From Rhizobium sp. Q54 (GTDB lineage: Bacteria > Pseudomonadota > Alphaproteobacteria > Rhizobiales > Xanthobacteraceae), in the NCBI GenBank assembly GCA_945861895.1, contig CAMAWF010000011.1, positions 1-62,848 on the forward strand: a stretch of 62,848 nt of DNA, given 5' to 3'. This document shows, one piece after another, positions 1-62,848 of the stretch (the stretch's first letter is position 1; every line of letters begins with the position of its first letter). The notes beneath the pieces were generated by a model, which worked only from the letters and a program-made list of their open reading frames with translations, did no database searches and was not told the DNA's origin. Position numbers and translations under genes: made by a program.

Positions 1-249
1 CACGCCGCCGCCGAGCTGAACCGGAATCGAAATCGCTTCCAATATGTGCTCGACCGCGGCGGCATTCACCGGCTTGCCGGCAAAGGCGCCGTCGAGATCG
101 ACGAGATGCAGATACTCGAAGCCCTGCCGCTCGAACGCCTGCGCCTGCGCCGCCGGATCGCGGTGGAACACCGTTGCGCGCGCCATGTCGCCTTGCTCCA
201 AGCGCACGCACAACCCGTCCTTGAGATCGATGGCGGGAAATAAAATCAC
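1..249 (-). CDS. hisA: HisA, ProFAR isomerase (partial, 5' end only)
   Basis: Only the first 83 codons lie in the window; the gene reads leftward and is cut by the window edge. The start is a GTG at 249-247. The protein opens with [11 protein letters not shown], the typical first beta strand of HisA with its catalytic Asp, and reaches the VQLGGGV strand at the left edge. HisA isomerises ProFAR to PRFAR in histidine biosynthesis and is a cytosolic TIM barrel. HisF shares the fold, but the ILFPAIDL opening favours HisA. It follows hisH and hisB on the same strand, with a palindromic repeat between it and hisH. Confidence 0.93.
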
Positions 250-267
250 GGCGCACCGTCCTGCACC

Positions 268-356
268 GTCATCCTGAGGTGGCCGCGAAGCGGCCCTCGA
301 AGGATGCCGACCGCCACCCTTCGAGGCTCGCTGCGCTCGCACCTCAGGGTGACGAC
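268..356. repeat. Intergenic palindromic repeat, family A (two hairpins)
   Basis: Two inverted copies of a GTCATCCTGAGG...CCTTCGAGG hairpin unit lie between hisH and hisA. Related copies occur at 2963-3066, 15738-15786 and 51438-51528. It resembles REP-type elements; no coding role is seen. Confidence 0.8.
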
Positions 357-376
357 GAGAGGCCGTTGGAAATACA

Positions 377-1027
377 TCACGGCGTCCACTTCAGAAAATT
401 CGCGATCAGCGCCAAGCCCAGCCGCTGGCTCTTCTCGGGATGAAATTGCGTGCCGATCATGTTCGCGCGTCCGGCGATGGCGGTCAGCGGCCCGCCGTAA
501 TCCGCCTGCGCGATCAGGTCGCTGCGCTCGGCTGGATTGAGCGCATAGGAATGCACGAAATAGGCGTGCAGTCCCGAAGGCCCGAGCGGAATGCCGGCGA
601 GCAGGGGATGCGGCTTCGCCACGTCGAGCGTGTTCCAGCCCATGTGCGGAATTTTCAATGCCGGGTCGGACGGCGCGATCTTCTCCACCTCGCCGGCAAT
701 CCAGCCAAGTCCGGGCGTCACCTGGTATTCGCGCCCGCGCTCGGCCATCAATTGCATCCCGACGCAGATGCCGAAGAACGGTCTTGCTTTCCCGCGTACG
801 GTTTGTTCGAGCGCGTCGATCATGCCGGGGATAGCGTCGAGCCCGCGCCGGCAATCGGCGAAGGCGCCGACGCCGGGCAGCACCACGCGCTCGGCGCGCG
901 CGACTTCATCCGGATCGTTGCTGACCGTAATGGTTTGCGCCGCGCCGGACTCGCGCGCCGCGCGCTCGAACGCCTTGGCCGCCGAATGCAAATTGCCGGA
1001 GCCATAATCCACGATGACGACACTCAT
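377..1027 (-). CDS. hisH: HisH, glutamine amidotransferase subunit of imidazole glycerol phosphate synthase
   Basis: The product is 216 aa from the ATG at 1027, the usual length. It opens with [12 protein letters not shown]. The class I amidotransferase nucleophile is in FFGICVGMQ (Cys about 88), and the catalytic His-Glu pair is in TQFHPEKSQ near the C-terminus. HisH releases ammonia from glutamine and channels it to HisF to make IGP and AICAR in histidine biosynthesis. The start overlaps the stop of the upstream DUF2628 gene by 4 bp (ATGA), implying translational coupling. The reading frame stays open to 1147, but that extension lies inside the DUF2628 gene and is rejected. Confidence 0.96.
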
Positions 1028-1518
1028 CGCGGCGCTCTGGAATCGGGAAACAGGCCGATGATGTCTTGCGCTGGCGGCATGCGGCGGATCGCCGCTACAG
1101 GCGGAGGCTGCGGCACAGCCGCGGTTTCCGGCACGCGCGCCAGCCAATCGGCGAAGAACCGCCGCTCGGCGGATTCAACGTCGTCGCCGACGACGACACC
1201 GAGTGTCGTCCAGCCGCGGCGCGCGAGCGTCCAGCGCCGCAGCGTCGCGGCCTCGAACCCGGCAAGCAGCCCGATCAGCACGGCGATGGCGAATTTCACG
1301 CCGCCGCTTGCGCCGGCGAAATACAGAGCAACGCCGATGACCAAATTAAGCGCGATGAACAGCAGCAAGACCAGCCACAGCCGGTGCCACAAAATCCACA
1401 ACGGCGTGAGCAGGAAGGCCCAAAGATGAAAGCCGTCGCGCACAAAGACAAAGCGCGCCGGATCGGCGGCGGCTTCTGCTTCGCGCAACGGCGGCTGGTG
1501 CACGGTGTAGACGGACAT
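1024..1518 (-). CDS. DUF2628 domain membrane protein
   Basis: About 164 aa. It starts [13 protein letters not shown], typical of DUF2628 proteins found in alphaproteobacterial his clusters. One hydrophobic hairpin (roughly residues 30-80: [18 protein letters not shown], then two further apolar segments) predicts 2-3 membrane helices, and the rest is cytosolic with a Pro-rich stretch. The alternative ATG at 1533 would add five residues; the one at 1518 is preferred because family members start with MSVYT. The function is unknown. The conserved place between hisB and hisH suggests co-transcription rather than a proven histidine role. Confidence 0.85.
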
Positions 1519-1544
1519 TGTATTTACTCTCAACTATCTCAAGC

Positions 1545-1663
1545 CATTCCGGGGCGCGAGCAAAGCTCGCGAGCCCGGAATCCATAATCCCAGTATAGAA
1601 TTTTACACGCAGCGCCGGGATTATGGATTCCGGACAGCCGCTGCGCGGCTTCCGGAATGACGC
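1545..1663. repeat. Intergenic palindromic repeat, family B (two hairpins)
   Basis: Two hairpins of the CATTCCGG...CCGGAAT type, in inverted order, flank a short AT-richer spacer between hisB and the DUF2628 gene. Each arm also contains the sequence GGATTCCATAAT or its complement. Relatives occur at 34696-34736 and 44234-44334. Confidence 0.8.
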
Positions 1664-1676
1664 CGTTCGATACATC

Positions 1677-2270
1677 TCAGCCGCCGAGCGAGCCTTTGGT
1701 CGACGGCACTTCGCCCTTGGCGCGCGGATCGATCGCCACCGCCGCGCGCAGCGCCCGCGCCAGGCCCTTGAAGCAGGACTCGGCGATGTGGTGGTCGTTC
1801 GACCCATACAGCGTCTCGGCATGCAGCGTGATGCCGGAATTCATGGCAAACGCCTGAAACCATTCCTGCACCAGCTCGGTGTCGAACGAGCCGACCTTGT
1901 CGCGCACGAATTCCGCCTTGAACACCAGGAACGGCCGGCCGGAAATGTCGATGGCGACGCGCGTGAGCGCTTCGTCCATCGGCACGTGCACATCCGCATA
2001 GCGGGTGATGCCCTTCATTTCGCCGAGCGCCTGTTTCACCGCCTGGCCGAGCGCGATGCCGACATCTTCCGTGGTGTGGTGATGGTCGATGTGCAGATCG
2101 CCCTTGGCCTTGACCGTGATGTCGATGCGCGAGTGGCGCGCCAGCAGATCCAGCATGTGGTCGAGGAAGCCGATGCCGGTCGCAATCGACGCGCGGCCTT
2201 CGCCGTCGAGGTCGATGGCGACCTCGACTTCGGTTTCCTTGGTCTTGCGCGTCACCGTCGCCTTGCGCAT
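1677..2270 (-). CDS. hisB: HisB, imidazoleglycerol-phosphate dehydratase
   Basis: 197 aa from the ATG at 2270, which has GGAAGG 8-13 nt upstream; a longer frame to 2351 has no such support. The family signatures are [13 protein letters not shown] and [14 protein letters not shown], which supply the Mn-binding His/Glu ligands. The size fits the monofunctional dehydratase without a phosphatase domain. It converts IGP to imidazole acetol phosphate in histidine synthesis. It is the first gene of the leftward his cluster and is divergent from hslV. Confidence 0.97.
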
Positions 2271-2392
2271 GAATTCGGGGCCTTCCGGGCTGAACGCGCG
2301 CCTTTTATCAGGGGTTTGCCGGATTCGCCACAGCCGCCCTTTGCAAAACATGCGTTGATACTTAAATCACCGTCAGCGCGGGGGTTATGCGT

Positions 2393-2953
2393 ATGGCAAC
2401 AAACGAACAGCCTGCAATGCCGTCCTGGCACGGCACCACTATCCTAACCGTCCGTAAGGGCGGCACTGTCGCCATCGGCGGCGACGGCCAAGTGTCGATC
2501 GGCCAGACCATCGTCAAAGCTAATGCCAAGAAGGTGCGCCGTCTGGGTAAGGGCGAAGTCATCGGCGGCTTTGCCGGCGCCACGGCGGACGCCTTCACGC
2601 TGTTCGAGCGGCTGGAAAGCAAGCTCGAGCAATATCCCGGCCAGCTGCTGCGCGCCTCGGTCGAACTTGCCAAGGACTGGCGCACCGACCGCTATCTGCG
2701 CCGGCTGGAAGCCATGATGATCGTCGCCGACGAGAAAGTGTCGCTGGTGCTCACCGGCACCGGCGACGTGCTGGAGCCGGAAGCCGGCGTCATGGGCATC
2801 GGCTCGGGCGGCAACTACGCGCTCGCCGCCGCCCGCGCGCTGGCCGATGGCCCGCTCGACGCCGAGGCGATCGTCCGCCGCGCGCTCGACATCGCCGCCG
2901 ACATTTGCGTCTACACCAACCGAAATGTCACTGTAGAGACGTTGAAGACGTGA
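2393..2953 (+). CDS. hslV: HslV (ClpQ), proteasome-like peptidase subunit
   Basis: 186 aa if started at the ATG at 2393, which lies 8 nt after a GGGGG stretch; an ATG two codons earlier (2387) is too close to that site. The N-terminal nucleophile Thr is the first T of [11 protein letters not shown], so about 14 residues must be removed on maturation. [12 protein letters not shown] and [15 protein letters not shown] are typical of HslV. HslV forms the double hexamer degraded-substrate chamber fed by HslU. A 136-bp gap with a palindromic repeat separates it from hslU, which is wider than the usual tight hslVU spacing. Confidence 0.97.
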
Positions 2954-2962
2954 GGCCGTGCC

Positions 2963-3066
2963 CGTCATCCTTCGAGGCTCGCTGACGCTCGCACCTCAGG
3001 ATGACGGCTAAGATTCAACCGTCACCCTGAGGTGCGATGGCGAAGCCCGAGCCTCGAAGGGCGACG
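2963..3066. repeat. Intergenic palindromic repeat, family A (two hairpins)
   Basis: Two inverted CCTGAGG/CCTTCGAGG hairpin units fill most of the hslV-hslU gap. They could form a strong mRNA structure between the two genes. Confidence 0.8.
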
Positions 3067-3089
3067 GCCCTGACGCATCAGAGTAAACC

Positions 3090-4397
3090 ATGACCGACTT
3101 CTCCCCGCGTGAAATCGTTTCCGAACTCGACCGCTTCATCGTCGGGCAATCCGACGCCAAGCGCGCGGTTGCCATCGCGCTGCGCAACCGCTGGCGGCGG
3201 CTCAAGCTCGACGACCGGCTGCGCGAGGAAGTGCTGCCGAAGAATATTCTGATGATCGGTCCCACCGGCGTCGGCAAGACCGAGATTGCACGCCGGCTCG
3301 CCAAGCTCGCGGGCGCGCCCTTCCTCAAGGTGGAGGCCACCAAGTTCACCGAGGTGGGCTACGTCGGGCGCGACGTGGACCAGATCGTGCGCGACCTGGT
3401 CGACATCGCCATCGGCCTGACGCGCGAGCGCAAGCGCAAGGACGTGCAGGCGCGCGCGCAACAGGCGGCGGAAGATCGCGTGGTCGACGCACTCACCGGC
3501 CCAGGCGCAAGCCCCGCCACCAAGGAAAGCTTCCGCCGCAAGCTGCGCGCCGGCGAAATCAACGACAAGGAAATCGAAATCGAGGTGCAGGCTTCCGGCG
3601 GCGGCATGCCGTTGTTCGAAGTTCCCGGCATGCCGGGCGCGCAGATGGGCGCGATCTCAATCGGCGATATCTTCGGCAAGCTCGGTGGCGGGCGCACCAA
3701 GACGCGCCGCGTCACCGTGCAGGAATCCCACGACATCCTGATCATCGAGGAATCCGACAAATTATTGGACAATGACCAGCTGGTGCAGGAATCGATCAAG
3801 GCGGTCGAACAAAACGGAATCGTGTTCCTCGACGAGATCGACAAGATTTGCGTGCGCGAGGGGCGGATGGGCGGCGACGTTTCGCGCGAGGGCGTGCAGC
3901 GCGATCTGCTGCCGCTGATCGAGGGCACCACCGTGAACACCAAGCACGGGCCGGTGAAGACCGATCATGTGCTGTTCATCGCCTCCGGCGCGTTTCATAT
4001 TTCCAAGCCATCGGACCTGCTGCCCGAACTGCAAGGCCGGCTGCCGATTCGCGTCGAGTTGCGGCCGCTCACGCGCGACGACTTCCGCCGCATTCTCACC
4101 GAGCCGGAAGCTTCGCTCATCAAGCAGACGGTCGCCCTGCTGGCGACCGAGGGTGTGACGCTGGAATTTACCGACGACGCGGTCGACGCCATCGCCGATA
4201 TCGCGGTGGCGGTGAACTCCAGCATCGAGAACATCGGCGCGCGCCGGCTGCAAACGGTGATGGAGCGCGTACTCGACGAAATCTCGTTCGCGGCGCCCGA
4301 CCGCTCCGGCGAAACCGTAAAGATCGATGCCGCTTACGTGCACAAACATATCGGCGATCTCGCCAAGAACGCGGATTTGTCGCGTTTCATTCTTTGA
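3090..4397 (+). CDS. hslU: HslU (ClpY), ATPase subunit of the HslUV protease
   Basis: 435 aa, full length. Walker A is GPTGVGKT at residues 57-64 and Walker B is VFLDEIDKI near residue 247; the pore-loop region GYVGRDV is also present. The C-terminus LSRFIL is the tail that docks into HslV and activates it. The family is an AAA+ unfoldase of the cytosol. It pairs with hslV just upstream. No clear Shine-Dalgarno precedes the ATG, and translation may partly depend on hslV transcription through the repeat. Confidence 0.98.
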
Positions 4398-4480
4398 TCC
4401 GCGCGGCAGTGGTACCCTTCCAAATCGTCCATTCATCTGCTCAACTGGCGAAAATATTCGCGGATATCCGCAGTTCATCG

Positions 4481-5614
4481 ATGAACTTAATGCCGCAGTT
4501 TCTGAAAAGTCCTTGGCGGCAAATGATCGCGATCGACACCGTGATCGTAATTGCCATTTTTATTTACAAACTTTCCCGCAGCTTTCCTGAATTTCAATAT
4601 CTCCATCTGCTGATGGACTATCGCTTCGGCTTCGCCAAGCGATCGTTGATCGGCGCCATTGTTTCCTTCGGATTCCCGGCCGTGCCGGTCTGGCTCGTTT
4701 TTGCGCTCGGCCTTGCGGTTTGGCTGGTGACGCTGGTGTTGTTTCTGCGCCTGTTCAAGAAAACCTTCGGCTTCGATGAAGCCAATGTTCCGCTGTTCGC
4801 ATTCGTCGTCGGCTCACCGTTTTTCTTCAAGAATTTCATGCTGGCGATCGGCTATTTCGATATCTATGGCTGCCTGTTCGCCATCGTCGTATTGCTGATC
4901 CCGGCGCGCTCATTCCGCTACGTTGTCATCGCGGCGCTCGGCAGCATCGTGCTGATTCTGATCCACCATCTGCATTTTTTGCTCTACATCCCGACTATCG
5001 GCGTCATCGTCGCATTGCGTTACTACTTCGTGCGCAAAGTCACGGGTTTGGAATTATTCGGCGGTGCGGTCGCGGCTGCCGCCATCGCCGCCGCATTCGT
5101 CGCCGCGCAATTTTACGGCAGCGTGCCGGTGCCGATGGATCAACTGATCGCATATCTGAAAACACGAACGGCCGATGCGAATTTCTTTCTCAACCCGGAT
5201 GCCCTCGACGTTTGGTATCGGCCGCTTGACGACGACATGTGGCGCACCCGGCACTTATTCGTGCACAATCTGACCCGCGCGCCGGTATATTTCGTGCTCA
5301 TCGCATTGCATTGGCCGGTGATAAAATATTTTACGGCAATGATCCGATCGCTGGCCGTCGCCTGGCAGCGCAAACTCGTCGTCCTCGCCGTCGCGTTGGT
5401 GTCGCTCGGCTATGTTGTCATATTCGTCGTCGTGTTCGACTACGCGCGCTGGGTGTCGAGCTGGGCGGTCTGCATGTTGCTGATCATGCATGCCGTTCGG
5501 CAGTTGCCGGCGGCGCACGTGCCGGCCCCGATCGCGGCCGATAACAAGCGGAATCTGTGGCTCGGCTGGATCGCGACGATTATTCCGCGCGTCGGGATTG
5601 TCAGGCCGTTCTAA
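4481..5614 (+). CDS. Polytopic membrane protein of unknown function
   Basis: 377 aa from the ATG at 4481. The same frame stays open back into hslU, but that part is a shadow of hslU. About eight to ten hydrophobic segments are seen, with a short charged motif GFAKRSLIG after the first helix, HHLHFLLYIP in the middle, and FDYARWVSSW near the last helices. Such features recall multi-spanning envelope or glycosyltransferase-like membrane proteins, but no family is recognised. It is less GC-rich than its neighbours. The start is uncertain because no good ribosome-binding site is visible. Confidence 0.7.
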   Translation: MNLMPQFLKSPWRQMIAIDTVIVIAIFIYKLSRSFPEFQYLHLLMDYRFGFAKRSLIGAIVSFGFPAVPVWLVFALGLAVWLVTLVLFLRLFKKTFGFDEANVPLFAFVVGSPFFFKNFMLAIGYFDIYGCLFAIVVLLIPARSFRYVVIAALGSIVLILIHHLHFLLYIPTIGVIVALRYYFVRKVTGLELFGGAVAAAAIAAAFVAAQFYGSVPVPMDQLIAYLKTRTADANFFLNPDALDVWYRPLDDDMWRTRHLFVHNLTRAPVYFVLIALHWPVIKYFTAMIRSLAVAWQRKLVVLAVALVSLGYVVIFVVVFDYARWVSSWAVCMLLIMHAVRQLPAAHVPAPIAADNKRNLWLGWIATIIPRVGIVRPF

Positions 5615-5645
5615 GCGCAGACCGGAACGAAGCCGTTGTCTGGAC

Positions 5646-6206
5646 TTATTCGGCCCGCCGGGCGCGCCGCACGCGCACGTAAAGCGCGCCCTCCCCGCCA
5701 TGCGCGATGGCCGCGGGCTCGTAGCCGATCACATAGTCGCGAAACTCCGGCAGCTTAAGCCAGAGCGGCACCTGGCGGCGCAGCACGCCCGGCTCGCCGC
5801 CGGCATTGGCGCGGCCCTTGCCGGTGATCACCAGCACAAGCCTTGCCTCCCGCGCGCTGGCCGCACGCAAAAACCGCGCCAGCGCGGCATGCGCTTCGCT
5901 TTGCGTCAGGCCATGCAGGTCGAGACGGCCGTCGATCGCGTCCTTACCGCGGGCAACGCGCTGTTTCATCCGCCGTCCGAGCGGGACGAGCGGCGGCGAA
6001 TCCGTCTCCGGTTTGCGCGGCGGCGCTGGCGTCTGCGGTTTTGCCGCGCGCGGCTTGCCGCGGGCCGCTACAGGAGCGGATTGCGGTTCGGCCGGTTCGA
6101 TCTTTACGGCCCGGCGCAGCGGCGCAATCGCCTTGGTCACCGTCGTCCACAATACGCGTTCGTCGTCGGTGAGCCGCCGGCGTCCGTCGCCGCCGCCACC
6201 GGTCAT
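5646..6206 (-). CDS. Smr-domain protein (MutS2 C-terminal-like nuclease domain)
   Basis: 186 aa. The N-terminal half is basic and Pro/Ala-rich and likely disordered. The C-terminal half (from about residue 95) is an Smr domain with LDLHGLTQSEA, the ITGKGR loop and the HGGEGALYVRV strand. Stand-alone Smr proteins of this type have DNA or RNA nicking activity in the family; the substrate here is unknown. The ATG overlaps the mltA stop by 4 bp, so the two are probably translationally coupled. Confidence 0.9.
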   Translation of the reverse strand: MTGGGGDGRRRLTDDERVLWTTVTKAIAPLRRAVKIEPAEPQSAPVAARGKPRAAKPQTPAPPRKPETDSPPLVPLGRRMKQRVARGKDAIDGRLDLHGLTQSEAHAALARFLRAASAREARLVLVITGKGRANAGGEPGVLRRQVPLWLKLPEFRDYVIGYEPAAIAHGGEGALYVRVRRARRAE

Positions 6207-7561
6207 GTGCGTTCCGGCGCCGACTTCGGACGCGGCTTCGGCAGCGGCACCGCGGCTGTTTCCTCCGGACTGTCGGCGTGCTGCGCCAGCTTCGGTTCAT
6301 CGCCCGCAATTGTCTCGGGGCGCGGTTGCGGCAGCGGCACGTTCGTGGTTGCCAAAGCCGCACTTAATTTGCCGGGCACCAGCATGACGAAACGGCCGAA
6401 TTGCTTGATGCGGCCGGCGATGCTGCCGACTTCCTCGCCCGATCCGAAATAGATGTCGGCGCGCGCGGGACCGACGATGGCCGAGCCGGTGTCTTGCGCG
6501 ATCGTCAGCCGCCGGAATTTCGTTTCCGGCTTTTCGCTCGCGATCGGCAGTTCGGCCTCGATCCAGAACGGCGTGCCGTAAACATGGATCGATTTATCGA
6601 CCGCGATCGAGCGCCCGGTGGTGAGCGGAATCCCCTGCGCGCCGACCGGCTCCTCGTCCTCAGCAAGCCCGGTCTCGCGGAAGAATACGAACGAGCGGTT
6701 CTTGCGGCGCAATTCCTTGCCGCCCTCGGGATTGGCCGCCATCCATTCGCGGATGCGGTCCATCGACATGTCTTCCTTCGACACGATGCCGCGCTCGATG
6801 AGGAATTTCCCGACCGGCGTATAGGGCATGCCGTTATGCGCCTCGTAGTTGAGACGAAGCATGCCGCCGGTATCGAGCTTCACCCGCGTCGAGCCTTGAA
6901 TCTGGGCGAAGAACGCGTCGACCGGATCCTTGACCCAGCAGATTTCCAGCTCACGGCCGGCAAGGATGCCTTCCTCGATCTCGGTGCGATCGTAATACGG
7001 CACGATCTTGCGCCGGCCAAATTTGCGGCCGACCTTGCCGGCGTTGGGAAAAGCCTTGCCGTGTTTGCGTGCGCCGGAAACCGCCAGGTTCGATGGCTTG
7101 CGATAGAGCGGGACATTGTATTCCGCGCTGGGATAGCGCGCGCCATTGACCACCGGCTCATAATAGCCGGTAAAAAAGCCCTGGCTTTCGCCGAGCGGCG
7201 AAATGCGCACCGGGCGGAAATTCTGCTCAAAGAAAATGCGCGCCTGTTCGCCGCCCTCGGGCGGCGGCGCCGCGCCGGCGCGGGTGCAAATGTCAAAAAG
7301 CCCGGCGTAAATCGGCCGTGCCGCGCGCATCGCCTTGCTGCCGTTGAGAATGGCTTTGCAGCTTTTGAGAAGGGCGGCGAACGCGGCGGATTGATCGTCT
7401 TCCGTCCAGCCGTCGAGCGCGGCCCACGTCAGCGGCACGATCTGCGCATTTGCAAGCTTGAGCGGGGTGTGTTCCTGCGCCGAAGCGTGCGTGGCCGCCG
7501 CAACGAAAAAACCGAGCGCTGCTGCAAGCCGCCGGGCGATGACGCAAGGACGAAGACCCAC
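6203..7561 (-). CDS. mltA: MltA, murein transglycosylase A
   Basis: 452 aa from the GTG at 7561, which has GGGAG about 9 nt upstream and lies 13 nt after the timA stop; the longer frame to 7651 overlaps that gene. A Sec signal peptide ends near THASAQ. The MltA core contains GYYEPVVNGAR, and the 3D-like barrel has AQDTGSAIVGPARADIYFG with the catalytic Asp in DTG. The enzyme cleaves glycan strands of peptidoglycan to anhydromuropeptides in the periplasm. No lipobox is seen, unlike E. coli MltA. The C-terminus is a Pro-rich tail. Confidence 0.95.
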   Translation of the reverse strand: MGLRPCVIARRLAAALGFFVAAATHASAQEHTPLKLANAQIVPLTWAALDGWTEDDQSAAFAALLKSCKAILNGSKAMRAARPIYAGLFDICTRAGAAPPPEGGEQARIFFEQNFRPVRISPLGESQGFFTGYYEPVVNGARYPSAEYNVPLYRKPSNLAVSGARKHGKAFPNAGKVGRKFGRRKIVPYYDRTEIEEGILAGRELEICWVKDPVDAFFAQIQGSTRVKLDTGGMLRLNYEAHNGMPYTPVGKFLIERGIVSKEDMSMDRIREWMAANPEGGKELRRKNRSFVFFRETGLAEDEEPVGAQGIPLTTGRSIAVDKSIHVYGTPFWIEAELPIASEKPETKFRRLTIAQDTGSAIVGPARADIYFGSGEEVGSIAGRIKQFGRFVMLVPGKLSAALATTNVPLPQPRPETIAGDEPKLAQHADSPEETAAVPLPKPRPKSAPERT

Positions 7562-7574
7562 CGCCGGCTCCCGT

Positions 7575-8288
7575 TTATTGTCCGGCTTCGGTGGCGACGA
7601 GTTTCCAGTTCGGATCGCGCGATGAAAGGTCGCGTGCAAACGTCCACACATCGGTGACGTCGGTCACTTTTTCCGCATTGCCTTCGATGACGTTACCGGA
7701 CTTGTTACGCGTCGCCGAAACCAGCTGCGAGACAAAGCGCATGGTGATCTGCACCGTTTGTGCGCGCAACTCGGCGGCGGTGATGTCGGCGGCATCGATC
7801 GAAACGAACTTGCTCTCGACGGTTTCTTCGCGCCGCTCGCGTTCGGTGATCGCCGCCTCGAAGCCTTCGGCGACATCGCGCGACAGCAGGTTTCTCAGCG
7901 TGCGGCGGTCGCCCTCGGCAAATGCCGTGACGGTCATCTCGTAGGCGGCGCGCGCGCCGGCGATGAAATGCTTGACATCGAAACTTGGGTCCGCTGCGGC
8001 GATGGCGTCGAGACCGGTCGCGGTGGCGGAACCGGTTTCCGCGATGCCCTTCCAGGGCTCGGCTGCTGCCGCAGGCTCCGCCGGTTTTTTCGACGCATCC
8101 TTCACTGCATCCGTTGTACGGTTCGGCAACGCGACCACTTTTTCCCCCGCCGGCCGCACGGCGTCACGCGCGGTATAAGGATCGTAAGGCGGCCGCTCTC
8201 GCCCCGTGCGCTGGCCGAGCACGCTGCGCAGACGCAGGAATATGAACACCGCCAGCGCCAGGAAGATGATGGTGTAGATGTCGAACAC
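7575..8288 (-). CDS. Tim44/TimA family protein
   Basis: 237 aa. It has one N-terminal membrane helix (FDIYTIIFLALAVFIFLRL), a linker rich in Pro/Ala/Lys, and a C-terminal Tim44-like domain from about residue 100 (FIAGARAAYEMTVTAFAEGD, then RNLLSRDVAEGFEAAI). Bacterial relatives are inner-membrane proteins related to the mitochondrial import component Tim44. The role in bacteria is not settled. It is conserved near secB and dnaQ in alphaproteobacteria and heads the timA-mltA-smr operon, divergent from fxsA. Confidence 0.92.
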   Translation of the reverse strand: MFDIYTIIFLALAVFIFLRLRSVLGQRTGRERPPYDPYTARDAVRPAGEKVVALPNRTTDAVKDASKKPAEPAAAAEPWKGIAETGSATATGLDAIAAADPSFDVKHFIAGARAAYEMTVTAFAEGDRRTLRNLLSRDVAEGFEAAITERERREETVESKFVSIDAADITAAELRAQTVQITMRFVSQLVSATRNKSGNVIEGNAEKVTDVTDVWTFARDLSSRDPNWKLVATEAGQ

Positions 8289-8516
8289 GTTTTTGAACTT
8301 TCTCCGCGGCCGTCAGTCAGAGTAAGGCAAAATAGGCAGCCGGCCGGTAGACAAATTCGCGCACTCCAGGCCGGTTCCGCCGCTATTATTTAAGCACGCG
8401 GCCACACCGTTCCATAGTCCCGCGGCCCTTAATCGGCGCGGTATTGTGCCCCATCTGGAATGGTAGACGATCCGGGCCTTTACGCCAACATCGCCGATCG
8501 CTTGAGAACAACACCG

Positions 8517-8999
8517 ATGTCCGCGGCAAAATTGGTTCTCCTCCTGCTGTTGGCCATGCCGGTGGCTGAGCTGGCCGTGTTCATTGTGGTGGCCGCGACC
8601 ATTGGTTTGGGCCCGGCCTTCGCCCTTTTGATCGCCACTTCCGTAGCAGGGGGGCTGGTACTTCGGTACGCCGGGCGGGCGCAAATGTCCCGGTTTCGCA
8701 CCGCCTGGGGCGAAGGCGGCGCCGCCGCCATCGGGCTCGACAGCGGCAGTTTTCTCACCTTATTGGCTGGAATTCTGTTGCTACTTCCGGGCTTTATCAC
8801 CGACCTCCTGGGCCTCATGCTGCTCGTCCCGCGGCTTCGTCAATGGATCGGCAAAACCGCCACCGGCGCAATGGGACGGCACGGCCGTGCGGCAAGCGCC
8901 GATCCGGTGGTCGATCTCAAGCCGGGCGAGTGGCGCCAGGTCCCGGAAGGCAGGCTCGCCGACCGGCGCAACCATGGCGAAACCGATGAAATCCGTTGA
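8517..8999 (+). CDS. fxsA: FxsA family membrane protein
   Basis: 160 aa from the ATG at 8517 (MSAAKLVLLLLLAMPVAEL); an in-frame ATG at 8460 would add 19 residues. Three to four hydrophobic segments and the conserved GILLLLPGFITDLLGL block are typical of FxsA, a cytoplasmic membrane protein named for suppressing phage T7 exclusion in E. coli. The cellular role in this group is unknown. The gene lies between timA and secB. Confidence 0.88.
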   Translation: MSAAKLVLLLLLAMPVAELAVFIVVAATIGLGPAFALLIATSVAGGLVLRYAGRAQMSRFRTAWGEGGAAAIGLDSGSFLTLLAGILLLLPGFITDLLGLMLLVPRLRQWIGKTATGAMGRHGRAASADPVVDLKPGEWRQVPEGRLADRRNHGETDEIR

Positions 9000-9074
9000 A
9001 TCGGCGCATCCTTGTTCCGCTTCAGACCCTATGTTAGCCAACCGCCGGCCGGTCGAGCGGCCGATGGAGCGTTC

Positions 9075-9563
9075 ATGACCACGACAAATGGCGGCCAGGC
9101 GCAGCCGCAGGACAATCCGCCGCAGCTCAATGTGCTGGCCCAATACATCAAGGATTTCTCCTTCGAGAATCCCAATGCGCCGCGCTCGCTCACTCCGGGG
9201 CAGCAAGCTCCCGCCATCAACATTCAGATCAACGTCAATGCCACGCCGCAGGGCCAAAACGACTTCGAGGTCGTGCTCAAGATCGAGGGCAAGGCCGAAA
9301 TTCCCGGCACCTTGCTGTTTAGCTTCGATCTTGCCTTCGCCGGCATGTTCCGCATTGCGAACGTGCCGCAGGAAAACATCCATCCGCTGGTGATGATCGA
9401 ATGCCCGCGGCTGTTGTTTCCGTTCGCGCGCGAAATCATCGCGACGGCGGTGCGGGGCGGCGGCTTCCCGCCGCTGCTGATCGATCCGGTCGATTTCGTC
9501 GGTCTCTACCGGCAGAAAATGGACGATATGCAGCCCGCACCGGCGCCTGCCGTTCCGAGCTGA
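9075..9563 (+). CDS. secB: SecB, protein-export chaperone
   Basis: 162 aa from the ATG at 9075. The core reads [17 protein letters not shown], and later [33 protein letters not shown], both SecB signatures. SecB is a cytosolic tetramer that keeps precursors unfolded and passes them to SecA. It lies 75 bp after fxsA and converges on dnaQ. Confidence 0.97.
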
Positions 9564-9582
9564 CGCGTTTCATCACAGCCGG

Positions 9583-10281
9583 CTATTCCCCCGGCAGATA
9601 TTTTCGCCACAGCGATTCCTTGCCCAGCGTCGCGACGAAATCGCGATGTGCTTTATGATCGCCGTCCGCGATCCGGACAGCAAGCGGCGCCGGCCGCGCG
9701 CGCGTCGAACTTGCGCCGTCGCGCTGCTCGCGCGCGCCCTCCACCGTCTCGACCAGAACCAGCGTCGCCTGGCGGGCGCCGATCAATTCGACATAAACTT
9801 CCGCCAGTAATTCGGCATCCAGCAAGGCACCATGCTTGGTGCGCCGCGAATGGTCGATGCCGTAGCGCGCGCACAGATCGTCAAGCCGGTTCGGTCCAGC
9901 CGGATGCCTGCGCCGCGCCAGCAGCAGTGTGTCGATCAACCGCTCGCGCGCAAGAACGGGGCGTTTGACGCGCTCCAACTCGGCACAAATGAATCCGTAG
10001 TCGAACGAGGCATTGTGCGCGACCAGCGGCGCCTCGCCTATGAAGGCAAGAAATTCGTCCACCACCTCAGCGAAGCGCGGCTTGTCCTTGAGAAAATCCG
10101 CCGACAACCCATGAATGGCGAAAGCTTCCGGCGGCACATCGCGCTCGGGATTGAGATGGCGGTGAAACGACGCCCCGGTGGGAAAGCGGTTCAGGAGTTC
10201 GATGCAGCCAAGCTCGACCAGCCGATGCCCCTGATAGGGATCGAGGCCGGTGGTCTCGGTATCGAAGACGATCTCCCGCAT
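9583..10281 (-). CDS. dnaQ: DnaQ, DNA polymerase III epsilon subunit (3'-5' proofreading exonuclease)
   Basis: 232 aa; AGGAG lies just upstream of the ATG at 10281. The DEDDh exonuclease motifs are visible: FDTETTG (Exo I), HNASFDYGF (Exo II) and a C-terminal H...LLDAELLA (Exo III). Epsilon proofreads replication within the polymerase III core. It is the last gene of the leftward ppsR-maf-coaE-dnaQ set that starts at the putative oriC, 24 bp after coaE. Confidence 0.97.
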   Translation of the reverse strand: MREIVFDTETTGLDPYQGHRLVELGCIELLNRFPTGASFHRHLNPERDVPPEAFAIHGLSADFLKDKPRFAEVVDEFLAFIGEAPLVAHNASFDYGFICAELERVKRPVLARERLIDTLLLARRRHPAGPNRLDDLCARYGIDHSRRTKHGALLDAELLAEVYVELIGARQATLVLVETVEGAREQRDGASSTRARPAPLAVRIADGDHKAHRDFVATLGKESLWRKYLPGE

Positions 10282-10305
10282 CGGCTCCTTTTCGCCGCGT
10301 TCGAA

Positions 10306-10905
10306 TCAACCGCGCCGTTTGGGCATTTTAGCGACTGCGCGAAGAATGTCCGCCACCTGCGACCGCGCCGCGTCGAATCCTTGCGAGCTATCCACCACGA
10401 AATCGGCGCGGCGGCGCTTTTCGGCGTCGGGAACCTGCTTGGCAATGAGTGCCTTGAGTTTTTCCTCCGTCATGCCGGGGCGCTCGAAGGCGCGCGCATG
10501 CTGCATTTCGGTCGGCGCCGACACCACCACCACGGCGTCGCAGTCGCGCTCGCCGCCGGTCTCGAACAGCAGAGGGATATCGAGCAATGCGACGGGCGCG
10601 CCGTTTTTTTCCGCTTCGGCAAGGAAACGATTTCGCTCCTCGCGCACCAGCGGATGCACGATTGTCTCGAGTTTTTTCATCGCTGCCGCGTCGCCGACCA
10701 CGCGCGCGGCGAGTTTTTCGCGGTTCACCTTGCCCGCCGCAGTGGTGCCCGGAAAGGCGGCTTCGATCGCCGCCGTCGCCTCGCCTTCATAGAGCTTATG
10801 CACAACGGCATCCGCGTCATGCACCGGCACGCCGGCCTTGGCGAAAAACTTCGCCGTGGTCGACTTTCCCATGCCGATCGAACCGGTGAGGCCGAGGATG
10901 AACAT
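10306..10905 (-). CDS. coaE: CoaE, dephospho-CoA kinase
   Basis: 199 aa from the ATG at 10905, which has AGGG at suitable spacing; GTG 10914 and ATG 10911 are alternatives that overlap the maf stop. The P-loop is [12 protein letters not shown] and the acceptor region [10 protein letters not shown] follows. It phosphorylates dephospho-CoA to give CoA. In Caulobacter aroE lies between maf and coaE, and here maf and coaE abut directly. Confidence 0.96.
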
Positions 10906-10910
10906 TGGCA

Positions 10911-11522
10911 TCACCCTGCGAGAAGCTTTTCGCGCCGCAGGAAGTCTAGCAGCGGCAGCAGCGGCAGGCCGAGAATAGTGAAATAGTCGCCGTCGATCCG
11001 CTCGAACAAATGTATGCCGGCCCCTTCGAGTTGATACCCGCCGACACTCGCGGTCGCCGCCGGCCCGGCCGCATCGAGATAGCGGTCGAGAAAATCATCG
11101 GACAATGCCCGCATGGTCAGTCGCGCGACGCCGCAGTGTTCGAACAGCACCTTGCCGTCGCGCACCAGAGCAATCGCGGCACTCAATTCGTGCGTGCAGC
11201 CGGCCAGCGCCGCGAGCTGCTCGCGCGCGGCGGCGCGGTCGGCGGGCTTAGAAAAGCGTCGCGAGCCGAGCGCCAAAGTCTGATCGGCGCCGAGCACCAG
11301 CCGGCCCGGCAGATCTGCCGCAACGGTGCGGGCTTTCTCGCGCGCCAGCAGGCCGGCAGCCTCGCTCGCCGTCTTCACTCCGCCGCTTTGCGCTTCCACC
11401 GCGCGCTCGTCGAGCGCCGCGGGCTTAAGCTCAAGCGGCAGGCCGGCTGCCTCGAGCAGCCTGCGCCGCACTTGGCTTTGGGAGGCAAGCACCAGCGGCT
11501 TGTCGGCGAGCCACAAAGACAT
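10911..11522 (-). CDS. maf: Maf-family nucleotide pyrophosphatase
   Basis: 203 aa from the ATG at 11522. It opens with the Maf motif [18 protein letters not shown] (usually ASxSxxR), followed by [22 protein letters not shown]. Maf proteins hydrolyse non-canonical or pyrimidine NTPs and affect septation when overproduced. The start is 2 nt after the ppsR stop and the stop touches coaE, so all three are in one transcript. Confidence 0.95.
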
Positions 11523-11524
11523 TT

Positions 11525-12361
11525 TTACGCCACCGGCATGCGCCGGCGCTCCGCCAGCAATTTCATCACCGCCGCGGCGGTTTCCTCGATCGAGCGCCGC
11601 GTCACGTCGATGCTCGGCCATTCGTTTTTGCCGCACAGCCGGCGCGAATACGCCACTTCTTCGGTCACCGCGGCGCGATCGATATATTGATCGTCGTCGC
11701 GATGCGCCTTGAGCCCAAGCAGGCGGTTTTCGCGGATCTGCACGATCCGCTCCGGACTGGCATAAAGACCGACCACCAGCGGACGCGACAGCCTTTCAAC
11801 CTGCGGCGCTAGCGCCACGCCCGGCACCAGCGGCACGTTGCCGGTTTTGACGCCGCGGTTGGCGAGATAGATCGAGGTCGGCGTTTTCGACGTGCGCGAG
11901 ACGCCGACCAGCACGACATCCGCGTCTTCCAGCCCTTCGACGTGCTGGCCGTCGTCGTGCATCATGGTGAAATTGAGCGCATCGATACGCTGGAAATATT
12001 CCGCATTGAGCACATGCTGCGCGCCGACCCGATGCGTGGTTTCGGTGTTGAGATACGACTGGAACAGCCGCAGCACCGGCCCGAGGATCGACATGCAGGG
12101 CAGACCGAGGTCGCGGCATTTGGCTTCAAGCGTGGCGATCAGGTCTTCTTCCAGTAGCGTATAGAGCACCAGGCCGGGCGATTCCGCGATTTCGTTCAAT
12201 GCATTTTCGAGCTGCTTGGGCGTGCGCACCATCGGGTAGACGTGTTCGACCGGAGAGACGTTGGCATATTGTGCGGCGGCGGCACGCGCGACCGTAATCA
12301 GCGTTTCACCGGTGGCATCCGAAACCAGATGCAGATGGAAATATCCGGTTTGCTGGGCCAT
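11525..12361 (-). CDS. ppsR: DUF299 kinase/phosphorylase regulating PEP synthase or PPDK
   Basis: 278 aa. It opens with [15 protein letters not shown] and carries the P-loop [18 protein letters not shown] near residue 152, both signatures of the DUF299 family. Members reversibly phosphorylate a Thr on pyruvate phosphate dikinase or PEP synthase. In alphaproteobacteria this gene typically flanks oriC opposite hemE, exactly as here. Confidence 0.95.
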
Positions 12362-12740
12362 TGGGATATCTGCCGCAGAACGTGTGGATAGAGCGGGAGG
12401 AGGCCACGTCTTGCGGGCACGGGCAAGCCGAACGGCCGGAGCGCTGCAAATCTATCAACATTGGTGCCCTTGGGACGATGAATTGCTCGTGCGCTGGTGG
12501 AATCGAGACGGGTGTGGATCGCGCCCTGTGAATGCCGTGAAATGCATTGGTTTAAGCCCACTGCCGCAAGCGTTTTTCGATGGGTCGGTTTTTGAATATA
12601 CGGTGTCGAACTCTTAATTACCGCATGCGGCCGGTGGATGAAATGTGGATGCAAAAGCGTGAGTCTAATCAACCGCGTAACAATAACTACAAAGAGTCTA
12701 TTAGATTAGTATTGGTAGACAGGCGGGAAATGATAAACCA
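12362..12740. other. oriC: Putative chromosomal replication origin (oriC) and divergent promoter region
   Basis: A 379-bp gene-free gap lies between the divergent ppsR and hemE genes, the known oriC location in Caulobacter and several Hyphomicrobiales. Three TGTGGAT cores, all in the same orientation, occur at 12383-12391 (one mismatch to a DnaA box), 12513-12521 and 12644-12652. A weaker CTATCAACA is at 12452. GANTC sites, the CcrM target, are at 12500, 12661 and 12694. The stretch 12661-12735 is AT-rich, with the direct repeat GAGTCTA 33 bp apart, and may be the unwinding element and the hemE promoter. No perfect DnaA box and no full CtrA site was found. Confidence 0.75.
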
Positions 12741-13766
12741 GTGAACAAGTCTCTCCTCGATGTGCTCGGCGGACGCCGACAGACGGTTCCGCCGGTCTGG
12801 ATGATGCGCCAGGCGGGGCGCTATCTGCCGGAATATCGTGCATTGCGGGAACAGGCGGGAAGTTTCCTTAAATTATGTTTTACGCCGAAACTGGCAGCCG
12901 AGGTCACGCTGCAACCGGTCAAGCGGTTTGGTTTCGATGCGGCGATTTTATTCTCCGACATTCTGGTGATCCCAAAAGCATTGGGCCGAACGCTGAGTTT
13001 TGTTGAAGGCGAAGGACCGCGGCTGGATCCACTCACCGATGCGGCCGCGATCGCGCGGATGCCGAAACATGCCGATGCCGCGACGCTGGCGCCGATCTAT
13101 GAAACCGTGCGGCTGGTGAAAGCGGCATTGCCCGCGGATGTCACATTGATTGGATTTTGCGGCGCGCCGTGGACTGTCGCAACTTACATGGTCGCCGGCC
13201 AGGGCACCGCCGATCAGGCGCCGGCGCGGCTGCTGGCCTATCGCGAGCCGGAAGCCTTCGCGCAATTGATTGCAATCCTGGTGGAGGCCTCCGCGGTCTA
13301 TCTGATCGGGCAGCTCGAGGCCGGCGCGGAGACCGTGCAGATTTTCGATACCTGGGCGGGTGTGCTGCCGCCAGATGAGTTCGAGCGCTGGTGCATCGAA
13401 CCGACGCGGCAAATTGTTGCGCGCGTGCGCGCGCGGGTGCCGGGCGCAAAAATCATCGGTTTCCCGCGCGGTGCCGGCACCGGGCTGCCGCGCTATGCGG
13501 AGCAAACCAGTGTCGATGCGGTCGGCCTCGACTGGATGATCGACCGTACTTTTGCGCGCGAACACATTCAAAGCCGCATGCCGGTCCAGGGCAATCTCGA
13601 TCCGCTCGCATTGCGCGCGGGCGGCGGCGCGCTCGATCGCGCGGTTGACGCGGTGATGCAGGCGTTTGCGGCCAAGCCCTTCATCTTCAATCTCGGACAC
13701 GGCATTCTGCCCGACACGCCGATCGCGCATGTCGAGCAGATGCTCAAGCGCGTGCGGGGCAAATAA
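12741..13766 (+). CDS. hemE: HemE, uroporphyrinogen decarboxylase
   Basis: 341 aa, usual length. Signatures are [17 protein letters not shown] near the N-terminus, [12 protein letters not shown] with the catalytic Asp, and [13 protein letters not shown]. It decarboxylates uroporphyrinogen III to coproporphyrinogen III in heme synthesis. The gene starts at the right edge of the putative oriC and is followed by hemJ 13 nt later. HemH, often found between hemE and hemJ/rho in related genomes, is absent here. Confidence 0.98.
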
Positions 13767-13779
13767 CGGAGCGGCGCGG

Positions 13780-14202
13780 ATGTACGAATGGGTGAAAGCG
13801 CTGCACATCGTCGCCGTCATCGCCTGGATGGCGGGCATGCTCTATCTGCCGCGGCTGTTCGTGTATCATTGCGACGCCGAGGCCGGCTCCAGGCAATCGG
13901 AAACCTTCAAGCTCATGGAACGCCGGCTGCTCAAGGCGATCATGACGCCGGCCATGATCGCGACCTGGTTGCTGGGTTTCTGGCTGCTGGTTTCGGGTGC
14001 CTGGCTCGGCGCCTACTGGTTTCACGGCAAGCTTGTACTCGTGGTGGCGATGACCACCCTGCACGGGCTATTTGCGCATTGGGTTAAGGATTTCGCCGCC
14101 GGCCGGAATCCGCGTTCGGCTAAATTCTATCGTATCGTCAATGAGTTGGTGACGGTTATGCTGGTCGCCATCGTGATCCTGGTGGTGGTCAAGCCGTTCT
14201 GA
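13780..14202 (+). CDS. hemJ: HemJ, protoporphyrinogen IX oxidase
   Basis: 140 aa from the ATG at 13780, with GGAG 11 nt upstream. Four membrane helices are seen. The N-terminal WVKALHIVAVIAWMAG contains the His (residue 9) that binds heme in the family, and LPRLFVYH follows. HemJ oxidises protoporphyrinogen IX in the inner membrane. It is in an operon with hemE. Confidence 0.93.
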   Translation: MYEWVKALHIVAVIAWMAGMLYLPRLFVYHCDAEAGSRQSETFKLMERRLLKAIMTPAMIATWLLGFWLLVSGAWLGAYWFHGKLVLVVAMTTLHGLFAHWVKDFAAGRNPRSAKFYRIVNELVTVMLVAIVILVVVKPF

Positions 14203-14463
14203 AAGCGCCTTGCCGCGGTGCACATCGCGCCGCCGGCTCTTGCGAATAAGCACCGCTTTACATATGTTCGTGCTTCCCTCCGAACGCAGGCAGATGCAGT
14301 ACGCGTTCCGGTCCCGAGTATTCGGACCGGTCGAGCATCGGGCCCCGGGACCTTAAAACTCCTGCCCCCAAGACCTGCGGCTACCTGCGCTTCTCCTCAT
14401 CTCACACCAGCGTCAGTCTTTTGTTTTTCAGACTCCGCCGGTCTTTTCCATAGGACTCCCCGC
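14203..14463 (+). promoter_or_regulatory. rho leader region
   Basis: 260 nt without a gene precede rho. It holds a hairpin, CCGGTCC at 14308-14314 pairing with GGACCGG at 14324-14330, then a long C-rich, G-poor stretch (about 14340-14420) like a rut site, then a T-rich segment before the start. This fits autoregulation of rho by Rho-dependent termination, known in other bacteria; here it is inferred. Confidence 0.45.
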
Positions 14464-15729
<1,266 letters not shown>

Positions 15730-15737
15730 TCTCGATC

Positions 15738-15786
15738 CGTCATCCTGAGGTGCGAGCGGCCAATGGCCGCGAGCCTCGAAGGATGA
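15738..15786. repeat. Intergenic palindromic repeat, family A (single hairpin)
   Basis: One GTCATCCTGAGG...CCTCGAAGGATGA hairpin sits between the convergent rho and yyaL-like genes. The loop holds GCGGCCAATGGCCGC, itself a palindrome. Confidence 0.75.
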
Positions 15787-15797
15787 TGGTGCTGGGT

Positions 15798-17834
15798 TTA
15801 CGGCGTTCGCATCTTCGCCACCGCCCCGGCAATATCGTCGGCCGCCGTCACCGGCAGCGAGCAGGTCGTGCCGACGCACACAAAGGCCGCGGTCTCCGGC
15901 GTGCTGGCGATCTTGGCCTGCGCCGGGTGCGACGCCGGCAAAGCCGATGCCGAAGGCGCCCGCAGCACGATCCGCTCCACAAACGGAATCTTCAGCGCGG
16001 CTTGCGCGAAACGGTCGATTTCCCGTCCCGTCACCACGATCTCCGCCGCGCGCAGCCGCAGGTCGAGCGCATTGAGCAGCGCCATGTGCCCGAACAGATT
16101 GCTGCCGGTGGCGGAAAGCACGCCGTCGAACAGCCGGTCGGCCTTCTCCCGCCACGCATCGTCACCCGACAGCAATGCGAGGCGCACGAGATTTTGCGCC
16201 GCAACCGCATTGTGATTTGGCGTGGCGTCGTCCGATGTCGCATGCGGGCGCACCACCAGCCCCTCGGCGTCGTCGGCGGTGAGGAAATAGCCGCCGGTTT
16301 CGGCATCGCCGTAATGGCGGTCGAGCGCCTGCTGCCAGGCCAGCGCCCGGTCGAGATAAGCGCGCTCCCCGGTTGCCTCGTTGAGCGCCAGCGCCGCGCG
16401 GATCATGGCGGCGAAATCGGACGCAAGACCGGGAAACAGCAACCGCCCATCGCGATAAGAATGACCGAGCCGGTCGCCTTTCGTCATCGCGCGCGCGATG
16501 AATTCGAACGCGCGCGCCGCCATGTCGAGCCAGGACGGCTCATCAAGCAACACGCCGGCATTGGCCAGGCTCGCGATCGTCAAGCCGTTCCAGTCGGCCA
16601 GCACCTTGTCGTCGAGGCCGGGGCGGATGCGTTTGGCGCGCGCTGCCAGCAGCTTTTCGCGCAGCGGCAAAAGCCGCGCCTCGTCGGCCTGCGAACGGTC
16701 GAGCGGCTTGAGCCGGTTGAGAATATTGTGGCCTTCGAAATTGCCTTGCTCGCTCACGTCGTAATGGCGCGCGAGGAAATCTCCATCGTCGTTGCCGAGC
16801 ACGGCGATGATTTCGGCGCGCGACCAGACGTAGAACTTGCCTTCCTCGCCTTCGGAGTCGGCATCGAGCGAGGCGCAGAAAGCCCCCTCGCCGGTGGTCA
16901 TCTCGCGCGCGAGCCATGCGATGGTTTCCTGCGCGCGCCGGCGGAACAAGGCCTTGCCGCTGCGCGCATGCGCGAGCGCGAGCAATTCCAGCAATTGCGC
17001 GTTGTCGTACAGCATCTTTTCGAAATGCGGCACCAGCCATTTGTCGTCGACCGAATAGCGGGAATACCCGCCGCCAAGATGGTCGTAGATGCCGCCTTCC
17101 GACATGCGGTCGAGCGAGCGTTCCACCAGCTCGAAAAATCGCGCGTCGTTCGTCCGCAGGCCTGCGCGCCAAAGCGCTTCGAGGATCGCGGGCTGCGGGA
17201 ACTTCGGCGCCCCGCGCATTCCGCCCAGCTCGCCGTCGAACATGTTGCCGATCTGCCGCGCGTAGGAATCGAGCTCGGGCGTGCCGACGGTGACCTTGCC
17301 GGCCGGCCGTGCCTTTTCGGCAAGCCGCGCCAGCAGCCCGGCGCGGTTCTGCTCGATTTTTTCCGGTTGCTCGCGGAACATCCGCGCAAACTCGCGCAAG
17401 ACGTCGGCGAAGGCGGGCCGGCCATAGCGCGCGGGCGTCGGGAAATAAGTGCCGCCCCAGATCGGTTCGGCCGCGGGCGTCAAAAACATGGTAAGCGGCC
17501 AGCCGCCCTGTTCGCCCAGCGCATGCAGCGCGGCCATGTAGATCTGGTCGATGTCGGGGCGTTCCTCGCGATCGACTTTGATGTTGACGAACAGCTCGTT
17601 CATTATTTTCGCGGTGGCTTCGTCCTCGAACGACTCATGCGCCATCACGTGGCACCAGTGGCAGGCCGCGTATCCGACCGACAGCAAAATCGGCCTGTTG
17701 GCGCGCTTGGCTTCGGTCAGCGCATCGGGGCCCCATTGCCACCAGTCGACCGGATTGTGCTTGTGCTGGAGCAGATAGGGCGACGTTGCTTGCGCGAGAC
17801 GGTTGGTGTGGGAGGTGTTTTGAGGTGCTGACAT
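15798..17834 (-). CDS. YyaL/DUF255 thioredoxin-domain protein
   Basis: 678 aa from the ATG at 17834; the frame extends 14 codons upstream, but that part is a palindromic repeat. The N-terminal domain is thioredoxin-like, with [20 protein letters not shown] and the [18 protein letters not shown] motif (CxxC). The rest resembles the (alpha/alpha)6-barrel of N-acylglucosamine-2-epimerase-type proteins. The family is widespread (SPATA20 in animals), and its substrate is unknown. It is the first gene of the accessory stretch between rho and mnmE. Confidence 0.93.
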
Positions 17835-17846
17835 CAATCCAAACTC

Positions 17847-17960
17847 GTCATGCCCGGGCTTGACCCGGGCATCCATGAAGCACTGCCGCTCGGGAAACCT
17901 TTCGTAACATCAAGCTCGTGGAAATTCATCATGGATTGCCGGGTCAAGCCCGGCAATGAC
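17847..17960. repeat. Intergenic palindromic repeat, family C (two hairpins)
   Basis: Two inverted hairpins of the GTCATGCCCGGGCTTGACCC...GGTCAAGCCCGGCAATGAC type. Copies occur at 18493, 20674, 26775, 33924, 39494 and 52199. Read as protein it gives the spurious peptide [10 protein letters not shown], which explains false N-terminal extensions. Confidence 0.85.
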
Positions 17961-17972
17961 GGCGGAGAGGCA

Positions 17973-18028
17973 TTCGCGCTCTCCTCCGGCCATCCGCCCG
18001 CGGCCATCGCGGCGGTGCATATTTCCGG
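17973..18028 (+). pseudogene. Decayed fragment of the mnmE 5' coding region (copy 1)
   Basis: Translated, this stretch gives FALSSGHPPAAIAAVHISG followed by a stop two codons later. The intact MnmE at 20773 has [19 protein letters not shown] at residues 10-28. By hand the DNA is about 80% identical. As at the true mnmE, it lies directly after a family C repeat. It cannot encode a working protein and looks like a junction scar. Confidence 0.75.
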
Positions 18029-18080
18029 TATTTGATCGGCATCAATGCGGCGGCCAGTCGCCCTCATAGAAATAAACGCC

Positions 18081-18434
18081 ATGAGGGTTCTGTTCATCAT
18101 CAACGACCCGCCCTACGGCACGGAGCGTGTCTATAATGCGCTTCGGCTCGCGCACGCGCTGGTCAGGAAAGATCCTGCGGCGCAGATCACGGTGTTTTTG
18201 ATGGCCGATGCCGTGGTCGCGGGCAAGGCCCGGCAGAAAACTCCCGAAGGCTATTACAGCATCGAGCGAATGCTGAAACGGGTCATCGGCGGAAAAGGGT
18301 CCGTGCTTCTGTGCGGCACCTGCATGGATGCGCGCGGCATGAGCGATGCGGAATTACTGGAAGGTGCGCAGCGCAGCACAATGGATGCGCTGGCGAATGC
18401 GACGGCAGAGGCGGACAAGGTCTTGGTATTCTGA
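18081..18434 (+). CDS. DsrE-family protein
   Basis: 117 aa from the ATG at 18081 (MRVLFIINDPPYGTERVYNA). The DsrE fold pattern is clear: a first beta strand with INDPP, AAQITVFLMADAVVA, and the conserved Cys region VLLCGTCMDARGM. Related proteins act in sulfur relay or bind small ligands; no sulfur-oxidation genes are nearby, so the role is unknown. It is flanked by palindromic repeats. Confidence 0.88.
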   Translation: MRVLFIINDPPYGTERVYNALRLAHALVRKDPAAQITVFLMADAVVAGKARQKTPEGYYSIERMLKRVIGGKGSVLLCGTCMDARGMSDAELLEGAQRSTMDALANATAEADKVLVF

Positions 18435-18492
18435 GCGCGCCGCCGCCGGTCTTTTTACGTCGCTGCTCTGCTGTCGTCCCGCACACAGGCTT

Positions 18493-18607
18493 GTCATGCC
18501 CGGGCTTGACCCGGGCATCCATGATGCATTGCGGGTGGCGATAGCCTTACGTTGGCCTGATGTTGCTGAACGTCTTCATGGATTGCCGGGTCAAGCCCGG
18601 CAATGAC
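18493..18607. repeat. Intergenic palindromic repeat, family C (two hairpins)
   Basis: Inverted pair of the GGGCTTGACCCGGGC hairpin unit downstream of dsrE. Confidence 0.85.
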
Positions 18608-18648
18608 AGCGGAGAGGTGTGTCGCTTATCGCGAAGCATCCTCTCTTC

Positions 18649-18705
18649 CCTCTCCCATCCGGGTCGGGCTTCTGCCCGCCCAAGCGTAGGCTCTTGTGGG
18701 AGAGG
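18649..18705. repeat. Palindromic repeat, family D-like
   Basis: CCTCTCCCA at 18649-18657 pairs with TGGGAGAGG at 18697-18705, with an inner GGGC...GCCC hairpin. It is related to the repeat after holA (27936-27962). It lies between dsrE and the TPR gene in a convergent arrangement and may end transcription. Confidence 0.65.
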
Positions 18706-18717
18706 TTAGAAGAAGGG

Positions 18718-19893
18718 TCACAGCCGCGCTGCCAGGAGCTCCTGAGCCTGTGCGAGATTGTGGCGAGTCCCTTCGATGTAATGACTCGCTTTCGCTGGTT
18801 CAAAAACTTCAAGTGCGGCGCGAAAGGCCTCGACCGCCTGTTCGAGCTGCGCGGTGCCGCTCTCGCGTTCGCCGAGCGCTTTCAGCGCATTGCCGAGATT
18901 GTTCTGGGTCATGGCCCAGTCGAGCGGGACGCGCTCGCGGGTGCGTTCCAGCAATGCGGCGCGAAAGGCCTCGACCGCCTGTTCGAGCTGCGCGGTGCCG
19001 CTCTCGCGTTCGCCGAGGGTTGCAAGCGCAGTGCCGAGATTGTTCTGGGTCGTGGCCCAGTCGAGCGGGACGCGCTCGCGGGTGTATTCCAGCAAGGCGG
19101 CGCGATAGGCCTCGACCGCCTGAATAAGTGCATCGGCCGTTCCCGCTTGCTCTCCGATTATCGACATCACCAACGCATAGCTGAACAGCAATGAGCCGCG
19201 TGTATCCGAATCGAAACTGGGATTTAGACGGCTCACGATCGGGTCGAGTCGCTCGGCAGTCGCCCGCATTAAGGGGACAAGGTAGTGCCCGGTCATATGC
19301 ACCGCTGGGGCTGCGTTCATCACAATCCGGGCGGCGATGGCGGCGCCAAGATTGCCGATAAAGCCAGCCGGTAAATCGAAGGTATCGGTCAGCTTGTAAG
19401 TTTCAGGGCTCCCGTCCTCGGCTTCGGCGACGGTGAAGCGCAGCGACAGTACGGTTGCATTGGTGCTCCGACCCTTCACGCGGCCCGAGATCATCAGATC
19501 GCATTTGCGATCTTTGAGCAGCTTCTGTGTTTTCTCGTAGGCGCGACGTTCGATGTCGTATTGGTACCCGTCGCCGAGAATTTCAATGTCTGGCCAATTT
19601 GTCAGTTCAACCGCGTCGCCTAGCTCTCTGCGAATGGTTTCGAACAAAGTCGTTCGGAACGAGTCGGTTGTCGTGTCATCGGCAAGGCGCGCCAACAGGA
19701 TGCTGATCTTTTGATTGGAGCCGCGCCGGATGTCGCGGCGGATAATATATTTAAGATAACGGTCATAGAGGCGTCCGCCGATCAGCCGCAGGACCGGCTC
19801 GGCGAGCTTCCAGCCTAAAGCACCCCACTCGATCACGCCGCCCCCGAAATGGATTTCCAGTCTCGCAATCTTAGCGGGTGCGGAGAGGCGCAC
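18718..19893 (-). CDS. TPR-repeat protein with near-identical tandem repeats
   Basis: 391 aa if started at the GTG at 19893; no clear ribosome-binding site is seen, so the start is uncertain. The N-terminal part (to about 200) has no recognised domain. It includes NWPDIEILGDGYQYDIE and CDLMISGRVKGRSTNATVLS, which resemble a nucleotide- or ligand-binding alpha/beta fold of effector proteins. The C-terminal part has TPR repeats of 47 residues (for example TQNNLGNALKALGERESG, then QLEQAVEAFRAAL), two of them almost identical. The role is unknown; it sits in an accessory region. Confidence 0.8.
   Translation of the reverse strand: MRLSAPAKIARLEIHFGGGVIEWGALGWKLAEPVLRLIGGRLYDRYLKYIIRRDIRRGSNQKISILLARLADDTTTDSFRTTLFETIRRELGDAVELTNWPDIEILGDGYQYDIERRAYEKTQKLLKDRKCDLMISGRVKGRSTNATVLSLRFTVAEAEDGSPETYKLTDTFDLPAGFIGNLGAAIAARIVMNAAPAVHMTGHYLVPLMRATAERLDPIVSRLNPSFDSDTRGSLLFSYALVMSIIGEQAGTADALIQAVEAYRAALLEYTRERVPLDWATTQNNLGTALATLGERESGTAQLEQAVEAFRAALLERTRERVPLDWAMTQNNLGNALKALGERESGTAQLEQAVEAFRAALEVFEPAKASHYIEGTRHNLAQAQELLAARL
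18815..19096. repeat. Tandem repeat, two 141-bp units coding TPR repeats
   Basis: Units begin at 18815 and 18956, and a third partial unit starts at 19097. The first two differ at only a handful of bases, so the copies are recent or are kept alike by recombination. 141 is a multiple of three, so unit gain or loss keeps the frame. Confidence 0.9.
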
Positions 19894-19955
19894 AACCCGG
19901 GGACGTGAAGACAGAGGATTTCGCTCGCGTCTTATTCGGGCTAAATCATTCGCCC

Positions 19956-19997
19956 ATGCCCCTCATCCGCGCCGCCATCTTCGCTCTCGCTTCCGGA
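19956..19997 (+). pseudogene. Decayed fragment of the mnmE 5' end (copy 2)
   Basis: An ATG at 19956 starts a short frame MPLIRAAIFALASGF, which matches the MnmE start [15 protein letters not shown] (IFALxSG and spacing from Met conserved). By hand the core CCATCTTCG...TCCGGA matches at 20 of 23 bases. After GGA the similarity ends, and the mazF-like gene's stop codon follows at once. It is a likely second junction scar. Confidence 0.6.
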
Positions 19998-20000
19998 TTC

Positions 20001-20342
20001 CTAACCGATCAATCCCAGAAACATCGCAAGCGCATGATTTAGCCGCACGATGTCAGGCTCGTCGAGTTGACCGATGCGGTATCCAAGCTTGGCTTTGGGG
20101 GTGGTGAGAATCTTATCCACCATGATGTGGGATGGAAATTCGAGCCCATTCGACGGGCTGGTGTCGATGGCGATGCGGAACAATGGCAAATCCGTCGGAT
20201 CGCTTGTGAACCCGCAATACGTGACGGAATCGAGAAATTCAAAATGCCGGTGTTGAATGACGACGACTGGACGCGGCTTGCCGCCGTAGTCCGTTCCGCT
20301 TGCGCTCGTCCAAATCTCGCCGCGCGTCAATCGGCTTTCCAA
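20001..20342 (-). CDS. PemK/MazF-family toxin (endoribonuclease)
   Basis: 113 aa. It opens with RLTRGEIWTSASG and KPRPVVVIQ, then FTSDPTDLPLFRIAI and FPSHIMVDKILTTPKAKLG, the MazF-fold pattern of a small beta-barrel mRNA interferase. The start overlaps the upstream antitoxin stop by 16 bp, as expected for a toxin-antitoxin pair. Activity is inferred from the family. Confidence 0.9.
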   Translation of the reverse strand: MESRLTRGEIWTSASGTDYGGKPRPVVVIQHRHFEFLDSVTYCGFTSDPTDLPLFRIAIDTSPSNGLEFPSHIMVDKILTTPKAKLGYRIGQLDEPDIVRLNHALAMFLGLIG

Positions 20343-20581
20343 TTGGACATGGAATCAACCCAGGCCTGATCCTTCGCCGCGTAAGAGCTGTTGTTGGCAA
20401 GCAAGCATTGGCGGCGCGCTTCTGCGGCGAACTTCGGCAAGCGCATATCCGGGACCCACATGGTGACTGGCCGCATCCCCTGCGCGCGCAAGCGTATACG
20501 GTGGGCGCGAACCTTTTCGCGCGACGTCAAAGGCTTGGTCTTTCGGACCTTGGTCTTTTTCTGCCTCGGCTTCGAATCCAT
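20327..20581 (-). CDS. MazE-type antitoxin (DUF3018-like)
   Basis: 84 aa; GAAGGAA lies about 10 nt before the ATG at 20581. A very basic N-terminus is followed by REKVRAHRIRLRAQGMRPV and TMWVPDMRLPKFAAEARRQ, matching antitoxins that pair with MazF-like toxins. The C-terminal part likely binds the toxin. Antitoxin first, toxin second, with overlapping frames. Confidence 0.85.
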   Translation of the reverse strand: MDSKPRQKKTKVRKTKPLTSREKVRAHRIRLRAQGMRPVTMWVPDMRLPKFAAEARRQCLLANNSSYAAKDQAWVDSMSNWKAD

Positions 20582-20673
20582 GGCGTATTCCTTCGGTTAC
20601 ATGTAACCTAAGATCTTTCGGCTTTACCTGCAAGGTGGCCGGATTTTAGCGTTGGCACGATTGCCTAATTATT

Positions 20674-20763
20674 GTCATGGCCGGGCTTGGCCCGGCCATC
20701 TCGATTAGGTGGCCAGGGCAGCGCGATCCTTATCGGGATTGCCGGGCCAAGCCCGGCAATGAC
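20674..20763. repeat. Intergenic palindromic repeat, family C (two hairpins)
   Basis: Inverted hairpin pair GTCATGGCCGGGCTTGGCCC...GGGCCAAGCCCGGCAATGAC just upstream of mnmE, ending 9 bp before its start. Confidence 0.85.
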
Positions 20764-20772
20764 AGATAGGGC

Positions 20773-22158
20773 ATGCTTCCTGCCCGCCCCACCATCTTCG
20801 CCCTCTCCTCCGGACGGCCTCCCGCCGCCATCGCGGTGGTGCGCATTTCCGGGCCGCGCGCTGGCGCCGCGCTTAAAACCTTAAGCGGCAAAATCCCGCA
20901 GCCGCGCCAGGCAGTGCTGGCGAAGGTGCGCGATGCGAACGGCGAAATCATCGACGAGGCTTTGGCGCTCTGGTTTCCGGCGCCCCACAGCGAAACCGGC
21001 GAGGACACAGCTGAATTACAGCTTCACGGCGGCCGCGCGGTGATCGCCGCGGTGCTGGCGGCCTTGGGCCAGATCGAAGGCCTGCGCCCGGCGGAAGCGG
21101 GCGAGTTCACCCGCCGCGCCTTCGAGAACGGCAAGCTCGATCTCACCGCGGTGGAAGGCCTCGCCGATCTGGTGATGGCGGAGACGGAAGCCCAGCGCCG
21201 GCAGGCGTTTCGCCAGCTCAAGGGCCTGCTCGGCGACCGCGCGGAAAGCTGGCGGCAAAGGTTGATTCAGGCGCTGGCCTTGGTCGAGGCGCGCATCGAT
21301 TTTTCCGACGAGGCCGATGTGCCGGAGGACCTGCTTCGCCCGGCGATCGAGATTGCGCGCGGTCTGCATGATGAGATCGCCGCGGCGTTGGCCGATGCGG
21401 GCCGCGGCGAGCGGCTTCGGGAAGGTCTCGTCGTCGCCATCGCCGGGCCGCCCAACGCCGGCAAGTCGACCCTGCTCAACCGCATCGCCCGGCGCGAGGC
21501 GGCAATCGTGTCGCCCTATGCCGGGACAACCCGCGACGTGATCGAGGTGCATCTCGACCTCGATGGCTATCCGGTGACGCTGCTCGACACCGCCGGTATC
21601 CGCGCGACCGACGATCCGGTGGAGAAGCAGGGCGTGCAGCGCGCGCGCGAGCGGGCGGCCACGGCCGACCTGGTGTTGTGGGTGGTCGATGCGAGCGGCA
21701 GCGTCGATGCCGCTGCGATGCCTGACTTGCAAAAGCAAACGGTTTGGCTGGTGCGCAACAAGATCGACCTGTTATCCACAAGAAATGAATCTGTTGATAA
21801 GAATGAATCTTTGTTCAATAACAATGAATCTATATTCAAAAATATCGACGAGGAATTCCGCCTTTCGGCAACCACCGGTGCGGGCCTCGATGTTTTTTTC
21901 CATGCCCTGGCCAAGCATGCGGAAAATTATCTAGGCGCCGGCGAGCCGGCGCTGTTGACCCGCGAGCGCCACCGGCTGGCGCTAAAGGACACTCAGGGTG
22001 CCCTCGCTCGGGCGTTGGCCGAGGGCGCCAGCGGTCGCGAGGATATACTAGCCGAAGAGCTCCGGCTGGCGGCGCGCACGCTTGGCAAGCTCACCGGCCG
22101 GGTGGACGTCGAAGATATTCTGGATGTGATCTTCCGCGATTTTTGCATTGGGAAATAG
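20773..22158 (+). CDS. mnmE: MnmE, tRNA modification GTPase, with an AT-rich insert
   Basis: 461 aa. The N-terminal domain starts [20 protein letters not shown]. The G domain shows G1 GPPNAGKST (about residue 225), G3 DTAGIR and G4 NKID. The C-terminus ends FCIGK with the conserved Cys. With MnmG it makes the cmnm5/nm5 group at U34 of certain tRNAs. After NKIDLL the protein has a low-complexity segment (about residues 335-360, with NES repeated three times), encoded by unusually AT-rich DNA. The rest is normal, so the protein is probably functional. Confidence 0.95.
21771..21850. other. AT-rich island with perfect DnaA box and three GANTC sites inside mnmE
   Basis: TTATCCACA (perfect DnaA box) is at 21772-21780 and TGTTGATAA (one mismatch, opposite strand) at 21792-21800. 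AATGAATCT occurs at 21784, 21802 and 21823, each containing a GAATC (GANTC) site. The island is far more AT-rich than the surrounding gene. Confidence 0.75.
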
Positions 22159-22245
22159 CCGGAACATGGCCGACCAGCACACTTGCTCCGGCCGAACAGG
22201 GCCCCAGCAAGCCCGAAGATCGCATGAAAAGTCGCGATTGGTGGC

Positions 22246-22261
22246 TGTTTCACGTGAAACA
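22246..22261. promoter_or_regulatory. parS: parS site (perfect 16-bp palindrome)
   Basis: TGTTTCACGTGAAACA, the consensus parS bound by ParB/Spo0J, lies in the mnmE-mnmG gap about 9.7 kb from the putative oriC and 3.6 kb upstream of parB. Confidence 0.96.
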
Positions 22262-22345
22262 AACCCGTTCTGACCGCTTAAATACAGTATCTTTTGACCC
22301 TCCAATGCCGATCCGGTAGAACCGGCAGCATTCAGGGATTTGCCT

Positions 22346-24226
22346 TTGGACACGCGATTCGACGTCATCGTCATCGGTGGTGGGCATGCCGGCTGTGAGG
22401 CCGCGGCTGCGGCCGCGCGGATGGGCGCGAAAACCGCGCTGATTACCCATCGCTTCGCCACCATTGGCGCGATGTCCTGCAATCCGGCCATTGGCGGGCT
22501 CGGCAAGGGCCATCTGGTGCGTGAAATCGATGCGCTGGATGGGCTTATGGGCCGCGTTGCCGATCAGGGCGGCATCCAGTTCCGCGTGCTCAATCGCCGC
22601 AAGGGTCCGGCAGTACGCGGCCCGCGCGCGCAAGCCGATCGCAAGCTTTACGCCGCAGCGATGCAGCAGGCGATCCGCGAGATCGAAAACGTCACAGTCG
22701 TCGAGGCCGAGGCCGACGATTTGTCCATTATCGACAATCGCATCAGCGGCGTGACGCTTGCCGATGGCCGTAACATCGCAGCCGGCGCAGTGGTGCTGAC
22801 CACCGGCACGTTCCTGCGCGGCCTCATCCATATCGGTGAAAAGCAAATCCCTGCCGGCCGCGTCGGCGAAGCGCCCGCAATTGGATTGTCGCGCACGCTC
22901 GAACGGTTTGGGTTTGCGCTTGGACGCCTGAAGACCGGTACGCCGCCGCGTCTTGATGGCGATACCATCGACTGGGCAAGCCTTGAAATGCAGCCGGCCG
23001 ACGATCCGCCGGAGCCATTTTCGATGTTGACCGAGCGAATTACCAATCCGCAGATCCAATGCGGCATCACGCGCACGGTTGAGGCGACGCATCGGATCAT
23101 TCGCGACAACGTGCATCGCTCGCCGATGTATTCCGGCCAAATCGCCAGCCGCGGCCCGCGCTATTGTCCTTCGATCGAAGACAAGATCGTGCGTTTCGGC
23201 GAGCGCGACGGGCATCAGATTTTTCTTGAGCCGGAAGGGCTCGATGATACGACCGTCTATCCGAACGGAATTTCCACATCATTGCCGGAAGAAATTCAGC
23301 ACGCGCTGGTCGCTACCATTCCGGGATTGCAAAAAGCCCGCATCGTTCGGCCGGGTTACGCCATCGAATATGATTATGTCGATCCGCGCGCGCTGCATCC
23401 GACACTTGAAACCAAACGCCTGCGCGGGTTGTTTCTCGCCGGTCAGATCAACGGCACCACAGGCTATGAAGAGGCTGCGGCACAGGGACTTCTTGCAGGC
23501 CTCAATGCCGCCTCGCGCGCCGGCGACGGTACGGAAATTATTTTCGATCGCGCCGAGGCCTATATCGGCGTGATGATCGACGATCTGGTGACGCGCGGCG
23601 TCACCGAGCCCTACCGCATGTTCACGTCGCGCGCCGAATATCGCCTGGCGTTGCGCGCCGACAATGCGGATCAGCGTTTGACTGGCAAGGGAATTTCCAT
23701 CGGATGCGTCGGCGCAACGCGCAGCCGCATTCACGTGGAAAAATCGCAAGCGCTCAATGAAGCACGCAATTTCGCGCGCTCGGTTTCGCTGACACCGAAA
23801 CAAGCGGCGGCGTATGGATTGATGCTGAACAAAGACGGCCAGCGCCGCACTGCGTTTGAGCTTTTGGCTTATCCGAATATCGATGTGGTTGTGCTGGAAA
23901 AAATCTGGCCGCAATTCGGCGCGCTGGCGCCGAAGATTTCCGAGCAGCTGGAGATTGACGCCAAGTACGACGTTTATCTCTCGCGCCAGGCCGCGGACGT
24001 AGCGGCATATCGGCGCGACGAGAATTTCGAATTGCCGGAAGAGTTCGACTACGCTTCGCTGTCCGGCCTTTCCAACGAAGCCAAACAAAAACTGCAAGCC
24101 GTGCGCCCGCGCACCATCGGCCAGGCCGGACGCATCGACGGCATCACGCCGGCCGCGCTCACGCTTCTGGTTGCGCATGTCCGCCGCAAAGGCCGCGTGA
24201 AAAAATCCGCCGCGGGAATTGCGTGA
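22346..24226 (+). CDS. mnmG: MnmG (GidA), tRNA uridine-34 modification enzyme
   Basis: 626 aa from the TTG at 22346, 7 nt after AGGGA; a TTG two codons earlier (22340) is too close to that site. The FAD-binding Rossmann motif is [14 protein letters not shown], followed by [21 protein letters not shown] later conserved block is [20 protein letters not shown]. MnmG acts with MnmE on tRNA wobble uridines. The stop overlaps the rsmG start by 4 bp. Confidence 0.97.
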
Positions 24227-24921
24227 GCGCCGAGCGCGCAGCGGTGGCGGATCTTGAATCCGATCGCCGCAACGCATTTTTGCTCACCCCGGTTTCACGT
24301 GAAACACAGGTGCGGCTGGAAAAATTCGTCGCATTGCTGCTGGAGCGGCAAAAAACCATCAACCTGATCGCGAATTCCACCATTTCGACGTTGTGGACGC
24401 GCCATATCGCCGACAGTTTGCAGCTGCTCGACCTCGCCCCTCATGCGTTGGTCTGGGTTGATCTGGGATCGGGCGGCGGATTTCCGGGCTTTGCCCTGGC
24501 ATGTTCCCTGGCTGATCGGCCCAATTCCGAAATTCATCTGATCGAGAGCACGGGAAAAAAAGCCGCCTTCCTGCGCGACGCGGCGGCGGCGATTGGCTTG
24601 CCGGCCAAAGTGCACCATATGCGGATCGAGAATATTGGGGACAGCTTGGGGAAGCGCGTGGACGTCGTCACCGCGCGGGCGCTGGCGCCGCTGAAAACCG
24701 TGTTGGATCAGGCTTATCCGCTCATGGGTCCGAAGACCCTAGGATTGTTCCATAAGGGGCGAGATGTAGAGGCTGAATTGACCGAGGCATCTAAATATTG
24801 GAACATCGAGGCCGATCTGGTGCAAAGTCGCACCCATCCCGACGGGCGGATCGTTGTTGTGCGGCACCTCGAACCGCGTAAGGGCGTGCGTAAGCAGCAA
24901 CGCGCCGGCTGCGAAACCTGA
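24223..24921 (+). CDS. rsmG: RsmG (GidB), 16S rRNA m7G527 methyltransferase
   Basis: 232 aa from the GTG at 24223 (GTGA overlap with mnmG). [12 protein letters not shown] and the SAM motif [15 protein letters not shown] are typical. TARALAPLK follows. It methylates G527 of 16S rRNA; loss gives low-level streptomycin resistance in several bacteria. A parS site is embedded in its 5' end and is translated as VSRET. Confidence 0.96.
24291..24306. promoter_or_regulatory. parS: parS site within rsmG (one mismatch)
   Basis: GGTTTCACGTGAAACA keeps the perfect inner 14-bp palindrome (24292-24305) and differs from consensus only at the first base. It is about 0.65 kb before parA. Confidence 0.9.
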
Positions 24922-24945
24922 GCATTGGACAGAACTGGACACCCC

Positions 24946-25815
24946 ATGACCGACAGCCCCGACGAACCCCAGGTCATCCCATTCACGCCCGCGGCGTCGA
25001 AGCCCGCGCCTGGCACCCCACCGCGGGTGCTAGCCATCGCCAACCAGAAGGGCGGCGTCTGCAAGACCACGACCGCGATCAATCTTGGCACTGCGCTCGC
25101 CGCCATCGGCGAGACCGTGCTGATCGTCGATCTCGATCCGCAGGGCAACGCCTCGACCGGCCTCGGCATCGACCGGCGCAGCCGTAGCACCTCAACCTAT
25201 GACGTGCTCGCGGGCGGCGCGCCCATGCGCGACGCCGTGCTCGCGACCGCAGTGCCGCAGCTTTACATCGCGTCCTCGACGCTCGACCTCTCCGGTCTGG
25301 AAACCGAAATCGGCCAGGCGCGCGACCGCGCGTTTCGGCTGCGCAGCGCCATCGGTCCACTCAACGACGGCAAGCCCGGCCACGTGGATTTCACTTACGT
25401 GCTGGTCGATTGTCCGCCGTCGCTCAATCTGCTCACCGTCAACGCGATGGCCGCCGCCAACGCGATCCTGGTGCCGTTGCAATGCGAGTTCTTTGCGCTC
25501 GAAGGTCTGTCGCAATTGCTCAAGACCGTGGAGAGCGTGCGCACGACACTCAATCCGCAACTCACCATCCACGGCATCGTGCTCACCATGTTCGATGCGC
25601 GCAACAATCTCGCCAATCAGGTTGTCGCCGACGTGCGCCAGTTCATGGGCCGCAAAGTTTACGAGACGGTGATCCCGCGCAACGTGCGCGTCTCGGAAGC
25701 GCCGTCCTACGGCAAGCCGGTTCTGGTCTACGATCTCAAATGCGTCGGCAGCGAAGCTTACTTGCGTCTTGCCACCGAGATCATTCAACGCGAGCGGGAA
25801 TTGAAAGCCGGTTGA
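24946..25815 (+). CDS. parA: ParA (Soj), chromosome partition ATPase with altered P-loop
   Basis: 289 aa from the ATG at 24946; a TTG at 24925 is an alternative. The deviant Walker A reads NQKGGVCKTTTAINLG at about residues 34-49: the signature Lys is kept but the invariant Gly before the last Lys is Cys (TGC at 25060-25062). Walker A', VDLDPQGNASTG, and the Walker B strand VLVDCPPSL are normal. ParA moves ParB-parS complexes along the nucleoid. The neighbouring parB and parS sites support the role; the substitution may impair ATP use. Confidence 0.94.
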   Translation: MTDSPDEPQVIPFTPAASKPAPGTPPRVLAIANQKGGVCKTTTAINLGTALAAIGETVLIVDLDPQGNASTGLGIDRRSRSTSTYDVLAGGAPMRDAVLATAVPQLYIASSTLDLSGLETEIGQARDRAFRLRSAIGPLNDGKPGHVDFTYVLVDCPPSLNLLTVNAMAAANAILVPLQCEFFALEGLSQLLKTVESVRTTLNPQLTIHGIVLTMFDARNNLANQVVADVRQFMGRKVYETVIPRNVRVSEAPSYGKPVLVYDLKCVGSEAYLRLATEIIQRERELKAG

Positions 25816-25847
25816 AGCAGACGGCGTAGCATTTCCAACCGCAACGA

Positions 25848-26759
25848 ATGAACGAGGTAACAGTGGCGAGAAGTTCCGGAGCGGCGGCGATGGCGGATCA
25901 TTCGCGACTTGGACGCGGGCTGGCGGCGCTGATGGGCGACGTTGGCGAAGAGTCGGCATCGACCGAGCGCACGCGCGGCCAGCGCCGCGTGCCGATCGAA
26001 TTCCTGCGCGCCAATCCGCGCAATCCGCGCCGCACATTTGCCGATGCCGAGCTTGACGAGCTGGCGGCCTCGATCCGCCAGCGCGGAATCATCCAGCCGA
26101 TCGTCGTGCGCGCGGTGGCGGGCAAAAGCGATTCCTTCGAGATCGTTGCCGGCGAGCGGCGCTGGCGCGCGGCGCAGCGCGCCGGGCTGCACGACGTGCC
26201 GGTGGTGACGATCGAAGCCAGCGATGCGCAGGCGCTCGAATTCGCCATCATCGAAAACGTGCAGCGCGCCGATCTCAACGCGGTGGAAGAGGCGATGGGC
26301 TATCAGGCGCTGATCGAGGAATTCAGCCACAGCCAGGACGACGTTGCAAAAATCGTCGGCAAGAGCCGCAGCCATGTGGCGAACACGCTGCGCCTGCTGA
26401 AATTGTCCGAGCCGGTGAAGGCGTTTATCCGCTCCGGAAAATTGAGCGCCGGCCATGCACGCACGCTGATCGGCCAGCCCAATGCCGAACAGCTGGCGGC
26501 GGAGATCGTCGAGCGCGGATTGAACGTGCGGCAGGTGGAAGCGATCGCGCGCAAGAGCGGGAAGACCGAGGCCAAGCAAGCCAAGGGGCAATTTACCGGC
26601 AAGGACGCCGACACGCGCGGGCTGGAAAAGCGGCTGTCGGACACGCTGGGCCTGATCGTCAGCGTCGATCATCGCGGCAAGGGCGGCGGCGTACTGCGCA
26701 TCCGCTACAGCGATCTCGAACAGCTGGACGAAGTTTTGCGGCGACTGGAAAAGCGCTGA
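25848..26759 (+). CDS. parB: ParB (Spo0J), CTP-dependent parS-binding protein
   Basis: 303 aa. The N-terminus has a LGRGLAALMGD motif, as in ParB proteins that interact with ParA. The CTP-binding box is GERRWRAAQRAG, preceded by NPRNPRRTF. The helix-turn-helix (KIVGKSRSHVANTLRLLKL) recognises parS, and the C-terminal part dimerises. It lies 32 bp after parA. Confidence 0.97.
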   Translation: MNEVTVARSSGAAAMADHSRLGRGLAALMGDVGEESASTERTRGQRRVPIEFLRANPRNPRRTFADAELDELAASIRQRGIIQPIVVRAVAGKSDSFEIVAGERRWRAAQRAGLHDVPVVTIEASDAQALEFAIIENVQRADLNAVEEAMGYQALIEEFSHSQDDVAKIVGKSRSHVANTLRLLKLSEPVKAFIRSGKLSAGHARTLIGQPNAEQLAAEIVERGLNVRQVEAIARKSGKTEAKQAKGQFTGKDADTRGLEKRLSDTLGLIVSVDHRGKGGGVLRIRYSDLEQLDEVLRRLEKR

Positions 26760-26774
26760 ACGGCAAGTGGAATC

Positions 26775-26862
26775 GTCATGCCCGCGCTTGTCGCGGGCAT
26801 CCACGTCTTCCAAGCCAAGAATGATCAAAAACGTGGATGGCCGGGACAAGCCCGGCCATGAC
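26775..26862. repeat. Intergenic palindromic repeat, family C (two hairpins)
   Basis: Inverted hairpin pair between the convergent parB and holA genes; probably also acts as a bidirectional barrier to transcription. Confidence 0.8.
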
Positions 26863-26894
26863 AGCGGAGAACGTCCACTTCGTCCGGTTATATT

Positions 26895-27926
26895 CTAAGC
26901 TTCGCGCCGCCGCGCATTCACCGCCAGCGACAACAACGTGCGTTGCGCGATGGCCTCGGCCAGCCCCGGCTGGCGGCGTGTTTCCAGCGAGGCGTCGGCG
27001 AGCTGCTCCATCGCGCGCAGCAGCCGCGACGATGTCCAGCTTCGCAGCGCGGCCTCCACCAGCGGCTTGCGGCGAAAATGAATCGGCGGCGGCACGCTGT
27101 CGATCGCGGATTCGGCGCCCTCGCCCTCGTCCACCGCCATTCGCATTTTGTGCAGTTGCGCGACCTGGCGCAGCGCCGCCGAGACGATAGCGCCTGGGCT
27201 TGAGCCGCCGGCGCGCGCCTTGCCGAACTGGTTTTCGACTTCGGCCGTTTTTCCGGCAAAGGCGGCATCGAGCACGCCGTTGAGCACAAGCTCGGACGCA
27301 TCCGCCACCACCGCAAGCACGTCGTCGAGCTCGACGCGGGTTTTGCCTTGCGTGTAAAGCGCGAGCTTGCGGATTTCGTTGCGCGAGGCGAGGCGGTCGC
27401 CGCCGATCAGCGCCAGCAGCGCGCTGCGCGCATCGGGCGCCAGCGTCAGTTTGGCCTCGCGCATTTCCTCGTCGATGATGCGCGCAAGGTCGCGCTCGCT
27501 GTCCGCATAGCAGGCGATGACCGCGGCGGATTTCGCCTTTTCGCAAATCGCGCGCAGCGGCGCGCTGCGCTTGAGGTCGCCGGCCTCGATGATCACGCGG
27601 CAGTCGGGGGAAGGCGAGGCGACCAGAGTTTCCACGGCGGAGGCTATATTGCGCGCGCCGGCCTTGACCCAGACCGCGCGGCGGCCGCCGAACAACGGAA
27701 TCGTGTTGGCCTCCTCGACGATGCGCGCGGGATTGCCGGCGAGATCGGCGTCCTCGATGCGCGCGAGCGCAAACGGGTCGGCGGGATCGTCGACCGAAGC
27801 ATTCACCAGCGCCGTCACGCGCTCGCGCACCAGCCCGGCATCGGGGCCGTACACCAGCACGACCGGCCGCGCCGGATCGGGCCGCGCGATAAATTTTTCG
27901 ATGTCGGCGCCTTTGAGGGCGGTCAT
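26895..27926 (-). CDS. holA: HolA, DNA polymerase III delta subunit
   Basis: 343 aa. The N-terminal half reads VVLVYGPDAGLVRERV, and a conserved block NPARIVEEANTIPLFGGRRAVWV follows; both fit HolA. Delta opens the sliding clamp as part of the clamp loader. It is the last gene of the leftward leuS-lptE-holA operon, 42 bp after lptE with a small palindrome between. Confidence 0.95.
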   Translation of the reverse strand: MTALKGADIEKFIARPDPARPVVLVYGPDAGLVRERVTALVNASVDDPADPFALARIEDADLAGNPARIVEEANTIPLFGGRRAVWVKAGARNIASAVETLVASPSPDCRVIIEAGDLKRSAPLRAICEKAKSAAVIACYADSERDLARIIDEEMREAKLTLAPDARSALLALIGGDRLASRNEIRKLALYTQGKTRVELDDVLAVVADASELVLNGVLDAAFAGKTAEVENQFGKARAGGSSPGAIVSAALRQVAQLHKMRMAVDEGEGAESAIDSVPPPIHFRRKPLVEAALRSWTSSRLLRAMEQLADASLETRRQPGLAEAIAQRTLLSLAVNARRREA

Positions 27927-27935
27927 ATGTCCTTC

Positions 27936-27962
27936 TTCCCTCTCCCCTTGTGGGAGAGGGAA
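27936..27962. repeat. Small palindromic repeat, family D
   Basis: TTCCCTCTCCC and GGGAGAGGGAA form an 11-bp stem with a 5-nt loop between lptE and holA. It may trim or stabilise the mRNA. Confidence 0.7.
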
Positions 27963-27968
27963 ACAACG

Positions 27969-28538
27969 TTACGACCCGGCGACGAAATAAGACGCCAGGC
28001 GCGACCTGATCTGATCGGAGATTACCTTGGCGGCGCGGTTCTCGGCGTCGCGCAATCCGCGCGCACGGGCAAAGCGCTGCTGCTGGCCGGGAATGTCGTA
28101 GGAGACGCGCGAAAAGGTCTGGCCTTTCATCACGGTCTTCCCCGTCGCCAACTCGACCAGCGAGTAGCTCGCATCGATGCCGTAGTTCTGGATATCCGGC
28201 CGCGAGGTGTGGATGTCCACGATCACCGACAATGTGGTCGAACCCAGGCTGATATTCAACTTGTGCGTTGGCGAAGTCGCCGCACCGCCGCCGGTCAGAT
28301 CGAAGATCAAACCGTTGCGGACTTCGACGCCGACGCGCGCGAGCGGGCTGCCGTTCGGCGCATTGGCGACATCGATCGGCACCACCTGGATGCCGCTGAG
28401 GGCATCGCGCATTCCCGGTCCGCCGGTGGTCGAACGTTCGCCGTAAAGCGGCTGGAAGCAGCCGCCGGCAAGTGCCGCGACCGCAAGGGCGAGGGCGAGG
28501 CGGGTGAGCGCCCGTGCGCGTTTGCTAGGCCACCACAT
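27969..28538 (-). CDS. lptE: LptE, LPS-assembly lipoprotein
   Basis: 189 aa. The signal peptide ends at the lipobox LAGGC, giving a lipidated Cys at about residue 27, followed by FQPLYG, typical of LptE. The fold pairs with LptD in the outer membrane to insert lipopolysaccharide. The start overlaps the leuS stop by 14 bp, and leuS-lptE-holA is a known conserved order. Confidence 0.93.
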
Positions 28539-31299
28539 TGACGATCCTTTGCGGGACGACGATGACCTTTTTGGGACGCTTACCGCCGAGCGCTTGTTTT
28601 ACCGCATCGAGGGCCAAAACGGCAGTCTCAATGTCGGCTTTTCCAGCGTCCCGGGCGACGGTCACGTCGGCGCGCTTCTTGCCGTTGATCTGTACCGGCA
28701 GGGTTATGGTGCTTTCAATCAGTAATTCAGGCTCGATCTGAGGCCAGGCCTCGGTCGCCACCAGCGTTGTGTGGCCAAGCGCCGCCCAGCACTCCTCGGC
28801 CAGATGCGGCATCATCGGGTGGAACAGCCGGACCAGGATGTCGGCGGCTTCGCGCATCGCCCAGGCCAGATCGGGCGGCAGCTTTTCCGATTCGATGTCG
28901 CCGATGGCGTCGCCGAGCGCGTTGGCGAACTCATAAATATGCGCGACGCAGACGTTGAAGTGCAGCTTCTCGATGGCGTCCGACACTTTGGCGAGTGCAC
29001 CGTGGGCGGCCTTGCGAACCGCGAGCGCCGGTTCGCCGAACGCGGCCGGCCGCGTTACCGGCGCCGATTTGCCGATCTCCGCGGCTTCGCCCGCAAGCCG
29101 CCAGAGCCGCTGGGTGAAGCGCCAGGCGCCCTGCACGCCTTGTTCGGTCCAGTTGACATCGCGGTCGGGCGGCGAATCCGAAAGCATGAACCAGCGCGCG
29201 GTGTCGGCGCCGTAGCTGGCGATGATGTCGTCGGGATCGACAGTGTTCTTCCTCGACTTCGACATCTTCTCGATGCCGCCGATTTCGATTTTCTCGCCGG
29301 TGGCGATCAAGCTGGCGCGGCGGTTGTCTTCCGTACCCTCAACTTTCACCTCGGCCGGCACCACCCATTCGCCGTCCGCCTTGCGATAGGTCTCGTGCAC
29401 CACCATGCCTTGCGTGAACAGACCGGCGAATGGTTCGTCGATGCCGGCATGTCCGGTCGCTTTCATCGCGCGGGTGAAGAAGCGCGAGTAGAGCAGATGC
29501 AAAATCGCGTGCTCGATGCCGCCGATGTATTGATCGACCGGCAGCCACGCATCGATCATTTTACGGTCGGTCGGCGCGGTTGCGATCCAGGGATCGGTGA
29601 AGCGCGCGAAATACCACGAGGAGTCCACGAAGGTATCCATCGTGTCGGTCTCGCGCCGCGCGGGGCCGTCGCACCTCGGACACTTGACGTTTTTCCAGGT
29701 CGGGTGGCGGTCGAGCGGATTGCCCGGCTTGTCGAAGGTGACATCTTCGGGAAGCGTGACCGGCAAATCCTTTTCCGGCACCGGCATCACGCCGCACTTT
29801 TCGCAGTGGACGATCGGGATCGGACAGCCCCAGTAGCGCTGCCGCGAGATGCCCCAGTCGCGCAGGCGGTAGTTCACCTGGCGCTGAGCGACGGGGCGGT
29901 TCTCTTTCGTCGCTTGCGCCGGCCTCTCCGCTCCCTCCCCCTGAAAGGGGGAGGGTCGGGGTGGGGGTCTCATCGAGTCGCTGACCCCCACCCGGCTCGC
30001 TTCGCTCGCCGACCTCCCCCTTTCAGGGGGAGGTAAGAAAGTGGTTTCCAGCCGCTTCGCCACCTCTTCCTTTGCCTGTTCGATGGTCATGCCATCGAGG
30101 AACCGCGAATTGATCATCCGCCCGTCGCCGTCATAGGCGGTGGTGGTGATGACGAAAGTCGCCGGGTCCTGGCCCTCCGGGCAAACCACGGGCGTGGCGC
30201 CGAGACCGTATTTGTTGACGAAGTCGAGGTCGCGCTGGTCGTGCGCGGGACAGCCGAAAATCGCGCCGGTGCCGTAATCCATCAAAATGAAATTGGCGAC
30301 ATAGACCGGCAGCTTCCACGCCGGATCGAACGGATGGATGGCCTTGATGCCGGTGTCGAAGCCGAGCTTCTCGGCTTTCTCGATGGCTTCCTGCGCGGTG
30401 CCGATCTTTTTGCATTCGGCGATGAAGGCCGCGAGCTTGGGATTTTTTGCCGCCGCCGCCGTTGCCAGCGGATGATCGGGCGCTACGCCCACGAATTTCG
30501 CGCCGAACAAGGTGTCGTGACGGGTGGTGAAGATATCCAGTTCGCTCTCGCTACCGGGCGAAGTTTTCGCATCGAGCGCGAAGCGCAGCAGCAGGCCTTC
30601 CGAGCGGCCGATCCAGTTGCGCTGCATCAGCCGCACTTTTTCCGGCCAGCGGTCGAGCTTGTCGAGCGCATTGAGCAGGTCTTGCGAATAATTGCTGATC
30701 TTGAAAAACCATTGCGTCAGCTCGCGCTGCTCGACCGCGGCGCCCGAGCGCCAGCCGCGGCCTTCGATCACTTGTTCGTTGGCGAGCACGGTGTGGTCGA
30801 CCGGGTCCCAGTTCACTTTCGATTGCTTGCGCTCGACCAGTCCTGCTTTAAGAAAGTCGAGAAACATTTTCTGCTGATGCTTGTAGTAGGCCGGATCGCA
30901 GGTCGCGATCTCGCGGCTCCAGTCGAGCGACAGCCCCATGGATTGGAGCTGTTTCTTCATCGCCGCGATGTTGTCATAGGTCCATTTTTTCGGATGCACC
31001 TTGCGGTCGATGGCCGCGTTTTCCGCCGGCATGCCGAAGGCGTCCCAGCCCATCGGATGCAGCACCTTGTGCCCCATGGCGCGTTTGAAGCGCGCGACCA
31101 CGTCGCCCATGGTGTAGTTGCGCACGTGCCCCATGTGGATGCGCCCGGACGGATAGGGGAACATCTCCAGCACGTAGTATTTTGGCCTGGGGTCGTCGTT
31201 TTTGGTTGCGAAGATGCCGCGCTCGTCCCACAGCTTCTGCCAGCGCGGCTCGGCGTCGTGGGCGTTGTAGCGCTCGTTTTTGCTCGAATCGGCGGTCAT
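28525..31299 (-). CDS. leuS: LeuS, leucyl-tRNA synthetase with an in-frame palindromic insert
   Basis: 924 aa from the ATG at 31299; an ATG at 31332 would add 11 residues. The HIGH motif is [16 protein letters not shown], the editing-domain region holds [13 protein letters not shown], and the KMSKS motif is [27 protein letters not shown] follows the editing domain. Between KRLE and [10 protein letters not shown] a segment of roughly 43 residues (about 417-460) is encoded by a palindromic repeat; relatives join these parts by a short linker. The frame is kept, so the enzyme is probably active. Confidence 0.95.
29933..30034. repeat. Palindromic repeat (family D) inserted in leuS
   Basis: Two palindromes, CCCTCCCCCTGAAAGGGGG at 29933 onward (to 29955) and ACCTCCCCCTTTCAGGGGG at 30012 onward (to 30034), are arranged as inverted arms with inner GGTGGGGGTC/GACCCCCACC. 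The element is translated as part of LeuRS. Confidence 0.85.
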
Positions 31300-31385
31300 T
31301 TCCGGCTGTTTTAGGGCCGGCGGACCAGACATGAAAGGGGTTTAAGGGTCAACGGGCGGCCTGCAAGCCTGCAACCTGTACCCTG

Positions 31386-33125
31386 TCAGGATGCTTGCGA
31401 CAGCGTCATCGCCGATTGCGCGGCCACAGTGTTCCGGCCGCGCTGCTTGGCTTGGTAGAGCGCGGCATCGGCGATCTCGGTCAGCAATTGCGGGTCGTCC
31501 TGCGCGGTCGGCACCACGCAGGCCACGCCGACGCTGATCGAGACGAAGCCCCAGGAAGCGCCGGCATGGGCCATCAGCAGTTCCTCGACGCCTCGCCGCA
31601 GACGTTCGGCGACGCGCTGGGCTGCCTCCAGGCCGGCTCCTTGCAGCACAACGGCGAATTCCTCGCCGCCATAGCGGGCGGCGAAATCGGATTTGCGGCT
31701 GTCTGCGGCAATTCCCCTGTATGACGGGGGCATGTGTGCCGTGGGCACCTGCGCGGTGGGGGCGGGGGCCGTCCGGGTCGCTGCCTTGAGAACTCCGGCA
31801 ACCTTGCGCAGGCAGGCATCGCCCTGAACATGGCCGTAATGGTCGTTGAAGAGTTTGAAATGATCGACATCGATCATCAGAACGGCAAGCGGCTGTTGAA
31901 GTTTGGCGGCCATTTTCCATTCGGCCGCGAGTTGCGTATTGAAGGTACGGCGGTTCGCCAGTCCTGTCAGCGCATCGATGTTCGCAAGCTCGCGCAGTTG
32001 GCTGTTGCTGTCGCGCAGCTCTTGCTCGCGCGCGACGAGCTGCGCGCTCATGTCATCCAATGCAACCGCAAGCGGGATAAATTCAGCCACCCAAGGCATG
32101 TCCACGGCATGGGTTTTGACCTCGCCGCGGCCGATGCGGCTCGCGGTGGCGGCGAGCGCGCGGATCGGTTTCACCAGCAATCGCTCGCCGCCAAACCAGA
32201 TGCCGATGAGCACGAGACCGGCGATAAAAGCGAGTTTTGCAAAGTCGGTCCACATCGCGCGATTCACACGGGCCAGCACCTCACTCTCGTCGAACCCGAC
32301 CGCCAACCGCGCTCGCGTGCCGGGGAGTTGAGCGAAACCGAAGATGCGCCGAACGCCATCGAGCGATGTTTCGGTAACGACGCCATCCGGGCGGGCCAAG
32401 AATTCGCGGACAAGCGGGTGGTCCTTGAATTTCCGGCCGACCCAATCGTCGGAATTTGGGTGATGCGCGATCACGCTGCCTTCGCCATCGATCATCAGCA
32501 TGACCGAACTGAACGGCAATTCGAGGGTCGTTGCGGCCCGGCTGAACCAGTTCAGATCCAGGCTGCCCAGTACGACGGCGGCGGCTCCGCCATTCGGGCC
32601 GCGCTGGGCGAGTGCTGCAATCAGGATCGGGGCATTGACGCGTGTGCCGTAGAAGAAATCGCTGAGCACAAAATCTCCGGAATCGACCGCTCCGATAAAA
32701 TGCGGACGATCGGAAACATCCAGACCGATCGCTTCCGGGTAACTCGAACAGACGATTATTCCTTGAACGTTGGCCACCGAGAGGGCCTTGATCCAGGGCA
32801 CCGGTCCGGCGGTATTTGCCAGAAACTGGTTGCAGGATTCATTCGAGGCGGCGAACGTCGCGCGCGCGCTTGCGACGGCATGCAGGAGGGCGCGCGCCCC
32901 TACAACCACCTCGTTTTGCGCGGCTATCGCCTGCCTCGCCGAACCGAGCGCTTGCTTGTAAGCAGCGCCAATGCGCTCGCCGCGATCGAGTTCGACTTCG
33001 TGAACGCGGTCAACGAGCAAGGGTACGATGGCGATAACGGCAAGGACCATCAAGCGCGCCCGAATGCTGAGCGTGCGCTTGCGCCATACCATGCGAGAAC
33101 CTGTCTGCCGTTTCTCGTTCGTCAT
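31386..33125 (-). CDS. Diguanylate cyclase with extracytoplasmic sensor domain
   Basis: 579 aa. A first membrane helix (ARLMVLAVIAIVPLL) and a second (FAKLAFIAGLVLIGIWFGG) flank a periplasmic sensor (about residues 45-285) of the Cache type. A HAMP-like linker with KPIRALAATASRIGRGEV precedes a GGDEF domain. The active site is GGEEF, with the inhibitory I-site RKSD five residues upstream. It should make cyclic di-GMP under product control. A Pro/Thr-rich insert of about 25 residues (TAPAPTAQVPTAHMPPSYRG) lies inside the GGDEF domain just before the I-site. Confidence 0.92.
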   Translation of the reverse strand: MTNEKRQTGSRMVWRKRTLSIRARLMVLAVIAIVPLLVDRVHEVELDRGERIGAAYKQALGSARQAIAAQNEVVVGARALLHAVASARATFAASNESCNQFLANTAGPVPWIKALSVANVQGIIVCSSYPEAIGLDVSDRPHFIGAVDSGDFVLSDFFYGTRVNAPILIAALAQRGPNGGAAAVVLGSLDLNWFSRAATTLELPFSSVMLMIDGEGSVIAHHPNSDDWVGRKFKDHPLVREFLARPDGVVTETSLDGVRRIFGFAQLPGTRARLAVGFDESEVLARVNRAMWTDFAKLAFIAGLVLIGIWFGGERLLVKPIRALAATASRIGRGEVKTHAVDMPWVAEFIPLAVALDDMSAQLVAREQELRDSNSQLRELANIDALTGLANRRTFNTQLAAEWKMAAKLQQPLAVLMIDVDHFKLFNDHYGHVQGDACLRKVAGVLKAATRTAPAPTAQVPTAHMPPSYRGIAADSRKSDFAARYGGEEFAVVLQGAGLEAAQRVAERLRRGVEELLMAHAGASWGFVSISVGVACVVPTAQDDPQLLTEIADAALYQAKQRGRNTVAAQSAMTLSQAS

Positions 33126-33230
33126 GATAGATGTCAGTCCCCGCGCTTGGTTTAGCGGTCCCGGCTTAAGATGCGTGATGGGGTGTCGTTAAAACTTTAG
33201 GGAATCGCCGATATTAAGGATGTATTCACC

Positions 33231-33917
33231 ATGACAGGCGCCGCCAATTCGCCGCTTGAAGTCGCTGCCGCGCTTGCGGCGGTCAAGCATGAGATCGCCC
33301 GCGCCTGCCGCGATGCCGGCCGCGCGCCGGATTCAGTGACGCTGATCGCGGTGTCGAAGACCTTCGGCGCCGACGCCATCGAACCGGCGATCGCGGCCGG
33401 CCAGCGGGTGTTCGGCGAAAACCGCGTGCAGGAGGCCAAGGCCAAATGGCCGCCGCTGCTCGCGAAACATCCCGGCCTCGAACTGCATCTCATCGGACCG
33501 CTGCAATCCAACAAGGCGAAAGAGGCAGTGGCGTTGTTCGACGCCATCCATTCGGTGGATCGCCCGAGTCTGTGCGCGGCTTTAAGCAAAGAGATCGCGG
33601 CGCAAAACCGCCGCCCGCTGCTGTTCGTCGAAATCAATACCGGCGCCGAGCCGCAGAAAGCCGGCGTGTTGCCGCAGGACACCGGCGATTTTCTCAAGCG
33701 CTGCCGCGAGACCCACGGCCTGGAGATTTCCGGCCTGATGTGCATTCCGCCGCTGGAGGAAGCGCCGGGTCCGCATTTTGCCCTCACCGCCAAGATCGCG
33801 GCGCGCAACGGCCTTAAGCTTTTGTCGATGGGAATGAGCACGGATTTCGCCACAGCCATTGCGCTCGGCGCCACCCATGTGCGTGTTGGCAGCGCGATTT
33901 TTGGGGAGAGGCACTAG
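33231..33917 (+). CDS. yggS: YggS-family PLP homeostasis protein
   Basis: 228 aa; AAGGA precedes the ATG. The PLP-binding Lys is in LIAVSKTFG, followed by FGENRVQEAKAKW and HLIGPLQSNKAK. The C-terminal GMSTDFATAIALGATHVRVG binds the phosphate. The protein binds pyridoxal phosphate and affects vitamin B6 and amino-acid balance; it has no known enzymatic activity. Confidence 0.95.
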   Translation: MTGAANSPLEVAAALAAVKHEIARACRDAGRAPDSVTLIAVSKTFGADAIEPAIAAGQRVFGENRVQEAKAKWPPLLAKHPGLELHLIGPLQSNKAKEAVALFDAIHSVDRPSLCAALSKEIAAQNRRPLLFVEINTGAEPQKAGVLPQDTGDFLKRCRETHGLEISGLMCIPPLEEAPGPHFALTAKIAARNGLKLLSMGMSTDFATAIALGATHVRVGSAIFGERH

Positions 33918-33923
33918 CTTTCT

Positions 33924-34036
33924 GTCATTGCCGGGCCTGACCCGGCAATCCATGATGCCGCTTGATATTTAGCGGCCTTACGTATGAATTCCCGGATCGC
34001 AGTTCATCATGGATGAACGGGTCAAGCACGGGCATG
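33924..34036. repeat. Intergenic palindromic repeat, family C (two hairpins)
   Basis: A GTCATTGCCGGGCCTGACCCGGCAA hairpin and a degenerate inverted partner between yggS and the methyltransferase gene. Confidence 0.75.
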
Positions 34037-34070
34037 GCGCTGAGTGTGCGGCGGAGAGGATGCAACAGTC

Positions 34071-34688
34071 ATGACCAACAGCAACACCGACTTCGACCGC
34101 TGGCAGACCCGTTTCGCCGCGCCCGGCTATCTTTTCGGCACAGCGCCGAATGCATTTCTCAAAAGCCAGGCGCATCGTCTGCGACCGGGACAAAAAGCCT
34201 TGGCGCTGGCGGACGGCGAGGGCCGCAACGGCGTGTGGCTGGCAGAGCAAGGCCTCGATGTGCTCTCGCTCGATTTCTCGACCGTGGCGCAGGACAAGGC
34301 GCGTGCCTTGGCGGGCAAGCGCGGGGTGCGCCTCCGCGTCGAGCGCGCTGACCTAAGCCGGTGGGATTGGCCGGTAAACGAATTCGACGTGGTGGCGGCG
34401 ATTTTCATTCAATTCGCCGACGCCGTGCTGCGGTCGAAGATATTCGCCGGCATTAAAAAGGCGCTCAAGCCGGGCGGATTGCTGCTGCTGCAAGGCTATA
34501 GCCCCAAGCAGCTCGAATACAAAACCGGCGGACCGTCGGAGATCGAGCGGCTCTACACCCGCGAATTGCTGGAAAAATCCTTCGCGGATTTTTCATCGGT
34601 GGAAATCGCCGAGCACGACAGCGCCATCGAGGAAGGCGCGGGACATGCCGGCATGTCCGCGCTCATCGATGTGGTTGCACGAAAATAG
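34071..34688 (+). CDS. Class I SAM-dependent methyltransferase
   Basis: 205 aa from the ATG at 34071. The SAM motif I is degenerate, ALALADGEGRNGVWLAEQG; motif II is DVLSLDFS and a later LKPGGLLLLQGYSPKQL is typical. It resembles TehB-like or small-molecule methyltransferases. The substrate cannot be assigned. Confidence 0.85.
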   Translation: MTNSNTDFDRWQTRFAAPGYLFGTAPNAFLKSQAHRLRPGQKALALADGEGRNGVWLAEQGLDVLSLDFSTVAQDKARALAGKRGVRLRVERADLSRWDWPVNEFDVVAAIFIQFADAVLRSKIFAGIKKALKPGGLLLLQGYSPKQLEYKTGGPSEIERLYTRELLEKSFADFSSVEIAEHDSAIEEGAGHAGMSALIDVVARK

Positions 34689-34695
34689 TTTCTCG

Positions 34696-34736
34696 TCATT
34701 CCGGGTGGCCTCGCTTTGCTCGGCCCCCGGAATGAC
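34696..34736. repeat. Intergenic palindromic repeat, family B (single hairpin)
   Basis: GTCATTCCGGG...CCCGGAATGAC hairpin between the convergent methyltransferase and HerA-like genes; could serve as a bidirectional terminator. Confidence 0.7.
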
Positions 34737-34746
34737 TCTTTTCAAC

Positions 34747-36660
34747 TTACCGGAAACGCGAGGGCTGTTGCGGGGCGCCGAAACCGGCGGCGTCGATTGG
34801 TTTGCGCAGCGTCGGCGCAACCCGTTGCGGACTTGGCGCGGGCGCGGCCATTGGTCCGGGCATGGGCGCCGCTCTCGGCGCGGGCGCCGGTTGCAACGGC
34901 ACTTCGTCCCGCACCGGCAACGGCGCGTCGAATTCGTCGTCGAACGCCATCTTGTGGCTCATGGTCGAGGAGCGCCAGCGCTCGATCACCGTTTCCAGCA
35001 TGTCCTTGTCGACGGTGCTCTGGCAATCCGAGCGCGTATTGCCCGCCGATTCGCTGCTCGGGCGCAGCGTCGCCGGCAATTCCTTGAACGTGAGACGCGT
35101 GGGAACGGCCACCGCCGATCCGAAGGCGAACACCTCGCGCGTGCCAAGCGAGGGAATGAACGTCAGCAGGCTTGCTGCCGCGTCCGACACCGCCGAGCGA
35201 ATCAGCGCCTGGTCGCGGTCGTTCGACATGCGCATCGCGAACAAGGTGCTGCATTGGGAAATGATGGTGGGATCGATTTCCGCCGGGCGCTGCGTCACCA
35301 GCCCGAGGAAGACGCCGTATTTACGGCCTTCCTTGGCGATGCGCGAGAGCGCGCGGCGGGTGGGGCCGAAGCCGATCTTCGAATTCGCCGGCGCGTAGCG
35401 GTGTGCTTCCTCGCAGACGAACAGCAGCGGAGCGACGCCGTCGCTCCACAGGCCGAAATCGAAGGCCATGCGGCAGAGCACGGAGACCACCGCGTCGACC
35501 ACCTCGGCGGGAAACCCCGCCATTTGCATGATCGTCATCGGCTTGCCGTTCGGCGGCAGGCGGAACAGATGCGACAGCACTTCGCCCATCGTGTCGCCGC
35601 CGATATTGGCGTTCTCGAACATGAAGGCGTAGCGCGGATGATTGCGGAATGTCTGGATGCGGCCGATCAGCCGGTGATAGGTCGTGCGCGAGGTGCGGTT
35701 TTCCAGCTTGCCCATGCGCTCGTCGAGCAGATTGATCAGGTCTTCGATGCGATAGGGCACCGGCGTGTCGGCGGTATAGCCGACGCTGCGCGTCTCCTTT
35801 TTCTTGGCGATGGCACGGTCGGCGCCGGCCCGATATTGCCTATAGGCGCTCTTTGCCAGCGGAATGACTTCGGACAAAATTTCCACTTCGTCGTCGATGC
35901 CCGGGCGGCCGCCGAAAAACGCGTCGATTGTCTCTTCGAAATTGAACAGCCAGAACGGCAGCCGCAGATTGCGCGGCGTGAGAACTTGCGCTTGTTCGCC
36001 GAAGCATCGGCCATATTCATTGTGCGGATCGACCAGGAAGATGCGCATTGTCGGCCGCGCCTTGAGAATTTCCTGCAGGACGATGGCCACGCCGCTCGAC
36101 TTGCCGACGCCGGTGGTGCCCAAGATCGCGAAGTGCTTGCTCAGCAGGTCGTCGATATTGATGTGAACGGCAATCGAGTGGTCCTGCTGCAAGCTACCGA
36201 TATGCGCGGTGTCGGAACTTCCTCCGCCGTAGACCAGCCGCAATTCGCGTTCGGTGAGCAATGCGGTGGCGTCGCCGATGGAGGGGTATTCGGTGACTCC
36301 GCGCAAAAAGCGCGCTGCGCCGCGCTCGTCCGCCTTGATCTCGCCGACCATGTCCATGCGCGCGACGCTGTGATGGTTCTGCTCGCGGCTGCCGGAGGCC
36401 GAGGGCTGCTCGACGATTTCGGTAATGACCCCGATGATGATGGCTTTGCCGCTGATGATGCCAAGAAACTTTCCGACCTTGGGCTGCGCGTTGTCGGGCA
36501 GGTTGCGGATTGTCGCTTCGAGACCCACGCTTGCTTGCGCGCCGCCGACGGCGATGACGCGTCCCAGCGACCCGCGCGGCGCGGCCGCCGGAATGGGTGC
36601 AGCGGCTTGCGCAACCGGGCGCGCGGCAATGCCTTGGCCGTCGATTTGCCCTGAATTCAT
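34747..36660 (-). CDS. HerA-like ATPase (DUF87)
   Basis: 637 aa from the ATG at 36660, which has GAGGGG upstream; an ATG at 36687 is less supported. The N-terminal region has a HAS-barrel-like beta domain (about 40-160). Walker A is ILGTTGVGKSSGVA near residue 190, and Walker B is PLLFVCEEAHRYAP near 415. The family pairs with NurA nuclease in archaea; bacterial homologs are DNA pumps of unclear role. No nuclease gene is adjacent. The C-terminal 70 residues are a Pro/Ala-rich tail. Confidence 0.9.
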   Translation of the reverse strand: MNSGQIDGQGIAARPVAQAAAPIPAAAPRGSLGRVIAVGGAQASVGLEATIRNLPDNAQPKVGKFLGIISGKAIIIGVITEIVEQPSASGSREQNHHSVARMDMVGEIKADERGAARFLRGVTEYPSIGDATALLTERELRLVYGGGSSDTAHIGSLQQDHSIAVHINIDDLLSKHFAILGTTGVGKSSGVAIVLQEILKARPTMRIFLVDPHNEYGRCFGEQAQVLTPRNLRLPFWLFNFEETIDAFFGGRPGIDDEVEILSEVIPLAKSAYRQYRAGADRAIAKKKETRSVGYTADTPVPYRIEDLINLLDERMGKLENRTSRTTYHRLIGRIQTFRNHPRYAFMFENANIGGDTMGEVLSHLFRLPPNGKPMTIMQMAGFPAEVVDAVVSVLCRMAFDFGLWSDGVAPLLFVCEEAHRYAPANSKIGFGPTRRALSRIAKEGRKYGVFLGLVTQRPAEIDPTIISQCSTLFAMRMSNDRDQALIRSAVSDAAASLLTFIPSLGTREVFAFGSAVAVPTRLTFKELPATLRPSSESAGNTRSDCQSTVDKDMLETVIERWRSSTMSHKMAFDDEFDAPLPVRDEVPLQPAPAPRAAPMPGPMAAPAPSPQRVAPTLRKPIDAAGFGAPQQPSRFR

Positions 36661-36811
36661 TACTCGCCCCTCGTAGGAATCCGCCACGCTGCGGTGCTTC
36701 CGCCAAACCGCAGAAAATAGAGCGGCGATGTTTGAGTTCTGTTAATTCGGCCAACGCGGAATATGTATTAATTCGTTAATCTTAATCGATCGCCTGCGCG
36801 TGTTATTGCGC

Positions 36812-37342
36812 TTATTCAATTGCGATTTTTGTGTCCGGTCCGATGCGCGCGAGCAGGCGCTGCAATGTCTTTGCGTGCAGCGCCACGCAGCCGGCGGTCG
36901 GCGCGAAACCGGAGCGCGCGATGTGGATGAACACCGCGCTGCCGCGGCCGGCGACGCGCGGGCGGGTGTTGTGGTCAAGCTCGATGATGAAATCGTAGAG
37001 CGGGTCTTTGCGCGCCAGACGGTCGGCCTTGCTTTGCTCCGGCACCTGCACCGGGCGGTTGTAATGGCGGTCGGCGGGATCTTCGCACCAGCCGTCACGC
37101 GGCCCGATGCGGCGCACCGGCAGCAATGTCCGCGGCCGCGGGTGGCGGTCCGCGCGCCACCAAAGCCGCAGCAAGCGGAATTGCCCGCGCGGGGTTGCGC
37201 CATCGCCCTCCCGCTTGTTGGCCTTGATGCCGGCGCGTCCGAGCGCCACCGGAATGGCCATCGCTCCGGCCATCAGCCAGCCCTGGGCCGGGACGCCCGG
37301 CTTGCGGCGCACATACAGCATCGCGAGGGAATTTCCGCGCAT
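36812..37342 (-). CDS. L,D-transpeptidase (YkuD) family protein
   Basis: 176 aa. The YkuD active-site motif is FIHIARSGFAPTAGCVAL, with the catalytic Cys in GCVAL and the His in FIHIA. No clear signal peptide is visible: the N-terminus is short and basic. The family cross-links peptidoglycan or attaches proteins to it in the periplasm. It lies upstream of the HerA-like gene on the same strand and diverges from cenR. Confidence 0.85.
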   Translation of the reverse strand: MRGNSLAMLYVRRKPGVPAQGWLMAGAMAIPVALGRAGIKANKREGDGATPRGQFRLLRLWWRADRHPRPRTLLPVRRIGPRDGWCEDPADRHYNRPVQVPEQSKADRLARKDPLYDFIIELDHNTRPRVAGRGSAVFIHIARSGFAPTAGCVALHAKTLQRLLARIGPDTKIAIE

Positions 37343-37474
37343 CGCCTGGGTCTACCTTGCGAGGGCCGAGCGGGTCTAACTATTCTGTGCCGCTTGCTCT
37401 TTTATCCCCGAATGTTCTACTGCGCGACTGCCGGCGGAATCGGCCCTTTGGGGCCTTATAGCGAGCCGAAATCG

Positions 37475-38161
37475 ATGGCCAATGCGCGCACGATACTGAT
37501 TGTCGACGACGACACCGAGCTGCGCGAGGCGCTGGTGGAGCAGCTGGCGCTGCACGAGGAATTCGACGCCATCGCGGTCGACACCGGCACCAAGGGCGTG
37601 CAGGCGGCCAAGGCCGGCCAGATCGATCTCGTCATCATGGATGTCGGCCTGCCCGACGTCGACGGCCGCGAGGCGGTGCGCATCCTGCGCAAGAACGGCT
37701 TCAAGTCGCCGATCATCATGCTGACCGGCCACGACACCGACAGCGACACCATCCTCGGGCTGGAATCCGGCGCCAACGACTACGTCATCAAGCCGTTCCG
37801 CTTCGCCGTGCTGCTGGCGCGCATCCGCGCGCAGCTTCGCCAGCACGAGGCGAGCGAGGACGCGGTGTTCACCATCGGGCCGTATTCGTTCCGGCCGAGT
37901 TCGAAGCTGCTGCTCAATCCGAAGGGCAGCAAAATACGCCTGACCGAAAAGGAAACCGCGATCCTGCGCTATCTTTACCGCGCCGGGCAGAAGCCGGTGT
38001 CGCGCGAAACCTTGTTGCAGGAAGTCTGGGGCTATAATTCCGGGGTCACCACGCATACGCTGGAAACGCACATCTACCGGCTGCGCCAGAAGGTGGAAAA
38101 AGATGCCGCGTCGCCGGCGATCCTGGTGACCGAGGCCGGCGGCTACAAGCTCGTGCCGTGA
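37475..38161 (+). CDS. cenR: CenR-type OmpR-family response regulator
   Basis: 228 aa from the ATG at 37475. The receiver domain has ILIVDDDTELREAL and the phospho-acceptor Asp in LVIMDVGLPDVDGREA (about residue 56), with the Lys in DYVIKPF. The C-terminal winged helix (LTEKETAILRYLYRAG and TTHTLETHIYRLRQKVEKD) binds DNA. The sequence closely matches CenR of Caulobacter and rhizobia, an essential regulator of envelope genes. No CenK-like kinase gene is adjacent. Confidence 0.88.
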   Translation: MANARTILIVDDDTELREALVEQLALHEEFDAIAVDTGTKGVQAAKAGQIDLVIMDVGLPDVDGREAVRILRKNGFKSPIIMLTGHDTDSDTILGLESGANDYVIKPFRFAVLLARIRAQLRQHEASEDAVFTIGPYSFRPSSKLLLNPKGSKIRLTEKETAILRYLYRAGQKPVSRETLLQEVWGYNSGVTTHTLETHIYRLRQKVEKDAASPAILVTEAGGYKLVP

Positions 38162-38169
38162 ATGCGCAC

Positions 38170-38673
38170 ATGGGCATCGAAGACGACATAAAATATTTTG
38201 AGAAGGTGCCGGCGTTCGCGATGCTCGACCGCCAGGCCTTGCGCATTCTGGCGATCGGCGCGGAGAGCCAGTATCTGCAGAGCGGCGCGGTGCTGTTCTA
38301 CGCGGGCGATCCGGCCGATGGCGGATTCATCGTGCAGGATGGATCGTTTTTGTTGCAGCCGGGCGCGCCGATCGAAGGCATCGACGACATCAGCGCCGGT
38401 CCGGGCACGCTGCTCGGCGAGCTCGCGCTGCTCACCGATACCGTGCGGCCGGCGACCGCCACCGCGCTTGAGCCCTCGACCGTGATCCGCATTTCCCGCA
38501 GTCTTTTTCTCAAGACGCTGGAAGGTCATCCGGCCGCCGCGCGCAAGCTGCGCGACAATCTGGTCATGCGGGTGGATCAGTGGACGCGCGAGTTGGGCAA
38601 TGTGCGGAAAGTTCTCGGCGCGCGCAATGCTCCAGCATCGCGGCCGGGCGGCCCCGCAGGCAGGCGGCGCTAG
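38170..38673 (+). CDS. Cyclic-nucleotide-binding-domain protein
   Basis: 167 aa from the ATG at 38170; a GTG at 38158 overlapping the cenR stop is the alternative. It is a single cNMP-binding beta-roll: FEKVPAFAMLDRQALRILA, GAVLFYAGDPADGGFIVQDG and the phosphate-binding-cassette-like GTLLGELALLTDTVRPATA. There is no DNA-binding domain, so it is not a CRP-type regulator. Its coupling to cenR suggests a role in the same pathway. Confidence 0.85.
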   Translation: MGIEDDIKYFEKVPAFAMLDRQALRILAIGAESQYLQSGAVLFYAGDPADGGFIVQDGSFLLQPGAPIEGIDDISAGPGTLLGELALLTDTVRPATATALEPSTVIRISRSLFLKTLEGHPAAARKLRDNLVMRVDQWTRELGNVRKVLGARNAPASRPGGPAGRRR

Positions 38674-39485
38674 ATTTCAATCGTCGCGGTCACCGGCACA
38701 TGATCCGACGGCCGCGCGGCGCCGCGGTAATCCTTGGCGATTTTTATTTTCGAGACGCGGTCGGCCAGCGCCGGCGAGGTCCAGATATGGTCGAGCCGGC
38801 GGCCGCGGTCGGCGGCCTTCCAATCCGCCGCGCGATAGCTCCACCAAGTGTAGAGCTTTTCCGGCTCGGGCGTGAGCACGCGCATGCTGTCGATCCAGTT
38901 GCCGGCGTTGCGCGCGAGCGCGAGCTTCTCGCATTCGACCGGGGTGTGCGAAACGACGCGGATCATCTGCTTATGCGACCACACATCATGTTCGAGCGGC
39001 GCCACGTTGAGATCGCCGACCAGCACCGCGCGCGATGCAGCGCCCGGCCGCAGCCCAGCGCGCTCGCGCATCTCGTCGAGGAAAGCGAGCTTGTGGGCGA
39101 ATTTCGGATTTGCTTTAGGATCGGGAATGTCGCCGCCCGCCGGCACGTAGAAATTATGCACGGTGATCGGGTCGCGCAGGCCGGCGCGTTCGCCGAGCAC
39201 CGCGGAGATGTGGCGGCAGTCGGTCTTGCCGCAGAAGCTCTGGATATCGAAGCGCTCGAACGGCAGCCGCGAGAGCACGACCACGCCGTGATAACCCTTC
39301 TGGCCGTTGAGCGCGACGTGCTGGTAGCCGAGCCGCTGGAAGCGCTTGAGCGGAAATTTGTCGTCCGGACATTTGGTTTCTTGCAGGCAGAGCACGTCGG
39401 GGCGCGAAGACTTGATGAATTTGGCGACCAGATCGATGCGCAGCCGCACCGAATTGATGTTCCAGGTGGTGATTTTGAGTTGCAT
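38670..39485 (-). CDS. xthA: XthA, exodeoxyribonuclease III
   Basis: 271 aa. It opens with ITTWNINSVRLR, then LCLQETKCPDDKFP (the Mg-binding Glu), VLVGDLNVAPLEHDVW and the C-terminal RRLDHIWTSP and SDHVPV motifs. It is an AP endonuclease/3' exonuclease in base-excision repair. It converges with the cNMP-binding gene with a 4-bp overlap. Confidence 0.97.
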   Translation of the reverse strand: MQLKITTWNINSVRLRIDLVAKFIKSSRPDVLCLQETKCPDDKFPLKRFQRLGYQHVALNGQKGYHGVVVLSRLPFERFDIQSFCGKTDCRHISAVLGERAGLRDPITVHNFYVPAGGDIPDPKANPKFAHKLAFLDEMRERAGLRPGAASRAVLVGDLNVAPLEHDVWSHKQMIRVVSHTPVECEKLALARNAGNWIDSMRVLTPEPEKLYTWWSYRAADWKAADRGRRLDHIWTSPALADRVSKIKIAKDYRGAARPSDHVPVTATIEI

Positions 39486-39493
39486 TGCTTTCT

Positions 39494-39524
39494 GTCATCC
39501 CCGGGCCAAGCCCGGGGATGATGG
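39494..39524. repeat. Intergenic palindromic repeat, family C (single hairpin)
   Basis: GTCATCCCCGGGCCAAGCCCGGGGATGAT hairpin between lolA and xthA. Confidence 0.75.
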
Positions 39525-39535
39525 CGGGTTGATGG

Positions 39536-40261
39536 CTACTGCGTATTCCGCGTGTAGTCGATCTTGAACATGTTGGGGTCCGGCCGCCGGGTGGTGTTGA
39601 GGTTATAGACCGCGATGGTGGTGTCGTAGCCCTGCGGATCGGTCACCGTCCACTGCTTGAGCTGCATGTCCTGGGCGCTGAACATGATCATCAGCCGGCT
39701 GGTGCCGACGATGGCGTTTTTTTCCTCGATCACCGTGGTGATGAACACATCGTCGGCATAGACCGCGATCAGGTTTGTGTCCTTGAGCAGATTGACGCGG
39801 TCGGAAAGCAGGAAGCGCAACGGCGTTTGCGACAGCGGATAAAGATCTTGCGTGGCCAGCCGGCGGTCGCGCACGACGACCGATTGCCCATCGGCGACCA
39901 GCTCGATCGGGCTCGGCGGATCGTATTCGAAACGAACCTTGCCGGGTTTCTGGATGTAGAACTGGCCCTGGGTGCGGCCGCCGTCCGGACCGACCTGCAC
40001 GAAATCGCCGGTGAGGATTTGCACGCCGGAGAGATAATTGCTGACCCGGTCGATGACCGCGCGCTGCTCCGGCGTCACCGTCGTGGTCGCGCCCATTTTT
40101 CCAAACAGCGCGGCAAAGGGGTTATTGGCGACCGGCGGGGCCGCGGTGGCCGGCGCGGTTTGCTTCGGCGCGGCCCGCGCCGGCGGCGGGGCAGACTGCG
40201 CCGCGGCGGGAACGGCCGTTAAACTCAGGAACAATGCGCCCAGAATGGCCCTGCGGCTCAT
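39536..40261 (-). CDS. lolA: LolA, outer-membrane lipoprotein carrier protein
   Basis: 241 aa from the ATG at 40261. The signal peptide ILGALFLSLTAVPAAAQ is followed by a Pro/Ala-rich spacer, then the LolA fold (YLSGVQILTGDFVQVGPDG, GKVRFEYDPPSPIELVADG). LolA shuttles lipoproteins across the periplasm. A longer frame to 40366 is a false extension through a palindromic repeat. Confidence 0.93.
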   Translation of the reverse strand: MSRRAILGALFLSLTAVPAAAQSAPPPARAAPKQTAPATAAPPVANNPFAALFGKMGATTTVTPEQRAVIDRVSNYLSGVQILTGDFVQVGPDGGRTQGQFYIQKPGKVRFEYDPPSPIELVADGQSVVVRDRRLATQDLYPLSQTPLRFLLSDRVNLLKDTNLIAVYADDVFITTVIEEKNAIVGTSRLMIMFSAQDMQLKQWTVTDPQGYDTTIAVYNLNTTRRPDPNMFKIDYTRNTQ

Positions 40262-40281
40262 CGGCCTAATGTCCTTCCCTG

Positions 40282-40383
40282 CTAGAGTCTGATCGGCTCC
40301 GACTGAATCGGAGCCCGGCTCTAGCCTTTTGTTTGAGCATGATCTTTTCCGAAAACCGGTTCCCACTTTTCGGGATCATGCTC
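40282..40383. repeat. Two palindromic repeats, family E
   Basis: 40282-40324: CTAGAG...CTCTAG with inner GGCTCCGA...TCGGAGCC. 40335-40383: GAGCATGATC...GATCATGCTC with inner CCGAAAA...TTTTCGG. The second is a GAACCGG-type element common in Bradyrhizobium relatives. They lie in the ftsK-lolA gap. Confidence 0.8.
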
Positions 40384-40468
40384 TAACGGCAGGCTGTGGC
40401 GATTTCACGGCCCAAACGCCTGCGGCACGGGTTAATCGCGAAGCTTGCGATTCTCAATAGCGCAAATC

Positions 40469-42877
40469 TCAATAACGATCATGGGGCTCCTCGCCCACCA
40501 GGATTTCGCGTTTTCCGGCATGGTTGGGCTGGCCGACGATGCCTTCCTGCTCCATCCGTTCCATCAGAGTCGCCGCCCGGTTGTAGCCGATTTGCAGTCG
40601 GCGCTGGATATAGCTGGTGGAAGCCTTGCGGTCGCGCGTGACGATCGCCACCGCCTGGCTGAACAGATCGCCTTCGCCGCCCATGGCGGTCTGGTCGAAC
40701 AGCGGCGAATCCTCGTCCTCTTCGATACTGGCCGTGACTTCTTCGAGGTATTCCGGCGCGCCCTGCGACTTGAGATGGCGCACCACCTTTTCGACTTCGT
40801 CGTCCGAAACGAATGGCCCGTGCACGCGGCTGATGCGCCCGCCGCCCGCCATGTACAGCATGTCGCCCTGGCCGAGCAGCTGCTCGGCGCCTTGCTCGCC
40901 CAAAATCGTGCGGCTGTCGATCTTGGAGGTGACCTGGAAGGAACCGCGGGTGGGGAAGTTGGCCTTGATGGTGCCGGTGATGACGTCGACCGACGGCCGC
41001 TGCGTCGCCAGGATGACGTGGATGCCGGCCGCGCGCGCCATTTGCGCCAGCCGCTGGATGGCGCCTTCGATGTCTTTGCCGGCGACCATCATCAGGTCGG
41101 CCATTTCGTCGACGATCACGACGAGATACGGCAGCGCTTCGAGTTCGAGCTCTTCCTTCTCGTAGATCGCCTGTCCGGATTCCTTGTCGTAGCCGGTGTG
41201 CACCGTGCGCGAGAGCATCTCGCCTTTTGCCTTGGCTTCGGCCAGCCGCGCGTTATAGCCGTCGATATTGCGCACGCCGAGCTTCGACATTTTCTTGTAG
41301 CGCTCTTCCATTTCGCGCACCGCCCATTTGAGCGCGACGACTGCCTTCTTCGGATCGGTCACCACCGGCGTGAGCAAATGCGGAATGCCGTCATAGACGG
41401 AGAGCTCCAGCATTTTCGGATCGACCATGATGAGGCGGCACTGGTCGGGCGTGAGCCGGTAGACCAGCGACAGGATCATGGTGTTGATGGCGACCGATTT
41501 GCCCGAGCCGGTGGTGCCGGCGATGAGCAGATGCGGCATGCGCGCCAGATCGACGATCACGGATTCGCCGCCGATGGTCTTGCCGAGGCAGAGCGGCAGC
41601 TTGGCGGCGGTCTCGTTGTAATCGTCGTTCGATAGCAATTCGCGCAGGTAAACTCTCTCGCGCGTCGGGTTAGGCAGTTCGATGCCGATGGCGTTGCGGC
41701 CGGAGACGACCGCGACGCGCGCCGATACCGCGCTCATCGAGCGGGCGATGTCATCGGCGAGCCCGATCACGCGCGAGGACTTGATGCCGGGCGCGGGTTC
41801 CAGCTCATACAGCGTGACCACCGGGCCGGGACGCGCATTGATGATCTCGCCGCGCACGCCAAAATCCGACAGCACGCTCTCAAGCGCGGTGGCGTTGGCC
41901 TGAATGACTGAAGCCGGCAATGTCGTGCGCTCGATCGCGCGCTGCGCGGTGAGCAGCGTAAGTGGCGGCAAAGCGTAACCGCTGCCCGAGCGGCGCGCGG
42001 CGCGGCGGCGCGGGGCGCGCTGCGGCTCGTCTTGCTCGTCCGTGAAATCGGTTTCGGCAGCCGTCGGCGCGCGGCCGATATCGTCAAACCGCGGCTCGAC
42101 GCGCTGGCCGGTGAAGCCCGGCAACGCTGCGCGCCGCAGCGGACGCGGCGTGCCGGTCACAAACCGCAAGACGCGGGACTTGATGCTGAGCAGTGAATGC
42201 ACGATCCAGCCGAGCGAAACCGATGCACGCTCTTCTTTGTGCCCGTCAATCTCGCCAGGCTCTTCGATGTCGCGCAGGCCGCTGCGCGCATGCGCGGCGG
42301 AGCGATCCGGCCAGCGCAGGCCGATTGCGAATATTAAAATGGCGATCAGTGCGATTCCCAACATGACGGCGACGCCGATGCGGTTGGCGCCCGCCAGCGT
42401 TCCGCCGAACGCCATTGCAGGCAGATGCAACACCGCATCGCCGATCACGCCGCCCAATCCGGCCGGCAATGGCCACTTGGCGCTGCGCGGCAAACACGCG
42501 GCAAAACCGGCCGCCGCCGGCAGCGCGACGATCCAGAGCGCCGCGCGCCACTTCTCGCCCAGCGGGCGATGCGCGATCAACCGGCCGCCGCATATCGCGG
42601 CCGGCAGCAAAAAGACGATAGCCGCAAGCCCGAACAGCTGCATCATCAGGTCGGCGACAATGGCGCCGGTGGTGCCGAGCAGATTGCGCACCGGCGCGCC
42701 GGTGGCGTGACTGAGCGAAGGGTCCTGCACCGACCATGTGGCGAGCGCGATTGCCGCCAGCAGCGCCAGTGTAATCAGCACAAGCCCGGCGAATTCGTAC
42801 AAACGGCGGCGTAAAATGTCGCGGAAATGCTCGGACAGGAACGCCAGGGCGTCGAGGCTGCGGTCGATTGCGGGCAT
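40469..42877 (-). CDS. ftsK: FtsK, DNA translocase
   Basis: 802 aa from the ATG at 42877, with GGAGAA 6 nt upstream. The N-terminal part has four membrane helices (to about residue 190), a short linker, then the motor: Walker [15 protein letters not shown], Walker [13 protein letters not shown]. The C-terminal gamma domain ([25 protein letters not shown]) is a winged helix that reads KOPS. It moves chromosome DNA at the septum and activates XerCD. Confidence 0.97.
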
Positions 42878-42888
42878 ATTTTCTCCGC

Positions 42889-44106
42889 TCACCCGAGCAC
42901 GGCGACAAGGCGGTGCAACGCCTCCGCCGTAGCCTCTTTGTCCTGCACCATGGCGACGCGGATATAATCCGTGCCGGGATTCGAGCCATCGGCCTGCGGG
43001 CGCGCGAGATAGCGTCCCGGTACGACGCGTACGCCGGCCTCGCGCCACAGCCGCTTGCTGGCGGCCTCGCTGCCGCCCATGGCGGCCACGTCGAGCCAGA
43101 GAAAAAATCCGCCGGCAGGACGCTTGTAGCCATAGCGTCCGCCGACGATCTGATCGGCAAGATCGAACTTGGCGTTGTAGAGCCGGCGATTTTCTTCGAC
43201 GTGTTTTTCGTCGTTATAGGCCGCGACGGCGACGGCCTGCGCCGGCAACGGCACCTGCGGCGCGGCGACATTGCGCAGCTCAAGATACTGGCCGAGGAAA
43301 CGCCGGTCGCCGGCGGCAAAGCCGACGCGCAGGCCCGGCAGACTTGAGCGCTTGGACAGCGAGTGAAACACCACGGCATGCGCAAAATCAGGGCCGGCGG
43401 CTTCCAGCATGCCGGGCGGGGGTTCCTTGCTGTAGATTTCGCAATAGCATTCGTCGTTGAACACCAGGAATCCAAAGCGCCGCGCCAGCCCCGCGAGCCG
43501 CACCAGATAGGCGTGATCGGCGACGGCGCCTTGCGGGTTTGCCGGCGAGGCGAGATAAAACGCAACCGTGCGCGCCAGCAGTTCGTCAGGCAGCGCATCG
43601 AGGTCGGGCAGAAATCCGTTCGTCACGCGCGCCGGCAGATACACCGTCTCGCATTCGGCGGCGGCGGCTCCCGCGGCATAGGCGGCGTAGAATGGATTGG
43701 GAATCAGAATTGCCGGCGGGCCCGCGCGCTTGGCGACCCAGCGCTTGGCCGCGATGGCGGCGAGAAACAGCCCTTCGCGCGTGCCGTTGAGCACCAGCAC
43801 TTCGCTGTCGGCATCGACCGGGCGCTTGAGCTTGTAGCGCCGGCCGAGCCAGCCGGCGGCGGCGCGGCGGAATTGATCGCTGCCCTTGTTGGGCGGATAG
43901 CGGCCGAAGTCTGCGAGATTTTCCGCCAGCACCGGCCCGACGAACGGCGGCATCGGATGCTGCGGTTCGCCGACCGAAAGATTGATCGCCGGCTTGCCCG
44001 GTTTGCTGTCGCCCAGGAGTTCGGTCAGCCGCACGAACGGCGAGCGCATATCCACCGCAGGCGCGGGGCTGACAATGGGTTGGCGTTCGGCACTTGTCAT
44101 GGACAT
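42889..44106 (-). CDS. PLP-dependent class I/II aminotransferase (DapC-like)
   Basis: 405 aa from the ATG at 44106; the ATG at 44100 is equally likely, and the longer frame to 44157 is unsupported. The PLP Lys is in [17 protein letters not shown], and [11 protein letters not shown] and [10 protein letters not shown] are fold-type I motifs. It resembles succinyldiaminopimelate or N-acetyl-LL-diaminopimelate aminotransferases; the substrate is not certain. It lies 11 bp upstream of ftsK on the same strand. Confidence 0.88.
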
Positions 44107-44233
44107 CACAAACCGCAACTCGGACACGCGACGGCGGGCCGCCCCGCGAAGCCGCAAGGGTCAGGTCCGACAGCATAGGTGGAGCGAGGTTAAGACCCGA
44201 TTAACCATCGGCGGGGCGGGCAATATCCTGTTG

Positions 44234-44334
44234 GTCATTCCGGGGCGCGGCCGAAGGTCGCGAACCCGGTATCCATAATCTCCGATCGTGAATTTGGATT
44301 CCGGGCCCGGCCCTTTGGGCCGTCCCGGAATGAC
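44234..44334. repeat. Intergenic palindromic repeat, family B (two hairpins)
   Basis: An inverted pair of GTCATTCCGG...CCGGTATCC / GGATTCCGGG...CCCGGAATGAC hairpins. It fills most of the 333-bp stretch without a gene (44107-44439) between the aminotransferase and amtB. Confidence 0.8.
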
Positions 44335-44366
44335 GATGTGAGGGACAAGGGTCATTAAACAGAGAG

Positions 44367-44394
44367 AGCCCCCGGTCCTGGTGGACCGAGGGCT
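44367..44394 (-). terminator. Rho-independent terminator of the first amtB
   Basis: On the minus strand AGCCCTCGGTCC pairs with GGACCGGGGGCT (12-bp stem, one G-U) around an ACCA loop, then CTCTCTGTTT follows. It is 45 bp downstream of the amtB stop. Confidence 0.85.
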
Positions 44395-44439
44395 CGACGG
44401 AAGGGGCAGTGCCGGGTTTCCGCCCCTGCCGTTAGGCCG

Positions 44440-45918
44440 TCACATGTTGTAGGCGCGCTCGCCCTGTTCGGTGAGATCGAGCCCTTCGCGCTCCCTGTCG
44501 GTCGGAACGCGCAAGCCGACGATCAGATCGACCGTTTTGTAGAGAATGGCCGAGCCGACGCCGGACCACACCAGCGTCATCAGCACGCCCTTGCTCTGCG
44601 CGATCATCTGGCTGACGAGGTTGTAATCGGCGATCTTGCCGATGCTGTAGTCGAAGATGCCCGTACCGCCGAGCGCCGGGTTGACCAGGATGCCGGTGCC
44701 GAGGGCGCCGATGATGCCGCCGATGCAGTGCACGCCGAACACGTCGAGCGAGTCGTCGTAGCCGAGCGCGTTCTTCACCGTGGTGCAGAAGATAAAGCAC
44801 ATCACGCCGGCCACGAGGCCAAGCACGATCGCGCCCATCGGTCCGGAATAGCCGGAGGCTGGCGTGACCGCGACTAGGCCGGCGATGCAGCCGGACAATG
44901 CGCCGAGCAGCGACGGTTTACCCTTGATCGCCCATTCGACGAACATCCACGCCATCGCCGCAGCCGCGGTGGCGACGAAGGAATTAATCATGGCGAGTGC
45001 GGCGCCGCCGTTGGCTTCGAGATTCGATCCGGCGTTGAAGCCGAACCAGCCCACCCACAGCAGCGCGGCGCCGATCATGCTCATGGTCAGCGAATGCGGA
45101 GCCATCAGTTCCCTGCCGTAGCCGGTGCGCTTGCCGATCATCAGCGCACCGACGAGCCCTGCGATGCCGGCATTGATGTGCACGACGGTGCCGCCGGCAA
45201 AATCGATCGCGCCCCACAGGAACACCTTGCCGCCGTCGGCCATGACGGCATCGAGCGCTTCCTGCGCAATCTTCTTGGCGGCGGGATCTTTCGCCGCGGC
45301 GAGCGCTTTCACCGCTGCGGCGATTGCGTCCGGCCCGGCCCAATACCAGACCATGTGCGCGATCGGAAAGTAGACGAACGTCACCCATAGCGGGATGAAC
45401 AACACCACCGCGGAGAATTTTATACGCTCGGCGAAGGCGCCGACGATCAGCGCCGGCGTGATTGCCGCGAAGGTCATCTGGAAACAGATGTAGATGTACT
45501 CGTTGATGGTGACGCCGGCGGAGAATGTCGGAACCTGCGTATCCGGCGTGACGCCCATCAGGAAGGCTTTCGAGAAATTTCCGATGAACGGCGAGCCGCC
45601 GGTGAAGGTAAGACTGTAGCCGTAGAGCACCCAGATCAGGGTGACGATGCAGACGGTGTAGAAGACATGCGCCAAAACCGAGAGCATGTTTTTCGAGCGC
45701 ACCAGTCCGCCGTAGAACAAGGCGAGGCCGGGACTGGTCATCAACAGCACCAGCACCGTTGCCGTCAGCATCCAGGCATTGTCGCCCTTGTTGAAAGTTA
45801 CCGCAGCCGGCGTCACCGCTGGCGCTGCCGCTTGCGCGAGCGCGCAGTCGGAAATCGCAACACCGGCGGCGAGAGCGGCAAGTCCCAGCCCCGCGCGGTA
45901 AGCTATCTTCACCGTCAT
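44440..45918 (-). CDS. amtB: AmtB ammonium transporter (first copy)
   Basis: 492 aa. A signal peptide ends near ISDCALAQ, then about eleven membrane helices. Typical motifs are MTSPGLALFYGGLVR, GAIDFAGGTVVHINAGIAGLV (with a pore His) and GYDDSLDVFGVHCIGGIIG (second pore His). It has a longer periplasmic segment with AAAKDPAAKKIA between helices. AmtB lets ammonium enter and is blocked by unmodified PII. It follows its glnK by 37 bp. Confidence 0.97.
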   Translation of the reverse strand: MTVKIAYRAGLGLAALAAGVAISDCALAQAAAPAVTPAAVTFNKGDNAWMLTATVLVLLMTSPGLALFYGGLVRSKNMLSVLAHVFYTVCIVTLIWVLYGYSLTFTGGSPFIGNFSKAFLMGVTPDTQVPTFSAGVTINEYIYICFQMTFAAITPALIVGAFAERIKFSAVVLFIPLWVTFVYFPIAHMVWYWAGPDAIAAAVKALAAAKDPAAKKIAQEALDAVMADGGKVFLWGAIDFAGGTVVHINAGIAGLVGALMIGKRTGYGRELMAPHSLTMSMIGAALLWVGWFGFNAGSNLEANGGAALAMINSFVATAAAAMAWMFVEWAIKGKPSLLGALSGCIAGLVAVTPASGYSGPMGAIVLGLVAGVMCFIFCTTVKNALGYDDSLDVFGVHCIGGIIGALGTGILVNPALGGTGIFDYSIGKIADYNLVSQMIAQSKGVLMTLVWSGVGSAILYKTVDLIVGLRVPTDREREGLDLTEQGERAYNM

Positions 45919-45955
45919 GGTCTAACTCCTGTCCGAAGACGATTGAGGTGCGGGT

Positions 45956-46294
45956 TCAAAGCGCCGCGGCGTCGATTTCGCCGGTGCGGATGCGCACGGC
46001 GTGATCGAGACCGAAGACAAAGATTTTTCCATCGCCGATCTGGCCGGTCTTGGCCGCGCCGGTGATGGCGGCGATGACTTTGTCCACCTGGTCGGAGGGT
46101 ATCGCGACCTCGATCTTGAGCTTTGGCAGGAAACTGACGGCGTATTCGGCGCCGCGATAGATTTCCGTGTGGCCCTTTTGACGCCCGTAGCCTTTGACCT
46201 CGGTGACGGTCAGTCCTTGCACCCCGGTCGAGGTCAATGCCTCGCGCACCTCGTCGAGCCTGAAAGGCTTGATAATGGCCATGACGATTTTCAT
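45956..46294 (-). CDS. glnK: GlnK PII signal protein (first copy)
   Basis: 112 aa. It starts MKIVMAIIKPFRLDEVREAL. The T-loop YGRQKGHTEIYRGAEY contains the uridylylation Tyr51 (in EIYRGA), and TGQIGDGKIFVFGL is the C-terminal PII block. It binds ATP/ADP and 2-oxoglutarate, and controls AmtB. Confidence 0.97.
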   Translation of the reverse strand: MKIVMAIIKPFRLDEVREALTSTGVQGLTVTEVKGYGRQKGHTEIYRGAEYAVSFLPKLKIEVAIPSDQVDKVIAAITGAAKTGQIGDGKIFVFGLDHAVRIRTGEIDAAAL

Positions 46295-46399
46295 GGATTG
46301 GATCCCCGCTTGAGCCCGTTTCTGTCACCCGCAATGCAGGCGTTTTCACACAACCTTGCCGCACGAAACGGCGTCCGCGGGCAGTGCCGGGGAGATAGA

Positions 46400-46416
46400 A
46401 TCAAACGCCGTGCCAG
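46400..46416 (-). promoter_or_regulatory. Possible sigma-54 promoter of glnK-amtB
   Basis: On the minus strand CTGGCACGGCGTTTGAT resembles YTGGCACG-N4-TTGCW, with one mismatch at the conserved C of the -12 element. It is 106 bp upstream of the glnK start, in a 301-bp gap that has no gene. NtrC sites were not identified. Confidence 0.45.
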
Positions 46417-46544
46417 ATCGCCGGCGCCGGCCTATGTCTCTGAAACGTTGGGGGATTTTCTGAAACTTGCAGCCGGGGCGAAACCCGGCCGGGCAACCGC
46501 GCCCAAAGACTCGTCAGGCTGCATAATAAATAGCCAGAGACTTC

Positions 46545-46588
46545 CGGCCGCCGCCGCGCCCGATTTCGCCGGACGCGGGCGGCGGCCG
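46545..46588 (-). terminator. Possible terminator of the second amtB
   Basis: CGGCCGCCGCC at 46545 onward pairs with GGCGGCCG up to 46588 on either side of a GC-rich loop, just after the amtB stop. The downstream stretch on the minus strand is TATTTATTATG, weakly U-rich. Confidence 0.4.
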
Positions 46589-46595
46589 TAACGCG

Positions 46596-47927
46596 CTACT
46601 GCAATGCCTCGCCGTGCTGCGTAACGTCGAGCCCTTGCCGCTCATCTTCCACGCTCACGCGCAGCGGCGTCAGCGCGCCGATCAGCTTGAGCAACACGAA
46701 GGTGACGACGCCGCACCAGACGATGGTGACGCCGATCCCGTAAAGCTGGATCAGCACTTGGCCGGGATTTCCTCCCAGCAAACCGGGTGAGCCGCCGGGC
46801 ATTTCCGGGCTCGCCGACAGCGCGCCCACCGCAAATACGCCGGTCAACAATGTGCCGGTGAAGCCGCCGATGCCGTGCACGCCAAACACGTCGAGCGAGT
46901 CGTCATAGCCGAGCTTGCTCTTGAGCCAGGTGCAGGCCCAGTAGCAGACGGCGCCGGCGATGATGCCAATCATGATGCCATGCATCGGCAGCACGAAACC
47001 GGAAGCCGGCGTGATGGTGCCGAGGCCGGCGACCGCGCCGGAGATCATGCCGAGCACCGAAGGTTTGCCGCGCGTCCACCATTCCAGCGCCATCCAGGTC
47101 AACGCGCCGGCGCTGGCGGCAAGATGCGTGACGACGATCGCCATCGAGCCGCGCGAACCGGCCGCCAATGCCGAACCGCCGTTGAAGCCGAACCAGCCGA
47201 CCCACAGCAGGCCGGTGCCGATCACGGCAAGCGATAGATCGTGAGGCGCGAGATTTTCCGAGCCGTATCCGCGCCGTGTGCCAAGCACATAGGCCGCAAC
47301 CAGCCCGGCCACGCCGGCATTAAGATGCACCACCGTCCCGCCGGCAAAATCGAGCAGGCCGGCGGCGCCAAGAAAGCCGCCGCCCCAGACCCAATGCGAG
47401 ATCGGCACATAGACGAAGATCAGCCAGCCGGTGCAGAACAAGAGAAACGCCGAAAACCGCAACCGGTCGGCGACCGCTCCGGCGACGAGCGCAACGGTGA
47501 TGATCGCGAACGTCATCTGGTAGATCATGAACAGGCTTTCGGGGATGGTCTTGGCCAGCGGGCTGATGGTGTCGAGATTCATGCCCGTCAGCAGCAGCCG
47601 CTCCAACGTTCCGATGTACGGTCCCTCGCCGGTGAATGCGAGCGTGTAGCCGATCAGCGCCCACAACACGGAGACCAGCATGGTGGCGGCAAGGCTCTGC
47701 GCCATGGTGGCGAGCATGTTCTTTTTGCGCACCATGCCGGCGTAGAACAATGCCAGGCCTGGAATCGTCATCATCAAAACAAGTCCGGTGGCGGCGAGCA
47801 TCCATGCGGTGTCGGCGGCATCGATCTTTGCCGCAGTGCCTGCTTGCGCGAATGCCGGCGACGACGCGAACGATGCGATTGCCGCCATAAATGAAAATGC
47901 GAGACGGCGTGGTGACGCCTTTGTCAT
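46596..47927 (-). CDS. amtB: AmtB ammonium transporter (second copy)
   Basis: 443 aa, with a signal peptide ending near SSPAFAQ and about eleven helices. Motifs are MTIPGLALFYAGMVRKKN, LDFAGGTVVHLNAGVAGLV and GYDDSLDVFGVHGIGGFTG. It is diverged from the first copy (roughly half identical by eye), so this is not a recent duplication. It follows the second glnK by 24 bp. Confidence 0.97.
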   Translation of the reverse strand: MTKASPRRLAFSFMAAIASFASSPAFAQAGTAAKIDAADTAWMLAATGLVLMMTIPGLALFYAGMVRKKNMLATMAQSLAATMLVSVLWALIGYTLAFTGEGPYIGTLERLLLTGMNLDTISPLAKTIPESLFMIYQMTFAIITVALVAGAVADRLRFSAFLLFCTGWLIFVYVPISHWVWGGGFLGAAGLLDFAGGTVVHLNAGVAGLVAAYVLGTRRGYGSENLAPHDLSLAVIGTGLLWVGWFGFNGGSALAAGSRGSMAIVVTHLAASAGALTWMALEWWTRGKPSVLGMISGAVAGLGTITPASGFVLPMHGIMIGIIAGAVCYWACTWLKSKLGYDDSLDVFGVHGIGGFTGTLLTGVFAVGALSASPEMPGGSPGLLGGNPGQVLIQLYGIGVTIVWCGVVTFVLLKLIGALTPLRVSVEDERQGLDVTQHGEALQ

Positions 47928-47951
47928 GTTGATCCCCCCTATGCGGATGTT

Positions 47952-48290
47952 CTAAAGCGCGTCGTCGTCGGTCTCGCCGGTGCGGATGCGCACCGCCTGC
48001 TCGATGCCGGTGACAAAAATCTTGCCGTCGCCGATCTGGCCGGTCTTCGCCGCGGCGGTGATGGCTTCCACCGCCTTGTCGGCGTGGTCGGTGGAGACCG
48101 CGACCTCGATCCGCAATTTCGGCAGGAAGTTCACGGCGTATTCGGCACCGCGGTAGATTTCGGTATGGCCTTTCTGCCGGCCATATCCCTTGACCTCGGT
48201 GACCGTCATGCCGTGGACGCCCATGGCGGTGAGCGCGTCGCGCACCTCCTCAAGCTTGAACGGTTTGATGATGGCGATGACAAGCTTCAT
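47952..48290 (-). CDS. glnK: GlnK PII signal protein (second copy)
   Basis: 112 aa from the ATG at 48290; the frame to 48386 is an unsupported extension. MKLVIAIIKPFKLEEVRDAL, the T-loop with Tyr51 (HTEIYRGAEY) and the C-terminal TGETDDDAL are seen. It differs from the first copy mainly in the B-loop side (STDHADKAVEAITAA). It pairs with the second amtB. Confidence 0.97.
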   Translation of the reverse strand: MKLVIAIIKPFKLEEVRDALTAMGVHGMTVTEVKGYGRQKGHTEIYRGAEYAVNFLPKLRIEVAVSTDHADKAVEAITAAAKTGQIGDGKIFVTGIEQAVRIRTGETDDDAL

Positions 48291-48336
48291 GGCTTCAATC
48301 CCCGGCAAAACGGCTCTTCGGCCGCGCATGCTTACG

Positions 48337-48345
48337 TTATCCACA
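48337..48345. promoter_or_regulatory. DnaA-box match upstream of the second glnK
   Basis: TTATCCACA, a perfect DnaA-box consensus, lies 47 bp upstream of glnK, in the glnK promoter region. A 9-bp match can arise by chance. Confidence 0.35.
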
Positions 48346-48442
48346 TGCGGCTGAAAGTTTAAGCGGTAAAGTTGGCGTACCAACAAGCATCCGCCGCGCG
48401 AGCGGGCATATTATGTCAGCTGGCCTGTCTCATCCGCCAGCC

Positions 48443-49243
48443 TCAATCGGCCAAGCGCGGGCCCAGGCGTAAATCCAGGTGCAAGTCTTTGATTGCGTGC
48501 GGTAAAATCCGGCGCACTTGGCTTGCGGTCATGCCCGGCTGGATGCGCGGGTCGTACAACAATGTGAGCATCGCGCGGTCATAGACCGAGAGATAGCCGA
48601 CCGTGCGTTTCTGGTTGAGCGTCGTCCACGCATTGCGATCGTCATGGTTGGAAAGCCCGAAGGCGTGCAGCGTCTCGTGGTAGGCGCAATCGAAAAAGAC
48701 CTCGTCGCCCTGGTCCACGATGATGAAGACGTCGGCGCGCACGGCCTTGCCGTCGGCCTGCGATTTCAGGCTGGTCATGCATTGCGGATCGGTTTGCGCA
48801 ACGAAGGAGCGCGCCGTCTCGCGCCCGTATGCAGCTTCCATCGCGGCGAAGAAATCTTTTTCGTCGATCAGCCGCACGACCACATTGGCCGACGAAAGAT
48901 CATCGACCAGGCGCATATTCAGGTTGGGGATTTTCTGCGCGAATTCTCCGGCGATCCGCCGATACGTTTGCGTGCGTGCATCGTTGCCGCCGGCGACCAG
49001 GTGAAGGCGCACGGCGGTATCGAAACGGCGGATGTTGTTCGACTTGGTGCCAAGGCGCAGATCGGAGCCGAAGGCGAGCGCGAGAAATCCACGCGACAAT
49101 TCCGCGGCCGTGAAGCGCGTATATTCGGCGGGTGCTCCGGCCCATGCGCCCGTGGGCGCAGGACGTTTGCCGGATGCCGCGAACGCGGGGACGGCAGCGA
49201 TGACGGCGAGGATGATCGCGAGCGAAATCCGTTGCACGCGCAC
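48443..49243 (-). CDS. DUF2927 secreted zincin-like protein
   Basis: 266 aa from the GTG at 49243 (a GTG at 49237 is also possible), just after the tesB stop. A signal peptide ISLAIILAVIAAVPAFA is followed by a DUF2927 domain. It holds HETLHAFGLSNH, an HExxHxxGxxxH metzincin-type zinc motif, at about residue 195. Members are annotated as unknown; a zinc peptidase in the periplasm is suggested. The gene is downstream of tesB on the same strand. Confidence 0.85.
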   Translation of the reverse strand: MRVQRISLAIILAVIAAVPAFAASGKRPAPTGAWAGAPAEYTRFTAAELSRGFLALAFGSDLRLGTKSNNIRRFDTAVRLHLVAGGNDARTQTYRRIAGEFAQKIPNLNMRLVDDLSSANVVVRLIDEKDFFAAMEAAYGRETARSFVAQTDPQCMTSLKSQADGKAVRADVFIIVDQGDEVFFDCAYHETLHAFGLSNHDDRNAWTTLNQKRTVGYLSVYDRAMLTLLYDPRIQPGMTASQVRRILPHAIKDLHLDLRLGPRLAD

Positions 49244-49245
49244 GC

Positions 49246-50109
49246 CTATGTCCGCCGCTCGCGCACCAGGCCTTCTTGCGTCACCGAGGCGACCAGCGTG
49301 CCGTCGCGCTTGAATATCAAACCGCGGGAGAATCCGCGCGCGCCCATCAGATTCGGACTGTCCTGCGCGTACAGCAGCCAGTCGTCGGCACGGAACGGCC
49401 GGTGCAGCCACAGCGCGTGATCGAGGCTGGCGCCCATGAATTCTTTTTCAAACAGCGTGCGCCCATGCCGCGCCAGCGCGGTATCGAGCAGCGTCATGTC
49501 GGACGCATAGGCGAGCACGCATTGATGGATCGCCGGGTCGTCGGGCAGCCGTTCGGTGGTGCGAATCCAGACGTGGAAGCGGCCATCGTGAATCTTCTTG
49601 CCGCGGTAGCGGTCGAACTCGACCGGACGCAGCTCGATCGGGCGCTCGCGCTCGTAATAGCGCCGCACCGGATCGGGCATTTGCGGCAGGATACTCGCGC
49701 GCGCTTCGGACTCGTTCGGCAATTCATCCGGCCCCGGCACGTCCGGCATTTCCGCCTGATGGCTTAGTCCCGGCTCGTCGGCGTGGAACGACACCAGCAT
49801 GGAAAAAATCGGGTGGCCGTGCTGGCGGGCGGTGACGCGCCGGGTGGTGAAGCTCTTGCCGTCGCGCATGCGGTCGACGTCGTAGATGATCGGAACCTTC
49901 GGGTCGCCCGGCAGCAGGAAATAGGCGTGCATGGAATGCGGCGGGCGGCCGGCGTCGACCGTGCGCACGGCGGCGACCAGCGCCTGCCCGATCACCTGGC
50001 CGCCGAACACGCGCTGCCAGCCGACCTGCGGGCTGCGGCCGCGAAACAGGTTCACGTCGAGCATTTCCAGATCGAGGATCGTGAGAAGGTCCTGGACGGC
50101 GGAGGCCAT
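49246..50109 (-). CDS. tesB: TesB, acyl-CoA thioesterase II
   Basis: 287 aa from the ATG at 50109, with GGGA 9 nt upstream. Double hot-dog fold motifs are WQRVFGGQVIGQALVAA, HSMHAYFLLPGDP and the C-terminal ASLDHALWLHRPFRADDWLLY, whose Asp and nearby residues form the active site. It hydrolyses medium- and long-chain acyl-CoA. It diverges from the ubi-type hydroxylase gene. Confidence 0.95.
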   Translation of the reverse strand: MASAVQDLLTILDLEMLDVNLFRGRSPQVGWQRVFGGQVIGQALVAAVRTVDAGRPPHSMHAYFLLPGDPKVPIIYDVDRMRDGKSFTTRRVTARQHGHPIFSMLVSFHADEPGLSHQAEMPDVPGPDELPNESEARASILPQMPDPVRRYYERERPIELRPVEFDRYRGKKIHDGRFHVWIRTTERLPDDPAIHQCVLAYASDMTLLDTALARHGRTLFEKEFMGASLDHALWLHRPFRADDWLLYAQDSPNLMGARGFSRGLIFKRDGTLVASVTQEGLVRERRT

Positions 50110-50181
50110 GGAAAAGTCCCGTTGCAAAGGCCAAATCCGGGGCACCCTGCTATGATGCGTGGCACATTACAAGGAAGCGGG

Positions 50182-51420
50182 ATGGCGGCGAAACGGCAAC
50201 AATCGAAGCGGGCCGACGTAGCGATCGGCGGCGCGGGCTTTGCCGGCCTGGCGCTGGCGATCGCGCTGCGCCAGGCGCTCGGCGATTCCTTTTCGGTCAC
50301 CGTCGCCGATCCGGCGCTGGCGGCATCGACGTCGAACGACGGCCGCGCCACCGCGATTGCCGCGGCCGCGCGGCGGCTGTTCGAAACCATCGGCGTGTGG
50401 GAGCAGGTCGCCGGCAAGGCGCAGCCGATCCTCGACATGGTGGTGACCGACAGCAAGCTTGAAGACGCCGTGCGGCCGGCTTTCCTGACGTTCGGCGGCG
50501 AAGTGGAAGATGGCGAGCCGTTCGCCCACATGATCGAGAACCGGCATCTCATCGATGCGCTGGTGGCGAAAGCCAAGGCGGAAGGTGTCGATCTGCGCGC
50601 GACGGCGGTCGATTCTTTTGAGACAGCGTCGCACCACATCGACGTAAAATTCTCCGACGGCGGGAAAATTTCGGCGCGCCTGCTGGTCGGCGCCGACGGC
50701 GCGCGTTCGCGCGTGCGCGAGCAGGCCGGCATCGCCACCCACGGCTGGAACTACGGGCAGTCGGGCATCGTCACCACCGTGGCGCATGAGCGCGATCACG
50801 GCGGCCGCGCCGACGAGCATTTCCTGCCCGCGGGTCCGTTCGCCATTTTGCCGCTGAAGGGAAAACGCTCGTCCATCGTCTGGACCGAGGAAACGCGCGA
50901 GGCCGAGCGGCTGATCGCGCTGCCCGACCAGGAATTTCATTCTGAACTTGAGCGCCGCTTCGGATTGCATCTCGGCGATATCGAAGTCGCGGGGCCGCGG
51001 CGCGCTTTTCCGCTCGGTCTGTTCACCGCGCGCTCGTTCATCGCGCAGCGGCTGGCGCTGGTCGGCGACGCCGCGCATGTGATCCATCCCATTGCTGGGC
51101 AGGGGCTCAATATGGGGCTGCGCGATGTCGCCGCCTTGGCGGAAGTTGTCGCCGACGCCGCGCGGCTCGGGCTCGATCCCGGCGCCGCCGATGCGCTTGA
51201 GCGCTATCAGCGCTGGCGGCGCTTCGACACCATGACGATGGGCCTCGCGACCGATGGATTGAACCGGCTGTTCTCCAACCATTCCGACGCGTTGCGTCTG
51301 GTGCGCGACGTGGGCCTGGGACTTGTGCAGCGGCTGCCGGCGCTCAAGCGCGTGTTCATCCGCGAGGCGGCGGGCATCACCGGCGAGGTGCCGAAGTTGT
51401 TGCGCGGCGAGGCGCTGTAA
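50182..51420 (+). CDS. UbiH/UbiF/COQ6-family FAD hydroxylase
   Basis: 412 aa from the ATG at 50182, with AGGAAG upstream. The FAD-binding motif is deviant at its start, VAIGGAGFAGLALAIAL, and LLVGADGARSRVREQ and ALVGDAAHVIHPIAGQGLNM are the typical second and third FAD motifs. It is a ubiquinone ring hydroxylase by family; which ring position it modifies cannot be read from the sequence. Confidence 0.92.
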   Translation: MAAKRQQSKRADVAIGGAGFAGLALAIALRQALGDSFSVTVADPALAASTSNDGRATAIAAAARRLFETIGVWEQVAGKAQPILDMVVTDSKLEDAVRPAFLTFGGEVEDGEPFAHMIENRHLIDALVAKAKAEGVDLRATAVDSFETASHHIDVKFSDGGKISARLLVGADGARSRVREQAGIATHGWNYGQSGIVTTVAHERDHGGRADEHFLPAGPFAILPLKGKRSSIVWTEETREAERLIALPDQEFHSELERRFGLHLGDIEVAGPRRAFPLGLFTARSFIAQRLALVGDAAHVIHPIAGQGLNMGLRDVAALAEVVADAARLGLDPGAADALERYQRWRRFDTMTMGLATDGLNRLFSNHSDALRLVRDVGLGLVQRLPALKRVFIREAAGITGEVPKLLRGEAL

Positions 51421-51437
51421 CTCAACAATGGGAAGCC

Positions 51438-51528
51438 GTCACCCTGAGGTGCGAGCGCGGTAGCGCGAGCCTCGAAGGGTGGCGGCTGTCATCCTTCGAG
51501 GCCCGCTTCGCGGGCACCTCAGGATGAC
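51438..51528. repeat. Intergenic palindromic repeat, family A (two hairpins)
   Basis: An inverted pair of the GTCACCCTGAGG...CCTCGAAGGG hairpin unit between the convergent hydroxylase and GST genes. Confidence 0.8.
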
Positions 51529-51531
51529 GAT

Positions 51532-52158
51532 TCAACTCAGCGGAATGCTGCTGACGTGATCCGCGAAAGGTTTGCGCTTGGCGAGCGTGTCGTACCAGCA
51601 ATCCAGGTTGGGCGTTGCCGGGCGATCTGGCACCAGTTGCCGGTAGCGGTAGCAGATGATGCCGACCGGTATGTCGCCGTAGGAAAACGCATCGCCGGCG
51701 ACGTATTTCGTCTTCGCCAGTTGCGCGTCGAGAATTTTCATCGCGTCGGTGGTTTTCGCCTGCGAGGCGGCGATCGCGGCCATGTCGCGCTTTTCCGCCG
51801 GCGTGCGGATCAGGCCCCAGAACGCCTGGAAGATCGCCGGTCCCGCCACGGACAATTGCCAGTCCATCCATTGGCTGGCGAGCGCGCGGGTCTTGGGATC
51901 TTTCGGCTCCAGCGTGCCGGCGCCGAATTTGCCGGCGAGATAGCGCACCACCGAATTCGATTCCCACAGCAGAAAGCCGTCGTCCTCTTCCAAGGTCGGC
52001 ACCAGGCCATTCGGGTTCATCGCCAGATAGGCGGGCTCTTTGTTTTTGCCGAACGCGCCGCCGACGTCGATGCGCTCGTGCTTCAAGCCCAACTCGCCGA
52101 CCGCCCACATCGCTTTCTGTACGTTCGACGAGTTGTTGCGGCCCCAGATTTTCAGCAT
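51532..52158 (-). CDS. Glutathione S-transferase family protein
   Basis: 208 aa. The N-terminal thioredoxin-like domain opens with LKIWGRNNSSNVQKAMWAV, then NPNGLVPTLEEDD (cis-Pro) and WESNSVVRYLAGKFG. The C-terminal domain is all-helical with AGDAFSYGDIPVG. A Ser/Asn at the SSNVQK position is like theta/beta-type GSTs. The substrate is unknown. Confidence 0.9.
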   Translation of the reverse strand: MLKIWGRNNSSNVQKAMWAVGELGLKHERIDVGGAFGKNKEPAYLAMNPNGLVPTLEEDDGFLLWESNSVVRYLAGKFGAGTLEPKDPKTRALASQWMDWQLSVAGPAIFQAFWGLIRTPAEKRDMAAIAASQAKTTDAMKILDAQLAKTKYVAGDAFSYGDIPVGIICYRYRQLVPDRPATPNLDCWYDTLAKRKPFADHVSSIPLS

Positions 52159-52198
52159 TGCATTTCCTTCCTAATCGCGGGCGCGTCATTCATTTCTT

Positions 52199-52299
52199 GT
52201 CATTGCCGGGCGCCTGTCCTCGGGCTTGACCCGAGGATGACCCGGCAATCCATCTCATTCGCGAAAAGATGGATGCGCGGGTCAAGCCCGCGCATGACG
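52199..52299. repeat. Nested intergenic palindromic repeats, family C
   Basis: The hairpin CATTGCCGGG...CCCGGCAATCC (52201-52252) carries in its loop a second complete hairpin, GTCCTCGGGCTTGACCCGAGGATGA. A third inverted hairpin, GGATGCGCGGGTCAAGCCC, ends at 52299. Confidence 0.8.
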
Positions 52300-52309
52300 G
52301 AGGAAAAGT

Positions 52310-52513
52310 TTACTCCAATCGCCTCGCCTCTTCCGGCAGCATGATCGGGATGCCGTCGCGGATCGGATAGGCGAGCTTGGCCTTGCGCGAAATCAGTTCC
52401 TGGCGCGCCGCGTCGAATTCGAGCGGGCCCTTGGTCAGCGGGCAGACCAGAATTTCCAGCAATTTCGGATCGACGCTGCCGGTCGGTTGTTCGGTGGGCG
52501 GTACGGCGGTCAT
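52310..52513 (-). CDS. Trm112 family protein
   Basis: 67 aa. It reads [17 protein letters not shown] and [20 protein letters not shown], the Trm112/YcaR pattern. Only one Cys remains of the usual zinc-binding set, which is common in bacterial members. Eukaryotic Trm112 activates methyltransferases; the bacterial role is unclear. Confidence 0.9.
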
Positions 52514-52562
52514 GCGGGCTCCAATGAATGTGCGATGCTAGCACATCCGCGCGCGGTTGAAA

Positions 52563-53231
52563 TCATTGCAGCGGCGTTTCGCTTCCGCCTTTGGCCAGCT
52601 CGATTTCGGTGACGGCGACCAGGATTTCCGCGCGGGTCTTGAGGTCTTTCGCTTCCAGCAACGCCTGCTTCTCGGCCGCGCCATAGGGCGACATCATCGC
52701 CAGCGCGTTGACCAGCGCTTCGTTGGGCGCATCCTCGATGCCTTCCCAATCGGTCTTGAGGTCGTTGGCCTTGAGAAAATCGCGCAACGCGTCAAGCAGC
52801 GCCTCGCGGTCGACTTCGGTCTCGCCTTTGCGGGCAATAAAGTCGTCGGCGAACGGCGCGAAAGTGACTCGGCACTGACGATAGGCGGTCGCGACTTTGA
52901 GTTCCTGCTCGATGCGGAAGCGCGCCACGCCGGTAAGTTCGATGAGGTAGCGTCCGTCGCCGCTTTCGGCGAGCTGGGTGATGCGTCCGGCGCAGCCGAT
53001 TTTGTAGAGCGCCGGCTTGTCGGGCGCGCTGGAATGCGCCGGGTCGGGCTGGATCATGCCGATCAGCCGGTGGCCGTCGCGCAACGCGTCGTCGATCATG
53101 ACGAGATAGCGCGGCTCGAAAATGTTGAGTGGCATCTGCCCGCGCGGCAGCAGCAGCGCGCCCGGCAACGGAAATACCGGAATCGTCTCCGGCAGATCGA
53201 TGGGCCCGCGATACTCGGCGTTCATCGGCAT
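52563..53231 (-). CDS. LON substrate-binding-domain protein
   Basis: 222 aa; GGAGAG lies 10 nt before the ATG at 53231. The domain opens with IPVFPLPGALLLPRGQMPL and NIFEPRYLVMIDDAL, then YKIGCAGRITQLAESGDGRY and ELTGVARFRI. There is no AAA+ or protease domain, so this is a stand-alone LON N-terminal-type protein of unknown function. It is followed by Trm112 on the same strand. Confidence 0.93.
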   Translation of the reverse strand: MPMNAEYRGPIDLPETIPVFPLPGALLLPRGQMPLNIFEPRYLVMIDDALRDGHRLIGMIQPDPAHSSAPDKPALYKIGCAGRITQLAESGDGRYLIELTGVARFRIEQELKVATAYRQCRVTFAPFADDFIARKGETEVDREALLDALRDFLKANDLKTDWEGIEDAPNEALVNALAMMSPYGAAEKQALLEAKDLKTRAEILVAVTEIELAKGGSETPLQ

Positions 53232-53274
53232 TGGCGCTCTCCGCTTCCGGTGCCGTGCCCGGACGAGAGTAGAT

Positions 53275-54198
53275 TCATGAAAACAGAATCGACGACAGCT
53301 GCCGGCGTCCTTCGACGGTTGCGGCGTCGGCCGGTCCCCAGGCTTCGAAAAATTGCACTAGCTGTTTGCGCGCGCCGTCGTCGTTCCATTTGCGGTCGCG
53401 CTTGACGATGTCGAGCAGATGATTGACCGCGTCCGCACGCTTGCCGGCGGCATTGAGCGCGGCGGCAAGATCGAAGCGCGCCTGATGGTCGAGCGGATTG
53501 GCCGCCACCTTGGCTTCCAGTTCGCCGACGGGGCCGACCGATTTTGCCTGCTCGGCAAGTTCGAGCGCCGCTCGTGCGGCGGCGACGGCGGCATCGTTGC
53601 GTTTGCTCTCGGGCACCAAAGCGAGCGTTTGCTTGGCTTGTTCGAGCGCGCCGGTGACCACATAGCAGCGCGCGAGACCGGCGAGCGCCGCGACATTGGC
53701 GCTGTCGGCGGCCAGCGCCTGTGCGTAGATTTCCGCCGCATGGGCGGCGTCGCCCGCGGCCAGCGCCGTCTCGGCCGCCTTGAGCAGATCCGGCTCGTCG
53801 CCGCCGATCTTGCCTTTGGTGAGCCGTTCGAGAAACGCCACCACCTGCGCCTCCGGCAGTGCGCCCATGAATCCGTCGGCCGGCTGGCCGTTGACGAAGG
53901 CGATCACCGCCGGGATCGACTGGATGCCCATTTGCCCCGCGATCGCCGGATGCTCGTCGATGTTCATTTTGACGAGTTTGACCTTGCCCTTGGCAGCCTT
54001 CACCACCTTCTCGATGACCGGCGTGAGCTGCTTGCAGGGGCCGCACCAGGGCGCCCAGAAATCCACCAGCACCGGCTGGCGCTTGGATTCCTCCACCACG
54101 TCGGCGATGAACCCTTGAGTGGTCGTGTCCTTGATCAGCGCGCCGGCCGGCGCTTCCGCCACCCCCGCCGCCGCTGTCGTCCCGCCGTTTTGCAGCAT
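53275..54198 (-). CDS. cnoX: CnoX (YbbN), thioredoxin-like chaperone
   Basis: 307 aa. The thioredoxin domain has VLVDFWAPWCGPCKQLTPV (CGPC active site) and IQSIPAVIAFVNGQPADG. The C-terminal part is a TPR-like helical domain (QALAADSANVAALAGLARCY, then RFDLAAALNAAGKRADAVNH). The E. coli homolog YbbN/CnoX protects proteins during oxidative stress and works with GroEL; its active site there is SXXC, whereas here CXXC is intact. It is 43 bp upstream of the LON-domain gene. Confidence 0.93.
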   Translation of the reverse strand: MLQNGGTTAAAGVAEAPAGALIKDTTTQGFIADVVEESKRQPVLVDFWAPWCGPCKQLTPVIEKVVKAAKGKVKLVKMNIDEHPAIAGQMGIQSIPAVIAFVNGQPADGFMGALPEAQVVAFLERLTKGKIGGDEPDLLKAAETALAAGDAAHAAEIYAQALAADSANVAALAGLARCYVVTGALEQAKQTLALVPESKRNDAAVAAARAALELAEQAKSVGPVGELEAKVAANPLDHQARFDLAAALNAAGKRADAVNHLLDIVKRDRKWNDDGARKQLVQFFEAWGPADAATVEGRRQLSSILFS

Positions 54199-54288
54199 TT
54201 TCCCTCGTCGTTTAGCCCCTTGCGGAGCGCAAAATCCCGTGGCCCGCCCGATTAGATGGGCATGGCGGGCGCGAATGCAATCATAACG

Positions 54289-54807
54289 CTATTGCGGTTC
54301 CGCCGCACCGGGGCCGGACACCGGCACGATCCGCGGCGGGTGGCCGGTCGCCTCGAGGAATTTCACCAGATCGTCCCGCGCAATCGAGGTGGTCATGCGG
54401 TTGTCGAGCGGATGATAGTTGAGGATTGTGTGCTCCATCATCGCGGCGTCGAGCACCACCTGCACGCGCCCGGCGGTATCGTTGAGCGCGCCGAACGGCG
54501 TCACCGCGCCGGGCTCGACGCCCAGCAGTTCGCGCAACAAATCGGCCGCGCCGAAGGAAAAGCGTCCGTTCGCCCCAAGCCGGCGATGCAGGTTTTTCAA
54601 TTCGATCGCGGCATCCTCCAGCGCCACCACCAGGAACAGCGCGCTCTTTTTGTCGCGCAGGAACAGGTTTTTGGTATGCCCGCCGGGGATTTTTCCGCGC
54701 AACGCTTGCGATTGCTCCACGGTAAACAGCGGCGGATGCTTGACCGTCGTATGCGCGATTCCGAGCGCGTCGAGCTTGGCAAACAGCTGGTCGGGCGTCG
54801 CGGGCAT
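54289..54807 (-). CDS. ProXp-ala, Ala-tRNA(Pro) editing protein
   Basis: 172 aa. It belongs to the YbaK/ProX family: KHPPLFTVEQSQALRGKIPG with GGHTKNLFLRDKK (the editing Lys/Thr loop) and PGAVTPFGALND, then the C-terminal HPLDNRMTTSI. It clears Ala mischarged onto tRNA(Pro), which fits genomes whose ProRS lacks an editing domain. Single-domain size matches. Confidence 0.9.
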   Translation of the reverse strand: MPATPDQLFAKLDALGIAHTTVKHPPLFTVEQSQALRGKIPGGHTKNLFLRDKKSALFLVVALEDAAIELKNLHRRLGANGRFSFGAADLLRELLGVEPGAVTPFGALNDTAGRVQVVLDAAMMEHTILNYHPLDNRMTTSIARDDLVKFLEATGHPPRIVPVSGPGAAEPQ

Positions 54808-54905
54808 GCGGTTTTAATGGCGATTTTCGCCGCGGTTGCAAAGCCCCTTGGCTTTTGGCTATAGGAACGGCTCTGGCGGCGCGTAGCCGCCATTGCCTCA
54901 CGGAT

Positions 54906-54980
<75 letters not shown>

Positions 54981-55028
54981 GTCTTCGCTCCTTCGGAGCT
55001 TCGACTGGCAAACCAATTTTCTCTCTCA

Positions 55029-56810
55029 TCAATATCCCGCCGCCAGCGCGCCGCGCGTGCGGGTGTCGGCCGCGCCGACGAGGCCTTCGGCGGTCACCGC
55101 AATGGTATTCGCCGACGACGCGGGCGCGCGCGGCGTAATTTTATGCCCGCGCGCTTCGAGTGCGCGCAACGTGTCGGGCGCAAAGCCCGGCTCCACCACC
55201 ACCTCGTCGGGCTGCCATTGATGATGCAAGCGCGGCGCGGCGATCGCCTGCGCGACGTTCATGCCGAAATCGATCGCGTTGACGATCACCTGCAGCACGG
55301 TGGTGATGATGCGGCTGCCGCCGGGCGAGCCGGTGACGAGAAAAACTTTTCCGTCCCTGAGCACGATGGTCGGCGACATCGAGGACAGCGGGCGCTTGCC
55401 GGGACCGGGCAGGTTGGCCTCGAAGCCGATCAGTCCGTAGGCGTTGGCGGCGCCAGGCCTGGCGGCGAAATCGTCAAGCTCGTTGTTGAGCAGCACGCCG
55501 GTGCCGTCGGCGACCAATCCCAGGCCATAGGAAAAGTTGAGCGTATAGGTGTTGGCGACCGCGTTGCCGTCGCGGTCGATGACGGAAAAATGCGTGGTGT
55601 TGTCGCCCTCGTGCGCCGGCGGATTGCCGGGGCGGACATCGTTTGCGGGCGTCGCGCGCTCGCCGATGCCTGCGCGCAAGGTAGCGGCGTATTTCTTCGA
55701 GGTCAGCCCGGCGACCGGCACTTTCACACTTTCCGGATCGCCGAGAAAAACCGCGCGGTCGGCATAGGCGCGCTTCATGGCTTCGATCGTCAGATGCAAC
55801 GACGCGACGCGCTCCATACCGGCGAGCGTGTAACCTTCGAGAATGTTGAGCATCTCGATCAGATGCACGCCGCCGGAGGAGGGCGGCGGCATCGAGACGA
55901 TTGTGTAGCCGCGATAGCTGCCGCGTACGGTTGAGCGCTCCACCGCGCGATAATTCTTCAGGTCGTCCGCGGTCATGATGCCGCCGGCCTTGCGCACCGC
56001 GGCGGCGATTTTTTCCGCGACCGGCCCCTGGTAGAACGCCATGACGCCTTCGCGCGCGATGGCTGCGAGCGTGTCGGCGAGATCCGGCTGGATCAGCCGA
56101 TCGCCCTCCGCCAGCGGCAATCCGCCGTCTTTGAGAAAAATCCGCGCCGATGAAGGCCAGCGCGCCAGCCGCTCGCGTGCGCGCGGCAGCGAATCGGCGG
56201 TGTCGTCCTCGACGGTGAAGCCCTTGCGCGCCAGCGCGATGGCCGGCGCGATGAGTTCGGCGAGCGTGAGTCTGCCGGAGCCGTATTTTTCGTGCGCCAG
56301 CGCCAGTCCGGCGACCGTGCCCGGCACGCCGACAGCGAGCCCTGAGTCGCGCGACTTGCGCGCATCGGGCTCGCCCTTGGCGTCGAGAAAGATATCGCGC
56401 GTGATCGCGGCCGGAGCGGTTTCGCGATAATCGATGGCGATGTTGCGGCTGCCGTTGGCGAGATGCACCAGCATAAAACCGCCGCCGCCGATATTTCCCG
56501 CGCGCGGATAGCTGACGGCGAGCGCGAAGCCGACCGCGACCGCGGCATCCACCGCATTGCCGCCGCGGTCGAGCATCTCGACGCCGATGCGCGCGGCGCG
56601 CGCCTCCTGCGCCACCACCATGCCGTTGCGCGCCGAAATCGGCTGGACGGGCGCAATGTCCGGCAGGTTGGATTCGAGCGCGGGACCCGACTGCGCCGCC
56701 GTCCGGTCCGGCATGAACGTTGCCATTGCAAGCACGGTTGCAAACGCGCATGCGAGCGCGACGGCAATCCATCGACCCGGACGCAACGTCAAAAAATGCT
56801 CTGCGCGCAT
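55029..56810 (-). CDS. ggt: Gamma-glutamyltransferase
   Basis: 593 aa from the ATG at 56810 (an in-frame ATG at 56861 is less likely). A signal peptide IAVALACAFATVLAMATF is seen. The autocatalytic cleavage site is GDNTTHFSVIDRDG, the first Thr becoming the nucleophile of the small subunit; SSMSPTIVL and GSPGGSRIITTVLQVI complete the family pattern. It acts in the periplasm on glutathione and gamma-glutamyl compounds. Confidence 0.95.
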   Translation of the reverse strand: MRAEHFLTLRPGRWIAVALACAFATVLAMATFMPDRTAAQSGPALESNLPDIAPVQPISARNGMVVAQEARAARIGVEMLDRGGNAVDAAVAVGFALAVSYPRAGNIGGGGFMLVHLANGSRNIAIDYRETAPAAITRDIFLDAKGEPDARKSRDSGLAVGVPGTVAGLALAHEKYGSGRLTLAELIAPAIALARKGFTVEDDTADSLPRARERLARWPSSARIFLKDGGLPLAEGDRLIQPDLADTLAAIAREGVMAFYQGPVAEKIAAAVRKAGGIMTADDLKNYRAVERSTVRGSYRGYTIVSMPPPSSGGVHLIEMLNILEGYTLAGMERVASLHLTIEAMKRAYADRAVFLGDPESVKVPVAGLTSKKYAATLRAGIGERATPANDVRPGNPPAHEGDNTTHFSVIDRDGNAVANTYTLNFSYGLGLVADGTGVLLNNELDDFAARPGAANAYGLIGFEANLPGPGKRPLSSMSPTIVLRDGKVFLVTGSPGGSRIITTVLQVIVNAIDFGMNVAQAIAAPRLHHQWQPDEVVVEPGFAPDTLRALEARGHKITPRAPASSANTIAVTAEGLVGAADTRTRGALAAGY

Positions 56811-56863
56811 CGAACCAATGTGCCGCGCCGGGCGACAAATGTCAGCCTGTTTTCGCCGCACAG

Positions 56864-57085
56864 ATGCGCTACGCCGAAATCGTGGCGGACGGCGTCATCG
56901 ACGAAAAAGTCACACCCGAAGTGTGGGACAATGCAATGAATGCGCTGGTGTCCGCGATCAAGCAGGGCCGCGCGGGCGATGGGTTCGTCGCCGCCGTCGA
57001 ACAATGCGGCGCCGTGCTGGCGCAGCACTTTCCGCCCGGCGCCTTCAGGCAGGACGTGCTGCCGAATAAGCTGGTGGAAATTTAA
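56864..57085 (+). pseudogene. C-terminal remnant of a TPM-domain protein gene
   Basis: An ATG at 56864 starts a 73-residue frame, MRYAEIVADGVIDEKV, then WDNAMNALVSAIKQG and LAQHFPPGAF, ending LPNKLVEI. This is the C-terminal end of alphaproteobacterial TPM/YgcG-like proteins, whose N-terminal domain (well over 100 residues) is missing. The upstream sequence is the ggt 5' end and shows no similarity. It may still be expressed as a small protein, but a truncated gene is the simpler reading. Confidence 0.65.
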
Positions 57086-58092
57086 GCGCGCGCTTCGTCG
57101 AGGAACGCCTGCACGACTTCAAACAGTTTGAGCCGGGTGTTTTCCATCATCATGTGGTGCGTGCCTTCGGCGAGCTGCACGTAGCGTTTTTCCGGCGAAT
57201 TCACCAGCAGCGGGAACAGCGTCTGCGCCATATAGGCCGGCGTGTCGTGGTCCCATTCGCCGTGCACCAGCAGCGTCGGTACGGCGATTTTCGACGGATC
57301 GTAATACGGCTTGCCGGACAACCAATAGTCCGCCGTGTCGGCGAGCGTGCCGTTGGGCGCGCGCAGCGCGGGCGGGGTAAGCTTGCCGCCTGGTGGATCG
57401 GTGGCCCCGGTGGCGTCGGCCCATTGCTCAAACCAGCCGGCGGGGATCAGCGCCGCCTGCTTCGACTCGGGGACGCCGGTATACCAGCGCTCGCGCGCCT
57501 TATCCCGGAACACCAGGCGATAAGCCGCCAGCGGTCCGGGCCCGGCCTGGATCGGCGACGGCGTGGTGCGGATCCATTGCGGGGCGTAGAGCACAAGCCG
57601 CGCGACCTTGTCCGGATTTTGCGCCGTGTAGGCCGCCATCTGCGTGGTGCCCCACGACCAGCCGATGAGATTAAGCTTGGCGATATTGCGCCGCTTGCGG
57701 ATAAAGTCGGCGACGGCGGCGACATCCTTCACCGCGGTGTCGGTGCGCACGATCGGCGCGTTCGCCTCCGGCTTCTCGTCCATCTCGCGCGGGCGCGTGG
57801 ATTTGCCGTAGCCGCGCAGGTCGAGCAGATAGACGTCGTAGCCGCGCGCGGCGATGAAATCCATCCACGACATGCCGCCGAGCGGCAGATCGAACGACGT
57901 GTGGGCGGGATAGCTGGAGCCATGTACGAACAGCACCGTGCGCTCGGGCCGGAATTCGGTCATCTCCGCCGGGCGCTTGTTGCGCACGTAGATCGAAATG
58001 CCGGCATCGGCCGCCGGCACCATCGTCTCTTCCATGACGATATTGAGCGCCTTTGCGCCGTCGTCTATTGCGGCCATCGATGGGCGGCTCAC
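57082..58092 (-). CDS. Alpha/beta hydrolase
   Basis: 336 aa from the GTG at 58092, with GGAG 11 nt upstream; an ATG at 58077 is the alternative. The oxyanion region is TVLFVHGSSYPAH, the nucleophile elbow is LIGWSWGTTQ, the acid is in VHGEWDHDTPAYM, and the His is in EGTHHMMMEN. It resembles epoxide-hydrolase or haloalkane-type enzymes; the substrate is unknown. It overlaps the end of the TPM remnant by 4 bp. Confidence 0.88.
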   Translation of the reverse strand: MSRPSMAAIDDGAKALNIVMEETMVPAADAGISIYVRNKRPAEMTEFRPERTVLFVHGSSYPAHTSFDLPLGGMSWMDFIAARGYDVYLLDLRGYGKSTRPREMDEKPEANAPIVRTDTAVKDVAAVADFIRKRRNIAKLNLIGWSWGTTQMAAYTAQNPDKVARLVLYAPQWIRTTPSPIQAGPGPLAAYRLVFRDKARERWYTGVPESKQAALIPAGWFEQWADATGATDPPGGKLTPPALRAPNGTLADTADYWLSGKPYYDPSKIAVPTLLVHGEWDHDTPAYMAQTLFPLLVNSPEKRYVQLAEGTHHMMMENTRLKLFEVVQAFLDEARA

Positions 58093-58108
58093 CGGTTCGC
58101 TCCGCAGA

Positions 58109-58849
58109 TCACCGCGCGATCGCGTGGTATTTTGAATTCGGGCGCATGTCGCTGGCGAAAGCCACGCGGTTCGACATGTTGAAGAACGCCGTCACCGCGG
58201 CGATGTCCCAGATGTCACGGTCGGAAAATCCGGCGCGCCGCAACCGTTCGCGGTCGCCTTCCTCCACGCCCCACGGCTGCGTCGTCAGCTTGACGGTAAA
58301 ATCGAGCATAGCGCGCTGGCGCTTGCTCAGCCGTGCCGCGCGGTAATTCATCACCATCAGTTCACCGAGGATCGGATCGTCGGAAAGCTCGCGTACGTCG
58401 GCGCCGTGCGCGACCAGGCAGTAGTAGCAGCGGTTCTGCGACGACACCGCAACCGCGATCATCTGCCGTTCGAGTTTGGAGAGACCGGACTCGCCCAGCA
58501 TCAGGTCGTTGTACATGGCGACGAATGCTTCCAGCTTCGCCGTGTCGAAGGCATAGGCTTTCAGCACGTTCGGCACGAAGCCGAGCTTCTCCTGGCATTT
58601 CTTGAAATAGGCGGCCATCGCGGGAGAGAGTTTTTCCGGCGCCAGTGCCAGCGCGATGACCGGGCTATCGTCCGCCGCAACCACCGATACAGCGGCTGCA
58701 CGAGCGGTGGGTTTTGCCGGCGTGGACTTGGCGGGCGCAAGCTTTTTCGGCGCAAGTTTGCCGCCCCTGATCGCGCGCAAAGCCGCTGTCGCAGCGACCG
58801 CTTTTGCCGACGGACGGCTGCTTTTGCTTTTTTTGCTGCTTTTGTTCAT
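58109..58849 (-). CDS. AhpD-like / carboxymuconolactone decarboxylase family protein with basic N-terminal tail
   Basis: 246 aa from the ATG at 58849, with AGGGAC upstream. The C-terminal domain is a peroxidase-related CMD/AhpD fold with SSQNRCYYCLVAHGADVREL (CxxC plus His, as in AhpD). The first 60 residues are unusual: rich in Lys, Ala and Pro (KKSKSSRPSAKAVAAT, KLAPKKLAPAKSTPAKP), similar to histone H1-like tails. The fused tail may bind DNA or anionic polymers; this is inference. Its stop is 16 bp upstream of the hydrolase start. Confidence 0.88.
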   Translation of the reverse strand: MNKSSKKSKSSRPSAKAVAATAALRAIRGGKLAPKKLAPAKSTPAKPTARAAAVSVVAADDSPVIALALAPEKLSPAMAAYFKKCQEKLGFVPNVLKAYAFDTAKLEAFVAMYNDLMLGESGLSKLERQMIAVAVSSQNRCYYCLVAHGADVRELSDDPILGELMVMNYRAARLSKRQRAMLDFTVKLTTQPWGVEEGDRERLRRAGFSDRDIWDIAAVTAFFNMSNRVAFASDMRPNSKYHAIAR

Positions 58850-59092
58850 GCGCGTCCCTTTATCCCTTCCCGGTCCGGCCTTCAGCGTACAACTTTCCCA
58901 CGCCTCGCGATACGACCGCGAGGCGCGCATAAATCTTTGATATCAGGGGGTTAGAGCGAACATGCGGCCGCTGTCATGGACCCATGTAATCAGGGTGTGA
59001 TTGAAAGCCCGCTTGCTCTCGACGGCTTGGCGCGGATCGGGAAAACTCCCCCGCCGGCGCGGGCTGATTCTGCCGGGGGCGGGAGAAACAAG

Positions 59093-62000
59093 ATGACCGC
59101 CGAACACCGTCCCGGCAGCGAGGCGGAACGCACCGCGCGCGCGCGCATCGCCGAGGCGGCCGCGACGCTCGGCCGGACAAGCCGCGACATTCCCGAAGAC
59201 TTCACCGCACAGCTGTTTGCAGCCGCCTCGGCCGAAGACCTGCTGGACTATGCGCCGGACGATATCGCGCGGCTGGCGAAGAATGCCTGGGACTTTCTTG
59301 CCATGCGCCCGCCGGGCGCGCCGAAGATCCGCTGCGAGCCGTTCCGGCGGCAGCCCGGGCAAGCGCGCGACGAAATGATCGCGGTGATCGAAATCGTCAA
59401 CGACGACATGCCGTTTCTGGTCGACTCGGTGATGGCCGAGCTGACCGAACAGGGCGCCGGCCTGCGGCTGGTCGTGCATCCGGTGTTCAGCATCGCGCGC
59501 GACAATGACGGCAAGCGCACGGCGTTTCACGGCGCGGCGGCGGCCGGAAAAGCCGTGCGCGAAAGTCTCATTCATATTCATGTCGAGCAGGTGGCGGACG
59601 AGACGCGCCGCGCGCAAATCGTCAAGGCGCTCGCGGAGGTGCTTGCCGAGGTGCGTGTCGCCGTTTTGGACTGGCGCGCCATGCTGACCCGCGTCGGCGA
59701 AGTTCTCGTCGAGCTGAAGACCAAGCCGCCGCCGCTTCCGGTGCCTGAGATCGCGGAAGCGATCCAGTTTCTGGAATGGCTGGTCGCCGATAATTTCACA
59801 TTCCTCGGCCTGCGCGACTATGTGCTCACCGACAAGCAGCACGCGCTCGACCCGCAATTCGAACACGGGCTCGGCGTACTGCGCTCGCGCGATATGCGGG
59901 TGCTCAAGCGCGGCAACGATCTGCTTGAGATCACGCCGGAGATCATGGCGTTCCTCAAGGAGCCGAAGCTGCTCATTGTCGCCAAGGCCAATGTGCGCTC
60001 GTTGGTGCATCGCCGCGTCTATCTCGACTATGTCGGGGTCAAGCGCTTCGACGCCAAAGGAAATCTGACCGGCGAATTTCGTATCGTCGGTCTGTTCACC
60101 TCCACGGCCTATACGCGTTCGACGCGGAGCATTCCGTATCTGCGCCGCAAACTGGCCGCGGTCGAGACGCAGGCGGGCTTCGATCCGCAAAGTCATTCCG
60201 GCAAGGCGCTGGCCAACGTGCTGGACAGCTATCCGCGCGACGAACTGTTTCAGATCGACGAAGACACGCTGTTCCAGTTTGCCTCCGCGATCATGCAGCT
60301 CGACGAGCGGCCGCGCGTGCGCGTGCTGGCGCGGCGCGATCGCTTCGATCGCTTCGTCTCGGCGCTCGTCTATGTTCCGCGCGAGCGCTACGACAGCCAC
60401 ATCCGCGCGGCCATCGGCGACTATCTCGCCAAGGCCTATCAGGGTCGCGTCTCGGCTTTCTATCCGTTTTTTCCGGAAGGCCGGCTGGTGCGCGTGCATT
60501 TCATCATCGGCCGTTCGGGCGGCGTCACCCCCGAGATCGGCCGCGCCGAACTGGAAAAAGCCGTCGGCGCCATCGTGCGCAGCTGGAACGACTCGCTCGC
60601 CGAAGCGCTGGTTGCCGCGCACGCGCCGGAGAAGGCGCGCGGCCTGTTCGAGCGTTACCGCGATGCGTTCTCGGCCGGCTATCACGAGAGCTATTCGCCG
60701 GAGATTGCCGTCGGCGATATCCGGCAGATCGAAAGTCTATCCGAACGGCGTCCGCTCGGCGTCGATTTTCACCGTCGCGTCGAGGCCGACAGCATGGCCG
60801 TCGGCCTCAAAGTGTGGAACCTCGAGCGGCCGCTGCCGCTCTCGGAGCGCGTGCCGGTGCTGGAGAACATGGGCTTTCGCGTGGTCGACGAGCGCACCTA
60901 CCACATCGCGCCGGGCGGCGGGGCCAACACCGGCGTCTGGTTCCACGACATGTTGCTGGCCACCGACGGCGGCGCGATCGAACTCGACGCCGCCAAGGCG
61001 CGGCTGGAGGCCGCCTTCCTGATGGTGGTGCGCGGCGCGGCCGAGAATGACGGCTACAACGCGCTTGTGCTCTCCGCCGGCCTGATGTGGCGCGACGTTG
61101 CGCTCATCCGTGCGATTTCGCGCTTCCTGCGGCAGATCCGCGTGCCCTATTCGCAGGATTATATGTGGGCGACGCTGCGCAAGCACGCCGCGATTGCCGT
61201 CGAGATCGTGCGGCTGTTCCATGCGCGCTTCGATCCGCGCGCGGACACCGCGCCGAAACAGCGCGCCGCGCAGGAAAAGGAAATCGTCGTGGCAATAGAG
61301 GCGGCGCTGCAAAGCGTCGCGAGCCTGGACGAGGACCGCATCTTGCGGCATTTCGTCAATGCCGTGACCTCGGCGTTGCGCACAAATTTCTATCAAACCG
61401 ACGCGGATGGCGGACCGAAGCCGCTCATCGCCATCAAGTTCGACAGCCGCAAGCTCGACCATCTGCCGCTGCCACGCCCGCTCTACGAAATCTTCGTTTA
61501 TTCGCCGCGTGTCGAGGGCGTGCACCTGCGCTTCGGCAAGGTGGCGCGCGGCGGCATCCGCTGGTCCGACCGGCCGCAGGATTTCCGCACGGAAGTTCTC
61601 AGCCTGGTGAAAGCGCAGCAGGTGAAGAACGCGGTGATCGTGCCGGTCGGCGCCAAAGGCGGCTTTGTGCCGAAGCATTTGCCGGCGGGCGGTCCGCGCG
61701 AGGCGATCCAGGCGGAAGGCATCGCCGCCTACAAGCTCTTCATCTCCACGCTGCTTGACATCACCGACAATATCGGCGCCGACAATGAAATTATTCCGCC
61801 GCCCAATGTCGTGCGCCACGAAGGCGACGATCCCTATCTCGTTGTCGCCGCCGACAAAGGCACCGCCACTTTCTCCGATACCGCCAATGCGCTTTCAACC
61901 GCGCATAATTACTGGCTCGGCGATGCTTTCGCCTCCGGCGGTTCCGCCGGCTACGACCACAAGGCGATGGGGATCACCGCGCGCGGCGCCTGGGAGGCGG

Positions 62001-62848
62001 TCAAGCGTCACTTCCGCGAGATGGATGTCGATATCGGCAAGACGCCGTTCACCGTCGTGGGCGTCGGCGACATGTCGGGCGACGTGTTCGGCAACGGCAT
62101 GTTGCGCGAAAAAACCACCAGGCTGGTCGCCGCCTTCGATCACCGCGACATCTTCATCGACCCCGATCCCGATCCGGAAAAAAGCTTCAAGGAACGCGCG
62201 CGGCTGTTCGCGCTGCCGCGTTCGAGCTGGCAGGATTACGACAAGGCGCTGGTCTCTGCGGGCGGCGGGATTTTTCCGCGCGCGGCGAAGGAAATCCGGC
62301 TGAGCGCGCAAGCGCAGAAGCTGCTCGGACTTTCAGAAAAAGTGACGCCGCAGGACGTGATGCGCGCGATCCTCAAGGCGCCGGTCGACCTGTTGTTTTT
62401 CGGCGGCATCGGCACTTATGTGCGGGCCTCCGGCGAGGGCGAGGAAGCCGCCGGCGACCGCGCCAACGACGCCATCCGCATCGGCGCTATGGATCTGGCC
62501 TGCAAAGCGATCGGCGAGGGCGCCAATCTCGGCATGACCCAGCGCGGACGCGTCGAAGCGGCGATGCGCGGCGTGCGGCTCAACACCGACGCCATCGACA
62601 ATTCCGCCGGCGTCAACACCTCCGACCTCGAGGTCAATCTCACGATCGCGCTCGCTTTGCCGCTGCGCGACAAGCGGCTCGACATGCCGGCGCGCAACAA
62701 GCTGCTGGTCGATATGACCGGCGACGTTGCCCGCCTGGTGTTGCGCAATAATTATCTGCAAACGCTCGCGCTCTCGCTGGCCGAGCGGCGCGGGCTCGAA
62801 GATGTCGGCTTCCTGCAACGCTTGATGCAGACACTGGAAGCCGGCGGC
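59093..62848 (+). CDS. gdh2: NAD-specific glutamate dehydrogenase, large type (partial)
   Basis: 1252 codons are present and the frame runs off the right edge; members of this class are about 1600 residues. The ATG at 59093 has GGGAG 12 nt upstream. The N-terminal half contains ACT-like regulatory segments (for example VNDDMPFLVDSVMAEL). The catalytic part has KVARGGIRWSDRPQDFRTEV, the substrate-binding VPVGAKGGFVPK and the NAD-binding VVGVGDMSGDVFGNGML. It deaminates glutamate to 2-oxoglutarate for catabolism. Confidence 0.97.
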   Translation, partial: MTAEHRPGSEAERTARARIAEAAATLGRTSRDIPEDFTAQLFAAASAEDLLDYAPDDIARLAKNAWDFLAMRPPGAPKIRCEPFRRQPGQARDEMIAVIEIVNDDMPFLVDSVMAELTEQGAGLRLVVHPVFSIARDNDGKRTAFHGAAAAGKAVRESLIHIHVEQVADETRRAQIVKALAEVLAEVRVAVLDWRAMLTRVGEVLVELKTKPPPLPVPEIAEAIQFLEWLVADNFTFLGLRDYVLTDKQHALDPQFEHGLGVLRSRDMRVLKRGNDLLEITPEIMAFLKEPKLLIVAKANVRSLVHRRVYLDYVGVKRFDAKGNLTGEFRIVGLFTSTAYTRSTRSIPYLRRKLAAVETQAGFDPQSHSGKALANVLDSYPRDELFQIDEDTLFQFASAIMQLDERPRVRVLARRDRFDRFVSALVYVPRERYDSHIRAAIGDYLAKAYQGRVSAFYPFFPEGRLVRVHFIIGRSGGVTPEIGRAELEKAVGAIVRSWNDSLAEALVAAHAPEKARGLFERYRDAFSAGYHESYSPEIAVGDIRQIESLSERRPLGVDFHRRVEADSMAVGLKVWNLERPLPLSERVPVLENMGFRVVDERTYHIAPGGGANTGVWFHDMLLATDGGAIELDAAKARLEAAFLMVVRGAAENDGYNALVLSAGLMWRDVALIRAISRFLRQIRVPYSQDYMWATLRKHAAIAVEIVRLFHARFDPRADTAPKQRAAQEKEIVVAIEAALQSVASLDEDRILRHFVNAVTSALRTNFYQTDADGGPKPLIAIKFDSRKLDHLPLPRPLYEIFVYSPRVEGVHLRFGKVARGGIRWSDRPQDFRTEVLSLVKAQQVKNAVIVPVGAKGGFVPKHLPAGGPREAIQAEGIAAYKLFISTLLDITDNIGADNEIIPPPNVVRHEGDDPYLVVAADKGTATFSDTANALSTAHNYWLGDAFASGGSAGYDHKAMGITARGAWEAVKRHFREMDVDIGKTPFTVVGVGDMSGDVFGNGMLREKTTRLVAAFDHRDIFIDPDPDPEKSFKERARLFALPRSSWQDYDKALVSAGGGIFPRAAKEIRLSAQAQKLLGLSEKVTPQDVMRAILKAPVDLLFFGGIGTYVRASGEGEEAAGDRANDAIRIGAMDLACKAIGEGANLGMTQRGRVEAAMRGVRLNTDAIDNSAGVNTSDLEVNLTIALALPLRDKRLDMPARNKLLVDMTGDVARLVLRNNYLQTLALSLAERRGLEDVGFLQRLMQTLEAGG

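Follow-up and report, generated by a model that had tools for sequence, protein, structure and literature searches.

Short palindromic repeats are not confined to the spaces between genes. In the accessible part of a survey in BMC Genomics (2013, PMC3733652), REPs of the GTAG and CGTC super-families are reported inside open reading frames of many species, often in genes of DNA synthesis and repair including uvrA and in some tRNA synthetases, and two Xanthomonas species carry different REPs at about the same site of recB. A sequence-only reading of this DNA gave Rickettsia as the main known source of in-frame palindromic elements, which is therefore too narrow. Because in-frame REPs are already on record in that part of the survey, the element described here, a palindromic repeat translated within leuS, the gene for leucyl-tRNA synthetase (LeuRS), belongs to a known kind; the surprise is the reuse of one loop, rather than the single insert.

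The insert in leuS

In the window, the whole stretch of 62,848 nucleotides that was analysed, a palindromic repeat lies in frame inside leuS (Table 1). In the product, Pfam recognises the editing domain PF13603 (residues 238-429) and PF00133, the class I synthetase domain, which places the insert where the editing domain meets the catalytic core, as the sequence-only reading had it. That reading also gave the gain as about 43 residues with the frame kept, and the comparison agrees: 48 residues separate VAKRLE (LE being residues 428-429) from NRPVAQRQ (from residue 478), where insert-free relatives have 5, and the frame is open over all 935 residues. The best solved relative, the LeuRS of N. 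gonorrhoeae (6q89), aligns to residues 19-431 and 483-934 and has 3 residues of its own between the two parts. Among the six frames of the insert, the coding frame is the only one without stops. Since any given frame stays open in 40% of mononucleotide shuffles, this openness is weak evidence when taken alone. An assembly artefact is an unlikely source of the insert and was rejected, because similar inserts occupy the same site in other genomes.

Table 1. Coordinates of leuS, its insert and further hairpins in the window.
Feature	Position	Strand	Remarks
leuS, leucyl-tRNA synthetase, host gene	28525..31332	(-)	935 aa, single open frame
Inserted segment, residues 430-477	29902..30045	(-)	Replaces the 5-residue loop of insert-free relatives (comparison with relatives)
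Palindromic element proper, CTTTCTTACCTCCCCC to GGGAGGGAGCGGAGAGGCCGGCGCAAG	29913..30041	(-)	Ends judged by eye from other copies
First hairpin	30012..30034	(-)	Exact inverted repeat, 10-bp arms, loop 3
Small hairpin GGCGAGCGAAGCGAGCC between the outer hairpins	29994..30010	(-)	Read from sequence; partly paired in the predicted fold
Central inverted repeat	29960..29992	(-)	Arms 29983-29992 and 29960-29969 (GGTGGGGGTC / GACCCCCACC); paired in predicted folds
Second hairpin	29933..29955	(-)	Exact inverted repeat, 10-bp arms, loop 3
Hairpins of a different type (ATGGCCGGGCTT..CCCGGCCAT and relatives)	17850-17957, 18496-18604, 20677-20760, 26778-26859, 33927-33949, 39495-39521		Several occur in pairs
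Strong hairpin TTCCCTCTCCCC..GGGAGAGGGAA	27936-27962		Between ORFs 26895-27926 and 27969-28538

The two exact inverted repeats and the multicopy nature of the DNA justify the earlier description of the segment as REP-like. The window holds 18 inverted repeats with arms of at least 9 and loops of 2-8, both leuS hairpins among them, and two of the 18 have longer arms (11 and 12). In the predicted RNA fold the first hairpin is paired with the second, the two closing a single long stem. The RNA of positions 29900-30050 is predicted to fold at -88.7 kcal/mol; 200 dinucleotide shuffles averaged -61.7 kcal/mol (sd 3.9), which puts the real sequence at z -6.9, and none of them was as stable. Eight sequences were folded separately, namely seven LeuRS inserts (the present one and six of the 14 read as DNA, see below) and one UvrA insert, with z from -4.3 to -8.3 versus shuffles. 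A search of positions 29800-30150 against Rfam gave 19 matches up to E 1, all far below gathering scores and mostly to microRNA models.

An AlphaFold2 model of LeuRS (37 rows; mean pLDDT 83.3) matches the solved LeuRS 7nu8 with a TM of 0.77 by query length. Residues 439-476 score under 50, and the insert is modelled as a loop that connects helix 417-430 with strand 482-488. Raised at the outset as a possible surface loop, the segment is thus, in the model, a disordered loop between the editing domain and the catalytic core. Codon positions were compared in six pairs drawn from four inserts of the same genus and repeat type (type A, below). First, second and third positions differ 49, 58 and 51 times in the inserts (hand sums; the pairs are not independent), and 140, 119 and 430 times in the flanks of the same pairs (122 + 126 codons), the usual third-position excess. 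A pair involving G014, whose insert is of another type, was left out of these sums (22/27/25). The even spread within the inserts suggests either that the peptide is under no visible selection or that the inserts are separate copies, and both fit a passenger.

Recurrence at the LeuRS loop

In the family, 376 of 391 genomes match LeuRS, and 12 of them, our own genome (G000) included, span the insert in one alignment. With six more genomes that have extra residues at the site (G040, G330, G286, G405, G003 and G272), the carriers number at least 18 of the 376, under eight genus codes; three others, G396, G282 and G255, whose loop is just a few residues longer, were counted as insert-free. An alignment that spans the site is in itself no proof of a palindromic insert, but 15 of the 18 are recognisably palindromic and of at least two unrelated kinds, 14 having been read as DNA by eye and that of G405 by its peptide. 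Spanning alignments favour in-frame cases, so the count of in-frame inserts is biased. Most same-genus relatives whose loop was read have the short loop without insert, as had been anticipated from the sequence.

The palindromic inserts fall into four types. Type A, the kind found here, occurs in G000, G036, G022, G011, G045 and G150 (the G150 insert has long G runs, where misreading is possible), type B, with CTCTCCCCGC stems, in G122, G238 and G082, and type C, with CCCTCCCC stems, in G040, G330, G405 and G014. These three have a common layout and may form one superfamily. The CGTCCCCGC type of G086 and G107, CGTC-like by eye, is clearly distinct from them. The insert of G286 resembles a remnant, and those of G003 and G272 are unassigned as to type. 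Type B and the CGTC-like type have 12 to 61 matches in their host genomes. In one clade (L175, L153, L176 and L178) the loops form a series from a short repeat (RPLPNPPPQAGEGRVGAVGERQ) down to still shorter ones (RALPGEGRLAPVGERQ), reminiscent of stages of decay.

A class-wide search (364 of 385 genomes matching) gave no other match spanning the LeuRS insert among the matches listed; two class-level candidates (L304 and L305) were rejected as ordinary divergence upstream of the loop. In a collection of named genomes, one of 79 LeuRS of usable length has an insert of at least 7 residues at this loop; it belongs to a proteobacterial MAG (L072), and its insert reads identical to that of G122. Across 140 LeuRS rows, inserts of 30-57 aa occur at this loop only, internal ones elsewhere reaching about 20 aa, apart from one 51-aa N-terminal extension. 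The LeuRS of G014 (L035) has about 20 extra residues near its N terminus, ending in SRSPQGEAG, which are perhaps a further repeat remnant. In the open-licence literature we found no earlier report of recurrence at one LeuRS loop across genera.

A quick LeuRS tree (LG+G4, SH-aLRT) was computed with the loop cut out, from 60 rows: seven named relatives and, for each labelled genome whose LeuRS was long enough, a single row, with fragments (e.g., G034 and G008) and duplicates omitted. The 18 insert rows call for 14 changes between presence and absence, and starred branches enforce 10 of these. When the labels were shuffled 500 times, the number was as low in 77 cases, so the carriers cluster no more than shuffled labels do. 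The row nearest to G000 is G020, which lacks the insert (99). To judge from these sequences, the pattern fits several landings, helped by recombination.

The alternative to repeated landing is a single ancestral insert, either inherited and often lost or spread as one allele by recombination. We consider it unlikely, while giving it some weight. The 14 changes may mix gains and losses. Moreover, a right flank SNNAPV is common to G036, G022, G011 and G014, which belong to the same genus but form no single clade in the LeuRS tree; some of the inserts were thus probably spread by recombination, which would leave fewer independent landings than carriers. The same is suggested by G011, which differs from its close relative G013 only up to about 15 codons away from the insert and is there, on the right side, nearer to G022 (83%) than to G012 or G013 (74 and 69%). 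However, different repeat kinds occupy the LeuRS site, and the insert-free loops keep one form (KETRGNRPV and near variants), including those of Rhodoplanes and Bradyrhizobium, which precise losses would need to restore. In addition, the inner hairpin of the G011 leuS copy is, by eye, of the sub-type of the other four copies fetched from that genome. The four fetched G036 copies are also of this sub-type and the G036 leuS copy is not (by eye). A comparison of nearest copies does not discriminate on origin, as its 51 cores were chosen by likeness to the G000 leuS insert and missed the G036 leuS copy and a few others.

The repeat elsewhere and a second site in UvrA

That the repeat occurs elsewhere, as the sequence-only reading proposed, holds for its own genome (3.77 Mb in 194 contigs, 99.77% complete): BLAST gave 37 matches to the region, itself included, which were merged by hand into 31 places with leuS. 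The copies have a common 5' end, TTTCTT(T/C)ACCTCCCC, conserved over about 7 bases in 25 unit starts (leuS included), and tails of the form GAGAGGC..GC are similar in several copies of related genomes. Many copies are head-to-head dimers with variable inner hairpins and centres (by eye). The repeat type of leuS (the TTTCTTACCTCC family) has 4 to 80 matches in each of eight related genomes. Neither a GTAG nor a CGTC tag is common to the 25 unit starts taken with 16 bases before the stem, where a pyrimidine run precedes ACC (by eye). At the junctions of the LeuRS inserts, up to about 5 codons of the old loop are replaced and no target-site duplication, such as a MITE would leave, is evident (by eye). 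A short palindromic repeat in many copies, in frame in a conserved protein and missing from most homologues, the element is an intragenic REP, broadly defined. PF01797, the RAYT domain of Y1 transposases, had no match at E 0.001 in G000, and 10 of the 21 genomes searched have one (5 of 14 among the control genomes); a transposase may nonetheless be present elsewhere in the population. In a Bradyrhizobium-like genome (G330, L246) the Y1 transposase domain matches fourteen times with one and the same score, which may reflect a recent IS expansion.

Further in-frame copies in G000 were found by script among 29 fetched repeat loci, with genes named by Pfam. They lie in UvrA (L021), twice in the GlyS beta subunit (L024 and L025), in the HrpB helicase (L014) and in a UDG-superfamily protein (L012), where the copy is ahead of the UDG domain. 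The earlier picture of a repeat in an essential enzyme is right as far as it goes but incomplete: the site is reused in the family, and G000 alone has five or more further in-frame copies in conserved genes. The two places in the glycyl-tRNA synthetase GlyS (G000:C72) were searched within the genus, with 41 matching genomes per search including our own, and each insert is spanned in one other genome, the first in G014 and the second in G025. A third repeat-like peptide, AGLDPAIH..VKPGHDGG, occurs in GlyS just before the second insert site. In the five in-gene copies compared, the palindromes are intact and changes are coordinated in both arms, which fits young insertions and also selection on the hairpins.

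UvrA matches in 373 of the 391 family genomes, of which 53, including our own, span the G000 insert (hand count), so inserts are commoner at the UvrA loop than at the LeuRS loop (53 of 373 versus at least 18 of 376). Thirty loci were fetched (L192-L221), and in the 28 that were read, each from a spanning genome, the loop after the interaction domain carries at least three kinds of repeat-type peptide, in one case at half length (by eye; the DNA was viewed for five and one was folded). This second site supports loop tolerance as the common cause.

A probable tolerated passenger among known repeats

We think it quite probable that the insert is a translated and tolerated passenger, a mobile repeat sitting in leuS at a loop that takes up additional residues without damage. 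The repeat, two REP-like units of about 60 bp joined head to head into a palindromic dimer, would have landed in leuS, or been copied there by recombination, in the loop that leads out of the editing domain into the catalytic core. It would then be transcribed and translated together with leuS, giving a peptide rich in Pro, Gly, Ser and Arg that would remain a disordered loop in an enzyme that still works. The peptide is thus presumably made and harmless, the insert being tolerated because its length and frame left leuS open and the peptide, as modelled, stays disordered. Both the LeuRS and UvrA loops are struck repeatedly in this family, presumably because they belong to those sites of housekeeping genes at which tens of extra residues are harmless and because the genomes are full of such repeats, and the hot spot would reflect tolerance, not target preference.

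The hot spot could instead be a DNA target, with an element-specific enzyme preferring leuS and uvrA sequences. The same place is indeed used repeatedly, and the left junctions lie within a few codons after LE, but unrelated repeat kinds use the sites and one specificity for all of them is unlikely. The negative Y1 transposase search of G000 at E 0.001 and the in-frame copies in unrelated genes also speak against such a target, which we judge improbable. A function of the hairpins has an equally slim chance: mRNA structure at a domain border might slow the ribosome, giving the editing domain time to fold first, or tune the level of LeuRS. Consistent with this are the position of the insert at such a border, the stability of all eight folded inserts far beyond that of their shuffles and the joint changes of the arms. 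Nevertheless, good folding is expected of any palindromic repeat, most same-genus relatives whose loop was read lack the insert, and inserts occur in the same genome in UvrA, GlyS and HrpB and ahead of the UDG domain. A bolder version, to which we give little credence, takes domain borders in the family's housekeeping proteins, those after the editing domain of LeuRS and after the interaction domain of UvrA, as fixed landing pads on which unrelated repeats land, turn over and decay while the protein stays intact, the hairpins being kept as mRNA structure that aids folding or controls the enzyme. That the insert is absent from the protein, because ribosomes skip it or it is cut out, is scarcely credible: bypassed segments in other systems do contain strong intragenic hairpins, but skipping would need neither that the coding frame be the only stop-free one of six nor that the insert-bearing LeuRS read be open and in frame, as they are.

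If the insert is a tolerated passenger, such repeats perform a natural insertion scanning, marking loops of essential enzymes that can absorb tens of additional residues. Where more than one repeat kind has hit the same site in different genera, tolerance, target choice and function can be told apart, a question that the earlier survey of intragenic REPs left open. For annotation, it is also a warning that repeat-encoded peptides are to be expected in core proteins of such genomes.

Among known systems, Br-REP1 and Br-REP2 of Bradyrhizobium (PLoS One 2016, PMC5082802) are likewise high-copy palindromic repeats of related bacteria; their consensus differs by eye, and in the accessible part of that paper they are described in 3' untranslated and intergenic regions. 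The palindromic elements of Rickettsia (RPE), cited in PMC3733652, are similarly palindromes translated in frame in conserved proteins, a likeness by description, and in contrast to the RPE hosts the genome studied here, at 3.77 Mb, is not reduced. Closest are the REPs of PMC3733652 itself, which, as far as that part of the survey describes them, are also short palindromes, often head-to-head dimers, intergenic and sometimes in frame within open reading frames. The leuS element departs from them in its start, which lacks the GTAG or CGTC tag, and in occupying a LeuRS site that is common to eight genera and to more than one kind of repeat.
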